Shown here one piece after another: positions 1 to 64,000 of a stretch of DNA of 64,000 bases (positions within the stretch are counted from its first letter, which is position 1; each line of letters starts with the position of its first letter). Location: NCBI GenBank assembly GCA_003216595.1, contig QCIQ01000001.1:159415-223414 (forward strand), read 5' to 3'. Origin of the DNA: Prochlorococcus sp. AG-402-M18. Its GTDB lineage: Bacteria; Cyanobacteriota; Cyanobacteriia; PCC-6307; Cyanobiaceae. The notes under the pieces are model-generated. The model saw nothing but the letters and a program-made list of their open reading frames with translations. It was not told where the DNA came from and ran no database searches. The position numbers were made by a program, and so were the translations under genes.

Positions 1-893
1 ACCTTCCCCTTCTTCAGAAATTCTTGACAAGGCCGCCTCTAATTGTGGTCTGCAATCGCACCTTAATGATCCAAAGGCATCTCCAGTTAGACACTCTGAG
101 TGCATTCGCACTAAAACTGGTTCTTTTAAATTTTCTGGATCTCCTTTTATTATCGCGACATGTTCTGATCCATCCAATTCGTTTTTATAACCAATTGCCT
201 TGAAATCTCCAAATAGGCTTGGCAACTTTGCTATTGCTTGTCTATATACAAATCTCTCATTTTCAAGTCTGTAATGAATTAAATCCGCAATACTTATCAA
301 CTTTAAATTTTTTTCCTTGGCATATTTTTTTAATTCTGGGAGTCTAGCCATTGAACCATCCAGATTTTGGATTTCACAGATAACGCCAGCAGGAGATAGA
401 CCAGCTAACAAAGATAAATCTACTGCTGCTTCCGTATGTCCAGCTCTTTTTAATACCCCACCTATTTTTGCTCTTAAGGGAAAAATATGACCTGGTCTCC
501 TCAAATCTATTGGTTTTGTTTGACTATTAAGAGCAACTTGAATTGTTTTAGCTCTATCCTCAGCCGATATACCAGTTGACACTCCAAATTCAGGACCTGC
601 ATCGATGCTTACAGTGAATGCTGTTTGGTTTGAATCGGTATTTCTGTCGACCATTAATGGCAGATCTAATTGATCTAGTCGTTCCCCTTGCATTGCTAGA
701 CATATCAAACCCCTAGCTTCAGTTGCCATGAAATTTATTTGCTGAGGAGTCGCAAATTGAGCAGCACAGATTAAGTCTCCTTCGTTTTCTCTCTTTTCAT
801 CATCAACTACAACAACACATTCACCATTCCTAATAGCAGCAAGAGCATCCGCTATAGCATCAAATTCAACTTCATAACAATCTTCTGATTTCA
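1..893 (-). CDS. ribBA: Bifunctional 3,4-dihydroxy-2-butanone 4-phosphate synthase / GTP cyclohydrolase II, partial (runs off left edge)
   Basis: Open minus frame read by eye: ...AIRNGECVVVVDDEKRENEGDLICAAQFATPQQINFMATEARGLICLAM... then HSECLTGDAFGSLRCDCRPQLEAAL at the edge. Start probably TTG near 893. Confidence 0.93.
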
Positions 894-982
894 ACTTATT
901 CCTCGTGTTTGTGGTGAAATGGTTCTTTGCTACTTATTCTCAAAATGAATATCTCACCATTCTACGAAATAACCTTGATGTT

Positions 983-2062
983 ATGGCAATTAGTACATCG
1001 AAAGCAGGGAGTATCGCAATTATTGGAGCATCTGGATATGGGGGACTTCAACTCGTTAAGTTGATTGATGAGCATCCAAATTTTGAGATTTCGTCTTTAA
1101 ATGGAGATCGATCAGTAGGTAAAAGCTGGAATGAAATAAATCCTTTCATGAAACTTTTGGGGGATAAAGAGATAACTAAAAGCAATATTGATCAAATTGC
1201 TCAGGATTCTGATTATGCAATATTGAGCTTGCCAAACGGTCTATCATCACAATTAACTCCTTTCTTATTAGAAAAAGGTGTTAAAGTCTTAGATTTATCG
1301 GCAGATTATAGATTTAAATCATTAGATAAATGGAAGGAAGTTTATTCCAAAGAAGCTGCAAAATATCAAAGATATGACTACGAATTATGTGAAGAGGCTA
1401 TTTATGGCTTTTCAGAGCAGTTTGGTAGTGAAATCTCAAAATCTAGATTAATTGCTTGTCCAGGTTGCTACCCAACATCATCTCTTAGCGTACTAATTCC
1501 ATTCTTAAAACAAGGATTAATAGAAAGTGAGGGAATTATTATTGATGCAAAATCTGGGACATCTGGAGGAGGGCGAAATCCAAGTGAACAACTTTTATTG
1601 TCTGAATGCTCTGAATCAATTAAACCCTATGGAGTCATTGGACATAGGCATACGGCAGAAATAGAAGAGATCGCTAGTCACTTTGCTGGTCATGAAGTTA
1701 ATTTGCAATTTACGCCTCATTTGGTGCCGATGGTAAGAGGTATTTTATCGACAGTTTATGCTCGTTTAAGAGATCCTGGATTAACAGCAGATGACTGCAA
1801 AATTGTAATTGAAGCTTTTTATAAAAATCAACCATTTATTGATATTTTGCCTGTAGGAATTTATCCAGCTACTAAATGGGTTAAAAATACAAATAAAGTT
1901 ATGATTTCAGTTGAAGTTGATAAACGTAATGGAAGAATAGTCTTAATGAGTGTTATTGATAATCTTCTAAAAGGTCAAGCAGGACAGGCTATACAAAATC
2001 TAAACATTATGCATGGAATTGAATCAGATATTGGTCTTCCTAAGATTACTTATTATCCTTGA
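983..2062 (+). CDS. argC: N-acetyl-gamma-glutamyl-phosphate reductase
   Basis: GASGYGGLQLVKLI nucleotide-binding motif and LIACPGCYPTSS active-site Cys. ORF is open from 905 but the ATG at 983 is the likelier start. Confidence 0.95.
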   Translation: MAISTSKAGSIAIIGASGYGGLQLVKLIDEHPNFEISSLNGDRSVGKSWNEINPFMKLLGDKEITKSNIDQIAQDSDYAILSLPNGLSSQLTPFLLEKGVKVLDLSADYRFKSLDKWKEVYSKEAAKYQRYDYELCEEAIYGFSEQFGSEISKSRLIACPGCYPTSSLSVLIPFLKQGLIESEGIIIDAKSGTSGGGRNPSEQLLLSECSESIKPYGVIGHRHTAEIEEIASHFAGHEVNLQFTPHLVPMVRGILSTVYARLRDPGLTADDCKIVIEAFYKNQPFIDILPVGIYPATKWVKNTNKVMISVEVDKRNGRIVLMSVIDNLLKGQAGQAIQNLNIMHGIESDIGLPKITYYP

Positions 2063-2747
2063 GGCTAGTTCTTATATTCTTTGCGACTTTTGATATCGCT
2101 AAAGGTAATATTATATGCTCCATGTCTTGAATTCTTTTTTTTAAAGTCTCTTTACTATCTTGTTCTTTAATAGGGACTGCAGCTTGAATAATTATTGATC
2201 CTGAGTCAACTTCCTTTTGTACATAGTGAACTGTACATCCAGTAATAGTTACCCTCTTGTCTATCGCCTGCTGTATTGCGTCAACTCCTTTAAATGATGG
2301 CAAAAGTGAGGGATGTATATTAATTAATCGGTTTTTAAACCCATTAATTATTTCTTCACCAACAATTCTCATCCAGCCAGCCATAACAACTAATTCTACG
2401 GACAATTCCTCTAGCTTTTTCATTACCAACATGTCGTGTTCAAATCTCGATGAACATTCTCTATGATTAATAATTACAAAAGGTATTTTGTATTTGATTG
2501 CCTTTTTTATTGCTAAGCAATTGGGATTATTTACTATTAATATTGAAATATCTGCATTAAGTTGTTTATTTTTAATGGATTTAACAATGTACTCAAAATT
2601 TGAGCCGTTACCTGATGCAAGGATTCCTAATCGGATTTTTGGCGAATATAAAGGGATTGTTGAATCAAACGGACTAATTAGGCTCTGCTCTTTTAAATCG
2701 TAAGATAATTTATTCTGCTTATATTCGTTTTTATCCTGTTTCATCAA
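2046..2747 (-). CDS. purN: Phosphoribosylglycinamide formyltransferase
   Basis: LGILASGNGSNFEYIV and INIHPSLLPSFKGVDAIQQAI motifs. Confidence 0.93.
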   Translation of the reverse strand: MMKQDKNEYKQNKLSYDLKEQSLISPFDSTIPLYSPKIRLGILASGNGSNFEYIVKSIKNKQLNADISILIVNNPNCLAIKKAIKYKIPFVIINHRECSSRFEHDMLVMKKLEELSVELVVMAGWMRIVGEEIINGFKNRLINIHPSLLPSFKGVDAIQQAIDKRVTITGCTVHYVQKEVDSGSIIIQAAVPIKEQDSKETLKKRIQDMEHIILPLAISKVAKNIRTSLKDNK

Positions 2748-3029
2748 ATAATGATTATTTACAACTAAATATATGACGTTTAGAAGAAATTACAATATCA
2801 AAATATAAAGACATATTTAATAGTAATGAAAGTGAAATCAACATTTAGAGATACCCATCGTTAGATAAAAATAACTATCAAGCTTATGGACATTCCTATT
2901 TTTCAATTACTAAACATTCGCGATTTGAAAACCATTCTTCACTAATATAAATTAAATTAATTTGTTTAACGGTTCTCGTTTGAGAATACGGACTAACAGA
3001 ACTCATTAAGGAGTATTCTTTTAACAATA

Positions 3030-4628
3030 ATGGCAATAACTGACATCATCCAGATGAATAACAACGATAAATGGATAAGGTACTGCGATCTTTTATTTAG
3101 CGATGATTCACTCGGGTTTTGGCTTGATATAAGTAGAATGGATGTCGAGAAGAGCGACTTTTCAAATTTTAAGGACATTTATTCCAAAGCTTTTGATTCT
3201 TTAGAAAGTCTTGAGAATGGATCGATTGCCAATATTGATGAAGGTAGACAAGTTGGTCATTACTGGCTTCGCAATCCGAAAATTGCTCCAACTCATGAAA
3301 TTTCAGAATCTATCACCAAAGCAATTCAAGATATATCAAAGTTTGGTGCATCAATATTAAATGGTGAAATAACTAACAGCGGTGGAAAAAAATATACAGA
3401 TGTTTTTTGGATAGGTATAGGTGGTAGTGGTTTAGGTCCCTTGCTTATTAAAGAGTCATTTAAGAGAGAGTCAATCGGATTGAATCTTCATTTTCTAGAC
3501 AATGTAGACCCCGATGGGATTTCACATAAATTAAATTCCATTCTTCCTTGTATTGAATCAACTTTATTTGTAGTTGTTAGTAAATCAGGTGGCACTCCGG
3601 AACCTTTGATAGGAATGGAGCAAGCCATGAAGTTTGTCCAAGATAACAACCAGAATTGGTCATCTCGAGCAATAGCAATTACATCAAAAGGGAGTAAGTT
3701 AGATGTTTTAGCAGCTAACGAAAATTGGTTAGATATTTTTGATTTACCTGATTGGGTTGGTGGAAGGACAAGTATTACTGGTGCTGTTGGATTATTACCT
3801 GCCGTACTAATTGGTGCTGACATAAACAAATTTTTAGATGGAGCATCTCATATGGATGTTCTAACAAGAAAAAAAGACATTAAAAATAATCCAGCAGCAC
3901 TTTTATCCTTAGCTTGGTATAAATCTGGAAATGGAAAAGGGCTAAGAGATATGGTTGTACTTCCCTACAGAGACAGATTAGAAGTTTTTAGTAGATATCT
4001 TCAACAACTTGTGATGGAATCCTTAGGCAAGAAATTAGATAGAGATGGAATTCAAGTTAATCAAGGTATCGCAGTTTATGGAAATAAAGGTTCTACCGAT
4101 CAGCATGCATATGTGCAGCAATTAAGAGATGGTATTGATAATTTCTTTGTTAATTTTATTGAGATTCTTCACGACCCATACGACATAGTAGAAGTAAAAA
4201 ATAAGCGACCAGGAGACTATTTATCAGGCTTTCTTCAAGGAACTCGATCAGCTTTGACTGAAGGCGGGAGACAGAATTTGACAATCACATTTAAATCATT
4301 TGATGAGTCAAGTCTTGGTGCATTAATTGCATTATTCGAGCGAGCAGTTAGTCTTTATGCTGAATTGATTAATGTTAATGCTTACAATCAACCTGGAGTA
4401 GAAGCTGGGAAAAAAGCTGCTACAAACATAATTAATCTTCAAAAGGCAATTGAAGAACTTTTGGAAGATGGAAAAGAAAGAACTTTAAGTCAGATTAATG
4501 ATGCATTGTCTACTGACTCAACTGAGTCGATTTATTTAATTCTGAGAAAACTTTCAGAAAATTCTGATCATTATTCAATGAATGGTAATCAATCAAATCC
4601 AGATCAATTAATTATTTCCAAAAAATGA
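3030..4628 (+). CDS. pgi: Glucose-6-phosphate isomerase
   Basis: [37 protein letters not shown] motifs over full length. Confidence 0.96.
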
Positions 4629-4631
4629 TCT

Positions 4632-7220
4632 CTAAATAACTATATTAACTAATTTATTTGGAACAACAATTATTCGTTTTGGTTCTTTTCCTTTTATCCA
4701 TTTCTGAGCCGCCTCGCTTTTAATAGCTATATCCCCTAATTTGTCTTTAGATTGATTTTTACTGGCATCGATTGATCCTCTAACTTTTCCATTGATTTGA
4801 ATCATAAGTTTAAAAGTATCTTGTTCAATTGCACTTGCATCGAATTTTGGCCATGACTGAAGATGAATACTTTGATTATATCCGATTGTCTTCCAAAGCT
4901 CCTCTGCAATATGAGGTGAAAATGGAGAAGTTATTTTAACTAATATTGAAATAACATTAGTTAGAGTTTCATTGCTACAGTTATTAACTATTGAACTTAG
5001 GCCATTCACCGCTTTCATAAGCTCAGATATTGCTGTATTAAATTGAAGATTGTCCAAATCATCAGTTATTTCTTTAATAGCAATATTAATTAAACGCAAA
5101 GCATCATCATCTTTAGTCTTTTCTTTTTCTAAATTTAGTCTTGAATTACTCTTTATTAGTTCTAAAGTATTGATGACAAATTTCCAGAGTCTCTGTATAA
5201 ATCGATATTGCCCTTCAACATCTGAGTCATCCCATTCTAAATCTTTTTCTGGAGGAGCTTTAAAAAGAATAAACATTCTAGCTGTGTCTGCACCATATTT
5301 ATCTATGACTAAAGATGGGTCTACACCATTATATTTAGACTTTGACATCTTTTCATAGATAATTTCAATATTTTCTCCAGTAATTGGATCTTTAGGATCA
5401 TCAATATCTTTAATTTGATCTTTTGAAAAATATTTATTATTATTTGGATTTTTAAAAGTAATAGCTTGAACCATTCCCTGAGTTAATAGTTTCTTAAAGG
5501 GTTCATCAATATTTACTAATCCACAGCTTTTTAGAGCTTTGGTTAAAAATCTTGAATAAAGCAAATGAAGGATTGCGTGCTCAATACCACCAACATATTG
5601 TTTAACAGGTAGCCATTTATCTATTTCACTTTTTATAAATGGATTTTCCTTATTTTTAGGGTTTATATATCTTAAAAAGTACCAAGATGAACACATAAAA
5701 GTGTCCATGGTGTCAGTTTCTCTTTTTGCTTCATTTCCGCATTTAGGACAAAAAGTATTTATCCATTCTGTTCTTGTTGTTAAAGGTGACTTTCCTTTAC
5801 CAGTTAATTTAATATCAACAGGTAGAGAAACAGGAAGATCCTTATCAGGGACTCTTACTTGACCACACTTCTTACAATTAATTATCGGAATCGGGCAGCC
5901 CCAATATCGTTGTCTAGATATAAGCCAATCCCTTAATTTATAAGTAATTTTTGGTTTAGCCCAATTAGAATTAGAACCTAATTCAAGTATTTTAGTTTTT
6001 GCAATATCAGACTCAACTCCATTGAATCTATCTGAATTTATCATGATTCCCTTATCTACGTACTCAGCATGTAAATAACTTTCATCTTCATCATCATTGG
6101 GTCTTATGACATAATTAATTGGTAAATTATATGATTTAGCAAATTTATAATCTCTACTATCATGAGCGGGAACACCCATCACAGCGCCAGTTCCATACTC
6201 CATAATCACATAATCGCCAATCCAAACAGGTATCTCTTTATTATTGGCTGGATTAATTGCATTGACTCCTAAGTACATTCCAAGTTTTTTTCTACTATCT
6301 GAATTACGTTCTAGATCACTTAGCTTTTCTTGAGTTTTTCTAAATTCTTTTAATTGATCAATATTTTTATTGTTTATTAATTGATCAATTAATGGATGAT
6401 TTGATGCTAAGACAAGATAACTTACTCCATAGATTGTATCGATTCTTGTTGTAAAAGCTCTTATTTTTTGGTTATGATTTTTGATATCAAATGTTATCTC
6501 TGCACCGATTGATTTACCAATCCAATTTTTTTGCATAACCCTGACTCTTTCTGGCCAGTCTTTAAGATTAACTAAATCCTTATTTAGATCTTCGGCAAAA
6601 CTTGTAATACTTAAAAACCACTGGTTTAATTCCTTCTTCTCAACTTTAGCTCCAGATCTCCAAGATTTACCTTCAGAATCTACTTGTTCATTTGCAAGAA
6701 CAGTTTGATCAATTGGATCCCAATTTACTGTTGCTTTTTTTTGATAGGCAAGATTATTCTTATGTAATTGATTAAATATATATTGAGTCCATTTATAATA
6801 ATCTTCTTTGCAAGTAGTTACTTCTTTAGACCAATCTATTGATAATCCAAGTCGATCTAATTGATCTTTCATTTGTGAAATATTTTTATCTGTCCAGGTA
6901 GAAGGACTTGTCTCTCTCTCTATTGCTGCATTTTCAGCAGGTAAACCGAACGCATCCCATCCCATTGGATGAAGTACGTTATAACCTTGCATCCTTTTAT
7001 ATCTAGCTAGCACATCTGTAATGACATAATTCCTCACGTGCCCCATATGTAAAGAACCGGACGGGTATGGGAACATTGACAAGGCGTAAAAAGTGTTGTC
7101 TTTGTTTACCTCAGTATTTGTTCTATAGAGCCCTTGATTAGCCCACTCTTTTTGCCAATAAGCCTCTATTTCACGAGGTTCGTAACGCTGGTCAATATTC
7201 TCTGAAGTAGTATTATTCAA
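4632..7220 (-). CDS. leuS: Leucyl-tRNA synthetase
   Basis: [18 protein letters not shown] (HIGH-type) and [12 protein letters not shown] (KMSKS); ~860 aa. Confidence 0.97.
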
Positions 7221-7358
7221 GGAAGATCTCCTTCAGTAGTTGATTTGCCAATCAGATAATATTCTCATAAATTGATGCCCAATATGCGAATAGTTCTGAA
7301 ATTACTACTAAGAATGCTTTATTTTCTAACACCCTAGTTAACCAAGATTTTTTAAATC

Positions 7359-8213
7359 ATGAAAAATAATTTCTCAAAATATCAAGGACTTGGTAATGAT
7401 TTTATTATCTTTGATGCTCGTGGTAATAACTTAGTAAATTTATTTATTGAAAATAAAGATAACTTTATTGAACATCTATGTAATAGAAATTTTGGTATAG
7501 GAGCTGATGGAATTATTCTTATATTAGAGTCCAAAAATAATTGCTTTGTTAAAATGAGGATATTTAATTCTGATGGTTCTGAACCAGAAATGTGTGGAAA
7601 CGGTATACGATGCTTGATTGCTTTTTTAAATGATAATTATGAAATTAAAGATAAGTCTGAGATCCGAGTTGAAACTAAAGCTGGTCTAATTATTACCTCT
7701 ATTGACGGAAATAAAAATATTAAAGTAAATATGGGGGAACCTATACTTTCACCTGAAGATATACCTACTAAATTGTTAATGAATAATTTAACTATTCCCA
7801 ATGGTAAGATTACAATAAACGATCAAACTTTAAATGTTTATGCTGCTAGCATGGGAAATCCTCATATGATCGTATTTGTTGATAAAATTGAAAATATTCC
7901 ATTTGAAGATTGGGGAAGATGCCTTGAAAAACACAATACATTTCCCAATGATACCAATGTTCACTTTGTAGAATTAATTGATAAATCAAATATTAAAGTT
8001 AAAGTATGGGAGAGAGGTTGCGGGCCAACATTAGCTTGTGGTACTGGAGCTTGCGCATGTCTTGTCGTAACAGCTAATTTAGGTAAAACTTTAAACAAAG
8101 CTAATGTTTATTTACCAGGCGGAAAGTTAGAAATTGAATGGCCCAATCAATCAGGTCCAGTTTTAATGCAGGGGCCTGCATTAAAAGTATTTAGTGGAGA
8201 GATAGATATTTAA
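7359..8213 (+). CDS. dapF: Diaminopimelate epimerase
   Basis: GNDFIIFDAR, PEMCGNGIRC, GCGPTLACGTGACA motifs. Confidence 0.96.
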   Translation: MKNNFSKYQGLGNDFIIFDARGNNLVNLFIENKDNFIEHLCNRNFGIGADGIILILESKNNCFVKMRIFNSDGSEPEMCGNGIRCLIAFLNDNYEIKDKSEIRVETKAGLIITSIDGNKNIKVNMGEPILSPEDIPTKLLMNNLTIPNGKITINDQTLNVYAASMGNPHMIVFVDKIENIPFEDWGRCLEKHNTFPNDTNVHFVELIDKSNIKVKVWERGCGPTLACGTGACACLVVTANLGKTLNKANVYLPGGKLEIEWPNQSGPVLMQGPALKVFSGEIDI

Positions 8214-8225
8214 CCACTCTTCTAT

Positions 8226-9407
8226 ATGAAAAATATTTATCTCGATGCATCAGCGACTACTCCGCCACATATTGATGTAATTAATAAATTAAAGGATATA
8301 CAATCTGAATGCTGGGGAAATCCATCAAGTATTCATAAAGTTGGAGTTATTGCAAGAGATATTTTAGAAAGATCTAGATTATCAATAGCTAATAAATTAA
8401 AAGCCTCTTCTGACGAAATATTTTTCACTTCTGGAGCAACTGAATCGAATTATCTTGCTCTTAAATCTGTATCTAAAAATCTTGATAAAGGAAGACTTGT
8501 TATAAGTAACGTTGAACACCCTTCTATTAACTTAATAGCCAATCAATTGCGTATTGATGGCTGGGATATTAAATACTGGCCTGTAGATAATTATGGAATT
8601 ATTGACTTAGATCTGTTGGATGAAATGTTATCACCTCCGACAAAAATTGTTTCGATAATCTGGGGGCAAAGTGAGATTGGGTCCATTCAGCCCATAAATC
8701 TTATAGGAATGGAATGTAAAAAACGAAATATACTTTTTCATACTGATGCGACACAGGTCCTCCCTAGCGGCCTGTTTGATTGGAGTCATTTAAATGTTGA
8801 TATGCTTAGTGCCTCTGCGCATAAACTTCAAGGCCCTAAAGGAATTGGATTATTAATGTTGCGAAAAGGTGTTCGAGATTTATTGATAAATGATCCTTCC
8901 TATGGATTTAAGAATGGCTCTATAAGATCTGGCACTGAGTCAGTTCCGCTTATTGCAGGCTTTTCGACAGCAATTGGCCTACTAAATGAATATATAGAAG
9001 TTAGTGCTAATCAAACTTTATTTCCTGAGAATAATGTTTCTAAAATGACTTCTACTTTAAAAAATAATCTAGTTAAGAATAAACAACTTACATTTACTGG
9101 TCACCCTAAAGAACGATTACCAAATAATCTCTCATTTCTCTGTCATACAAAATCAATGATTCCAATTCATGGTAGAGAAATTGTTCGATTATTGTCACAA
9201 CATGGCGTCTATATAAGCAGTGGGAGTGCTTGCTCATCATCTAGTCAAGGACCAAATCCCATACTGGTAGCAATTAATATTGATAAACCACTCCAAGAAT
9301 CTGGATTAAGAATAACTATTGGTCCATGGATTTCAAATGATGATATTAATTCAGTTTCAAATATAATATATGAATTATTGCAATCTTTAGAACTCAAAAA
9401 ACAATGA
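8226..9407 (+). CDS. Cysteine desulfurase (NifS/IscS-like, class V aminotransferase fold)
   Basis: YLDASATTPPH start, SASAHKLQGPKGIG PLP-Lys motif, ISSGSACSSSSQGP catalytic Cys loop. Confidence 0.9.
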   Translation: MKNIYLDASATTPPHIDVINKLKDIQSECWGNPSSIHKVGVIARDILERSRLSIANKLKASSDEIFFTSGATESNYLALKSVSKNLDKGRLVISNVEHPSINLIANQLRIDGWDIKYWPVDNYGIIDLDLLDEMLSPPTKIVSIIWGQSEIGSIQPINLIGMECKKRNILFHTDATQVLPSGLFDWSHLNVDMLSASAHKLQGPKGIGLLMLRKGVRDLLINDPSYGFKNGSIRSGTESVPLIAGFSTAIGLLNEYIEVSANQTLFPENNVSKMTSTLKNNLVKNKQLTFTGHPKERLPNNLSFLCHTKSMIPIHGREIVRLLSQHGVYISSGSACSSSSQGPNPILVAINIDKPLQESGLRITIGPWISNDDINSVSNIIYELLQSLELKKQ

Positions 9408-9417
9408 TCATCAAATC

Positions 9418-10038
9418 ATGAATATCTTACCTTCAGATCTTAGAGAAGCTGAAACAAATGTATTTGAATCAATTCAAAGTTATTTTTTAAGTAATTCTGA
9501 ACAATCTTTTCTTTCTATCAACCTTAAATTTGAAGGATTACGAATCAATCCAATAATTTTTCGTTTATCTAACAAACTAACTGAAATTAAATTAGATAAT
9601 GTTTTATTATGGGCCGATGCTGGTGGAGCGGCTCTTGCTAAAAGAGATAACCCTGAATTGGCCAGTAAGATTTTTACATTTAAGGAGTTTATTAATTCTA
9701 CAGATTCGTTGAATTCATTATTATTAGTCTGTTCTCCTCAACCATATGATATTGAGATGTTTGAGCAAGTATGTTCTCATACTAATTCAACGGTAATTAT
9801 GGTTAACGGTAAGTTGGAAGATCCAATAGTAGGAATAGGAAGTGTCGGTAGGGAAATGAGAAAAAGATTTGCTGAAAAATGGAAAGTACTTTATTTTGTT
9901 CAACCATTATCTATGGGTGCATTGTTGAAAAGATTTCCTAATAACTGGGAGCTTTTTAAATTAAATCCTAATGGATATTCTTTTGTTAAATCATTTGATA
10001 AACGTCCTGATGATGAAACTATAATTCTAAACTTATAA
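9418..10038 (+). CDS. DUF1995-like conserved cyanobacterial/plastid protein
   Basis: Begins ILPSDLREAETNVFESIQSYF; contains FVQPLSMGALLKRFPNNWELF; family call from recall. Confidence 0.6.
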   Translation: MNILPSDLREAETNVFESIQSYFLSNSEQSFLSINLKFEGLRINPIIFRLSNKLTEIKLDNVLLWADAGGAALAKRDNPELASKIFTFKEFINSTDSLNSLLLVCSPQPYDIEMFEQVCSHTNSTVIMVNGKLEDPIVGIGSVGREMRKRFAEKWKVLYFVQPLSMGALLKRFPNNWELFKLNPNGYSFVKSFDKRPDDETIILNL

Positions 10039-10042
10039 CTCT

Positions 10043-11278
10043 ATGAGTAAAAAAAATTATTTATATATTGGCATAATTTTATTATCAATAAATATATTAA
10101 ATAGTAATTTATTCAAATTATATTCATATTTACGACAAAGAATTAATATTAATACTATAGGTCTTGAAAAGTTTAATATCTGTCAGCCATTGCAAAATAA
10201 AATTGAAGATTATACTTATCATTTTAATCCTAATATTAGCGTTAGTATTTTAGATGATTCTGGTGACTTCATTGCAGATATTAATGGTCAAATCCCTCGG
10301 ATTCCTGCCTCTAATCAGAAGATCCTTTCCAGTGCTTTCTCTTTAGATATTCTAGGACCTTATTATACTCTTAATACATCTATTTTAGAGATGAATGATG
10401 GAAGCTTATATATAGATGCATCAGGTGATCCTGATTTTGATAAAAGCCATTTAGAAGATTTAATTAGTGATCTTAATAATACTAATTATAATTTACGTTT
10501 AAAAACGCCAATAATCGTTAAACAAAGCAATCCAAAAAATTGGTGGCCTTCAAGCTGGTCATATGCCGATAGAAGAGAAGAATATGGTGCACCTATTACT
10601 AAATATTCAATAGCTAGTAATACAAGTATTTATTCTTTAATTAATCCAATTGATAATTTTATTAATGAGCTAGAGACTGCTCTAAGAAAAAAGAATTTAT
10701 CAAAAAAATATTTTGTAAAATCAGTGAACGAAAACTATCCTATTGATTACATTTCGACAATTAAAGTTATCAATTCTGCTCCTTTATATATTTTACTAAA
10801 CCTTGTTAATTCTGAGAGCCATAATTTTACTGCTGAAGTTATTTTCAGACATTCAATAAGTGACTGGTCTCACGATTTCCCTAATCTAAAGTACAATAAT
10901 TGGATAAAAGATCAAAACTTTAATTCTGACAATTTTATCTTTGCAGATGCTAGTGGCTTATCTAGAAATAATAGAGTAACAACTTATGGTTTATCTCAGT
11001 TTTTGAGAAGAATGAAACTTAATAGATTTTCTGACTATTATTTCTCATCATTTTCTATATTAGGTGTTAGAGGCTCGTTAGCTAATGTAAAAGCTCCAGT
11101 AAACCTTAAGGGTAGAATTTTGGCTAAATCCGGGAGACTTAATAATGTTAGATCCGTTTCTGGTGTTTTTTTAGGAGAAGGCAAATTTTTTAGTATTATA
11201 GTTAACAATATGGATAATTCGACAAAACATATAATGAATATATTATCAATAGTAGATAATACTGATAATTGTAATTAA
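10043..11278 (+). CDS. D-alanyl-D-alanine carboxypeptidase / PBP4 (S13) family
   Basis: SxxK-like [12 protein letters not shown], SxN-like [14 protein letters not shown] in [17 protein letters not shown]-terminal hydrophobic segment. Confidence 0.85.
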
Positions 11279-11751
11279 TTAGTATTTAGTGCCAATAGAT
11301 CTTTGGCTATAAACTCAGGAACCATATGACGAATCTCTCCACCAAATCTTGCGACTTCTTTAACTACAGAACTACTTAAAAAACTATGATGTGTTTCTGT
11401 CGCGAGAAAAATTGTTTCGTATTGATTATTTAAAGACCTATTTGTATGAGCAACCTGTAGTTCATATTCAAAATCACTCATGGCTCTTAAGCCTCTTAAA
11501 ATTAGATCCGCATTATGTTCACGAGCACAATCCACAGTTAGACCTTTAAAAGCTATTGTTCTACAACCTGGTATATCTCTGGTTGCATTTTTAATCTGCT
11601 CTATTCTTCTCTCACAAGAGAAAGTTGCCTTTTTCGAAGGATTTTCTAATACCGCAATGAGAACTTCTCCAAATAAATCACTTCCTCTTTGAATTAGATC
11701 AAGGTGTCCAAACGTTAAAGGGTCGAAGCTACCAGGATAAAGTGCCTTCAT
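11275..11751 (-). CDS. coaD: Phosphopantetheine adenylyltransferase
   Basis: [21 protein letters not shown] and [15 protein letters not shown] motifs. Confidence 0.96.
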
Positions 11752-11818
11752 TGTTTTTTAACTTTAAAAAAGTCCATTTCTTTCATAGAATCTCATATCT
11801 ATAAACGTATCAAAGCGC

Positions 11819-12301
11819 ATGACTCTTAATCAGGATGCCAAAAAAGTTCTTTTGCGCAAAATCCCTCATGGATTATTTATATGTGCAGTAAGAGAAGGAG
11901 ATGAAATAAATGGTTTTACTGCCAGTTGGGTAACACAAGGATCATTTACGCCACCATTAGTTGTAATGGCTGTTCGCGCTGATGGATCTAGTCATGGAAT
12001 TATTCAAAGAACTAAAATGTTTTCTCTAAATGTTTTGAGAGAAGATCAAAAGGATCTAGCAGCTGTGTTCTTTAAGCCCCAAAAAGGATTAGGTGGACGA
12101 TTTGAAGCTTGCAAATTCACTTATGGAGAGCTTGGCATGCCTTTAATCGAAGATGTAATAGGTGGAGTTGAATGTGCAGTTATTTCGGGCGTAGAACACG
12201 GCGACCATACAGTCTTTGTCGCTGAAGTAAAGAGTGCAGTATTGAATAAAGATGGTTCTGCCTTAAATTTAGCGAGTACAGGTTGGAACTATGGCGGCTA
12301 A
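11819..12301 (+). CDS. Flavin reductase-like domain protein
   Basis: Standalone ~160 aa: INGFTASWVTQGSFTPPLVVMAVRADGSSHGIIQRTKMFSLNVL. Confidence 0.75.
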   Translation: MTLNQDAKKVLLRKIPHGLFICAVREGDEINGFTASWVTQGSFTPPLVVMAVRADGSSHGIIQRTKMFSLNVLREDQKDLAAVFFKPQKGLGGRFEACKFTYGELGMPLIEDVIGGVECAVISGVEHGDHTVFVAEVKSAVLNKDGSALNLASTGWNYGG

Positions 12302-12319
12302 TTTAACGAGACATGATCG

Positions 12320-14242
12320 GTGGAATTAACGCCGTTAATTAAGGACAAGTCAAGACTATCGGATTTTTTGAAGGATATACCAAACGATCCTGGTTGTTAT
12401 TTGATGAAAGATCGTGAGGATAGATTGTTATATGTTGGTAAGTCAAAAAAGTTAAGAAATAGAGTTAGAAGTTATTTTCGAGCCAGTGATGAATTGAGTC
12501 CAAGAATCTCTTTAATGGTTAGGCAAGTTGTAGATATTGAGTTGATAGTTACTGATACAGAAAGTGAAGCCTTAACTCTAGAATCAAATTTAATAAAATC
12601 TAATCAACCCTATTTTAATGTTCTATTAAAAGATGATAAGAAATATCCCTATATTTGTATAACCTGGGGTGATAAATATCCAAGAATCTTTTTAACTAGG
12701 AAAAGACGGGATAGACAGAAAAAAGATAAATATTATGGTCCGTACGTTGATGTTTACTTACTTAGACAGACCTTATTTAGTATAAAAAAACTGTTTCCTC
12801 TTAGACAAAGAAGAATACCGCTTTACAAAGATAGAACGTGTCTTAACTATTCAATAGGAAGATGTCCAGGCGTTTGTCAAGAAGAAATAAGTTCAGAAGA
12901 TTATAAAAATACACTAAAAAGAGTTGAAATGATATTTCAAGGGAGAACAGAAGAATTGAGACTATTATTAGAAAAACAGATGCATTCTTTTTCAGAGTCA
13001 TTGAAGTTTGAAGAAGCTGGATCTGTCAGAGATCAGCTAAAAGGTATAGATAGATTATATGAATCTCAAAAGATGATTATTCCTGATTCATCTGTATGCA
13101 GAGATATAATCGCATTGGCATCGGAAGAGAATATATCCTCTATTCAAATTTTTCAAATGCGTTCAGGAAAATTAATTGGAAGACTTGGATATTTCTCAGA
13201 TAATAATAATCTCACTACTTCTCAGATACTCCAAAAAGTTGTAGAAAATCATTACTCTAATGTGGATCCGATTGAAATACCTTCAGAAATATTAGTTCAA
13301 CATCAATTACAAAATACAGATATAATATCGGATTGGCTAAGTGAATTAAAAAAGCAAAAAGTTAATATAACAAACCCAAAAAGATCTAAGAAGGCGGAAA
13401 TTATAAAATTAGTACAAAAGAATGCAAATATGGAGTTACAAAGAATAAAACAATCTCATGATAAAAATCTAGTTGAGCTAGACGATTTAACAAATATTCT
13501 TGAGTTAATGAAAATTCCAAAAAGAATTGAATGTTACGATATTAGTCATATTCAAGGTAGTGATGCCGTTGCTTCTCAGGTTGTATTTATTGATGGTATC
13601 GCAGCTAGACAACACTATAGAAAATATAAAATAAAAAGTACAAATATAAAACTAGGGCATAGTGACGACTTCGAATCATTGGCTGAAGTTATTACTAGGA
13701 GATTTAGAAGATGGGCTCGCTATAAAGAAGATGGTGGTGATATGAATAAACTATCAAGTAATGAATCTAGTGTTTTAGACAAGCATAATTTGAATGATTG
13801 GCCTGATTTAATCGTAATAGATGGAGGTAAAGGTCAATTAAGTTCGGTATTAGAGGCTTTAGAAGAGTTGAATCTTGATCAAGATATAAATCTAATATCT
13901 TTAGCCAAGAAGAAAGAGGAGATATTTATTCCAAATAGTAAACAATCATTAGATACTGACCCTAATCAACCTGGAATGCTTTTGCTAAGAAGACTTAGAG
14001 ATGAAGCCCATAGGTTTGCAATTACCTATCACAGACAAAAAAGAAGTCAACGTATGAAACGTTCTCAATTGAATGAGATACCCGGTTTGGGACCACAAAG
14101 AATCAAATTACTATTGGAGCATTTTAGATCAATAGAGGCTATTCAAATGGCATCTCTTTCCGAACTTTCATCAGCACCAGGATTAGGATCATCTACTGCT
14201 GGTGTTATTCGAAATTATTTTCACCCAAATGAAAATAAATAA
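12320..14242 (+). CDS. uvrC: Excinuclease ABC subunit C
   Basis: GIY-YIG domain (GCYLMKDREDRLLYVGKSKKLRNRV), IECYDISHIQG, DLIVIDGGKGQL, C-terminal HhH. GTG start. Confidence 0.97.
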   Translation: MELTPLIKDKSRLSDFLKDIPNDPGCYLMKDREDRLLYVGKSKKLRNRVRSYFRASDELSPRISLMVRQVVDIELIVTDTESEALTLESNLIKSNQPYFNVLLKDDKKYPYICITWGDKYPRIFLTRKRRDRQKKDKYYGPYVDVYLLRQTLFSIKKLFPLRQRRIPLYKDRTCLNYSIGRCPGVCQEEISSEDYKNTLKRVEMIFQGRTEELRLLLEKQMHSFSESLKFEEAGSVRDQLKGIDRLYESQKMIIPDSSVCRDIIALASEENISSIQIFQMRSGKLIGRLGYFSDNNNLTTSQILQKVVENHYSNVDPIEIPSEILVQHQLQNTDIISDWLSELKKQKVNITNPKRSKKAEIIKLVQKNANMELQRIKQSHDKNLVELDDLTNILELMKIPKRIECYDISHIQGSDAVASQVVFIDGIAARQHYRKYKIKSTNIKLGHSDDFESLAEVITRRFRRWARYKEDGGDMNKLSSNESSVLDKHNLNDWPDLIVIDGGKGQLSSVLEALEELNLDQDINLISLAKKKEEIFIPNSKQSLDTDPNQPGMLLLRRLRDEAHRFAITYHRQKRSQRMKRSQLNEIPGLGPQRIKLLLEHFRSIEAIQMASLSELSSAPGLGSSTAGVIRNYFHPNENK

Positions 14243-14334
14243 TCTATTGATAAATTATTAACGACAATGGGACAGTTAATCTTTATTATAGTAATGTATA
14301 GAGTGATATGAAGGTACGAAACATTTTATAGAAT

Positions 14335-14898
14335 ATGATTTTTTCACCAGAGACATATTTATGGTTTAAATCTTTTCATATTATCGGTGTAGTTGTTTGG
14401 TTTGCTGGCTTATTTTACTTAGTCAGATTATTTATTTATCATGTAGAAGTCCAGAATGAGAAAGAAGAAATAAGGGATTTATTTAATAAGCAATATACAT
14501 TAATGGAGAAAAGACTAGCTAATATTATAACAACACCTGGCATGATCTTAGCTGTCATTATGGCATCTGGATTGTTATATATGCAGCCTATATATCTTAC
14601 TCAAACATGGATGCAGATTAAATTATTGTTTGTTGCCTTTTTACTTATTTATCATTTTTATTGCTATAAAATTATGAATGAATTAACTAATAGTCAATAT
14701 AATTATACTGGACAACAACTCCGGGCTTTGAATGAGTTGCCCACACTATTATTAGTAGTTGTTGTAATGCTTGTTGTATTTAAAAACCAGTTTCCAACAA
14801 GTGCAGCAAGTTGGTTGATATTTGGTTTGATTCTCTTTATGGCTGCAAGTATACAGTTTTATGCTAAATGGAGAAGAAATAGGAAACAACTCACTTAG
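14335..14898 (+). CDS. hemJ: HemJ-type protoporphyrinogen oxidase (UPF0093 membrane protein)
   Basis: WFKSFHIIGVVVWFAGLFYLVRLFIYHVE, TPGMILAV, multiple TM segments. Confidence 0.88.
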   Translation: MIFSPETYLWFKSFHIIGVVVWFAGLFYLVRLFIYHVEVQNEKEEIRDLFNKQYTLMEKRLANIITTPGMILAVIMASGLLYMQPIYLTQTWMQIKLLFVAFLLIYHFYCYKIMNELTNSQYNYTGQQLRALNELPTLLLVVVVMLVVFKNQFPTSAASWLIFGLILFMAASIQFYAKWRRNRKQLT

Positions 14899-14903
14899 TT
14901 AGT

Positions 14904-15563
14904 ATGTCTGATATTGATTCTCCTGAATTAATTAACATAATAAAATCAATTACTAAGAATAGTTGTCCAAATTCAATCAACTTTCATATGCATTCAACAT
15001 ATAGTGATGGAAGTTTGACAGCTAAACAAATTTATTACCAAGCGATTGAACTAAATATTGATCATTATGCAATTACAGATCATCATTCAGTTGATGCATA
15101 TATTGAATTAAGTAAATTTAACGACTCTAAATATAAAGAGAGTACAAATCTTCCTAAGCTTTGGACTGGTATAGAAATTACTTGTCTATTAAAGGGGTGT
15201 TTAGTTCATGTTTTAGGTCTTGGTTTTGATTATAAATCAAAATACTTATTACCATATGTTGAGCATAAGTCTGCTATTGGTCATGAATTATTAGCTTCGA
15301 CTGTAGTTAACTCGATTCATAAAGCCAATGGAATTGCTGTATTGGCTCATCCTGCTAGATATAAGCTTCCATTTGATCTGTTGATTAATGAAGCATCTAA
15401 ACTAAATTTTGACGCTGTTGAAACATGGTATAACTATGAAAGAGCAAATAATTGGATCCCATCAGAATTTGTCTGCGATAAAATATTTGATTGTGCAAAC
15501 TCTTATTCTTTATTATCAACATGTGGTACAGATAGCCACGGATTATCTCTTCTTAGACGTTGA
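14904..15563 (+). CDS. PHP-domain metal-dependent phosphoesterase
   Basis: NFHMHSTYSDGSLT, AITDHHSV, VLAHPARY, CGTDSHG motifs. Confidence 0.87.
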   Translation: MSDIDSPELINIIKSITKNSCPNSINFHMHSTYSDGSLTAKQIYYQAIELNIDHYAITDHHSVDAYIELSKFNDSKYKESTNLPKLWTGIEITCLLKGCLVHVLGLGFDYKSKYLLPYVEHKSAIGHELLASTVVNSIHKANGIAVLAHPARYKLPFDLLINEASKLNFDAVETWYNYERANNWIPSEFVCDKIFDCANSYSLLSTCGTDSHGLSLLRR

Positions 15564-15568
15564 ATGAT

Positions 15569-18500
15569 TTATAAGTTGTTTTTAGAAGAATAGGTTTCAA
15601 TTTTACTATCTACATCTGATAATAATGTTTTTATAGATGATATTTCTTCATTAGTTGGATTTGTCCAAAGTTTTCTATTAGATGCTTCTAGTAATCTTTC
15701 AGCGATATCTCTTAAAGCCCAAGGATTGTTATCACTAATAAAATTTTTTGTATCATTATTCTTTAACCAATTATTCAAAATAGATTGATAACACCAATTA
15801 GGAACTAAGTTTGTAGTTGCATCAAAAGAGAACAAATAGTCAAGGCTAGCTGACATTTCGAAAGCACCTTTATATCCATGTTTTTTCATCCCCTCTATCC
15901 ATTTAGGATTTAATAATCTGCTACGAACGACCTTATCAATTTCTTTTGAGAGTTTATGAATTCTTGGACGTTGATACCTTGAATTATCGGCAAAATAGGC
16001 TTGAGGATCTTTCCCACTAGTTTTTTTAATCGCAGATATCAATCCACCTTGAAATTGATAGTAATCATCTGAATCAAGGATATCGTGTTCTCTATTGTCC
16101 TGACTATGAAGTACTACTTTTACCTTTGACAAATTATTTTCTAATCCTTTTTTGTCTTTTATGATTTTATTTGAACCTTCATATCTCCATTTACTCCATT
16201 CGATAAAAGCATCAGCGAGTTCTGATTGATTCTCCCAAGAGCCACTATTAATTATTTCTTGTAATCCTGCTCCGTATGATCCAGGAGCTGAACCATATAT
16301 TCTTGATTTTGTATTTCCATTTCTATATGACTCAGCAAGTGGATTAATAGAACAGGATTCTTTTAAATTACCAATAAGGTTTTGACCTCTTCGAATCAAT
16401 TCAATTATCTGAGGAAATGCATCCCTGAATAAACCAGAAATTCTTAAAGTTACGTCTACTCTTGGCCTGTTCAATACACTGATGGGAATGACTTCTACGT
16501 CAACTACTCTTCTTAAAGTCCCGTCCCATATTGGCCTTAAACCCATGAGAGCAAAAAGCTGACAAATATCTTCTCCACCATTTCTCATTGTTGAAGTTCC
16601 CCAAATTGAAATAGCAAGATGTGAAAGGTGTTCTCCATTCTCTTGTAGATAAAGTTCCATTATTTGTTCAGCGCTTCTTTTCCCTAAGTCCCAAGCTGTT
16701 TCAGTTGGTATTGCTCTTATATCAACGGAAAAGAAATTCTTACCTGTTGGTAAAACCTCTAATTTCCCTCTTGTAGGAGCCCCAGAAGGACCGCTAGAAA
16801 TTCTTTTTCCTTCTAAAGCACTGAGGAAATTAGTTTTTTCGTTGACTGTACTGTTTAATAGTTTGGGTAAAATATTGTTTAATAAATGATTTATAAAAAT
16901 ATTAGGTTTTTCATGATCTATGTAATTTAAGATTTTACTATCAAGTCTTATTTTCTTTTTTGATTTTATTTTGTAATTAAGAAATTTAAAACAATGAAAC
17001 TCTATTATATATTTTCCAATGTCATTCAACCAGTCAACTACTTTACCGACTTTCCTAGCATTAATTGCTGTATAAGCTTTAAATAAATCAATGTCTACTT
17101 GATTTAAGTTTTCGCTCTCTTCGTCGCTCCAAGGGTCAAACGTAAACCCTAAATCTTCTGCTAAGCATTGAGAAAGACCGAGATTAGTTGCCGTCGGGAC
17201 ATTAGAAATTGTGAGTGTTAACTCTATTAATTTATCCATACTCTGATTAACTCCAAAAACATGAAGACCAGTTCTTATCTGGGAATTCTTTATTTCACAT
17301 AAATAACTCTCTGCGTTATCTATTAGATCTTGTATAATTACATTTTCATTTTCTTCTTTTATTTTATTTGATTCGATTCCTGGCCATGAATTTTTAATTA
17401 AAAGATCTACTATTTTTTTTTCTAATAATTCACTTCTATTATCTTTAATTAGTTTAGATTCGTAATATTCATCTATAAGGTTTTCAATTATTAGTAGGTC
17501 ATTAAAACTACCCGAATGAGACAGTGGAGGAGTCAAATGATCTATAATAATTGCATGTGTTCTTCTTTTTGCTTGAGAGCCTTCACCAGGATCATTTACA
17601 ATAAATGGATATATATTTGGAATCGGAGGACAAAGAATAAATGGAAAACAATTATGACTTAATCCAACTCCTTTTCCTGGTAACCATTCCAAGCTTCCAT
17701 GTTTACCTAGATGTACAATTGCATTAGCTTTAAATGAATTATTTAACCAAAAATATTGTGCAATATATTTATGTGTAGGAGGTAAGTCGGGAGAATGTAA
17801 ATCAGATAAATTATCACTCTCATAACCTCTATTTGGCTGAATTAAAATTGTTATATTTCCAAAGGGAATGCCATTAATTGGAAATCCATTCTTTTCTAAT
17901 TGAATAGAATTAATTGGATCTCCCCATCGATTTGATACCTTTTCTTTAACGTCTGATTCAAGGTCTTTCCAATGAATTAAATAATCTTGAATATTTAAAT
18001 ATGATTGAGGATCATTTGAGATTGTCTCTTCAGAATTAGTTCTATGACTTACTAAGAGGTTAATTAATTCTTTACTATTAGCAGGAATATCTTTATTTCC
18101 TAGATTATATCCCTTGTCTTTAAGCCAGTTTAAAATATTTAATAGGCTTTCGGGAGTATCTAATCCTACTCCATTTGCAATTCTTGAGTCTTTTATTGGA
18201 TAGTTTGCTATCACGATAGCTATCTTTTTATTTGAATTATTCGATTGTTGTAGATAAGTTAGATTTTTTATATATTTAATGCACCATTCAATATGTATTT
18301 CATATGGCTCTGTTTTATATACAGCAATTGATAATTCATTATCTGTATAAGTAAGGTTTTTAAATGCAACTGGAATTGTACAGATTCGACCATCCACTTC
18401 TGGTAGAACAACTTGAATTGATAAGTCAATTGGGTTAAGGCCTACTGTAGATTTATTCCACTCAGTTATAGATGAGCTAGATATAAGAAGTTGATATACA

Positions 18501-19342
18501 GGTAAATTTATTCTATCCCACAAGTTTTTCTTCACATCATCATTTTTATATTCAACTGATGAAAATGAGGTTGTTGTTATTATTGCTTTTATGTTCTCTT
18601 TCTCTAATAAACTTATAATCTGATTCTCTATATTTTTAGATTTAAAACTTGTAATCCATATTATTTTGGCATTTAAGTTGTATTTGTTAGATATATCTTT
18701 TATTTTATCAGCTAACTCTGTATTACCTGATTGTAAAAGTGATTTATACAGAAATACGGCTATAGATGGATTATCATTATTATTCCATTTCCATTTTATT
18801 AAGTCATCATGATATTCAATTATATCTGAATTTAATTGAATTTCTTCAACATCAATTATTTTCTCTAAGGTTTGAAGCATATAATTATAGTTTTTTATAC
18901 CTCCTTGATTTAAAAGTGTTTGAATTAAATCAACTTTCTCTTGATTTAAGCTACTAATTTCTTGAACATCATTTGCTGTACTTTCAATTCCAGAGACTAC
19001 TATCAGATGTCTATTTGGTTTCTCTAATTGCCATAAGCCTAATTGTTCAAAGCCATAAGACCAGTAAGATCTTGACCCTAAAAACCTAACAAGAATAATT
19101 TCAGCTGTATTACATGTATTAGATATATAATGATCAATTGATGCATTTGAAGATAAATAAGCTAAAGGTAATGCTCTTATTTTATTTTTCCAATTATTAT
19201 TGTCAGGGAGCTTTAATACTGTAGATAGACAGGTTATATCAGATGTAGCGCTAGTTAGGAAGATAACTGGAGCTGATGGCTGTTCGATAAATGTATTTTC
19301 TTCTTGAGGTTCATTCCCTGGAAGGGTGGAAATTCTATGCAT
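15569..19342 (-). CDS. cobN: Cobaltochelatase subunit CobN
   Basis: 1257 aa; HLGKHGSLEWLPGKGVGLS, STMRNGGEDICQLFALMGLRPIWD, RPRVDVTLRISGLFRDAFPQ. Confidence 0.93.
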   Translation of the reverse strand: MHRISTLPGNEPQEENTFIEQPSAPVIFLTSATSDITCLSTVLKLPDNNNWKNKIRALPLAYLSSNASIDHYISNTCNTAEIILVRFLGSRSYWSYGFEQLGLWQLEKPNRHLIVVSGIESTANDVQEISSLNQEKVDLIQTLLNQGGIKNYNYMLQTLEKIIDVEEIQLNSDIIEYHDDLIKWKWNNNDNPSIAVFLYKSLLQSGNTELADKIKDISNKYNLNAKIIWITSFKSKNIENQIISLLEKENIKAIITTTSFSSVEYKNDDVKKNLWDRINLPVYQLLISSSSITEWNKSTVGLNPIDLSIQVVLPEVDGRICTIPVAFKNLTYTDNELSIAVYKTEPYEIHIEWCIKYIKNLTYLQQSNNSNKKIAIVIANYPIKDSRIANGVGLDTPESLLNILNWLKDKGYNLGNKDIPANSKELINLLVSHRTNSEETISNDPQSYLNIQDYLIHWKDLESDVKEKVSNRWGDPINSIQLEKNGFPINGIPFGNITILIQPNRGYESDNLSDLHSPDLPPTHKYIAQYFWLNNSFKANAIVHLGKHGSLEWLPGKGVGLSHNCFPFILCPPIPNIYPFIVNDPGEGSQAKRRTHAIIIDHLTPPLSHSGSFNDLLIIENLIDEYYESKLIKDNRSELLEKKIVDLLIKNSWPGIESNKIKEENENVIIQDLIDNAESYLCEIKNSQIRTGLHVFGVNQSMDKLIELTLTISNVPTATNLGLSQCLAEDLGFTFDPWSDEESENLNQVDIDLFKAYTAINARKVGKVVDWLNDIGKYIIEFHCFKFLNYKIKSKKKIRLDSKILNYIDHEKPNIFINHLLNNILPKLLNSTVNEKTNFLSALEGKRISSGPSGAPTRGKLEVLPTGKNFFSVDIRAIPTETAWDLGKRSAEQIMELYLQENGEHLSHLAISIWGTSTMRNGGEDICQLFALMGLRPIWDGTLRRVVDVEVIPISVLNRPRVDVTLRISGLFRDAFPQIIELIRRGQNLIGNLKESCSINPLAESYRNGNTKSRIYGSAPGSYGAGLQEIINSGSWENQSELADAFIEWSKWRYEGSNKIIKDKKGLENNLSKVKVVLHSQDNREHDILDSDDYYQFQGGLISAIKKTSGKDPQAYFADNSRYQRPRIHKLSKEIDKVVRSRLLNPKWIEGMKKHGYKGAFEMSASLDYLFSFDATTNLVPNWCYQSILNNWLKNNDTKNFISDNNPWALRDIAERLLEASNRKLWTNPTNEEISSIKTLLSDVDSKIETYSSKNNL

Positions 19343-19413
19343 TCATTTATTATGTGTAATAAGAGCAGTAAAAACTTAAATGCTGATTGTTTTCATCTTA
19401 GCTGGAACTAATA

Positions 19414-20328
19414 ATGCATAATTTTCTTCCATTCGCTTGGTTTGAAGGGCAATGTATCCCATTTAATGAGGCTAAGCTATCTATAGCTACTCATGCACTT
19501 CATTATGGAACTGCAGCTTTTGGAGGAATGCGGGCTATTCCTGATCCAAATAATAGTAAATCATTTTTATTATTTAGAGCAGACAAACACGCCAAAAGAT
19601 TATGTCAAAGTGCTAGATTTTTGATGACTGAATTAGATGAGGATTTTGTCATAAAGTCTCTTGAAACATTTCTTGTTAAAAACAAACCGACTCAACCTGT
19701 ATACATCAGACCATTTGTATATACTAGTGATTTAGGAATTGCACCAAGGTTACATAATATAGAAACTAATTTCTTTATTTATGGAATAGAACTAGGTGAC
19801 TATCTATCACCAGATGGGGTTACTTGTCGCGTTAGTAGCTGGACTCGTCAGCAAGACAACTCACTTCCATTAAGAGGTAAAATTAGTGGAGCTTATATCA
19901 CTAGCTCGTTAGCAAAAACTGAAGCAGTAAAAAGTGGATTTGATGAAGCACTATTATTAAACAGTCAAGGAAAAATCAGTGAAGCTAGTGGTATGAACAT
20001 TTTTATTGTTCGTAATGGTGAATTAATTACACCTGGTGTTGATCAAGATATTCTTGAAGGTATAACTCGTTCAAGTGTTATAGAACTGGCGAAAGGAGAT
20101 GGCTTAAATGTTATCGAAAGGCCAGTAGATAAAACAGAATTGTTTATCTCTGATGAGGTATTCCTTACAGGAACGGCTGCAAAAATTACCCCTATAAAAA
20201 TGATTGAAACTACATCAATGAGCAAAGATATGCCAATAATGAATTCATTAAGAAAGAAGTTGACTAAAATTACAGAAGGTTTAGTTCCTGAATATGAAAA
20301 TTGGGTTAAACGTGTACACATAGATTAA
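19414..20328 (+). CDS. ilvE: Branched-chain amino acid aminotransferase
   Basis: ATHALHYGTAAFGGMRAIP, ISGAYITSSLAKTEAVKSGFDEALLL, SEASGMNIFIVR motifs. Confidence 0.92.
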   Translation: MHNFLPFAWFEGQCIPFNEAKLSIATHALHYGTAAFGGMRAIPDPNNSKSFLLFRADKHAKRLCQSARFLMTELDEDFVIKSLETFLVKNKPTQPVYIRPFVYTSDLGIAPRLHNIETNFFIYGIELGDYLSPDGVTCRVSSWTRQQDNSLPLRGKISGAYITSSLAKTEAVKSGFDEALLLNSQGKISEASGMNIFIVRNGELITPGVDQDILEGITRSSVIELAKGDGLNVIERPVDKTELFISDEVFLTGTAAKITPIKMIETTSMSKDMPIMNSLRKKLTKITEGLVPEYENWVKRVHID

Positions 20329-20336
20329 AATAAGAG

Positions 20337-20383
20337 TATATAACTTATTTAAATTAATGATTTTCATTTTTATAAGTTATATA
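20337..20383. repeat. 12-bp perfect inverted repeat just upstream of metH
   Basis: TATATAACTTAT (20337-20348) / ATAAGTTATATA (20372-20383), 23-nt spacer; ends 8 nt before the ATG at 20392. Confidence 0.7.
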
Positions 20384-20391
20384 TATAATTT

Positions 20392-23300
20392 ATGACTGAT
20401 TTTTTAGGCTATCTCAACTCTGAAAAGAGACCGATATTAGTCTTTGATGGCGCTACCGGAACCTCTCTGCAAGATCAACAACTTACTGCAGATGACTATG
20501 GCGGTGCTTCTTTAGAAGGTTGTAATGAAAACCTAGTATTGACATCAGTCTCCAGCGTTGAAAAAGTACATGAATCATTTTTAAATGCAGGTTGTGATGT
20601 AATCGAAACAAATACATTTGGTGCTACTTCAATTGTTCTAGATGAATATGGAATTGGTAATAAAGCTTATGAAATCAATTTAAAAGCAGCACAAATAGCA
20701 AGGAATGTTGCAAATAAATATCAATCAGCGGAAAAACCACGATTTGTAGCTGGATCTATTGGACCAACAACCAAGCTACCAACTCTAGGTCATATCAGTT
20801 TTGAAGAGCTAAAAAATTCTTACTTGCAGCAAGCTAAAGCACTTATTGAAGGTGGAATAGATCTTTTTATTATTGAAACTTGCCAAGACGTTCTTCAAAT
20901 TAAGGCTGCTCTGCAAAGCGTAAATGAAGCTATTGGTTCTGGAAAGAGAATTCCATTAATGGTGTCGGTAACCATGGAAACTACTGGTCAGATGCTTATT
21001 GGTAGTGATATTTCTTCTATTACAACAATACTGGAGCCATTTAATATTGATATTTTGGGCCTTAATTGTGCAACTGGCCCGGAAGAAATGAAAGATCATA
21101 TTAAATATTTATCGCAACATTCACCATTTCATATAAGTTGTATACCAAATGCAGGACTTCCAGAGAATGTAGGTGGCAAGGCTCATTATCGATTAACTCC
21201 AATGGAACTTAAGTTCCAACTTAGTCATTTTATTAATGATTTAGGAGTTCAAATAATTGGCGGTTGTTGTGGAACTAGACCGGAACATATTAAGCAACTT
21301 TCAGATTTATCTAAAGAGCTTTTATCTTCTGAGAAAAGATTGGATACTCTTTCAAAAGAAAGATCTATAATTCCTGCGGCATCATCAATATATGAGTCTA
21401 TTCCGTATGAGCAAGATAACTCTTTCTTGATCGTAGGTGAGAGATTAAATGCTAGTGGATCTAAAAAAGTAAGAGAACTCCTAAACGATGAGAATTGGGA
21501 CGGACTTGTTGGAATTGCAAAATCTCAACTGAAGGAAAATGCTCATGTTTTAGATGTAAATGTAGATTTTGTTGGAAGAGATGGAATCGAAGATATGTCT
21601 ATGTTAGTCAAAAGACTTGTTAATAATATTAATTTGCCTTTGATGCTTGATTCAACAGATTATGAAAAAATGGAGAGTGGTCTAAAACATGCTGGCGGAA
21701 AATGTATTTTAAATTCTACTAATTATGAGGATGGGCCAGATAGATTCCATAAAGTAATTGACCTTGCTAAACGATACGGTTCAGCGGTCGTAATTGGAAC
21801 AATTGACGAAGATGGAATGGCAAGATCTGCTGATAAAAAAGCAGAAATAGCAACCAGAGCATTTAAGGATGCGAAGGATTCTGGATTAAAATCTTATGAA
21901 CTTTTTTACGATCCGCTAGCATTACCTATCTCAACAGGATTAGAAGAAGATAGAAAGAATGGTTTAGAAACTATAAAAGCAATTAAGTTAATAAAAGATC
22001 AACATCCACAAGTTCATTTAATCCTTGGAATTTCAAATGTAAGTTTTGGTTTATCTTCTAGTGCAAGAATTGTTCTTAATTCTATCTTTCTTAATGAAGC
22101 AATTAAGGCCGGTCTTGATTCTGCAATTGTTTCTCCCTCCAAGATTTTACCTCTAAACAAAATAAGTGAAGAAGAGATAAAAATTTGCATGGATCTTATT
22201 TATGATAGAAGAATATTTGAAAATAAAGTATGCACATATGATCCTTTAACAACCTTAACTAGTTATTTCGATGACTCAAAGACACTATTAAACAAAAGTA
22301 CAAATAATGATGATATTAAATTACCAATAGAGCAAAAACTAAAGAATCATATTATTGATGGTGAAAAAACTGATTTACACTCCAATCTTGATTTAGCATT
22401 AAAGAAATACAAACCTTTGGTAATAATTAATGAATATTTACTAGATGGCATGAAAGTAGTTGGTGAATTATTTGGATCTGGTCAAATGCAATTACCCTTT
22501 GTCCTCCAATCTGCAGAAACAATGAAATTTGCTGTTTCATATTTAGAGGATTTTATGGATAAATCTGAGGTTAATCAATCAAAAGGAAAATTTATTATCG
22601 CTACAGTTAAGGGTGATGTTCATGATATTGGCAAAAATCTAGTAGATATAATTTTATCTAATAACGGTTATGAAGTTATTAATTTAGGAATTAAGCAAGA
22701 AGTTAATTCAATAATTAATGCTCAGAAAGAGCATAAAGCTGATTGTATAGCCATGAGTGGTCTACTAGTTAAATCAACTGCATTTATGAAAGACAATCTT
22801 AAAGCATTAAATGAAGAAGATATATCTGTGCCTATTATTCTTGGTGGTGCAGCTCTGACTCCAAAATTTGTTAATCAAGATTGTGCAAGCGTTTATAAAG
22901 GAAAAGTTATTTACGGTAAAGATGCTTTTACAGATTTAAAATTTATGGATTCATATATGAAAGCAAAGGAATTAAATAATTGGGATGATTTCTCAGGCTT
23001 TAAAGAAGATGCTCCAGAGGGGATTACTATTGGTAATTATAAAAATACAAATACTCATCAAAAAATTAATATCAACAAAATCAAAGAAAAGCCTATTGAA
23101 GATACCTCAAGATCAAAAGATATATCTCAAATAGATCCTATTAAACCACCATTCATAGGTCCAAAGTTTTTATTAGAAAAAGATATAGACATAACTAAAG
23201 TTTATAAATTCTTAGATCGTAATGCTTTATTTGCAGGCCAATGGCAAATGAAACGTTCCAAGCAGATGTCTGCTTCTGATTATAAGGACTTTTTACTTAA

Positions 23301-23940
23301 GAAGGCAGAACCCAAGTTAGATTACTGGATGAACAAAATAATAAATGAAAGGCTTATTAATCCATCATTAGTGTATGGATATTTCCCTTGTGGTAGAGTT
23401 GGTAATAATTTAAAAGTATATGATAAAGATCACCAAAGCCTTTTAGGTGATTTTTTGTTACCTAGGCAAAGATCTGGAAAAAGATTTTGTATTGCAGATT
23501 TTTATAATGACTTAAATAACAATCAGCCTACAGATTATTTGCCAATGCAGGCTGTAACAATGGGTGAATCAGCTAGTGAATATTCTCATAAATTATTTAG
23601 TCAAGATTCATACTCAGATTATCTATTTTTTCATGGTTTGACCGTTCAGCTGGCAGAAGCACTTGCTGAATTCATACATTCTGTTATTAGGATTGAATGT
23701 GGATTTGAAGAGTATGAACCAGATAATATAAAAGATATCTTAGATGTTAAATATCAGGGATGCCGTTATTCTTTTGGTTATCCAGCTTGTCCGGAAGTCT
23801 CAGATTCTAGGAAACAATTGTTATGGCTTGATGCTAAAAAAATTAATATTTCCATGGATGATAGTGAGCAACTTCACCCAGAACAAAGTACAACAGCTAT
23901 TGTTGCATTACATCCTGTAGCTAAATACTTTGGTATCTAA
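20392..23940 (+). CDS. metH: Cobalamin-dependent methionine synthase
   Basis: Hcy-binding domain with [11 protein letters not shown], pterin domain, B12 module [15 protein letters not shown]-terminal activation domain. Confidence 0.97.
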
Positions 23941-23965
23941 ATATTTTCGGCAATTTACAAATTAA

Positions 23966-24289
23966 CTAAGAAAATTTGTTATTAATTTCATCGATAGTTT
24001 CTAATACTTCCATTTGAAACTCAGCCATCGATTCTGAGTCACTTAAATCAATACCCTCTCCTGCGGCATTTTGAGTTAATTCCTGAAAGTGAAAAGCACC
24101 CTCGCCCGTTGCCAAAAATTCCATGGCAGATGTTTCACCGCTCTCGCGAAACGCATCGCATAGAGCTAAAAAAGATTCGTCTTCAGAAAAGTCCCAATCC
24201 ATTGAGGACACATTACTGAATGAGGTTTTACCTCTTTCCCCCCTGCTTTCGTCAACCTTATTTGCTAATAATCTTAAACTATTTTGCAA
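23966..24289 (-). CDS. Acidic conserved hypothetical protein
   Basis: 107-aa ORF convergent with metH; hydrophilic acidic composition. Confidence 0.6.
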   Translation of the reverse strand: MQNSLRLLANKVDESRGERGKTSFSNVSSMDWDFSEDESFLALCDAFRESGETSAMEFLATGEGAFHFQELTQNAAGEGIDLSDSESMAEFQMEVLETIDEINNKFS

Positions 24290-24448
24290 ATTGATAAATT
24301 TGAATTTTCAAGTCTTGTCTAAAAAACCAATCACTACAATCGATCTCGAGGGTTTACTGAGTTGATTACTAATTCATGACTTTAAATTTTTATTCTTTTT
24401 ACAATTCATAAAAAAGTTTTTCAATAGAAATTTTTAATCAAATAATCA

Positions 24449-24565
24449 AAAAGATCCTGCAAGCAGTCAAGCCGTCTCCAGAACCCCGCAAATCGTCTCT
24501 AGAGCGTCGAATCAATTTCCTGCATATATTTTGACTATTCATGCATTAGTCGGCTTAGAATGCAT
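24449..24565. other. Relatively GC-rich intergenic segment with repeat/hairpin structure; ncRNA candidate
   Basis: Two near-copies of CGTCTC(C/T)AGA within GCCGTCTCCAGAACCCCGCAAATCGTCTCTAGAGCG, followed by inverted repeat ATGCATT (24541-24547) / AATGCAT (24559-24565); no ORF. Confidence 0.35.
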
Positions 24566-24715
24566 AAATTCCATGACTCCTAGAATATTTTCTACGTTCT
24601 TTAAGCTTTTTAAGTTATTGATTGGCCATTTCTTAGTAAGCTTTTATTTAAATTTTAAATTTATAGTTTATTAATTATATAATCTATAAATATATTTATC
24701 AAAGGTCTATTTGAG

Positions 24716-25552
24716 GTGAAGAGCCAATTTATATGGTCAAGAGCTTTGGAGATTAGTAGAAAAGCTGTTAATTGCGGAGCAGTAATTCCTCTGAATACTA
24801 TAAAATATAAATCCAGTGAAGAATTTTGTGACTTTGAGCTTCGTTTTCTCAAAAGTCCAATACCTAAGTATTTAATAGAATATGGTCCAAAACGAAATCC
24901 ATTTATTCCTTGGGATTCTAGACTAGAAATACAGCCAATAAATGATAAACATACATTAATATTAAATAAATATCCAGTACAAATAGGGCATATGTTATTA
25001 ATAACTAATACCTGGAAGCCACAAAATGGATGGTTAAATAAAGATGATTTTGAAGCTATTCAAAATGTTGATAATGATACCACAGGTTTATGGTTCTTTA
25101 ACAGTAGTAAAGAGGCTGGGGCCAGTCAGCCTCATAGACATTTTCAATTATTACCAAGACACTTCACTGAGAGTATTTGTCCTAGATTTGATTGGTTTTG
25201 TTCATTATTAAATAACACAAAGGAGAATAAGTCTGAAATATCTCATTGTATTTCAATTAGACAAAGGAGTAAAAACGAAAAATCAAGCGAGTGCGATTTA
25301 TTCAGCTCATATAAATCTATGATAGATCAAATGAATTTAGGTGATATAGATATAATTAATAAACCATTAAAACCATATAATTTACTTATAACATCTGAGT
25401 GGATTGCTCTTATAACACGCAAAACTGATAGATCAAACGGGTTTAGTATTAATGCGCTTGGTTTCGCTGGTTATTTTCTTGGAACAAAAAGATCTGATGT
25501 TGATACTCTTATTAAATTTGGTCCAGAAAAAATATTAAAAGATGTAATTTAA
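24716..25552 (+). CDS. ATP adenylyltransferase / Ap4A phosphorylase-like (HIT superfamily)
   Basis: GASQPHRHFQLLPR histidine-triad-type motif; NPFIPWDSRLEIQPINDKHTLILNKYPVQIGHMLLIT. Confidence 0.82.
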   Translation: MKSQFIWSRALEISRKAVNCGAVIPLNTIKYKSSEEFCDFELRFLKSPIPKYLIEYGPKRNPFIPWDSRLEIQPINDKHTLILNKYPVQIGHMLLITNTWKPQNGWLNKDDFEAIQNVDNDTTGLWFFNSSKEAGASQPHRHFQLLPRHFTESICPRFDWFCSLLNNTKENKSEISHCISIRQRSKNEKSSECDLFSSYKSMIDQMNLGDIDIINKPLKPYNLLITSEWIALITRKTDRSNGFSINALGFAGYFLGTKRSDVDTLIKFGPEKILKDVI

Positions 25553-25571
25553 GAAGTAGCTTAAGGTTAAT

Positions 25572-25751
25572 TTAGCTTTCTACACTAGGAGTTGTTGAAT
25601 TCATTTGTTCTTCAAGCTTTGATATTGAAGCTGTGATAGCTGCAAGCTTTCTCTCATAAGATTCTTTAACGGATATTAAAAAATTTAATTTTCTAGTTTG
25701 AAAAAATTTTTTTCTTTCACTCCAGTTTTTGGAAGATTCGCAGAAGTTCAT
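25572..25751 (-). CDS. Small coiled-coil hypothetical protein (59 aa), not in supplied track
   Basis: Read on minus strand: MNFCESSKNWSERKKFFQTRKLNFLISVKESYERKLAAITASISKLEEQMNSTTPSVES*. Confidence 0.55.
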   Translation of the reverse strand: MNFCESSKNWSERKKFFQTRKLNFLISVKESYERKLAAITASISKLEEQMNSTTPSVES

Positions 25752-25944
25752 TTTTGATTAACTTTTGATTCACTTGCAAATAATACTTAATATTATTGAT
25801 CTATGTGGCCATAATTTAAGATTAAGATAATATTAGAATACTTTTTTGAATATTTTGTTATTAGAGATTAATTATATAAATTCAAAGCTAAAGGTGTGTT
25901 GAATATAAAAAGGCCATTAATATGGGAGTAGATATAAGGATCTT

Positions 25945-26982
25945 GTGACAGAAGGGGAAGGGAAGGAAGTTAAGAGAATATCAATTGATTTACCAATTGA
26001 TCTAGTTGATGGCGTCGATCGACTTCGCAAAGAGTGGGGATTTAGGGCTAGAGGACTAGTTTTCGAGAGATTATTAGAGGTTATTTTATCTAACGATTTA
26101 GATGATGAAATAATTGAAAATGAACAATTAGATTTTATTCATAATAACAATAATGATTCTTCAACTCCTCAGAACGGAATAGAAAATAGTAAACAGGAAG
26201 AAAAAGCACTTGTGATAGTTGGTACAAAGAATATTGAAATAAAAAATGTTGCTGTCAATGATGTCAAAGCTGATGATGTTGTAAGTAATAAAAAAGATAC
26301 CGTATCCACGGGCATTGAATTACCAGGTTTTATTAGAAAACAAACTACCAACCTAAAGAGAAGTTTAAGTAAAGATAAAACTTTAAAAAATATGGAAGAT
26401 ACCTCAATTACCACTATTGATATTGATGATCTATTAAAGGCGAAAGACGCTGCTGAAAAACATTGGATCTATCTTTACGGTCAAAAACCTACTGAAAGTG
26501 TGATTGAGGCATCAATGATATGGCTTGCTAGAGATATCTGGCCAAATGTAGATGGCACAGACAGTGTGCCTTTCACCTGGAATGCTGCCTGTAAAATGCT
26601 TCATTCCTATTGCAGTGAATGGAAAATTGATTCGGTAACATTTGATGATGTGGTGATATTGGCAGGTGCTCTTGAAGACCCCTTTTCAGCTAAAAACCTT
26701 AGAAGTAGAATCCCAACTCTCATTCGAAGATTTGTTAATAAATTCAAACGCAGCCAAAATGTGACTTCATTCCAAACGCTTGAATCTACGATGACAGTTC
26801 ATGGTGCTCTCAAGTTATTGGGTTTACCAACGAAGGCTGGATCATCACTAACACTTTCTTTTATTAGAGATGCCTATAAAGAAAAAGCTCTTTCCAATCA
26901 TCCTGATGCTGGAGGATCAAATGAAACCATGAGAAAGCTTAATGAGGCTTATCAATTACTCAAGGATTTATACAAGAATTAG
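25945..26982 (+). CDS. Protein with ribbon-helix-helix-like N-terminus and C-terminal DnaJ-like J-domain
   Basis: N-term KRISIDLPIDLVDGVDRLRKEWGFRARGLVFERLLEVIL; C-term ALKLLGLPTKAGSSLTLSFIRDAYKEKALSNHPDAGGSNETMRKLNEAYQLLKDL with HPD motif. GTG start. Confidence 0.8.
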   Translation: MTEGEGKEVKRISIDLPIDLVDGVDRLRKEWGFRARGLVFERLLEVILSNDLDDEIIENEQLDFIHNNNNDSSTPQNGIENSKQEEKALVIVGTKNIEIKNVAVNDVKADDVVSNKKDTVSTGIELPGFIRKQTTNLKRSLSKDKTLKNMEDTSITTIDIDDLLKAKDAAEKHWIYLYGQKPTESVIEASMIWLARDIWPNVDGTDSVPFTWNAACKMLHSYCSEWKIDSVTFDDVVILAGALEDPFSAKNLRSRIPTLIRRFVNKFKRSQNVTSFQTLESTMTVHGALKLLGLPTKAGSSLTLSFIRDAYKEKALSNHPDAGGSNETMRKLNEAYQLLKDLYKN

Positions 26983-27335
26983 ATTCTCAACCATCTTAAA
27001 TGTGTCCAATACTTGGTCTATCGATGAGACGCACGCAAGATAAGCTAGATTAGATCCGGGCCAGCTATCCTTTCACTAATAAACCAATGAATCTGACAAT
27101 AATTGATCCGTTAAATTTAAATATTGCTAGCAATGCTTCTTTGTATAAAAAATTTATTAAAGGTAGAACACAAGTCATGAATTACATTTTTAAATGCATA
27201 AAAATTGGCTTTTATTATTATCGATTTGGCTAGTTTCATTGATTTTGGATATTCCTAAACGCTATTTATGTCCAGCTACTGTCCATTCATTCTATTGATC
27301 AAATGATCCATTGCTATGACAATCTTTATAAGTCT

Positions 27336-27362
27336 GCATAACTGCTTTATAGACAGTTATGC
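27336..27362. repeat. 9-bp perfect inverted repeat (hairpin) in long intergenic region
   Basis: GCATAACTG (27336-27344) / CAGTTATGC (27354-27362), loop CTTTATAGA. Confidence 0.65.
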
Positions 27363-27699
27363 GAAATAATCAAAATAAGAAATCTCTTGTATTGAAAGAA
27401 TTAGATATTTCTACGGAAATGTCATTAAAACGATTCTCGAGTATCTAGCATGAGACCCGTTATAGGTCTAGAACTAAGTCCTCTTTGAGACTCATAATAC
27501 TATTGTTTCGATGATTTATGAAATGTTTATCGAGATTACAGTTAACCATTGTTCATCGAGTGCAATAATATTCAAAAAAACAATCTAATTGGCGACTAGA
27601 TGCGCAGCATTTTTTATTTTAGGGAAAATTATTATCTATTCAGTCCCGTATAAGTCTTGCAATAGGACCCTCACTGAGTCGCATTCTAGACTATCGAGA

Positions 27700-30174
27700 C
27701 TAACTTCTGAGCTCCGCCTTTAATTTTTCTTTAAGAGCAGTTCTTATTTTTTCGTGTATTGGATTTATATCTTCTTCTATTAGGGTTTTTTTAGGATCTC
27801 TGTATTTTATTCTAAAAGCCTGGCTAACCGAATCCTCGGGAATAGAAGATCCCTCATAACGGTCTATCAATTCCACTTTCTCTAAAAGTGGTCTACCAGA
27901 TTTCTTTATTAGATCTATTATTTCTAAGGAACTGTATTTTCTTGAATGAATAAGCGCAATATCCCTTTCCATGTATGGAACAGTAGGGTAATCCTTGTAA
28001 ATTCTTGTCCAATTTGTTTTCCTTGTCGAGGCCTTAATCAATGAATCAAACTCAAGGTTAAATAAGTAAGTTTCCTTCATTAGATCATATTTCTCGGAGA
28101 GAGCAGGGTGTATTTCTCCGAAGAAGCCGATACTTCTTCCTTCAACAAATAATTCTGAAGTTCGACCCGGATGCATGAAATCTTTTTCGATAAGTTGCTT
28201 ATCAATAGTTTCAATTCCTAGAACTTCAAGGGATTGCTTAAGTTTTCCTCTTGCTTCAAAATAATCTAAAGAAATATGTTTTGATGCTGAGCCCCACTTA
28301 CTAAATCGTTTACTTCCAGTCAAAGCTCCTGCTAATAAATTTGTTTCAACAAAGCTTTCTTTATCTTTTTTGTATGTCTTTGCTATTTCAAAGATCCAAC
28401 ACCCTTCAGCTCCAAATGATACATTTCTCTGAAGAATTTTAAGATGTTCATCCCATAAATTTGTTCTTAATCTACTAGTCTCTGATAGTAATGGATTTTT
28501 GATTATTACTGCATTTCCATCAGTGTTATCAGGACCAACAAGTGATGAAGTAACTACTTCTTGAAAACCATTGTGGATAAAGGAATTTCGTAAGCGTCTT
28601 TCAACCAAATTTGCGGGTGTTAGTACTCCTGGCTCAAGAGGATAAGGCATATTTGAATCAAAATTATCATATCCAATTAGCCTTGCTATCTCTTCTATTA
28701 AATCGATTTCTCTAGTTAAATCAGATGATCTGTAAGGCGGAATTTGTACATCCCAACCACTAGAAGTTGACGTAATTAGGCAGCCAAGTTTTGTTAGAAG
28801 AGGCTCAATTTCATCCTTATTAAGATAACGGGATGTATTAGAACTTTTTTCTAATTTATTATTATCTATGCAAATCAATTTACCTAGAACCTTATTTAGT
28901 TTTTCTATTCTAATATTGACACTAATATCTTTTCTAATAAATTCACTATTGACATGATTAGATTTAATATTACCACCTAATTCTAACGAAATGAGATCAC
29001 TAGCTCTTACTGAAACGGCAGTTGTCATATTAGGTGATATACCCTTTTCATATCTACTACTTGCATCTGTTCTGAGCCCTATTTCTCTACTACTATTTCT
29101 AACTGATGTAGGAGTAAATACTGCTGCTTCCAACCAAACTCTTGTAGTTTTAGCACTTACGGAACTGTTATTTCCTCCGATAACCCCAGCTATCGCAATT
29201 GGAAAATCACAGCATGTAATTACCTTTATATTTTCATTTAATTTATATTCTTTTTTATCGAGTGCAATAAATGATTCGCCTTCTCTACCATTTCTAATAC
29301 CAAAATCGTTTGGCATAACAAGTCTACCAACCATATTATCTAATAGATCTGCATCAAATGCATGTAGAGGCTGGCCTTGCTCAAGCATTAAAAAATTTGT
29401 TATGTCAACAATTGGGTTTATACAATTTTGTCTTAACGAAGTTAATTTATTAGATATAGATTTAGTTATCTTTCCAGTATTGTCTATATTATCTATATAC
29501 GTAAGTGTGTAAATAAAGTCCGATCCTATCGTTTCTTTTTCTTTTATTTGTGGCTCAAATTTTTCAAATTCTTTATTGAAATTTAAAGATGGTAATGTTA
29601 ATTTTGAATTTGTTATGGTTGATATTTCTCGTGCTATACCAGCCATAGACATACCATCAGGTCTGTTAGCAGTAATAGCTAATTCAATAATGGTGTCATT
29701 CAAGCCAAGATAATCGACAGCATTTGATCCAATTGGAGGGATATTTGATTCACTTTCTTCAAGAATTTCTATACCTTCATTACTATTTTCTATCCCTAAT
29801 TCATCCAATGAACAAATCATTCCTGCGCTTTCTACGCCGCGTAAATTAGATAATTTTATTTTTAATGACTTTGAAGATAAATAGGCTCCAACCTTCGCCA
29901 CAAGGACGTGATATCCAGCTTTTACGTTTGGTGCACCACAAACAATACTTAGCTTTTTGGGTAAACCAACATCTACTGAACACACTTTGAGCTTTTCGGC
30001 ATTTGGATGAGGTGTGATTTCATCAACAAAACCAATAACAACATTCTTTGCTTGGGCTGATAAGTCTTCTATTGATTCAACTTCAAAGCCAGTCATTGAT
30101 AGCTTTTCAGCCAATACATCAATATCATTGTTAAAATCGACAAGATTTTTTAGCCAAGAAACTGATACCTTCAT
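27700..30174 (-). CDS. pheT: Phenylalanyl-tRNA synthetase beta subunit
   Basis: MKVSVSWLKNLVDF start; EMAP/tRNA-binding, B3/B4, B5 and FDX-ACB domains; 824 aa. Confidence 0.96.
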   Translation of the reverse strand: MKVSVSWLKNLVDFNNDIDVLAEKLSMTGFEVESIEDLSAQAKNVVIGFVDEITPHPNAEKLKVCSVDVGLPKKLSIVCGAPNVKAGYHVLVAKVGAYLSSKSLKIKLSNLRGVESAGMICSLDELGIENSNEGIEILEESESNIPPIGSNAVDYLGLNDTIIELAITANRPDGMSMAGIAREISTITNSKLTLPSLNFNKEFEKFEPQIKEKETIGSDFIYTLTYIDNIDNTGKITKSISNKLTSLRQNCINPIVDITNFLMLEQGQPLHAFDADLLDNMVGRLVMPNDFGIRNGREGESFIALDKKEYKLNENIKVITCCDFPIAIAGVIGGNNSSVSAKTTRVWLEAAVFTPTSVRNSSREIGLRTDASSRYEKGISPNMTTAVSVRASDLISLELGGNIKSNHVNSEFIRKDISVNIRIEKLNKVLGKLICIDNNKLEKSSNTSRYLNKDEIEPLLTKLGCLITSTSSGWDVQIPPYRSSDLTREIDLIEEIARLIGYDNFDSNMPYPLEPGVLTPANLVERRLRNSFIHNGFQEVVTSSLVGPDNTDGNAVIIKNPLLSETSRLRTNLWDEHLKILQRNVSFGAEGCWIFEIAKTYKKDKESFVETNLLAGALTGSKRFSKWGSASKHISLDYFEARGKLKQSLEVLGIETIDKQLIEKDFMHPGRTSELFVEGRSIGFFGEIHPALSEKYDLMKETYLFNLEFDSLIKASTRKTNWTRIYKDYPTVPYMERDIALIHSRKYSSLEIIDLIKKSGRPLLEKVELIDRYEGSSIPEDSVSQAFRIKYRDPKKTLIEEDINPIHEKIRTALKEKLKAELRS

Positions 30175-30288
30175 GATTTGCTCTTACAGGAGTTAAACAT
30201 AGGTGCTGATAAATTTATAAAAAAGGGTGCTTAGCCTAGTAAGATTGTACTTTGTTCCCTAGACTCACAAAAGTTGAGCTAAGTTCAT

Positions 30289-30486
30289 ATGGCTAAAAAA
30301 GGTACCAGAATAGTGGTCACTTTAGAATGTACTGAGTCTAGATCTGTACCTAGCTCAGAAAAGCGTTCTGCAGGTGTATCTAGATACACCACAGAGAAAA
30401 ATCGTAGGAACACTACTGAGAGACTAGAACTTAAAAAATTCTGCCCTGAATTAAATAAGATGACTATTCATAGAGAAATCAAATAA
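30289..30486 (+). CDS. rpmG: 50S ribosomal protein L33
   Basis: [53 protein letters not shown]. Confidence 0.96.
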
Positions 30487-30513
30487 TCATTTCCTTTTAT
30501 ACACTTTTTAAAC

Positions 30514-30735
30514 ATGACAAATTCAGTATTCAAACAAAAGCTCTCTCCCATAAAGCCTGGAGATCCTATTGACTATAAGGACGTAGAATTATTAAAGAAA
30601 TTTATTACAGATAGAGGAAAAATCTTACCTAGAAGACTTACTGGATTAACAGCTAAGCAACAAAGAGACTTAACCACAGCAGTTAAAAGAGCACGAATTA
30701 TTGCCCTACTTCCCTTTGTTAATCCAGAAGGGTAA
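30514..30735 (+). CDS. rpsR: 30S ribosomal protein S18
   Basis: [49 protein letters not shown]. Confidence 0.96.
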
Positions 30736-30758
30736 GTTAATATTCTATTAATAATAGA

Positions 30759-32045
30759 ATGTGCAATAAAATAATAGATAATGAAGTTAAAAATATAATA
30801 TCTAGTATAAAAACAACCTATAATGTAAATACTTCAGTTAAAGACCTTAGACATCTTAAAACTTATTCAATCGATGATTCTGAAACGTTTGAAATAGACG
30901 ATGCTATTTCATTAGAAAAAATTTCTTATCAGCATAAGTTATGGATTCACATTGCTTCCCCTGCTTCATATTTTGAATATAATTCAGCTATTGATAGGAA
31001 GGCAAGGACACTTATTTCAACTGTTTATTTATCAACTAATACTTATTATATGCTGCCTAAAATTTTAATAAATGATGTATTTAGTTTAAGTGATAAAGAA
31101 ATCAGGAAATCTTTAAGTTTAGGCGTTATTTTTAATGATGACGGTAGTGTTTGTTCTACAGAAATAGTCCAGAGTATTATTAAAGTAGACTTCAGGTTAA
31201 ATTATACAGAAGCTGATGAACTAATAGATTATGCGCCAAAAGAAGAAGAAGATTTAAGTAAAATCTCTGAAATTTTAGAACGTAGAAGATTATGGAGAAA
31301 GAATTCAGGTGCTTTGGAAATATTAGAATCATTTGGGAAGATCATTGTAGAAGATAACATTCCCACCATTAAGATAATAGATCCAACCTTATCGAGACAA
31401 TTAATAAGTGAAGCAATGATCTTGTATGGAAATCTAATTTCGAATTTTACTAAGGTCAATAATATTCCTGTTCCATATAGAGTCCAACAAGGTATAGATA
31501 AATTTTCTAAAAATAATGTTCAAGATTCTGATAATAAGGTTTTATACAATTTTGGACTTAAGAAAACTATGGGTAAGTCATATTATTCTATAAATGACAT
31601 GCCTCACTCTAGTTTAGGATTAACATCTTATCTACATGCCACATCACCGATAAGAAGATATGCTGACTTGTTGGTTAACTACCAACTAAATAGATATCTA
31701 AATAATAAAGTACTTATATCTAAAGAAGAAGTCGAACAAATTACTCTTGAGATTAATAATCAAGGAAGACAAAATATTATGAGATATAGAGAAGATCAAA
31801 AATATTGGCTAATTAAATGGTTCAAAAAAAATTCATTTAAGGTATATAATGTGATTCTACTAAATTGGATAAATAAAAATAAATGTATTTGTATTATATA
31901 CTTTTTAGAATATCATTTTTCTACTATATGTAATCTAAAATCAAAAAAGATCGTAAATATCGGCGAGAGCCTTAACGTAAAAAATATAGTCAATAATAAT
32001 GATGATGATATAATATGTTTTGAATTAATTTCATTATCAAGATAA
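30759..32045 (+). CDS. RNB-domain exoribonuclease (RNase II/R family), catalytic motifs intact
   Basis: TYSIDDSETFEIDDAISLEK (Asp cluster) and HATSPIRRYADLLVNYQLNRYL; short form without an obvious N-terminal cold-shock domain. Confidence 0.87.
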   Translation: MCNKIIDNEVKNIISSIKTTYNVNTSVKDLRHLKTYSIDDSETFEIDDAISLEKISYQHKLWIHIASPASYFEYNSAIDRKARTLISTVYLSTNTYYMLPKILINDVFSLSDKEIRKSLSLGVIFNDDGSVCSTEIVQSIIKVDFRLNYTEADELIDYAPKEEEDLSKISEILERRRLWRKNSGALEILESFGKIIVEDNIPTIKIIDPTLSRQLISEAMILYGNLISNFTKVNNIPVPYRVQQGIDKFSKNNVQDSDNKVLYNFGLKKTMGKSYYSINDMPHSSLGLTSYLHATSPIRRYADLLVNYQLNRYLNNKVLISKEEVEQITLEINNQGRQNIMRYREDQKYWLIKWFKKNSFKVYNVILLNWINKNKCICIIYFLEYHFSTICNLKSKKIVNIGESLNVKNIVNNNDDDIICFELISLSR

Positions 32046-32100
32046 GCCTTCATAATAAGTATGCAAGAGTTATAAAAATACAATATAATAATTTGAATAT

Positions 32101-33654
32101 ATGATGAATATGAAATACACAATTACAACACCACTATATTATGTTAATGACAAGCCTCATCTAGGTAGCTCATATACAACAATTGCTTGTGATGCAATAG
32201 CTCGATTTCAAAGACTAAGTGGTCATACAGTACTTTTTCTTACTGGTGTTGACGAACATGGTCAAAAAATAGAGCGAACCGCAGAAAGTAAAAACCTTGA
32301 ACCCCAACTACATTGTGACAATATCACAGAAAAGTATAAGTATTTATGGGAGAAATTAAATATTAGTTATGATCGTTTTGTAAGAACAACCTCTGAAGAT
32401 CACACATCACTAGTTCATCAATTTTTTTCAAGAGTTATTAAATCTGATGATGTTTATATGGGTAGACAAAGTGGTTGGTATTGTGTTGGATGTGAGGAAT
32501 ATAAAGATGTAGACGAGGATGATAAAAGCCCAATATGTTCTATTCATAAAAAGGAATTAGAATGGAGAGATGAAGAGAATTTATTTTTTAAATTATCTAA
32601 ATATCAAGAGCAAATTGAAAAATTAATTCAAATTGATGGTTTTATTTCTCCTAAAAGTCGAAAAAATGAAATTATTAATTTTGTTTCAAAAGGATTAAGG
32701 GATTTCTCAATTTCTAGAGTAAACTTAAAGTGGGGTATAAATGTTCCAGGAAAAAATGAACACACTTTTTATGTATGGTTTGATGCTTTATTAGGTTATA
32801 TTAGTGGATCACTTCGTGATCAAAATTCTCCTGAACTCACCGAGGAATCTTTATGTAATTGGCCTGCAAATATACATGTGATTGGAAAGGATATACTCAG
32901 ATTTCATGCAGTTTATTGGCCAGCAATGCTTATTTCTGCTGGTATGAAACCACCTGGGGGTGTTTTTGGTCACGGGTTTTTAACACGAGAAGGGCAAAAA
33001 ATGGGCAAATCATTAGGTAACGTGCTCGACCCGATTGACCTCTTGGAATATGGGGGTATAGATGCGATGAGATGGTATCTCTTAAGAGATATTGAATTTG
33101 GTGAAGATGGTGATTTTCAAATGAGAAGATTTGTGGATATTGTTAATAGTGATTTAAGTAATACCATTGGTAATTTGTTAAACAGAACAATTACAATGTC
33201 TAAAAAATGGTTTATTGATAAAATCCCAATAGATAATTCTTTATTATCTGAATCTCCTCTTAAAGTTCAATCAGAGATAAAAATAAATGAATACATGCAA
33301 TCATTTAGAGATATCAATTTTAAAGATGCAGCCAATTCAATTATAGACCTAGCTAATAGTGCAAATCTTTACCTAAATGATCGTGCACCATGGAAGCTAA
33401 TTAAAGATACAACAAATAAGAATATTGTTGCTCTTGATATATATTCTGTACTTGAATCTTGTCGAATTATTGGAATATTGCTCAATCCTTTTGTACCCAA
33501 TTTAAGTATTAGAATATTAAATCAATTAAATATTGATTCTTCATCTATTAATTTTCAACAATCATTACATTGGGGTTTGTTAGATCCTGATAATGAATTA
33601 CAAGATCCTAATCCGGTAATGGATAAAATTGAATTTAATGAGAATTCTTTCTAG
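32101..33654 (+). CDS. metG: Methionyl-tRNA synthetase
   Basis: TTPLYYVNDKPHLGSSYTTI and KMGKSLGNVLDP; CVGCEEY zinc region. Confidence 0.95.
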   Translation: MMNMKYTITTPLYYVNDKPHLGSSYTTIACDAIARFQRLSGHTVLFLTGVDEHGQKIERTAESKNLEPQLHCDNITEKYKYLWEKLNISYDRFVRTTSEDHTSLVHQFFSRVIKSDDVYMGRQSGWYCVGCEEYKDVDEDDKSPICSIHKKELEWRDEENLFFKLSKYQEQIEKLIQIDGFISPKSRKNEIINFVSKGLRDFSISRVNLKWGINVPGKNEHTFYVWFDALLGYISGSLRDQNSPELTEESLCNWPANIHVIGKDILRFHAVYWPAMLISAGMKPPGGVFGHGFLTREGQKMGKSLGNVLDPIDLLEYGGIDAMRWYLLRDIEFGEDGDFQMRRFVDIVNSDLSNTIGNLLNRTITMSKKWFIDKIPIDNSLLSESPLKVQSEIKINEYMQSFRDINFKDAANSIIDLANSANLYLNDRAPWKLIKDTTNKNIVALDIYSVLESCRIIGILLNPFVPNLSIRILNQLNIDSSSINFQQSLHWGLLDPDNELQDPNPVMDKIEFNENSF

Positions 33655-34313
33655 TGAAGTATTTACCAATTTATTTTCTTCTAATAATTTCTACATTACC
33701 TCTTTTTGGGTGTCAAAAATCATACAAATCTTCTAGTCAGATAGATAATAAAAGCTACATTAAAGATTTTGAACTACTTCAAGAAAATCCTAATAATCAA
33801 ACCAGCGTAAGAATCACAAGTCCTAAAGCCATAATTGACTCAACAAATAATGATATAGATATATTTGACAGCTCAATTGAATTGCTTAATAAAAATGGTC
33901 AAGACTTTAAAGTTAAGTCTAGTAATTCGACTCTCAACAATTTAACTAATTCCATTAGAGTTTTTGATAATGTAAACATATCATTTCTTGACAACCAGGA
34001 TTACTATATCACTACTAATTCCATTGAATGGGATTTAAATACCTCTATTATTTATATAAATGATCCAGTTAATTTTATATTTGATAATACAAGAATAAAT
34101 GCTACTAATGGATTTTATAATGTTGAGGCAAGTTTACTTACAATAGATAATAGTGATTTCATTAGATATATATATAATTCAAAAGGTGAAGAGGAGTATC
34201 ACGTAAAAATCAAATCTGATTTTGCTAAATGGTTTAAAAAAGATAATACTTTAGTATTTACATCTAATGATAAACAGGTAGAAACAACTATTAACTTGCT
34301 ACTTACTCAGTAG
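33654..34313 (+). CDS. LptC-like LPS export periplasmic protein (lipoprotein-type signal)
   Basis: N-terminal hydrophobic segment ending LFGCQK; beta-rich LptC/OstA-like repeats. GTG start overlaps the metG stop. Confidence 0.68.
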   Translation: MKYLPIYFLLIISTLPLFGCQKSYKSSSQIDNKSYIKDFELLQENPNNQTSVRITSPKAIIDSTNNDIDIFDSSIELLNKNGQDFKVKSSNSTLNNLTNSIRVFDNVNISFLDNQDYYITTNSIEWDLNTSIIYINDPVNFIFDNTRINATNGFYNVEASLLTIDNSDFIRYIYNSKGEEEYHVKIKSDFAKWFKKDNTLVFTSNDKQVETTINLLLTQ

Positions 34314-34916
34314 TACGTATAACTTGTCAGACCATCCTGATATCCATTTTTCATCTGAATTAGTAAATGATCTCTTTGACCAACCTCCAACTATTGTGAG
34401 GCCTCTATTCTCAAGAGGATAAACAATTACTGCTGGTAAATTATTTAAAACGCTATCAAACTCATCTCTCCCAGGAAATAATTCAGTATTAACTAATGAG
34501 ATTAATCGGTTTTGATCAATTGACCTTTTACATATTTCTCCAGGAATAAATATCTTTTCAGAAATCAAGCCTCTTCTAAGTATTACTTTATTATCCCAAT
34601 ATATTAATATTGTACTAGCTGCCGTTGCAGTAAGTATTTGCTTGCTTCCCCAGGCTAATTCATTTCTTTGGCCTTCAGTTAATTCATTACAAAGTTCAAA
34701 ACCTTCCTTTCCATTTAAAATTGCTTTAGAAGGTTGTTTAGATTTTACCTCAGTCCAGAGATAGCCTATAGTTATTAAGGCAATTGAAGCAATTCCAGAG
34801 ATTGTCTCGGCTCTTATTAATGTTGGATTAACTTGATTAGCTGTAGTAATATTTATAATCGATAAAATTAATAAAAAAATTCCAAATATTATAACTAGGG
34901 TTGAAATTTTATACAT
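34299..34916 (-). CDS. Cofactor assembly of complex C subunit B (CCB)-like protein
   Basis: Two N-terminal TM segments, then ILTATAASTILIYWDNKVILRRGLI and ENRGLTIVGGWSKRSFTNSDEKWISGWSDKL. Confidence 0.65.
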   Translation of the reverse strand: MYKISTLVIIFGIFLLILSIINITTANQVNPTLIRAETISGIASIALITIGYLWTEVKSKQPSKAILNGKEGFELCNELTEGQRNELAWGSKQILTATAASTILIYWDNKVILRRGLISEKIFIPGEICKRSIDQNRLISLVNTELFPGRDEFDSVLNNLPAVIVYPLENRGLTIVGGWSKRSFTNSDEKWISGWSDKLYVLLSK

Positions 34917-35051
34917 TTATCTATTCAATCAAGTTTAAATAAATATATTTATTCTTTATTATACATAACAATGCCTACCTTTAATCTTTATGATATATCT
35001 ATATAATATATAACAAAACACTATTAATAGATTTATCCAATAGCTCAGAAT

Positions 35052-35609
35052 ATGATCACACCAATATCCAAAAACTATAAAGGACTCATATCAATCACTG
35101 GACCGACAAAAAGTGGAAAAAGTAAATTAGCTGAATTTTTAATAACGGAGCAAGATCCCGTTACTTACATAGCAACTTCAAAACCAAGACCCCATGATCC
35201 AGATTGGCAAAAAAGAATATCTGTTCACAGGAAGAGAAGACCTGATAGCTGGAGTCTCATTGAGTATCCAAAAGATATCTGCAAAACAATTGAATCCATT
35301 AATGGAAATCAGTCAATATTAATTGACTCAATAGGTGGCTTAGTGGAGCAGCACTTAATATTGGATGACGATCAATGGAACAATTTCCAAATTAATTTTC
35401 TTAATTGCCTTTCAGAAGCTAATTTATGTGTGGTTGTTGTTTCTGAGGAAGTTGGCTGGGGAATTGTTCCTGCCTCGCAAATTGGTTATTTATTTCGTGA
35501 ACGACATTGCTCTCTAACTTCATTGATAAATCGCCAATCCAAAAAAAGATGGCTTGCTGTCAATGGGACTGCAATTGAGTTAGATAAAATTGGCCATCTT
35601 ATACCATGA
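35052..35609 (+). CDS. cobU: Adenosylcobinamide kinase / adenosylcobinamide-phosphate guanylyltransferase
   Basis: SITGPTKSGKSKLAEFLI P-loop, VTYIATSKPRPHDPDWQKRISVHRKRRPDSW, VVVSEEVGWGIVP. Confidence 0.92.
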   Translation: MITPISKNYKGLISITGPTKSGKSKLAEFLITEQDPVTYIATSKPRPHDPDWQKRISVHRKRRPDSWSLIEYPKDICKTIESINGNQSILIDSIGGLVEQHLILDDDQWNNFQINFLNCLSEANLCVVVVSEEVGWGIVPASQIGYLFRERHCSLTSLINRQSKKRWLAVNGTAIELDKIGHLIP

Positions 35610-36106
35610 ATTCATTAAATAGTTCTAGACCGAGAGTCGCCTTATTTGAACCAAGAATTCCACAGAACACAGGAACAATAGGTAGATCATGCTTAGCCTT
35701 TAATATGTCGTTAGATATTATTAAACCAACAGGCTTTAGCTTTGAAGATAAATATTTAAAAAGAGCAGGTCTAGATTACTGGGCTAACGTAGATGTACAT
35801 TTATATGAATCATTTGAACAATATAAAAATTCTTTTTGCAACTCCAGAATTATCGCTTTAACAAAAAAAAGTAGTAATTCAATATCCAATATTATTTATA
35901 AAGAGACAGATATTCTTCTATTCGGAAGAGAGGATACTGGTTTACCCGATAGCATAATGAATAAATGTGAAATAGTGGCTGGGATACCAATGCCTGGAGG
36001 TGAGAATCAATTAATGACTGGTGGAGTTAGAAGTTTGAATTTATCTGTTGCATGTGGGATTGTTTCTTATTCAGCATGCTTGCAATTAAATTTATTAGGA
36101 ATGTAG
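35606..36106 (+). CDS. trmL: tRNA (cytidine(34)-2'-O)-methyltransferase (SPOUT)
   Basis: LFEPRIPQNTGTIGRSCLAF, LLFGREDTGLP, MPGGENQLMTGGVRSLNLSVA. Confidence 0.92.
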   Translation: MNSLNSSRPRVALFEPRIPQNTGTIGRSCLAFNMSLDIIKPTGFSFEDKYLKRAGLDYWANVDVHLYESFEQYKNSFCNSRIIALTKKSSNSISNIIYKETDILLFGREDTGLPDSIMNKCEIVAGIPMPGGENQLMTGGVRSLNLSVACGIVSYSACLQLNLLGM

Positions 36107-36115
36107 ATGGTTTTT

Positions 36116-36301
36116 TTATCCAAGATAATTACAGTATAAGACTCCATCATTTATTATATTATTGTCATCTATTTCTAACCATTCCTTGTATTCATCATAA
36201 AGAGCTTCCCTGTTTTCCCCTTCTAAGTTAGTGAGTTGTTTAAGAGATCCGTTAAGCATTACCTCAACAGACTGTAAAGCTCCAGATTGCTTTGAAGACA
36301 T
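36116..36301 (-). CDS. Small conserved hypothetical protein (61 aa), paralog of 36541..36720
   Basis: MSSKQSGALQSVEVMLNGSLKQLTNLEGENREALYDEYKEWLEIDDNNIINDGVLYCNYLG; track places the start upstream at 36340, but the internal Met fits the paralog better. Confidence 0.6.
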   Translation of the reverse strand: MSSKQSGALQSVEVMLNGSLKQLTNLEGENREALYDEYKEWLEIDDNNIINDGVLYCNYLG

Positions 36302-36540
36302 AGAGGAAATATATTTAAAATAATAATAACCGATTAACAAATATATTTCAGTTTCATTTATTACAGAATTTATAATTAATCATTAAAACATATTAAAATA
36401 AAAAAGTATATATGCTAATCCAATATTTATGTCTCTGTAAACCGAATTAAAGAATTTAATGAAAATCTGTGGAATTACGGGATTTACTAATTAACATAGG
36501 TTTAAACAGGGATTAAAATTATAGTGATCATAAAACAGTA

Positions 36541-36720
36541 ATGAAAAAAACAAATTTAGTTAGCAGCTGTGAAGTCACAATTAATTCTGCACTTAAGAGA
36601 ATTTCAAGACTAGAAGGTAAGAACAAAAAAGCACTAGAAAGTGAATTCAGAGAATGGATAACTGCTATTAATGGTGATAATAAAAACTATGATGTCCTCT
36701 ATACAAATAAAATCAATTAA
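36541..36720 (+). CDS. Small hypothetical protein (59 aa), paralog of 36116..36301; not in supplied track
   Basis: MKKTNLVSSCEVTINSALKRISRLEGKNKKALESEFREWITAINGDNKNYDVLYTNKIN*; shares LEGxNxxALxxExxEW and DxxxxDxVLYxN. Confidence 0.6.
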   Translation: MKKTNLVSSCEVTINSALKRISRLEGKNKKALESEFREWITAINGDNKNYDVLYTNKIN

Positions 36721-37250
36721 AAATATAACCCTCGTACATTTTGCATGATATCGGATATCTTGTAACATGATATATTTATCGAGTTAGAATTTTACTTGTT
36801 GAACTTCTAAAGGCGTTAAATAGATTGACAAATGGGTTAAATATAGAAAAGAAATAATGTGTAAAAGAAGATCTTATGGCAATCAAGAATTCCCATAATC
36901 CGACAAAAATAAATCAGTTGATAATATTGATATATTTCAGTAAGATTTCAGACAATTTATATCAGATTAGTGTTCATCGTGAGTTAGTTATTAGATCAGG
37001 TTTATAAAAAGCTTTAATTTACCTTCAAGTCACTAAACACTCCTGATTACTTAATTTTTATATATAAACTATAAAATAATATAGAAGATAGATTATGAAT
37101 TCGAATGCATGAATATATATATGAATCAAATTATATTACAAAAAGATATAAATTTAAATTAAATACACTAAGGGATACTAATAAATTGATGTTTGCATAA
37201 ATCAATAAGCGAACTATAGTGAGATGATAGATTATTTAATTTAGGAAAAA

Positions 37251-37466
37251 ATGAAGTCCATATCTATTTTTCTTAAAAATATAAGGAATCTCTTACCCTA
37301 TTTAATATTAATAGCCATTTATTTCTTTTTTATAAATCTTGAGGCAAGAAAAGAAACAGGTAATAAAGTAAATAAAAACGAAAAAAACATACCATCAGTT
37401 GACAAATCAAGCTTTGAAGAGAAAAATTTTAGGATAAAAATACCTGTTATTCCATATAAAAAGTAG
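37251..37466 (+). CDS. Small single-TM hypothetical protein
   Basis: 71-aa ORF with LLPYLILIAIYFFFINLE and a charged C-terminus. Confidence 0.5.
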   Translation: MKSISIFLKNIRNLLPYLILIAIYFFFINLEARKETGNKVNKNEKNIPSVDKSSFEEKNFRIKIPVIPYKK

Positions 37467-37467
37467 A

Positions 37468-37581
37468 TTAATACCTAATATTTAATTTAGAAGTCCTCAT
37501 CTTAAATAAGTCTGTTTGTCTTTGTTCTGCTCTTTCAAGCTGTTTTTTAATTTCTAAGCAGTGTTGGCAGTTGCAAGTCAT
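37468..37581 (-). CDS. Cys-containing microprotein (37 aa); not in supplied track
   Basis: Read on minus strand: MTCNCQHCLEIKKQLERAEQRQTDLFKMRTSKLNIRY*; CxCxxC at N-terminus. Confidence 0.4.
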   Translation of the reverse strand: MTCNCQHCLEIKKQLERAEQRQTDLFKMRTSKLNIRY

Positions 37582-38202
37582 TTTATTAAGAAGAGTAATT
37601 AAGGACTAATCTTGATTGAGATGAACTAGTGATGGTTCGTTAAATTGGAATAGGTAAGTAATGTAGAATAATTTTTTTTCAATTTATCAATTATATTAAT
37701 ATTTTCAAGTATTTTTTTAGATCTGAGAATATTCATAGGTAATGATTTATATGTTGAGTTAGTTGATTTTCATTTTAATTGTATATAGCGATCTGTTGAA
37801 TCAATATCGATTTCGATAATGGACTCTTTGTACACATCCAATATGGAATTGAAATTAGATTGTAATAAGAGGATTCTGGCTTTTTAGGTTGAACTTTTTC
37901 TTGATCTATGTGTTTCAATTTAAAATGAAATGTTGAGAAGAATCACATACAGTAATAAGTGATACATAAACTATTACGATTTTTTATTTATATATATATT
38001 ATTGAATTATGATAGCAATGAGAAATTAGTATTATACCTTTTATTCGATTAACGTTTATACGTGTATTAACTATGTTTGTTTAACCTTCTATCGGTTATG
38101 TTAAAGCATTAAATTTTAACTCATCAATAATTATCTTTTTATTAAATATCATTATCAATAATCATAATGATCTAATGTGTCTTTACTACTTATATTAACT
38201 TT

Positions 38203-38394
38203 ATGAACAGAAAGTTATTTACTTCAGATAGCAAAAGTAGTCATTTTTTACTTGGCTTTGACAAAAAAGCCGCACTCGCTATCCAGAATCACTTTCGTTT
38301 AAGTAATTATCAAATGTTAGTCCTTTGCTGGCTAAAGGGATTATGGACTGGTATTTTAATTTCTCTTGCTCTCCACTATTTTATAAGTCACTAA
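38203..38394 (+). CDS. Small hypothetical membrane protein
   Basis: 63 aa: ...AIQNHFRLSNYQMLVLCWLKGLWTGILISLALHYFISH. Confidence 0.5.
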   Translation: MNRKLFTSDSKSSHFLLGFDKKAALAIQNHFRLSNYQMLVLCWLKGLWTGILISLALHYFISH

Positions 38395-38580
38395 AGATAT
38401 TCATCAAGTTTTATATCTAATATTTGTTAACCTAACTAATAAATCAAATTAAGTTTAGAAATAAATAAATTTAATAATTAATTTGTTTCTTGAAGTGTAT
38501 GATTATGAATTTAATTATAATATATATAGTCATTCAAATTTTTTTGTAATCAGCTATTAATGATAAAAATTGAGGGTTTT

Positions 38581-38736
38581 TTAAATTTTGTTTGTTTTTT
38601 CTATAACTTTTTGTGATTCAACTCTGGAGAGAGAAGCCTCAATTTGTGCCAAAACTTGCTGCAGTTCTGCAGTCTTATTCAATGAGTTCTCAGCCATGGA
38701 TCTAAGTTTTTGAAGTTCATTAGAAGCTGTTTTCAT
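38581..38736 (-). CDS. Coiled-coil microprotein (51 aa), paralog of 39191..39322; not in supplied track
   Basis: MKTASNELQKLRSMAENSLNKTAELQQVLAQIEASLSRVESQKVIEKTNKI*. Confidence 0.55.
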   Translation of the reverse strand: MKTASNELQKLRSMAENSLNKTAELQQVLAQIEASLSRVESQKVIEKTNKI

Positions 38737-38950
38737 AGAAAAGATGAATGTGTGAATTTTCCTAGATAAGGAGAGTAGAATATAAAATTTTTAATTAAGG
38801 AAGACACGAATAAATTGCCAGACATTTTCCTGATGTCAATACCTATGATCGTGATCTGTTGATAAATCTATTATTAGAATTACTTATTTATTCTTTAGAA
38901 TATATTGATTATTATTAAGCTAGAATTAAATAATAATAAAAGAGTTAGAT

Positions 38951-38982
38951 AAAAAAAGAACATTGATTTACCAATGTTCTTT
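38951..38982 (-). terminator. Rho-independent terminator-like hairpin
   Basis: 11-bp perfect stem AAAGAACATTG (38955-38965) / CAATGTTCTTT (38972-38982), 6-nt loop; the A-run at 38951-38957 gives a T-run on the minus transcript. Confidence 0.7.
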
Positions 38983-39038
38983 ATAGAGTTAAATAAACTT
39001 GATCAAGTTGAAGATCAATTAAGTAGCTAGATTAAAAT

Positions 39039-39098
39039 TTAATCGTCTTTTCCTTTCTTTTCAGAGTCTACTGGTCTAACTGGCTTAGGCAAAAGCAT
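39039..39098 (-). CDS. Candidate 19-aa peptide; not in supplied track
   Basis: MLLPKPVRPVDSEKKGKDD*, with the minus-strand terminator-like hairpin ~57 nt downstream. Confidence 0.35.
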   Translation of the reverse strand: MLLPKPVRPVDSEKKGKDD

Positions 39099-39190
39099 GA
39101 TAAAAGTTTATCTCTGTTCTTATTTATAGGTGTTTTTCAAAATACGTAAATAAGAATTATAAGTTTGAAACTTCTTGATACATGACTATT

Positions 39191-39322
39191 TTAGTTCTGT
39201 GACTTCTCATTAATCTTTTGATTTTCCTTTCTTGAGAGTGCCGCTTCGATTTGTGCTATGGCTTGTTGCAGTTGAGCATTTTTACTTATTGATTCATTGT
39301 CCTTTGCCAGATGCTTCTGCAT
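39191..39322 (-). CDS. Coiled-coil microprotein (43 aa), paralog of 38581..38736; not in supplied track
   Basis: MQKHLAKDNESISKNAQLQQAIAQIEAALSRKENQKINEKSQN*. Confidence 0.52.
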   Translation of the reverse strand: MQKHLAKDNESISKNAQLQQAIAQIEAALSRKENQKINEKSQN

Positions 39323-39477
39323 AACTTGTGATTAATTTGTCTTAGACAAAATAAATTAGCAGCTAAGCAAGCATCTTTAATTTAAATGAAGAAACCAAGA
39401 CAGTCTTTAACTAACTAAAAGCTAAAATTTGAATGTTCATGAGATATTCCATTATCTAACCTAAATGGGGAGTAACT

Positions 39478-39684
39478 ATGACAGAAGATTGGAAACCTGT
39501 AGATTCTCAAGTACTTGTTGATGCCTGGGAAGAAATTAAAGACTGTGCTGAAGGTATCCAAAAAGATCTTGCCTGCCCAGATGAGACTATTTCAAAAATG
39601 CTGAGGTCAGTAGCTGAAACTTTTGACAATAGTGTTGAAGAATTACTCGATAAAGCAGAAGAGGATTGGGAAGAAGTAAAATAG
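39478..39684 (+). CDS. Small acidic hypothetical protein
   Basis: MTEDWKPVDSQVLVDAWEEIKDCAEGIQKDLACPDETISKMLRSVAETFDNSVEELLDKAEEDWEEVK. Confidence 0.55.
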   Translation: MTEDWKPVDSQVLVDAWEEIKDCAEGIQKDLACPDETISKMLRSVAETFDNSVEELLDKAEEDWEEVK

Positions 39685-39840
39685 ATGTATCATCTAATTA
39701 TGAATCCAGATTTCTTTCAATCTCCTGATCCAGTAACTCATATTGGCCTATGGAAATCAATAGTTGGCTTATTCATAGTCTTATTCGCTACCTTTGTTGG
39801 TGTAGAAATCAGGCTAGGCAATGAAGATGAAGAACCATAA
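39685..39840 (+). CDS. Small single-TM protein (51 aa) directly following 39478..39684; not in supplied track
   Basis: MYHLIMNPDFFQSPDPVTHIGLWKSIVGLFIVLFATFVGVEIRLGNEDEEP*. Confidence 0.5.
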   Translation: MYHLIMNPDFFQSPDPVTHIGLWKSIVGLFIVLFATFVGVEIRLGNEDEEP

Positions 39841-39987
39841 TAAATTCTTAATTGTTAATTAAAAGTAATTAATTAAAAACTATATTAATTATATTATCAT
39901 CTGAATTTCTAATATAATTTTTATAATTGAATAAAAAAATTATATTTATTATATAGATAATTATTATTTTTAATCATAAAAAATATT

Positions 39988-40530
39988 ATGCCTCCATGGA
40001 TGTCTGAAATCAGATCTGCGCAGAGAAAAGAATTTGGACTTGATTTCTCAAGATTTGTTCAACTAGCTACAATTGGAATTGATAATACGCCAAGGGTAAG
40101 AACAGTCGTATTTAGAGGATGGAGTGAATCATCTGAGATGGAAATATATATTGATAAAAGAAGTCAAAAATATTATGAATTAGATTTGAATAATAACGTA
40201 GAAATTTGCTGGTTTTTTTTAAGATCAAAATGTCAGTTCAGGCTAAGAGGAACATCTAGAGTTGGTTTAGTTAATGAAAACATTCATCATTGGAAGCACC
40301 TAAGTCAAGAATCTAAATCAATGTGGAGATGGCCAATGCCAGGAGAGGCTTATGATTATAATAAAAATATAGATTTAGCACTTAACGATAATGAGGATAA
40401 GTCTAATAATTTTATTTTATTAAAGATTAATATAACTTACGTTGATCAATTGCTACTACATAAACCTATTCATATAAGAAGAAGATGGTTCCTAAAAAAC
40501 GAATGGATTGAGGAACGTATCAACCCATAA
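39988..40530 (+). CDS. Pyridoxamine 5'-phosphate oxidase-like FMN-binding protein
   Basis: PPWMSEIRSAQRKE, LATIGIDNTPRVRTVVFRGW, DKRSQKYYELDLNNNVEICWFF, KPIHIRRRW. Confidence 0.82.
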   Translation: MPPWMSEIRSAQRKEFGLDFSRFVQLATIGIDNTPRVRTVVFRGWSESSEMEIYIDKRSQKYYELDLNNNVEICWFFLRSKCQFRLRGTSRVGLVNENIHHWKHLSQESKSMWRWPMPGEAYDYNKNIDLALNDNEDKSNNFILLKINITYVDQLLLHKPIHIRRRWFLKNEWIEERINP

Positions 40531-40536
40531 ATAATT

Positions 40537-40594
40537 GAGGATGACGAAGCTTACTGTTGGGGAAGCTTCATTATGTTCCGATCACCCTCTTTTT
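40537..40594 (+). terminator. Nested double stem-loop ending in a T-run (terminator or small structured RNA)
   Basis: Outer stem GAGGATGA (40537-40544) / TCACCCTC (40582-40589, one A-C mismatch) enclosing GAAGCTT (40546-40552) / AAGCTTC (40563-40569), then TTTTT; starts 7 nt after the stop at 40530. Confidence 0.6.
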
Positions 40595-40701
40595 ATTCAT
40601 AGCAACGTTTTTTACTAATGGCAACAAGATTAATTAAATGCCAAAAATAATAGTTTATTAATATCAAAAACTTTTTGTTTTAAATTACTTAAATAAAAGA
40701 G

Positions 40702-40878
40702 TTATTTAGAGTGAAATTCTTTTTTTCCCCATGCCTTATGCTTTCTATCTAAATCTGATATCGAATTACATTGAGCTTTTAATTTCAGTAAATATGAAAC
40801 CTTCGAAATTTTGGTGTATGAGATTTTGTCTGTAGAGTCTACTATAGACTGGTATGCGGTTAAGTAATTACTACTCAT
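40702..40878 (-). CDS. Small hypothetical protein (58 aa); not in supplied track
   Basis: MSSNYLTAYQSIVDSTDKISYTKISKVSYLLKLKAQCNSISDLDRKHKAWGKKEFHSK*. Confidence 0.45.
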   Translation of the reverse strand: MSSNYLTAYQSIVDSTDKISYTKISKVSYLLKLKAQCNSISDLDRKHKAWGKKEFHSK

Positions 40879-41344
40879 TAAGACCTTTTTCTAATATTAT
40901 AATATTGACTACACAATTTATAAAATTCAAATATTTTAATATTATTTTTCTTTTTCCTATACACTCTATTTGACAATATGAGCAATATAGATTTATGCAA
41001 TATTCAAGATAATGCGATTAAAATAAAGCTAACTTGATTAATTATTCTGCTATTTATACAATCATTTTTACTTGATTAATAAGTGCCTTTACATTCATTC
41101 CACAGTAATGAAATATAGATTATCTAGTCTTTCTTTGAACACCACTCATTTAAAAATAGATTAATGGTCTTAACTTATTTAGAAAATTGAAGAAAAATTG
41201 AGATCTAAAGATTTCTTCCTTATAAGACCATCCTGAATTATTATGTTAAGTGTATGCCTTTTACTATAAGATTTGATAACTCTTTTCAAGAAATTCACTT
41301 GGAAAAAGTCAGTACACAATCTTTTCTTATAAAGGTATCAGTGA

Positions 41345-41418
41345 GTCAGTGTAGCTCAGCCGGTTAGAGCACAGCATTCATAACGCTGAGGTCGAGAGTT
41401 CAAGTCTCTCCACTGACA
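41345..41418 (+). tRNA. tRNA with CAU anticodon (probably tRNA-Met)
   Basis: Acceptor GTCAGTG/CACTGAC, D-stem GCTC/GAGC, loop TTCATAA, T-arm GAGAG-TTCAAGT-CTCTC, discriminator A. Confidence 0.92.
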
Positions 41419-41537
41419 TTCTTAATTTTTAACCTATCAACGATATAGGTGATATCCAATTTAATATGTTTTTTTTATGTGAAATCTTAAAGGACTATCT
41501 TTTATAAGAAGTTATTATACAAAATGAAGAATTAATA

Positions 41538-41951
41538 TTATTTCAAATCGATTTGATTAAGTCGGTCTTTGAACGTTGCAGATGAAGAGTTGTCACTAGA
41601 TTTCGATGGATCAGCCAGGAATGATTGATTTTGGCGGCTAATATTATTATTTATACTTTTATTATATATAGAAAAATCTTTAGCATTGTTAAAACTTACA
41701 GTTGATTCATTACTATTGAGCTCATTACTTTTATTAGAATTATTAGATAATGAACTATTTTGTTTATTTGAAATAATTGATTCGTTTGAATTATCTAGAT
41801 TAGTATTATTGTTCTTATTAGAAGAGGCATTTTTCTTATTATTTAATGGATACTTTTTGACTTCATTTTTCAACTGATTTAATAGCTTATAATGATTTGA
41901 AGAACTATATTTTTTAACAAGAGATGGGTCCCAACTTATTGGATCATTCAT
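41538..41951 (-). CDS. Asn/Ser-rich low-complexity hypothetical protein
   Basis: Ordered-looking ends (PISWDPSLVKKYSSSNHYKLLNQLKNEVKKYPLN ... ATFKDRLNQIDLK) around an Asn/Ser/Lys-rich linker. Confidence 0.65.
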   Translation of the reverse strand: MNDPISWDPSLVKKYSSSNHYKLLNQLKNEVKKYPLNNKKNASSNKNNNTNLDNSNESIISNKQNSSLSNNSNKSNELNSNESTVSFNNAKDFSIYNKSINNNISRQNQSFLADPSKSSDNSSSATFKDRLNQIDLK

Positions 41952-42073
41952 TTTATGGTTTATCCTCGATTGGATAGAAAGGCTAAGTTACTTTGGTGTT
42001 TACATGATAAATTATAAGTAGGAAAAGGGGAAGTTCTTCACCTTCCAAACCAAACAAATACAAATCAATTTCC

Positions 42074-42670
42074 ATGACGACAAACGAGTGCCTAAGGGTT
42101 GGAATGCAAGCTCCTGATTTTGCTGCTACAGCAGTCGTTGATCAAGAATTTAATGAGATATCGCTTTCTCAGTACAGGGGAAAGTATGTGGTTCTATTTT
42201 TCTATCCACTAGACTTCACATTTGTTTGCCCTACTGAGATAACAGCCTTTAGTGACAGATATAGTGATTTCAGTAGCAAGAACACTGAAGTGTTAGGTGT
42301 TTCAGTAGATAGTAAATTTACACATCTTGCTTGGATTCAAACACCAAGAAATGAGGGCGGGATTGGAGATATCAACTATCCTCTCGTGTCAGATCTTAAG
42401 CGTGAAATTTGCCAAGCTTATAATGTCTTAAATGAGGATGGAGAAGCTGATAGAGGGTTATTTATAATTAATCCAAGTGGAATAATTATGCATTCAACAA
42501 TCAATAAAGCCCCAGTTGGTCGCAACATAGATGAAACATTAAGAATTTTGCAAGCATATCAATATGTTGAATCTCACCCTGATGAAGTATGTCCTGCTGG
42601 TTGGACACCTGGTGACAAAACCATGAAAGAAGATCCTAAAGGTAGTAAGGAATACTTTTCAGCTCTATAG
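42074..42670 (+). CDS. 2-Cys peroxiredoxin
   Basis: [21 protein letters not shown] peroxidatic Cys; [25 protein letters not shown] resolving Cys. Confidence 0.95.
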
Positions 42671-42690
42671 AAAAAAATAAAAATTATATT

Positions 42691-44418
42691 TTAGGTCCTA
42701 GAAAGGTAGGCATTAAGTGATTTAATAACATATTCAGATTCAAGAGTTTCATTAACTACTAATTCTTCAACAAGATTATCCATTAAAGAAACTTTATCTG
42801 AAAGGAGTGTAATTGCATGATTAATAGCCTTATTCGCTATGGATAATATTTGCTTATCAATTTCTCTGCTTGTCTTTTGAGAATACTCTTTTGTATTTTT
42901 CAAAATATCCTTGCCGAGAAAAATTGAGTCTTTTTTTGAGTTATATGCAATAGGACCAAGATCAGAAAAACCAAATTTAGTAACCATTTGATTAGCCCAG
43001 AAATAAACATTTTCAAGGTCCTTTTGGGATCCTTGCGTAACTTCCTTAGACCCAAATACAATTATTTCAGCAGCTCTAGGACCAAGGGAAATAACAATTT
43101 TGCTATAAATATAACTGCGGGTTAAGAGACCACTATCTAAAGTCTCCTCATCAGGAGTGAAATAAGTCATTCCTGATAAATCTCCGAAAGACTTAAATAA
43201 AGAGATTTTTTCTAATTTATCTTGTGTAGGAATTAATAAGGCAACTAATGTTTTTCCAATAATCTGATATGCAATTTGTCTTTTTTTTGTGAGATCTGAA
43301 AGAGGCTTAGACAATATTCCAAATTTTGCTTTGTCGAGTGCCTTATCAAGTTCAATACTGCTAATGAGTGATTTATTTTTTCTGGCGGTATATATTGCAG
43401 CCTCGTTAAGGAGATTTTGCAAATCTGCTCCAGAAAAACCAGGCGTCTTAGTGGCCCAGTCCATAAGATTCACAGAATCGCATAATCGTTTTGTTCTGGC
43501 ATGCACAGACAAAATTTTATATCTAGATTTTCTGTCAGGAAGGGATATCTCGATCCGACGGTCAAATCTACCAGGTCTTGTTAATGCTTGATCTAGAACA
43601 TCGGGCCTATTCGTAGCAGCAATTACTATCACACCATTATTAGATTCGAATCCGTCCATCTCAGTTAGGAGTTGGTTTAGTGTTTGCTCTCTCTCATCAT
43701 TTCCTCCTCCAATCCCAGCCCCCCTCTGTCGTCCAATTGAGTCAATTTCATCAATAAAAACTATGCATGGAGATTTTGATTTGGCACTATTGAATAAATC
43801 TCTTACACGACCAGCACCAACACCTACAAACATTTCGACAAATTCCGATGCAGAAATAGAAAAGAAAGGAACATTTGCTTCTCCAGCAATTGCTCGTGCT
43901 AATAGTGTCTTACCAGTTCCTGGGGGACCGACCAATAAAACACCTTTTGGAGTTATTGCACCAAGGTCTATTAATAATTGAGGATTTCTTAAAAAGGTAA
44001 CTATTTCTTTTAATTCCTCGGATTCTTCATTTAATCCAGCCACATCATCAAAAGAGTATTTTCTCGCATCTTCGTCTCTCACTTGAGAAGAACGGGTAGA
44101 AAAACTCTGAATATTGTTTAATAACTTTGATGATCTTCTAATTAAAAATGTAAGGGATAAAACAAATAATAACGTAAGACCAGAACCAGTAATTATGTTT
44201 GCTAATCGTTGTTCAGATCTAATATCTCTTACAGTAAGAGGAACATTATATTGTTCTGATATCCTTAATATTTTCTGATCGTTAAAAAATATTGGAATTA
44301 ACTTTCTCTCTCCATTAACAAATTTAACCAAGACCTCTCTTCTATTTGGGATTAAAATAATTGATATAATTTCTCCGCTTTCAATATTCCTTAATAATTG
44401 ACTATAACTTTTACTCAT
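42691..44418 (-). CDS. FtsH-family AAA protein lacking the HEXXH zinc-protease motif
   Basis: Intact Walker A GPPGTGKT, Walker [41 protein letters not shown] position reads [15 protein letters not shown]. Confidence 0.92.
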
Positions 44419-44591
44419 TTGATAGTTAAATCAACAAATTCAAAAGTATCTATATTTAAACTATAGTCAAAATGATATCTAACATGAGTTTATATAGGAA
44501 AATAGACAAGAAGTTAGTTTTTTCTCAATGGGTTTTTGTTAAATTGGTGCATGACGTTATAAAATAAAAAATCTGTAAATGTTTAGAAAAA

Positions 44592-44771
44592 ATGGCGGTA
44601 CCCAAGAAAAAAACCTCAAAAGGCAAGAGAAACCAAAGGCATGCTACATGGAAAAGTAAAGCTGCTATTGCTGCAGAAAAGGCTTTATCAATAGGAAAGT
44701 CTGTCCTGACTGGAAGAGCTCAAGGATTTGTTTATCCAATGAGTGAGTCTTCTGAAGAAGAATCTGATTAA
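44592..44771 (+). CDS. rpmF: 50S ribosomal protein L32; not in supplied track
   Basis: [59 protein letters not shown]. Confidence 0.93.
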
Positions 44772-44775
44772 ACCA

Positions 44776-45105
44776 TTAAGAACCAAGCTTAAAGGCTTCA
44801 AGAATCAGGGCATATGTTGATCCAATTCTAAAATTATTAATTGAAATTATAATTATCGATAATTTTGAAAACTGAGATATTAGTGATAATCGAATTGATA
44901 GCTCCATAATAATAACAATTAAGATAGCAAGTAATATTGTGTTAACAGATTTATCTAATAAAAATGAAAGCAAACTATTGGTAAAATAAAAACCAATTAG
45001 TAAAGAAAGTACCATAATACTTCTCTTTCGCCAGGAGTCAGAGATAATTGAAGTGATAATACTGTCAATTAAATCTTGTAATTTGAGGTAGTTTGTTTTT
45101 TGCAT
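44776..45105 (-). CDS. Ycf20 / DUF565-like membrane protein
   Basis: SDSWRKRSIMVLSLLIGFYFTNSLLSF ... FRIGSTYALILEAFKLGS; several TM helices. Confidence 0.68.
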   Translation of the reverse strand: MQKTNYLKLQDLIDSIITSIISDSWRKRSIMVLSLLIGFYFTNSLLSFLLDKSVNTILLAILIVIIMELSIRLSLISQFSKLSIIIISINNFRIGSTYALILEAFKLGS

Positions 45106-45108
45106 TTG

Positions 45109-45855
45109 TCAATTTATAATATTTGTCAAATAGTGAAAATCAACATTATGATTAATTAATTTCTTTCCATAAACTATTTTTGATGGACTATATAAATCAC
45201 CAAGACTATTAACACATGCATTTGCTTTTCTAGATATATTTTTAATAGAACATGACCAGGGGGGCAATGTTAAAAGGCAATTAAGTTTTGCAGCCTTTGC
45301 CGCCTCAACACCAATTAACGAATCTTCAATGGCTATGGAGTTAGCTTCTGATGTTTCGCTTAATTTAAGTGCCAGATTGTATGCGTCAGGATACGGTTTG
45401 TGATTACTAACATCTTCGTATGTAATTACTTTAGAGAAAAAACTTAAGTGTGAACTAAGTGAGGAATTTAAAAAAGGTTCCAATGAATCTCTGCCGCTGG
45501 TCGTAACTATAAATTGTTTTATTCCATTGCTGTTGAGTTCTTTAATTAGCCTCAAGACACCTTCTCTAACTTTAATCTTTCCTGAAAATATTAAATTTTT
45601 ATAATGATGACGCTTCCTTGATTGGATTTTAGAACATTCGCTTTCCGAGAGGTGACTATGAATTTCATTCCGATAATGAATTATACGGTTAAAACCTCCT
45701 GATATTTCAAGAAGCTCTATATATTTACTCTTATTCCAGTACCAATCCAGATCAAAATCTTTAAAAGCTAAATTAAAAGCAACTCTATGGCCACACATTT
45801 CTGTGTCAGCTATCGTTCCATCTACATCCCAAAAGACTGCTTTTAATTTGTGCAT
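45109..45855 (-). CDS. HAD-superfamily phosphatase (CbbY/beta-PGM-like)
   Basis: AVFWDVDGTIADTE, VTTSGRDSLEPFL, KPYPDAYNLAL, IAIEDSLIGVEAAKAA motifs. Confidence 0.87.
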   Translation of the reverse strand: MHKLKAVFWDVDGTIADTEMCGHRVAFNLAFKDFDLDWYWNKSKYIELLEISGGFNRIIHYRNEIHSHLSESECSKIQSRKRHHYKNLIFSGKIKVREGVLRLIKELNSNGIKQFIVTTSGRDSLEPFLNSSLSSHLSFFSKVITYEDVSNHKPYPDAYNLALKLSETSEANSIAIEDSLIGVEAAKAAKLNCLLTLPPWSCSIKNISRKANACVNSLGDLYSPSKIVYGKKLINHNVDFHYLTNIIN

Positions 45856-45916
45856 GTTATTTCAGTGTAAAATAAATATAATTCTGATAAGTAAGGAATC
45901 AATCTAGGATAAGCTT

Positions 45917-47806
45917 TTGAAAACAGATCATAATTTAGTTAAACAATGGATATTGCCAAAACCAATAAACGAAGTTGCTATTGATAATATATATCTAAAT
46001 AGCATATTGTCGAAAGTCTTAATAAGACGAGGAATAGCCTTAAATAATGAATTAAAAGAATATATAGAACCTTCGGATCTTCCTGATCCTGAGGATCATT
46101 TCAATCAATTACATATTGCAACTCAAAGAATAATAGAAGCCTGCGAAAGAAACGAGCAGATAGCTATATGTGGTGATTATGATGCAGATGGCATCACAAG
46201 CACAGTACTTTTAGTAGAACTATTATCCAAACTTGGTGCTAATGTAAAACCATATATTCCATCAAGGCAAGATGATGGGTATGGACTAAATATAAATATG
46301 ATAAATGAAATAAATAAAAGCAATGTTAGGCTTGTTATAACAGTAGATAATGGAGTATCAGCATTTGAAGCAATTAATCGTTCAAAAGAGCTTGGAATCG
46401 ATCTAATTATAACCGATCATCATAAATTACCTGATTTTGATTTAGATATCTTTTCATTACTTCATCCAGAAAAAACACCATTTAATTCACCTTATAAATA
46501 TTTAGCTGGTGTTGGTATTGCATATCTATTAGCAAAAAATATATGTAGTAAATTAAATTATGATATTGATAAAACTACTGCCAATGCCTTCTTCTGTATA
46601 GGAACAGTGGCTGATATGGCCCCGCTTAAAGGCGCTAATAGAAAATGGCTCAAAGAGTGCCTTCCAAAACTACATCATACAAATAATAAAGGAATTAAAT
46701 CAATTATTAATAATCTATCAATCCAAAATACTTATATAACGACTGAAGATATAGGTTATAAAATAGCCCCATTAATCAACGCAGTTGGAAGAATAGGTGA
46801 TCCAAATCTAATAATTAATCTTTTTACAAATGAATCTAAAACTAGTATAGATATACTTACAAAAGAGTGTTTTGAAATGAATAGAGAAAGAAAAAGATTA
46901 ACATCGCAAATTGAAGTTCAGGCCTCAGAAATAGCACGAAAACAATTTTTGAGCGATAAGAAGTTTCTCGTTCTAATGAATAGAAGATGGCATCCAGGTA
47001 TAATAGGAATCGTAGCTGCAAGAGTCGTTGATAAATATAATTTACCTACAGCAATCCTGGGAAGAGCAAATGATGGAAGCTTCAGAGGATCAGTAAGATC
47101 TAATAACAGATTAAAAGTAAATACGGCATTAGATGAATGTAGTGATCTTTTAATAGCACATGGTGGACATTCTGCTGCTGCTGGTTTTTCAATAAAAGAA
47201 AAAAATATTAATCTTCTTAGTGAAAGACTAAATAAAATAGCTATCAGAGAATTTAACAATATTGACTTAAATAAATCAATAAACCCTGATGCATGTTTAA
47301 GACTCAAGGATATTAATCAAGAATTTTATAGGCAGTTGAGTTTGCTTGGTCCCTTTGGAATCATGAATCCTACCCCGATTTTTTGGACTAGAAAATGCAA
47401 AATTCTCGATATATTTAGGCTTAAAGGTGTCCACATAAAAATGATCGTTGATGATGGGACTTCATCAATAAATGCAATAAAATGGAATGGATCAATAAAT
47501 CTAAAGAAGAATGATTTAATAGATATAGCATTTTATATTGAAATTAATAAATGGAAAAATTCTGAAAGTATTCAATTAAATATCATTGATATTAAATATC
47601 ATACAAGCATTATCGACTTAAAGTTACATAATCATTTATATAAATGCCAACTAATTGACAATAAACATATTTTAATCACAAACGCAAAAGGTCAGTGTAT
47701 TAGTTCAGATTTATCAAATTCTTCTAAAAATTTAAATAAAAAGCAAATCATATTTGCAAAAAAGATACTCTCTTTTGCAGAGATAGCTCTTGGCAAGGCT
47801 GCTTAG
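45917..47806 (+). CDS. recJ: Single-stranded-DNA-specific exonuclease RecJ
   Basis: AICGDYDADGITSTVLL, LIITDHHKLPD, APLINAVGRIGDP, AHGGHSAAAGFSI. TTG start. Confidence 0.94.
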   Translation: MKTDHNLVKQWILPKPINEVAIDNIYLNSILSKVLIRRGIALNNELKEYIEPSDLPDPEDHFNQLHIATQRIIEACERNEQIAICGDYDADGITSTVLLVELLSKLGANVKPYIPSRQDDGYGLNINMINEINKSNVRLVITVDNGVSAFEAINRSKELGIDLIITDHHKLPDFDLDIFSLLHPEKTPFNSPYKYLAGVGIAYLLAKNICSKLNYDIDKTTANAFFCIGTVADMAPLKGANRKWLKECLPKLHHTNNKGIKSIINNLSIQNTYITTEDIGYKIAPLINAVGRIGDPNLIINLFTNESKTSIDILTKECFEMNRERKRLTSQIEVQASEIARKQFLSDKKFLVLMNRRWHPGIIGIVAARVVDKYNLPTAILGRANDGSFRGSVRSNNRLKVNTALDECSDLLIAHGGHSAAAGFSIKEKNINLLSERLNKIAIREFNNIDLNKSINPDACLRLKDINQEFYRQLSLLGPFGIMNPTPIFWTRKCKILDIFRLKGVHIKMIVDDGTSSINAIKWNGSINLKKNDLIDIAFYIEINKWKNSESIQLNIIDIKYHTSIIDLKLHNHLYKCQLIDNKHILITNAKGQCISSDLSNSSKNLNKKQIIFAKKILSFAEIALGKAA

Positions 47807-47810
47807 GCTT

Positions 47811-47894
47811 TTATACTCCTCTTCTATAGAAAATTAAAGCAATAATTGCTGGCCCTGCAAGAAAGACTGCTACAAGAGGCAAAAGGTTTCCCAT
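47811..47894 (-). CDS. Single-TM photosystem-type peptide, probably Psb30/Ycf12; not in supplied track
   Basis: MGNLLPLVAVFLAGPAIIALIFYRRGV* (27 aa); one TM helix plus R-R/K-G terminus as in Psb30; convergent with recJ. Confidence 0.6.
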   Translation of the reverse strand: MGNLLPLVAVFLAGPAIIALIFYRRGV

Positions 47895-48201
47895 GTTGTT
47901 TAATAAGTTTTGAGCATCCTACTAAAGAATTGGCGTTTCTACGAAATAATTTAAATAATTTGATGTTCAATCGTTTCTGTCAGAATTTATTAATTTGCTT
48001 GGTATTGATTGACCAGCCTAGAGTTGGTGGCTTTCTACTGCGAAATACCTTATTTATAGTTTAGCAGAGTAAAATCCTAGTTCTGGAATGAATAGTCTAG
48101 ATTTAAACTAATTATTGATAACTTGATCAATTAGGCTTTTCTATATATTATGGTCTTGTTTAAGAAACATTAAAAAGGATAACATCACTTATTGGTTAGT
48201 A

Positions 48202-48549
48202 ATGGGTCAACCTAATTCAGATTTTAAAATTGAGAAGAGTGACGCAAACGATTCGAATTCTTTTTTTAGTATATTAATTACATCTTTTAGTACTATTTTT
48301 TTAGCGGAGTTAGGTGACAAGACTCAACTTGCTACATTAATTCTTTCAGCCCAATCGGGAAGACCTCTAATTATCTTCATTGCTGCTGCTCTAGCACTTA
48401 TTACAACAAGCCTTCTAGGAGTTCTAATCGGTAGGTGGATAGCAAATAATTTACCCAGACAACGATTTACAATAGTTTCAGGAATAATTATGTTAAGTTT
48501 AGGAATATACTTAGTATCACAAGGTTTAATTGACTTTGTTCAAAATTAG
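48202..48549 (+). CDS. TMEM165/Gdt1 (UPF0016) half-protein A
   Basis: FLAELGDKTQLATLILSAQSGRP (ExGDKT motif), three predicted TMs. Confidence 0.85.
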   Translation: MGQPNSDFKIEKSDANDSNSFFSILITSFSTIFLAELGDKTQLATLILSAQSGRPLIIFIAAALALITTSLLGVLIGRWIANNLPRQRFTIVSGIIMLSLGIYLVSQGLIDFVQN

Positions 48550-48564
48550 AAATTAACTAATTTA

Positions 48565-48861
48565 ATGATTCTAACGCTACTTTTCACAACATTTGTCACT
48601 GTATTTTTAGCTGAAATGGGCGACAAGACTCAATTAACAACTATAACTTTAAGTAGTACAACTAATAAACCATTAGCAGTATTTATTGGATCGTCAATTG
48701 CACTTATATTAGCTACCCTTTTAGGGGTTTTGGCTGGTGGATCTATTGCTAATCTAATCCCTGCGTTCTTGCTTAAACTACTATCTGGAATAGTATTCTT
48801 AATTATAGGTATTAAACTTTTAGAACAATTCAAAAAAGAATCTACAAATGATGGCCAGTGA
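48565..48861 (+). CDS. TMEM165/Gdt1 (UPF0016) half-protein B
   Basis: FLAEMGDKTQLTTITLSSTTNKP (ExGDKT motif); tandem with half A. Confidence 0.85.
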   Translation: MILTLLFTTFVTVFLAEMGDKTQLTTITLSSTTNKPLAVFIGSSIALILATLLGVLAGGSIANLIPAFLLKLLSGIVFLIIGIKLLEQFKKESTNDGQ

Positions 48862-48941
48862 ACTAAAATTATTATCAAAAATTTAGTCTTATTCTTATAA
48901 GGCACAAATCCAAGAAATTAAATTAATTTGCATACTTTATT

Positions 48942-51233
48942 ATGACATCAGTCTTAACAATACTAGAAAGTCTCGATAATGAGGATGGCCTTGAGATTTC
49001 GAAACTTGAGAAGACGTTAAAACTGACAAAGAAGATTGATAGAGATAATTTGAACATTGCAATTAAAGCACTTACAAAACTAGGTATAGTTGAAAATAAT
49101 ATCGACGAGAAGCTGAGTATTAAGAGAGATACTGAATTTCTACAAGGAAGGGTTCGTTGTAGTAGTAAAGGATATTGTTTTGTTGTTAGAGAAGATCAAG
49201 GAGAAGACATTTACATTAGAGAAGCTAACTTGAATAATGCATGGCATGGTGATTCTGTAATTGTATTAATTACTAAAGATGGAGTAAAAAGAAGAGCTCC
49301 TGAAGGATCAATTCAATGTGTATTACAAAGATATAATGATATTTTGCTGGCAAAGGTAGAACCAAGCAAACTCACAGGAGAATTAAAGGCCTACCCTTTA
49401 GACGATAGAATAGCCGTGACAATTGAGCTCGAGAATGATATTGATGTTAATTACAATATTAATAATAAAGATTTAATCTATGAAATAAAGATAATTAAGT
49501 ATCCAATTGCACAATTCAAAGCAAAAGCTAAAATTGTTAGAGAGTTGTCAATAAATGCTGGTGTAGATGGTGATATTGAATTATTACTTTCAAAGAATAA
49601 TATCTTTAGACATATTGAAGCTCCAAAGATTGCTCCCAAAAAAATTCCTTTAAAAGGAAGGGAAGATTTAACTAGTCAACCTTCATTATTGTTTGAAAGT
49701 TGGGAATCAAAAAATTCTCCATCTTTGCCTGCATTATTTGCTGAACCTTATGAAGGTGGCAATAGAATTTGGCTTCACGCTCCCACTATTGCAGAAAGAG
49801 TTAATTTAGGCGGAAAACTAGATAAATATCTAAAAGAGAAAGGAGAAGTTATTTGTTTGGGAAATAGCTGGTTAGAGTTCCTCAATCAATCACTTGCATC
49901 AGCATCTGATTTAAAATTAAATGAAAAATGTGATGCTATTTCATTAATTATAGACATCAATAGTGTAGGTACAATAACTGATTGGAAATTTATTTTAAGT
50001 ACTATTAAACCACAAAAACTTATCACTTCAAAGCATCTTAAGGCTATTAATAATAGAAAAGCAACATCTAAATCAGTTCCAATTACACTTAAGCCTATTA
50101 AAGATAATCTAGAGGTCATTTATAATATCATACATTGTTCAAAACTTATCAATAAAACTAACAATGTTTGTATAAAATTAGACGAAAGCGTACCTAATCT
50201 TGAAAGATTAAGTGAGTTACAAAAAACCTTTCCAGGTAGGGACTTTCACGGATGGTCAAAGACATACGACAGTTTCGATCCTCAATCAATAATTGATGTA
50301 TATATTAGACTATCGAATAATATTCTAGCTAAACATCTATTTGGCTATAAATTACCATTTATTTATAAAGAACACGAAGAAATTGATCAATCATCTATTA
50401 ATGAATTATCAAAAACAGCGTTATCTCTAGATAAAAAATTAATTGTTAACGTAGATGGTACAGTAACAACATCAGAGTTAATAAAATCTTTTGAATCAAG
50501 TACTGAAAAGCAAATACTTCATAAGCTTATGAAGCATATTATTCCAGGAAAGCATTTAAAACTATTTAAAGATGTCCCCAATCTAAATAATGAGGAATTA
50601 AAATACAAAATAACCAACAATAATATTGAATCTCCATGGACTTGCCCCTCATTAAATTATTGGAACGTATATAATCAATTTGTTCTATGTTCACTTTTAA
50701 CTGATGGTAAAAATAAAGCCACAAGCCGAAGTAAAGAAACAGTCAATTTAGGTAAAAAAGATAGCTGGAATGATGTTCATTGGGATATTTTTTCATCTAA
50801 AATCAACGAGAATATTGATAAAAATTCAAATTTAAGGTTAGTTCATAATTTAAATGAAATAAGAAAAAAAACTAAATCATTTAGAAATAATATTATTTCA
50901 ATTGCTCAAGGAAGGGAAGCTCAGAAAATTATTGGTAAAGAAGTATGTGCAATTATTACTGGAGTACAAAGTTATGGTTTTTTTGCAGAGATAGATGATT
51001 TAACTACCGAGGGATTAGTCCATGTGAGTACATTAGGTGACGACTGGTACGAATATAGATCTAGGCAAAACCTTTTAGTCGGAAGAAAGAACAAAAAGAC
51101 TTATCAATTAGCACAAAAAATAAACGTTAGAGTTTTAAAAGTAGATATTCTGAAAAATCAAGTAGACCTAGAACTTGTAAAGGAGAATGAAACTGAATTA
51201 AAAAATGATTTGGATATCGATACTGATAACTAA
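48942..51233 (+). CDS. Zam-like RNB-family protein with degenerate RNB active site
   Basis: N-terminal CSD-like GRVRCSSKGYCFVVREDQGEDIYI; RNB-like GGNRIWLHAPTIAERVNLGGKLDKYLKEKGEVICLG; C-terminal S1 ITGVQSYGFFAEIDDLTTEGLVHVSTLG. Asp cluster and SPIRRYxDL absent. Confidence 0.78.
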   Translation: MTSVLTILESLDNEDGLEISKLEKTLKLTKKIDRDNLNIAIKALTKLGIVENNIDEKLSIKRDTEFLQGRVRCSSKGYCFVVREDQGEDIYIREANLNNAWHGDSVIVLITKDGVKRRAPEGSIQCVLQRYNDILLAKVEPSKLTGELKAYPLDDRIAVTIELENDIDVNYNINNKDLIYEIKIIKYPIAQFKAKAKIVRELSINAGVDGDIELLLSKNNIFRHIEAPKIAPKKIPLKGREDLTSQPSLLFESWESKNSPSLPALFAEPYEGGNRIWLHAPTIAERVNLGGKLDKYLKEKGEVICLGNSWLEFLNQSLASASDLKLNEKCDAISLIIDINSVGTITDWKFILSTIKPQKLITSKHLKAINNRKATSKSVPITLKPIKDNLEVIYNIIHCSKLINKTNNVCIKLDESVPNLERLSELQKTFPGRDFHGWSKTYDSFDPQSIIDVYIRLSNNILAKHLFGYKLPFIYKEHEEIDQSSINELSKTALSLDKKLIVNVDGTVTTSELIKSFESSTEKQILHKLMKHIIPGKHLKLFKDVPNLNNEELKYKITNNNIESPWTCPSLNYWNVYNQFVLCSLLTDGKNKATSRSKETVNLGKKDSWNDVHWDIFSSKINENIDKNSNLRLVHNLNEIRKKTKSFRNNIISIAQGREAQKIIGKEVCAIITGVQSYGFFAEIDDLTTEGLVHVSTLGDDWYEYRSRQNLLVGRKNKKTYQLAQKINVRVLKVDILKNQVDLELVKENETELKNDLDIDTDN

Positions 51234-51239
51234 TAAATA

Positions 51240-51848
51240 ATGAATAGTATTGTTGTTGCAATAACTGGTGCTTCTGCTATGCAAATAGGTGAGCGATCAA
51301 TACAGGTTTTGTTAGAAAATGACAAATCTGTAGAATTAATCCTTAGCAAAGGAGCTTACGAAGTAGCCAAAAGTGAACGTAGTATAAATATTCCTGTTGA
51401 GCCAAATTCCCAAAGAGATTTTTGGAGAAATAAACTACATGTTAACTCAGGGGAATTAACCTGCTATAGATGGAATGATCATTCTGCGTCAATTGCTAGT
51501 GGTAGTTATAAAACTAAGGGTATGGTGATTGTTCCATGCTCAATGGGAACCTTGGGAAGAATTGCTTCTGGGTTTTCATTAGATTTAATAGAGAGATGTG
51601 CTGATGTTCACTTAAAGGAGAATAGACCTTTAATTATTTCTCCAAGGGAATCACCATTAAATTTAATTCATATAGAAAATATAAAACGGTTAGCACATGC
51701 TGGAGCGTTAATTGTTCCGCCAATTCCAGCTTGGTATACAAACCCGCAAACGATAGAAGATATTATTGATTTTATAGTAGTTAGATTATTTGATTCCCTT
51801 GGAGAGAATTTAAATTATATTAAAAGATGGGATGGTCCGATCAAATGA
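51240..51848 (+). CDS. ubiX: UbiX-type flavin prenyltransferase
   Basis: VVAITGASAMQIGERSIQVL, VPCSMGTLGRIASG, RPLIISPRESPLNLIHIENIKRL. Confidence 0.9.
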   Translation: MNSIVVAITGASAMQIGERSIQVLLENDKSVELILSKGAYEVAKSERSINIPVEPNSQRDFWRNKLHVNSGELTCYRWNDHSASIASGSYKTKGMVIVPCSMGTLGRIASGFSLDLIERCADVHLKENRPLIISPRESPLNLIHIENIKRLAHAGALIVPPIPAWYTNPQTIEDIIDFIVVRLFDSLGENLNYIKRWDGPIK

Positions 51849-52387
51849 AATTCAATTATTTAATGAAAGGAATTCCATTTTTGTCTACATTATTAATAAT
51901 AATCTTTCTATGCATCAGTAATCAAAAAGTAAACACTAAACTAAAAATACTAATTTGGAATACACCTTCACTTACATTAGGTAATTATATTGCTATATCA
52001 ACAGCTTCTGGTTTTATTTTTTCTTACATAATAACAAATAATATTGCTAAAGCATATCAAACAAGAGCAAAAGAATCACTGAGATATAAAAAATATGATA
52101 ATTATGAAGAGACTTATGATAATATAGAAACAAATACCAACATTGGATACGATAATACTTTAATAGAGAGAAATATTAAAGATCCATCCCCTACAATTGA
52201 TGCAAGTTTTAGAATAATAGGAAGAAAAGATGGGAGTTATAAAAATTATACAAAAAAGAATTCTGAATATGATGCATCCATAGAATTAGATGAACAATAC
52301 GATAAAAGATATGAAGATTCTGAAACTTTCAATAACTTAAAGTCTATATCTAATGATTGGAATGATGAATCTTATTCTAGATGGTAA
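51845..52387 (+). CDS. Hypothetical membrane protein with two TM segments and charged C-terminus
   Basis: ORF starting MKFNYLMKG; ATGA overlap with the ubiX stop suggests translational coupling. Confidence 0.6.
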   Translation: MKFNYLMKGIPFLSTLLIIIFLCISNQKVNTKLKILIWNTPSLTLGNYIAISTASGFIFSYIITNNIAKAYQTRAKESLRYKKYDNYEETYDNIETNTNIGYDNTLIERNIKDPSPTIDASFRIIGRKDGSYKNYTKKNSEYDASIELDEQYDKRYEDSETFNNLKSISNDWNDESYSRW

Positions 52388-52460
52388 ACATGGAATATAG
52401 CAATATTTTTAATCAGAAATATCTCAACAAGCATTTTATTTAATTTGCTAAAATAAAAAA

Positions 52461-53012
52461 ATGGAAAATCAAAAGCCCTACAACAAAATCGATTCAATAA
52501 GTGAAGTGAAAAATTCTGATTCTGATTCTATAGAAATTAATGAACCGTCCCCTGTTTTAAATAATGATTCAAAAATATTAGAAAAAGAGAAAAAAGCTAC
52601 TGACACCAATGTTGAAAAACCACCCATCCCTAAAAAGCCAGTAAAACCTCCAAAGTTAGAGGATAAACCTTTTGATGAGTTTATAATTAATCATTTAATT
52701 CCTGGATTAAAGTCGTCAATAGAAAAGAAAGGAACATTAGTTTATGATATTAAGTTAATCGAAGGAACAAGACCAGTCGTAGGTGGTAATTGCTGGATGG
52801 TTTTTTGTGAGTTGTCTGAGCAAAGAAAATTTTGGCTTTGTTTTAATAAAGATCTAATTACCTCAGACAAAACTATATTATTAGCCGAGTCAAATACTGA
52901 TCCAAGTATTGTTGAATCATTTCTTATTGACGAAAAAAAGACTACATTACCATTACTTATTTCAAGAGTACTACAAAGATTAAATGGCCAGAAATGGATT
53001 GGGGCTAATTGA
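52461..53012 (+). CDS. DUF2996-like conserved cyanobacterial protein
   Basis: PPKLEDKPFDEFIINHLIPGLKSSI ... RPVVGGNCWMVFCELSEQRKFWLCF. Confidence 0.68.
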   Translation: MENQKPYNKIDSISEVKNSDSDSIEINEPSPVLNNDSKILEKEKKATDTNVEKPPIPKKPVKPPKLEDKPFDEFIINHLIPGLKSSIEKKGTLVYDIKLIEGTRPVVGGNCWMVFCELSEQRKFWLCFNKDLITSDKTILLAESNTDPSIVESFLIDEKKTTLPLLISRVLQRLNGQKWIGAN

Positions 53013-53142
53013 TTTGATCTTATTCTCAAGTAAATGATAGATCCAACATAGGTTATTAATTAACTAATAACAACAAATATTTCTTCTTAAGATTAACGTA
53101 CGCACTTTAGCAAATCAAATGCCATAATAAGAAAAAAAAAAA

Positions 53143-54588
53143 TTGACTAACACATTACTAACTAAACAAAATCAAAATTTGTTATTTCATATTTTTGACG
53201 AAACTTTAAAACCACAAATTGAAGAATTACTATATCTTGGCAAATCTGCAGGAGCGGATCTTGTAGAAGTATTTCTTGAAAAGTCAGACAACATATCACT
53301 TCTAGCGGAGCAAGATGATATTTCAAATGTGAGTCCCTCTTTTGGCATTGGAGCAGGTATTAGGGTATTTCTTGGCAAAAAAGATGGTTTCGTTAGCACC
53401 AACGACTTATCCAAAGCTGGCCTTCTCTTTGCTCTTAATCAAGCATTGGGGATGTTAGGTCTCGTAACTGGATCGAAAACAAATAACAAATTTGAAGGTT
53501 TATCTGATTTGAGTGATTTTGGTAAAAAAAAGAATGCATGGTTGGAATTTATACCAGATCTCGATGAATCCACTCTTAAATTATTGGAAGCAACAAAATT
53601 ATTAGGTGATAAAAATAAAAATCTACAAGTAAGAAGAGCTAGTTATTCCAGGAATTGGCAAGAAGTTCTTGTTGCTGCTTCAGATGGGGTGTTTGCTAGA
53701 GACATCCGACTTCATCAAACGGTTGGTATAAATGTAATAGCTCAGAAAGATAACAACCGCTCGACTTCTGCCAGAAGATATGGAAGTTCTGATAATCCAG
53801 ACGATTTAAGAAATTGGAAAATTGAAAAAAGTGCTAACGAATTGAATGAAAGTGCTCAGAAAATGCTCTATGCAGGATATGTTGAAGCAGGTCAAATGCC
53901 TGTTGTACTTGCCAATAAATTTGGAGGAGTGATATTCCATGAAGCTTGTGGTCATCTTCTCGAAACAACTCAATTAGAAAGAGGAACCTCTCCTTTTCAT
54001 GACTCTCTAGACAAACAAATTGCTCACGAAGCTGTAAGTGCCGTTGATGAAGGTATTACAAATCATGCTTTTGGCTCAATATCAATGGATGACGAAGGAA
54101 TGGAACCAGAAAATACTTTGCTAATTGAAAATGGGATATTAAAAAAATTCCTTTCTGATAGAGCAGGCTCTTTAAGGACTGGACATCCAAGAACTGGTAG
54201 TGGAAGGAGGCAAAATTTCTCATACGCTGCTGCAAGCCGTATGAGGAATACATACATCAAACAAGGTAATTTCTCTCCTGATGAATTAATAAAAAGTGTT
54301 GATGATGGACTTTATTGTAAATCGATGGGAGGAGGTAGCGTAGGGCCCACAGGTCAGTTTAACTTCTCAGTTGAGGAGGGATATTTAATAAAGAATGGAA
54401 AGCTTGAAAAACCTGTTAAGGGAGCAACCTTAATCGGTGAAGCAAAAGAAATTCTACCAAGAATATCTATGTGTGCTAATGATTTAGATCATGCCGCCGG
54501 TTTTTGTGGCTCTGTAAGTGGAAGTGTCAACGTTACTGTAGGTCAACCACATATAAAAGTAGATTCAATCACTGTAGGAGGTAGGTAA
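53143..54588 (+). CDS. tldD: TldD metalloprotease
   Basis: VIFHEACGHLLETTQ zinc motif, AASRMRNTYI, GGGSVGPTGQFNFSVEEGYLI. TTG start. Confidence 0.92.
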   Translation: MTNTLLTKQNQNLLFHIFDETLKPQIEELLYLGKSAGADLVEVFLEKSDNISLLAEQDDISNVSPSFGIGAGIRVFLGKKDGFVSTNDLSKAGLLFALNQALGMLGLVTGSKTNNKFEGLSDLSDFGKKKNAWLEFIPDLDESTLKLLEATKLLGDKNKNLQVRRASYSRNWQEVLVAASDGVFARDIRLHQTVGINVIAQKDNNRSTSARRYGSSDNPDDLRNWKIEKSANELNESAQKMLYAGYVEAGQMPVVLANKFGGVIFHEACGHLLETTQLERGTSPFHDSLDKQIAHEAVSAVDEGITNHAFGSISMDDEGMEPENTLLIENGILKKFLSDRAGSLRTGHPRTGSGRRQNFSYAAASRMRNTYIKQGNFSPDELIKSVDDGLYCKSMGGGSVGPTGQFNFSVEEGYLIKNGKLEKPVKGATLIGEAKEILPRISMCANDLDHAAGFCGSVSGSVNVTVGQPHIKVDSITVGGR

Positions 54589-54590
54589 AA

Positions 54591-55979
54591 ATGAATAATT
54601 CAATTGCTAATCAACAGATATTCAAATTAGATTCAGAATATCTGAATAGTCTTTTAAAAAAATATAGTTATGAATCAGAAATTAAAAAATGGGATATGGG
54701 TGCATCATCTAGTAGAGATTTGTCTGTACAAGTTCAACAAGGTAATGCTAAACAGTTAAAAGGATCTCAAAGGAATTCAATGACATTAAGAGTATGGAAT
54801 AAATATAATCAAGTAGGCATAACTACTACTTCTGATTTAACTAGTGATGGCATCAATAAAGCAATGAGAGGAGCAATTGAAGCAAGCCTTTTCGGAAATG
54901 AAAAAGAATCACCAGAATTTTCTCCATTAGCTAAATCAGAAATAGAGGAAATAACTTCTAAGATTTCTAATCCTCATTCGATTGATGAGTTACTTACAAT
55001 TCTAAAGAATGCTGAGAAACAATTATTAGATACTCATCAATCTATAGATTCTGTTCCATATAATGGATTAAATGAAACTTATATAGAAAGAATATATATA
55101 AATAGTGAGGGAGCTAATAGACATATGAAACTATCACAATCTTCTATATATTTGTATGCAAAAGCGCAGGAGGAAAACAAAAAGCCTAGAAGTGCAGGCA
55201 GCATACGAATTAAATCTAGTATAGATGAACTTGATATAAAATCTTGTATAAACGAAACATCTAATAAGTTAATTAGTCACTTAAAGTATAAATCTATAGA
55301 TACTAAGAAGTATCTAGTGTGTTTTACACCTGAGGCATTTCTTCAACTAATAAATGCTTTTAGTTCAATGTTTAATGCACGATCAATTATTGATGGGCTA
55401 AGTTTGATGAAAGAAGACTCAATTGGTGATCAAATTTCAGTTTCTAATCTAGACATAAGCGACGAGGGGCTTCACCCTGAAAACGTTGGTGCATTTAGTT
55501 TTGATGGTGAAGGCACTCCAACACAAAATATAAAATTGATCTCTAAAGGTATATTGACTAACTTACTTCATTCAGAGGCGACTGCAAGGAAGTTTGGCGT
55601 TAAACCAACAGGGCATGCCGGATTAGGAGCAAAGGTATCGGTTTCTCCCGATTGGCTAATTGTAAGCAACAACGGTTCTGAAAATGATAAAAATGAAAGT
55701 CTAAATGTTAAAGATACACTCAATGAATTTATTTTAATTGATGAGCTCTCTGCCATTCATTCAGGTGTAAAAGCTAGCCAAGGTTCATTCTCTTTGCCCT
55801 TTGATGGTTGGATCGTTAATGATGGGAAAAAGACATCAATAGATGCCGCAACAGTTGCAGGAGATATATTATTCGTATTAAAGAGTATTGTGAAAATTGA
55901 AAATGAACAGATCGTTACTCACCAAGGCATAAGCCCTCATGTATGGGTTGAAAACATGTCAATAACTGGTGAAGCGTGA
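54591..55979 (+). CDS. tldE: TldE/PmbA family protein
   Basis: Tandem with tld[39 protein letters not shown], no HExxxH. Confidence 0.87.
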
Positions 55980-56986
55980 AGATAGTTTTTTGGGGAACGC
56001 CTAAATATGCTGCTGAAAATTTAATAAACATAGTCAAAGCTGGACAAGATGTAATTGCAGTAATTACACAGCCAGATAGAAGGCGTGGTCGTGGTAAGAA
56101 ATTGCTCCCTTCCCCAGTAAAAGAAGCAGCTATAGAATTATCTATACCTGTCTATACTACACAATCAATAAGTAGTGATCAAAATACAAAAGATATACTC
56201 AAAGAATTGAACGCAGATGCTTATGTTGTTGTAGCTTTTGGTCAAATCCTGCCAAAAGAAATTTTAGATCAGCCAAAAAAGGGATGCTGGAATAGCCATG
56301 CATCCTTACTACCTGTATGGAGAGGAGCAGCACCAATTCAGTGGAGCATTCTTAATGATGATGAAAAGACAGGTATTTGTATTATGTCAATGGAAGAAGG
56401 GCTTGATACAGGACCGGTTATTGATCAAGAGCACACGCCGATTACTGATTCAGATAATCTAGAAGTACTAAGTAATAGATTATCGAACATTTCATCGAAG
56501 CTTTTAGTTAAATCACTGGAAAGGATAAGGCTTGTTAAATCCTTAAACAAATCATCAATTTTAGATGAATTAAAAGCTATCGATCAATCAATGTTAAATG
56601 GTAAACCTAGTTATGCAAGACAAATAAAAAAAGAAGATTATTTAATAGATTGGAATCAAAATTCAAGAACAATAATAAAGCGAATACAGGGACTGTATCC
56701 AAATGCATATTCAGTTTATAATGCTAAAAGAATAAAAATTCTAGACGCAAATAGATTACCCAATGAAGAACATTTAAACGTAGATAAAAATATTTATAAT
56801 GTATTAAGAGAAAAAGGAAGGCCTGGTGAAATTCTTATGATAAGTAGAGAAATCGGAATAATAATAATGTCAAAAGATTATCCAATTCAAATTAAATATG
56901 CTCAACTTGAAGGTAAAAAAGGAACGGACGGTTTTACTTTGTCAATTCAATCTAATCTAAAGACGAAAAATATATTGGGAAGCTAA
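55976..56986 (+). CDS. fmt: Methionyl-tRNA formyltransferase
   Basis: [49 protein letters not shown] start. Confidence 0.95.
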
Positions 56987-57702
56987 GTATTGACAATATC
57001 ATATTTTCGTGAAAAACCCCATAGGAAAAGACAAAGCATTAGTAAAAAGAATAAGTATTCCGGTATAACTAATTTGTAAAATATTAACTGAACAATTAAC
57101 TTTACTCCAATAATTGCAACTGCAATATAACCAGCTTTCTCAAGATTAATATAAATCTCCAACCATTTAATGAATAATCCAGAAGTGAAGCGTAATGCAA
57201 TAACACCAATAATTGCTCCGGTAATAACTAAAAGAAATTGATCGCTGATTGCCACCGCCGCTGTAATACTATCGATAGAAAAGGCTAAATCAGTTACAGA
57301 CAATAAAAGAATAACCTTTAAAAGGGAAGTTTTAAATTTGTGAGTATTGATTTCATCATTATTAGTTGACTGATTGTTGTTAAAAACGAATAACTTTGAA
57401 ATTGATAGAGATATTAAGTAAATACCACCAATTAGTTTAACTGGCCAAAAGTTCAAGAAGAATTGAGCTGTTAAAATGACAAGTATTCTCAATAATAAAG
57501 CAATAAATATTCCTATATTCAGTGCTTTTTTTTGAAGATCAATATTATTTAGGTTCTTTGTTATTGAGGCTAGAGCAACAGCATTATCAGCAGACAAGAC
57601 AAGCTCTAACGAGATAATAATTGGCAGAAGGGGAGCTAATTCTACCCATCTGTCAATACCATCAAGTAAAGGAGTTAAGGATCTAAGAGATGCTGAATCC
57701 AT
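56983..57702 (-). CDS. TerC-family membrane protein
   Basis: [18 protein letters not shown] and [21 protein letters not shown] motifs. Confidence 0.9.
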
Positions 57703-57787
57703 TAAATTACAAAAAAAGAGCTATCAATACTCCCTATTTGGTATATGTTAACGCTAATAATTCTATTTAGGCTAATTCAAAAGGGTT

Positions 57788-58456
57788 ATGAGGATTGAAT
57801 CTAGGCTTTGTCACCTAACAGAAAACAAAGCTGTTGTGCGAGTCAATGGATGGCTTAATGAAAAAAATATTGGAAGTGCACTAGCTGAAGGATCAACAGT
57901 TGAAATTGCTGAGGATAAAGCCATATCAAGATTAAATAAAAGGATTAATGGAGCAACAAATATTGACTTAACTAAAAAGTCAAGTTACGCAGAAAATGTC
58001 ATACCCCCAGAGAAAGGTGAATCATTTCACAGGGAAGTTATTGATAATAATAATATCAATAATGTGCCTAGTGATTGGAGTAACGAATTAACAGCAATAG
58101 ATATTGAATTGCAAAGGTTAAAATGGACTAGGGATGATGAAAATAATTTTCTTGAAAAAGCATTAGGATATAAAAACCGAAATAAAATAACAAACTATAG
58201 TGATATATTAAAGTATCTAAGTCTTATAAAAAAGACAACTATTAAAACTACATCTAACTTAATTGATGAAGATACTAATAATTTAATGGAGGAGTCCGAG
58301 CTTATACTTAGAGATTTATCATGGGATTATAAGCAGGGAAGAGAATATTTGCAAAAGGAGTTTAATGTATCAACGAGGAAGGAACTTAACGAAGAACAAT
58401 TACTATCATTTATTGAAAAGCTAAAATCAATTCGTAATAAATATCTCGCTCATTAG
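57788..58456 (+). CDS. Conserved hypothetical protein
   Basis: 222 aa: KAVVRVNGWLNEKNIGSALAEGSTVEIAEDKAISRLNKRI, then repeated Trp/Leu-rich helical units. Confidence 0.6.
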   Translation: MRIESRLCHLTENKAVVRVNGWLNEKNIGSALAEGSTVEIAEDKAISRLNKRINGATNIDLTKKSSYAENVIPPEKGESFHREVIDNNNINNVPSDWSNELTAIDIELQRLKWTRDDENNFLEKALGYKNRNKITNYSDILKYLSLIKKTTIKTTSNLIDEDTNNLMEESELILRDLSWDYKQGREYLQKEFNVSTRKELNEEQLLSFIEKLKSIRNKYLAH

Positions 58457-58518
58457 CCCTACTCATAATGATAGAAATAATGATATGATAAATTAATTAA
58501 TTAAATTAGAAGGGCAGA

Positions 58519-61500
58519 GTGTCTTTAGAGTCAATAGCAAATTATTTAGAAAGTCATCATTTAACAAATGAGTTGATTCATCGAACAAATAGGGAAGAAA
58601 GATTAATATTAACAGGTGCTTCCCGAACAGCAAAAGCATTAATTACAACATCGCTAGCAAAAAAAGAATCTAAAAAACTATTAGTAATTGTACCAACATT
58701 AGAAGAGGCTACTAGGTGGTTTCCACTTCTAAAGGATTGTGGGTGGTCTAAAACATGTTTATATCCCACGAGTGAAGTATCACCATATGATTCCGTAAAA
58801 GTTAGTTCAGAAATCATATGGGGACAATTACAAGTACTTAGCGATATAATGGAGTTTCAAGAGGATGATAATATCGCTATAATTGCAACCGAAAGATCAT
58901 TACAACCACATCTTCCTCCTTTTAAATTTTTTCAATCAAAGTGTATAAAATTAAAAATAGGTGATGAAATTAACCTTAGTGAATTATCATTAAAATTGAG
59001 TGAATGTGGATATATAAAATCTAATAGTATAGATCAGGAGGCAACATGGACAAGACGCGGAGATATAATTGATATTTATCCTGTTAGTAGTGAACTTCCA
59101 ATTAGATTGGAGTTATTTGGCAACCAATTAGACAAGATTAAAGAATTCGATCCAATATCACAAAGATCATTAGATAAAGTTGACAACGTTTGTATTACTC
59201 CTACAGGGTTTGAGCCACTAATAGTTAACAAGCTTAAATCTAATAATGATATTGACATTTCATTATTATTTACGGATGATGAGAACACTAATAAAATAGA
59301 TTCTAATATATTAACTTCTGCTAAAAGATATTTAGGTGTAGCATTTAACGAACCATCATCATTACTAAATTACTTAGATGATAATATTTTTATTGTAGTT
59401 GATGAAAGGGCCCAAGGCTTATCACATGGAAATGCCTGGTATAAAATTGTTGATGAAAGTTATAAAGAAATAATTACGAATTCATATTTAGATGAATCAT
59501 TTGAAGATTTATTTAAGCCTAATCTTCATAATAGTATTAGTGATATATATGATGAACTTAATGATTATAAAGGAATCGATATAACTGATTTAGAAGATAC
59601 AACAACTAAGCATAATGTTTTTAATATTTCTAGCAAACTTCATCCATGGCTTCCTAATCAATATGGAAAGATAAGTTTATCATTAAAAGACTATATACAA
59701 AATAAATATTCAATTTGGATAATTTCTGCACAACCCAGTCGTGCTGTTTCTCTCTTAGAAGAACATGAATCTATCTCAAAGTTTATACCAAATAATAAGG
59801 ATCTAAATGCTATTAAAAGTATTATAGATGATAAAATACCTGTAGCGATTAAAAATAATAATGAGGGCGAATGTGAAGGATTTATCCTTCCAGCTTGGAA
59901 GATTGCCTTAATCACAGATAAGGAATTTTTTGGACAACATAGTATTTCTACTACAGGTTATGTAAGAAGAAGGAATAAATCACAAAGTAAGAAAATAGAA
60001 CCTAATAAAATGAAGCCTGGTGATTACGTTGTTCATAGAAATCATGGGATCGGTCTCTTTCAGAAAATTGAGAAACTTAATATCAATGGAGAGTCTAGAG
60101 ACTACTTGGTCATAAAGTATGCGGACGGGAAATTAAGTGTTGCAGCGGATCAACTTGGTAGTTTAGGTAGATATAGGAATTCAAATTCTAAAACTCCCTC
60201 TATAAGTAAATTAGGCGGAGCAAATTGGCATAAAATCAAAGAAAAAGCCAAGAAATCAGTTAAAAAGGTTGCGATTGATTTAATTAAGTTATACGCCGAA
60301 AGAAGTAAAGAAAAAGGATTCAAGTTTCCAAATGATGGTCCATGGCAATGTGAATTAGAAGACTCATTTCCATATGAACTAACACCTGATCAAGCAAAAG
60401 CTACATCACAAGTTAAATCCGATATGGAAAGTGACAAACCTATGGATAGATTAGTTTGTGGTGATGTGGGGTTTGGGAAAACAGAAGTTGCAATTAGAGC
60501 AATATTTAAAGCAATTACATCAGGAAAGCAAATAGCATTGTTAGCTCCAACAACAGTATTGTCTCAACAACATTGGAGAACAATCACTGATAGATTTGCA
60601 CCTTATCCTATAAAAGTTTCTTTACTAAATAGATTTAAAACTAGTAGCGAAAGAAGACAAATAGTAAATGGACTGAAAGATGGACAAATTGATGCTGTTG
60701 TTGGTACACATCAGCTATTAAATAAAAAATTAGTTTATAAGGATCTGGGATTACTAGTTATAGATGAAGAACAACGTTTTGGAGTCAACCAAAAAGAAAA
60801 AATAAAGGAATTAAAGAAAAGTGTAGATGTATTAACTCTCTCAGCGACTCCTATTCCGAGAACACTCTATATGAGTCTTTCTGGGGTACGTGAAATGAGT
60901 TTAATAACAACACCACCACCACTACGTAGGCCAATTAAAACTCATTTAGCCCCCTTAGATAATGAAATAATAAGAAGTGCAATCTCACAAGAAATTGATA
61001 GAGGTGGACAAATTTTTTATATTGTTCCTCGAATAAGAGGTATCGAGGAGGTAGCACATAAATTAAAAATAATGATTCCAAATGTAAGATTATTGATTGC
61101 ACATGGACAAATGGAAGAAGGAGCATTAGAGAATGCAATGCTTGCATTTAACGCTGGAGAGGCAGATATTTTGCTTTGTACAACTATTGTCGAAAGTGGA
61201 TTAGATATTCCTAGAGTAAATACTATTTTAATTGAAGATTCTCACAAATTTGGCTTGTCTCAACTTTACCAATTGAGAGGCAGAGTAGGACGAAGTGGCG
61301 TACAAGCACACGCCTGGTTGTTTTATCCAAATAATGCCAAATTAAATGACACTTCAAGACAACGTCTAAAGGCCATAAAGGAATTTAGTGATTTGGGTAG
61401 TGGCTATCAGTTAGCTATGAGGGATATGGAAATTAGAGGTGTTGGAAACATTTTAGGTATTGAACAAAGTGGACAAATGGAAACAATAGGATTTGATTTG

Positions 61501-62025
61501 TATATGGAACTATTGCAGGAAGCTATCGCCGAAATACAAGGTCAAGATATTCCTTCTGTTGATGATACTCAAATTGATTTACCTGTTACAGCTTTTATAC
61601 CTGGAGATTGGATAACTGATCCAGATGAAAAAATAAACGCTTATAGATTAGCAACACAATGTGAAAACAACGAAGCCTTAGTTAAATTTGCTAGCAATTT
61701 GGTTGATAGATATGGAACTTTACCAAAGGCTGTTGAATCATTAATCGAAGTTATGAAATTAAAAATAATCGCTAAAAAATGTGGGTTCTCGAGAATTAAG
61801 TTGTCTAAACCTAACGTTGAGCTTGAAACATTGATGGATGAGCCAGCTTTTAAGTTATTACGAGAAGGTTTAGCGCAGCATCTTCATGGAAGATTTATCT
61901 ATAAAAAAGGAGATCGGTACTCCACCGTGACCATTCGCGGTCTCGGTATTTTGGATAACGACAAACTTCTAGATCAACTTACGGAATGGCTGAAGTTAAT
62001 GAACTCTCAATTAAACGCTAAATAA
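58519..62025 (+). CDS. mfd: Transcription-repair coupling factor
   Basis: RID domain (GDYVVHRNHGIGLF), DRLVCGDVGFGKTEVAIRA, VIDEEQRFGV, RGRVGRSGVQAHAWL; 1168 aa. GTG start. Confidence 0.97.
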   Translation: MSLESIANYLESHHLTNELIHRTNREERLILTGASRTAKALITTSLAKKESKKLLVIVPTLEEATRWFPLLKDCGWSKTCLYPTSEVSPYDSVKVSSEIIWGQLQVLSDIMEFQEDDNIAIIATERSLQPHLPPFKFFQSKCIKLKIGDEINLSELSLKLSECGYIKSNSIDQEATWTRRGDIIDIYPVSSELPIRLELFGNQLDKIKEFDPISQRSLDKVDNVCITPTGFEPLIVNKLKSNNDIDISLLFTDDENTNKIDSNILTSAKRYLGVAFNEPSSLLNYLDDNIFIVVDERAQGLSHGNAWYKIVDESYKEIITNSYLDESFEDLFKPNLHNSISDIYDELNDYKGIDITDLEDTTTKHNVFNISSKLHPWLPNQYGKISLSLKDYIQNKYSIWIISAQPSRAVSLLEEHESISKFIPNNKDLNAIKSIIDDKIPVAIKNNNEGECEGFILPAWKIALITDKEFFGQHSISTTGYVRRRNKSQSKKIEPNKMKPGDYVVHRNHGIGLFQKIEKLNINGESRDYLVIKYADGKLSVAADQLGSLGRYRNSNSKTPSISKLGGANWHKIKEKAKKSVKKVAIDLIKLYAERSKEKGFKFPNDGPWQCELEDSFPYELTPDQAKATSQVKSDMESDKPMDRLVCGDVGFGKTEVAIRAIFKAITSGKQIALLAPTTVLSQQHWRTITDRFAPYPIKVSLLNRFKTSSERRQIVNGLKDGQIDAVVGTHQLLNKKLVYKDLGLLVIDEEQRFGVNQKEKIKELKKSVDVLTLSATPIPRTLYMSLSGVREMSLITTPPPLRRPIKTHLAPLDNEIIRSAISQEIDRGGQIFYIVPRIRGIEEVAHKLKIMIPNVRLLIAHGQMEEGALENAMLAFNAGEADILLCTTIVESGLDIPRVNTILIEDSHKFGLSQLYQLRGRVGRSGVQAHAWLFYPNNAKLNDTSRQRLKAIKEFSDLGSGYQLAMRDMEIRGVGNILGIEQSGQMETIGFDLYMELLQEAIAEIQGQDIPSVDDTQIDLPVTAFIPGDWITDPDEKINAYRLATQCENNEALVKFASNLVDRYGTLPKAVESLIEVMKLKIIAKKCGFSRIKLSKPNVELETLMDEPAFKLLREGLAQHLHGRFIYKKGDRYSTVTIRGLGILDNDKLLDQLTEWLKLMNSQLNAK

Positions 62026-62053
62026 ATCTACGATTAATTCGGATAAGATTGGA

Positions 62054-62302
62054 ATGTCAATCTTTCAATTGGTTGATCTCATCGTTTTTAATTTAAAAAA
62101 TTGCTATAGTCACCAAAATTTGAGTATTTTTACCTTGGGTGAAGTAATAGAAGTCAGTACTAACCAATTTGGGCTAAGTCTTTTTAGTGGAATGATAAGT
62201 CTTTTAGCGTTAGGGATATATACACTTTTAACTGTCGACGCAGGAAATGACGATGATGACTCAGACTCAGGTAGTGGTGGCTTGATGCAACCTGTGAATT
62301 AA
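62054..62302 (+). CDS. Small hypothetical membrane protein with acidic Gly/Ser tail
   Basis: SGMISLLALGIYTLLTVDAGNDDDDSDSGSGGLMQPVN; start uncertain. Confidence 0.5.
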   Translation: MSIFQLVDLIVFNLKNCYSHQNLSIFTLGEVIEVSTNQFGLSLFSGMISLLALGIYTLLTVDAGNDDDDSDSGSGGLMQPVN

Positions 62303-62607
62303 TTAGATATTAAATTTGCAAGTCTTTCTCTAAAATCACCTTTAGCAATCCCACCTTTAAGTTCACCAATAATTTCAAATTCCCCCTCAGGGTCATTAAC
62401 TAATAGATAAGTAGGCCAGCCCATACCTTCTTTTGTAGGATATTGTTTTAATAGTATTGGTCTATATTTTCGATAAAGTACTGTATCCTGGAGTTTTACG
62501 CTAATAAATTCAATACCTAATTCATTTGCAACTTTAGAATCAAAGAAGCTCATCCTGTGACAAGTACCACAATCCTCAGAACTAAATTTAATTAAAGAAC
62601 AGGTCAT
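62299..62607 (-). CDS. Thioredoxin-fold protein with CGTC motif
   Basis: MTCSLIKFSSEDCGTCHRMSFFDSKVANELGIEFISVKL ... EGMGWPTYLLVNDPEGEF. Confidence 0.77.
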   Translation of the reverse strand: MTCSLIKFSSEDCGTCHRMSFFDSKVANELGIEFISVKLQDTVLYRKYRPILLKQYPTKEGMGWPTYLLVNDPEGEFEIIGELKGGIAKGDFRERLANLISN

Positions 62608-62659
62608 AAAAAATTCTATTTATAACTAATAATAAATATACCTATTAATAAAAACTAGT

Positions 62660-63310
62660 TCAGTTATTAGACTTATTGTTTCTTGCAATAACAGAAAAGA
62701 AAGGATCACTCTCAGAGGAATAAAACCCAAAAAACTTTCTATCCTGAGTTTTTTCATTGATTATTTTATCAATCCTCCATCCATTAGTCTTAAGAACACT
62801 GGTTACGTATTCAATTCTTTTTGCTTCAGACGAATAAGTCCAGATATTTGGAGCCTTGGTCCAGAATGCTCGATTAGTGAATGAGATGATCAATAATGAA
62901 TCGGATTTGATGATCCTTGATAGTTCTATTGAAACCTTTTCAGGATATTGAAGATATTGCCATCCTGCAACGATTAAACAAACATCAATAGATGAGTCTT
63001 CAACTGGCATATTTTGTGTCTTATTTAAATTTTGAACCCAGAACCTATCAAGCCTTTTATTTGAACTTAGCTCTGCTTCATTCATTCCATGACCAATAAC
63101 TTTTTTATATCTAATATTAGAGGGTAAGTGACTTACCCAACTACTCATTAGATCTAAAATCACATAATGATTGAGTAAATACTTTGAGTATAAGTTTGTA
63201 AGTCTAGATCTAAATGAATCACTGAGGTGATGAACATATCTAGGCTGTTGATAAAAGATTTGATCATCTGTAACATCTATTTTATCTCTATCATGAATTG
63301 AAAGCTTCAT
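62660..63310 (-). CDS. SAM-dependent class I methyltransferase
   Basis: VILDLMSSWVSHLP, VIGHGMNEAELSSN, MPVEDSSIDVCLIVAGWQYLQYPEKVSIELSRIIK. Confidence 0.77.
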   Translation of the reverse strand: MKLSIHDRDKIDVTDDQIFYQQPRYVHHLSDSFRSRLTNLYSKYLLNHYVILDLMSSWVSHLPSNIRYKKVIGHGMNEAELSSNKRLDRFWVQNLNKTQNMPVEDSSIDVCLIVAGWQYLQYPEKVSIELSRIIKSDSLLIISFTNRAFWTKAPNIWTYSSEAKRIEYVTSVLKTNGWRIDKIINEKTQDRKFFGFYSSESDPFFSVIARNNKSNN

Positions 63311-63477
63311 CTAAATTAGCTTTTGATTTAATTTTATATCATATTTTATTTATTGGCGAATAAATAAACACCTTAAAAACTGATAAATGCAAGAGTAATA
63401 AACTTTCTGATAATACATATATTTAAAAAATTCTAATAAATAAGAAAATTAATATAATATTAAGTGCTTATGGATCG

Positions 63478-64000
63478 TTATTGTTCTTTTTGCTCTATTA
63501 AGCTTTGCGAGGAATCAGTAGTCTCTCTTAACTCAAACTTATCATCTATAGGAATAATTAGTAAAACAGTACTAGTAAATACAAATATCATAAGAGCATA
63601 GATGAAGTTATAATTTTTCTTAGTATTAGTCAAACTATTATATATATATTTCTTACTAAAAGGTCTTTCTGTACTGATATTCCATCTGATATTAAATCTA
63701 GGATCTAATCTTAAAAAATCCAAACATCTTGTTAAATCTGACAATTCAGAATCATCTAAAATAATTTCTAATGGCTTAACTCCTTTCTTTGAACTATTGA
63801 GTAATAATTTATGATTAATTCCCGAAGGAGATATTGTTACAATCTTTTTATTAGAAACAAATGTTTTTCGTATCCCTGAAATATATAACCTTGTATATTC
63901 AAGAATCACTTGCATCAAATTATCGAGATGTTCCTTTTCGCCTTCTAATAGAGGTGATCCTATGATTTTTAATGTCCATGAAGATAAGATACCTATAGTA
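63478..64000 (-). CDS. DUF4335-like cyanobacterial protein, partial (frame open to right edge)
   Basis: Track starts it at 63918, but the frame stays open upstream: ...SSWTLKIIGSPLLEGEKEHLDNLMQVILEYTRLYISGI...; C-terminal TM. Confidence 0.6.
   Translation of the reverse strand, partial: TIGILSSWTLKIIGSPLLEGEKEHLDNLMQVILEYTRLYISGIRKTFVSNKKIVTISPSGINHKLLLNSSKKGVKPLEIILDDSELSDLTRCLDFLRLDPRFNIRWNISTERPFSKKYIYNSLTNTKKNYNFIYALMIFVFTSTVLLIIPIDDKFELRETTDSSQSLIEQKEQ

Follow-up and report, generated by a model that had tools for sequence, protein, structure and literature searches.

Loss of the zinc-protease motif from an FtsH1-type AAA+ protein across derived Prochlorococcus

Can an FtsH gene that lacks the HEXXH motif encode a genuine pseudoprotease in a free-living cyanobacterium, and, if so, what would such a protein do? 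The question is raised by an open reading frame in a 64,000-nucleotide stretch (the window) of a 1.6-Mb draft genome of Prochlorococcus. The original prediction, which set the same limits to the gene, described its product as an FtsH-family AAA protein with an erased protease motif and likened it to the FtsHi proteins of plants. The frame begins with ATG, and its features are listed in Table 1.

TABLE 1 Features of the FtsH1-type locus and its neighbors in the window
Feature	Position (nt)	Strand	Basis
FtsH1-type AAA+ protein without zinc-protease motif, 575 aa	42691..44418	-	ORF, profile matches, tree
FtsH_ext-like N-terminal segment, residues 4-64	44227..44409	-	weak Pfam match below cut-off; strands and helices in model
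Single predicted TM segment, residues 75-93; no TM1 upstream	44140..44196	-	hydropathy
AAA ATPase core, residues 160-292; motor motifs intact (Walker A, Walker B, pore loop, SRH arginines)	43543..43941	-	Pfam, alignment columns
M41-like domain, residues 377-564, fold retained	42727..43290	-	Pfam, model, Foldseek
QIIGK replacing HEXXH, residues 385-389	43252..43266	-	ORF translation, alignment
Asp467 retained at third zinc-ligand position; Asp or Glu across genus	43018..43020	-	alignment
Peroxiredoxin gene, neighbor kept in derived Prochlorococcus	42074..42670	+	synteny comparison
rpmF (ribosomal protein L32) start, divergent neighbor kept through family; sequence considered to 44700	44592..44700	+	synteny

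The canonical Walker A, Walker B, and SRH motifs noted originally are all present, as are the pore loop (FVG) and the arginines of the SRH, and the protein matches Pfam AAA with 167 bits and Peptidase_M41 with 132 bits (cut-off, 29.9), though it stands barely above the TIGR01241 FtsH threshold (605.3 versus 600). In a pairwise alignment, AYQIIG falls on the AYHEAG of E. coli FtsH, such that both zinc-binding histidines and the catalytic glutamate are absent, and only the third-ligand aspartate remains, as had been claimed. FtsH proteases are recognized by HEXXH (TIGR01241 and MEROPS M41), where this protein reads QIIGK, and by a pair of N-terminal TM segments on either side of a periplasmic domain, where hydropathy detects one. 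Judged by its sequence, the protein is a member of the FtsH superfamily and not an FtsH protease. The genome carries four FtsH genes, and the other three (FtsH2, FtsH3, and FtsH4) keep HEXXH.

The replacement recurs in all 17 orthologues sampled within the genus, which are 72 to 86% identical, come in part from single-contig genomes, and read QIIGK or QIIGR; the amino acids are invariant save for one K-to-R change, and the codons vary synonymously. An orthologue of 82% identity lies on a named contig of Prochlorococcus sp. AG-402-I20, and the genus also contains a genome (G110) that we take to be Prochlorococcus NATL2A, a member of low-light clade I. An error of sequencing or assembly, or a lesion confined to one strain, is suggested by nothing beyond the derivation of the window from a single draft genome and is refuted by this recurrence, leaving it practically no chance. 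Close strains with an intact HEXXH, which would have undermined the original prediction, were looked for, but none had it, and the pseudoprotease reading is well supported.

A tree of 180 FtsH proteins separates FtsH4, FtsH3, FtsH2, and FtsH1-type groups and places the window protein in the last of these, adjoining FtsH2. Support for the FtsH1-type group is 1.0 down to an S. elongatus-like sequence and 0.68 at the node joining other cyanobacteria. The Synechocystis sequences lie outside this tree, and the FtsH1 identity is that of a published mapping, in which the fourth picocyanobacterial FtsH is homologous to Synechocystis FtsH1, although less clearly than the others are to their counterparts (PMC6300248). 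The divergent rpmF adjoins the gene in nearly all Cyanobiaceae loci examined, and the peroxiredoxin gene on its other side is kept through derived Prochlorococcus. Tree and synteny together identify the window gene as an FtsH1-type (type B) paralogue. Elsewhere in the window, 3.9 kb (36107 to 39987) contain neither an ORF of at least 100 amino acids on either strand nor an Rfam match, and a 137-amino-acid Asn/Ser-rich ORF on the minus strand (41538 to 41951) has no Pfam match.

The loss extends far beyond the genus of the window. Alignment of orthologues, as originally proposed, shows the non-HEXXH state to be fixed there and in six further genera: HEXXH is absent from 49 of 49 FtsH1-type sequences sampled from all seven genera of derived Prochlorococcus, which presumably correspond to HL, LLI, LLII, LLIII, and three more. 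At the position of the second zinc-binding histidine, there is lysine in 26 sequences, arginine in 22, and isoleucine in 1, and the motif as a whole takes the forms QIIGK/R, NEVGR, NEVGK, NEAGK, NEIGR, NTIGR, YEIGR, HEIGK, HQIGK, HEAGR, QQVGR, RESAR, RNASK, and NEIGI. A pattern search through 400 genomes of Cyanobiaceae, accompanied by a class-wide control, detected at most three YHExGHA sites in every genome of the seven genera and four in the complete genomes of most other Cyanobiaceae genera. Orthologues from MIT9313-like and Synechococcus genomes retain HEIGH or HEVGH. We take the sampled genomes G152 and G095 (g18, HL) to be MED4 and MIT9301, G010 (g11) to be SS120, G078 (g40) to be MIT9211, G071 (g30) to be MIT9313, and G024 to be Synechococcus RCC307. 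Reading frames are intact in all sampled pseudoprotease copies, and the gene is present in every single-contig derived genome examined. No FtsH1-type gene was found in the draft assemblies G026 (g27, 99% complete, with three intact sites) and G185 (g1, 97%), reflecting either loss or an assembly gap.

The lineages lacking the motif form one clade with 100% UFBoot support in a host tree built from concatenated FtsH2, FtsH3, and FtsH4 (1861 columns, 29 genomes), a result that led us to abandon a scenario of multiple independent losses. The FtsH1-type gene tree, computed without the motif columns, likewise contains a single pseudoprotease clade with no intact member inside (UFBoot 79), and the clade has a support of 0.99 in the FastTree gene tree. 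Because this clade is nested among HEXXH-bearing MIT9313-like and Synechococcus orthologues, the simplest history suggested by topology and parsimony is one loss of the second histidine, followed by drift at the other positions.

The shortened N-terminus, also part of the original prediction, seems to have a different and older history. Hydropathy revealed no TM1 in 83 of the 86 FtsH1-type sequences from Cyanobiaceae; two of the remaining three have a TM1 candidate in read-through upstream sequence, and one could not be scored. In the five FtsH1-type proteins from outside the Cyanobiaceae (L218, L222, L226, L229, and L233), a signal-peptide-like N-terminus is recognizable by eye, with ALAQ, AFAQ, or GLAQ ends, although only two of the five pass the hydropathy cut-off. 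Most of the Cyanobiaceae FtsH1-types sampled lack such an N-terminus, whether HEXXH-bearing or not. Since the short form is common to the HEXXH-bearing picocyanobacterial orthologues, the loss of TM1 seems to predate that of the motif.

An AlphaFold2 model (mean pLDDT, 76; pTM, 0.57) is consistent with the predicted persistence of the M41 fold: the former HEXXH helix (residues 376 to 395) and the C-terminal M41 helices are modeled with fair to high confidence, and the glycine-rich AAA loop and residues 491 to 509 are poorly predicted. Foldseek matched the model to FtsH crystal structures, with the Ycf2-FtsHi motor lower in the list.

Comparison of substitution rates, another of the checks originally suggested, indicates purifying selection on both parts of the protein. 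By the NG86 method, the genus of the window has a dN/dS of 0.058 in AAA and 0.121 in M41, and the HL-type genus has values of 0.041 and 0.121; maximum-likelihood values are lower but keep the same order (0.030 and 0.048; 0.021 and 0.056, respectively). The corresponding values are 0.013 and 0.021 for FtsH3 and 0.010 and 0.026 for FtsH2. The protein is thus constrained in both domains but evolves several times faster than these paralogues, and, set against AAA, its M41 domain is little more relaxed than theirs. Among columns nearly invariant in HEXXH-bearing FtsHs, 10 of 32 in M41 have changed in the genus, as opposed to 8 of 117 in AAA (P = 0.0007, Fisher exact test), and the changed M41 columns include zinc-ligand positions.

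Motor motifs are intact in nearly all sampled pseudoprotease copies. The exception is L153 (G003, g4), the most diverged member, which reads RNASK at the motif, GSPGTGKT, and GRFDK for GRFDR, so that drift may have reached the motor of this lineage as well. L153, L124, and L191 form long branches. The Asp of the RVRDLF segment of AAA (window residue 207, 43798 to 43800), invariant in nearly all HEXXH-bearing FtsHs, is D, E, N, S, G, or Q across the pseudoprotease clade, most of which has Lys at the position of R363. The acidic residue at the third ligand is kept in the genus of the window, the HL-type genus, g40, g4, and g28. A salt bridge between Lys389 and Asp467 in place of zinc was considered and rejected, there being no universal coupling: in g11, Gln, Asn, or His frequently takes the place of the acidic residue, and one g17 sequence has Gln there.

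What remains is the function of a protein of this kind. Of the mechanisms offered in the original prediction, membership in a hetero-hexameric FtsH appears best supported, because the protein is an FtsH1-type paralogue and its Synechocystis counterpart works as FtsH1/3 (PMC11287208). In Synechocystis, FtsH1 (type B) and FtsH3 form an essential plasma-membrane complex that degrades regulators such as Fur, and this is the only organism for which the FtsH1/FtsH3 hetero-oligomer is known (PMC11287208). We regard as probable an analogous arrangement in which the second zinc-binding histidine would have changed to Arg or Lys in the ancestor of derived Prochlorococcus, and the rest of HEXXH would then have drifted differently in each lineage. 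The FtsH1-type protein, no longer cutting by the FtsH mechanism but with a complete AAA+ motor, would join intact FtsH3-type subunits in a hetero-hexamer; all subunits would pull and unfold the substrate, the FtsH3 subunits alone would cleave it, and the dead subunit would contribute the power of its ATPase, position in the membrane, and selection of substrates. In plant type-B subunits, inactivation of the ATPase impairs PSII repair, but inactivation of the protease does not (PMC9020784). Several points speak against the proposed hetero-hexamer. Although the FtsH1/3 of Synechocystis is essential, the draft assemblies G026 and G185 show no FtsH1-type gene; the protein evolves faster than FtsH2 and FtsH3, and three members stand on long branches. 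The picocyanobacterial "FtsH4" is also probably scarce, since it is not among the FtsH isoforms displayed as detected in ocean metaproteomes (PMC11262661).

The main rival is a homohexamer, in which six dead subunits would form a nonproteolytic unfoldase or chaperone that remodels or extracts membrane proteins. The complete set of motor motifs and the pore loop would suit such a ring, the retained M41 fold could by itself hold the lower ring together, and plant FtsHi rings do work as motors (PMC8197885); but Synechocystis FtsH1 occurs with FtsH3 rather than as a homo-oligomer (PMC11287208), and this genome encodes FtsH3, the partner, in intact form, making the homohexamer rather unlikely. Alternatively, protease activity might have become needless in low-nutrient streamlined genomes, with the gene lingering under relaxed constraint. 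Its evolution faster than that of FtsH2 and FtsH3, the drift of the motif between lineages, and its apparent absence from some draft genomes would all fit, but dN/dS values well under 1 for AAA and M41 alike, frames without lesions in every sampled copy, motor motifs in nearly all of them (L153 excepted), and the recovery of the gene from all single-contig derived genomes make decay improbable.

It is very improbable that the protein is still a protease with an altered zinc site or some other catalytic arrangement. The second histidine is gone in 49 of 49 sequences, the window protein has lost the first histidine and the glutamate as well, and the clade shares no newly conserved residue that would hint at a replacement site. 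In favor of this reading are the His-Glu half-motif retained by some members (HEIGK and HEAGR) and the third-ligand Asp retained by many. The hetero-hexamer with FtsH3 is the explanation that we prefer.

The comparison with plant and algal FtsHi holds as an analogy but not as descent. Like the Ycf2-FtsHi motor (PDB 8xku and 8xqw), to which Foldseek matched it, the window protein joins an intact AAA motor to an M41 fold with a mutated zinc motif, but its sequence is nearer to that of ordinary bacterial FtsH. Common descent with chloroplast FtsHi1/2/4/5 was rejected, since the protein is nested inside HEXXH-bearing Cyanobiaceae orthologues in trees built without plant sequences; the clade would have arisen within picocyanobacterial FtsH1, independently of plant FtsHi. 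A role as an import motor, also raised originally, found no support in this analysis. Relative to cyanobacterial FtsH1 (Synechocystis slr1390), with which it shares an FtsH1-type clade sister to FtsH2 and a single syntenic orthologue, the name following published mapping (PMC6300248, PMC11287208), the protein of derived Prochlorococcus differs by the loss of HEXXH, and that of most sampled Cyanobiaceae by the loss of TM1 or the signal-peptide-like N-terminus. Arabidopsis FtsH2 with an engineered protease-dead site (Zhang 2010, as cited in PMC9020784) is another type-B subunit that works without its protease site but needs its ATPase; that case is engineered and of the thylakoid FtsH2 type, whereas the Prochlorococcus case is natural and of the FtsH1 type.

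One FtsHi was previously observed in P. marinus SS120, in a single sentence (Mishra 2019, PMC6460958) repeated in a 2021 review (PMC8197885). It is almost certainly the g11 orthologue of G010, which reads NEAGK. That report concerned one strain, as opposed to the clade-wide extent and single origin described here; the literature searched, outside which most subscription papers lay, contained no account of the loss throughout the clade, of its having arisen once, or of the FtsH1 identity.

The presence of four ftsH genes in Prochlorococcus should not be taken to mean four proteases, and bacteria appear to have a pseudoprotease of an origin independent from that of plant FtsHi. Synechocystis FtsH1/3 adjusts the responses to iron, phosphate, nitrogen, and carbon through the degradation of regulators, and why it is essential is counted among the unanswered questions (PMC11287208). 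If most Prochlorococcus FtsH1 cannot cut, either the FtsH3 subunits alone do so or what makes FtsH1 essential is a mechanical function, and the natural series HEIGH, HEIGK, HEAGR, NEVGR, and QIIGK makes these roles testable. We give an even chance to the broader reading that FtsH1/3 in derived Prochlorococcus is a half-dead machine, with a dedicated noncleaving FtsH1-type AAA+ subunit bearing Lys or Arg at the zinc ligand and kept through the HL and LLI-LLIII radiation. If true, this would represent a natural, lineage-wide subunit specialization in bacterial FtsH, and in most Prochlorococcus lineages, a protease complex that is essential in other cyanobacteria may operate with half of its subunits not cutting.
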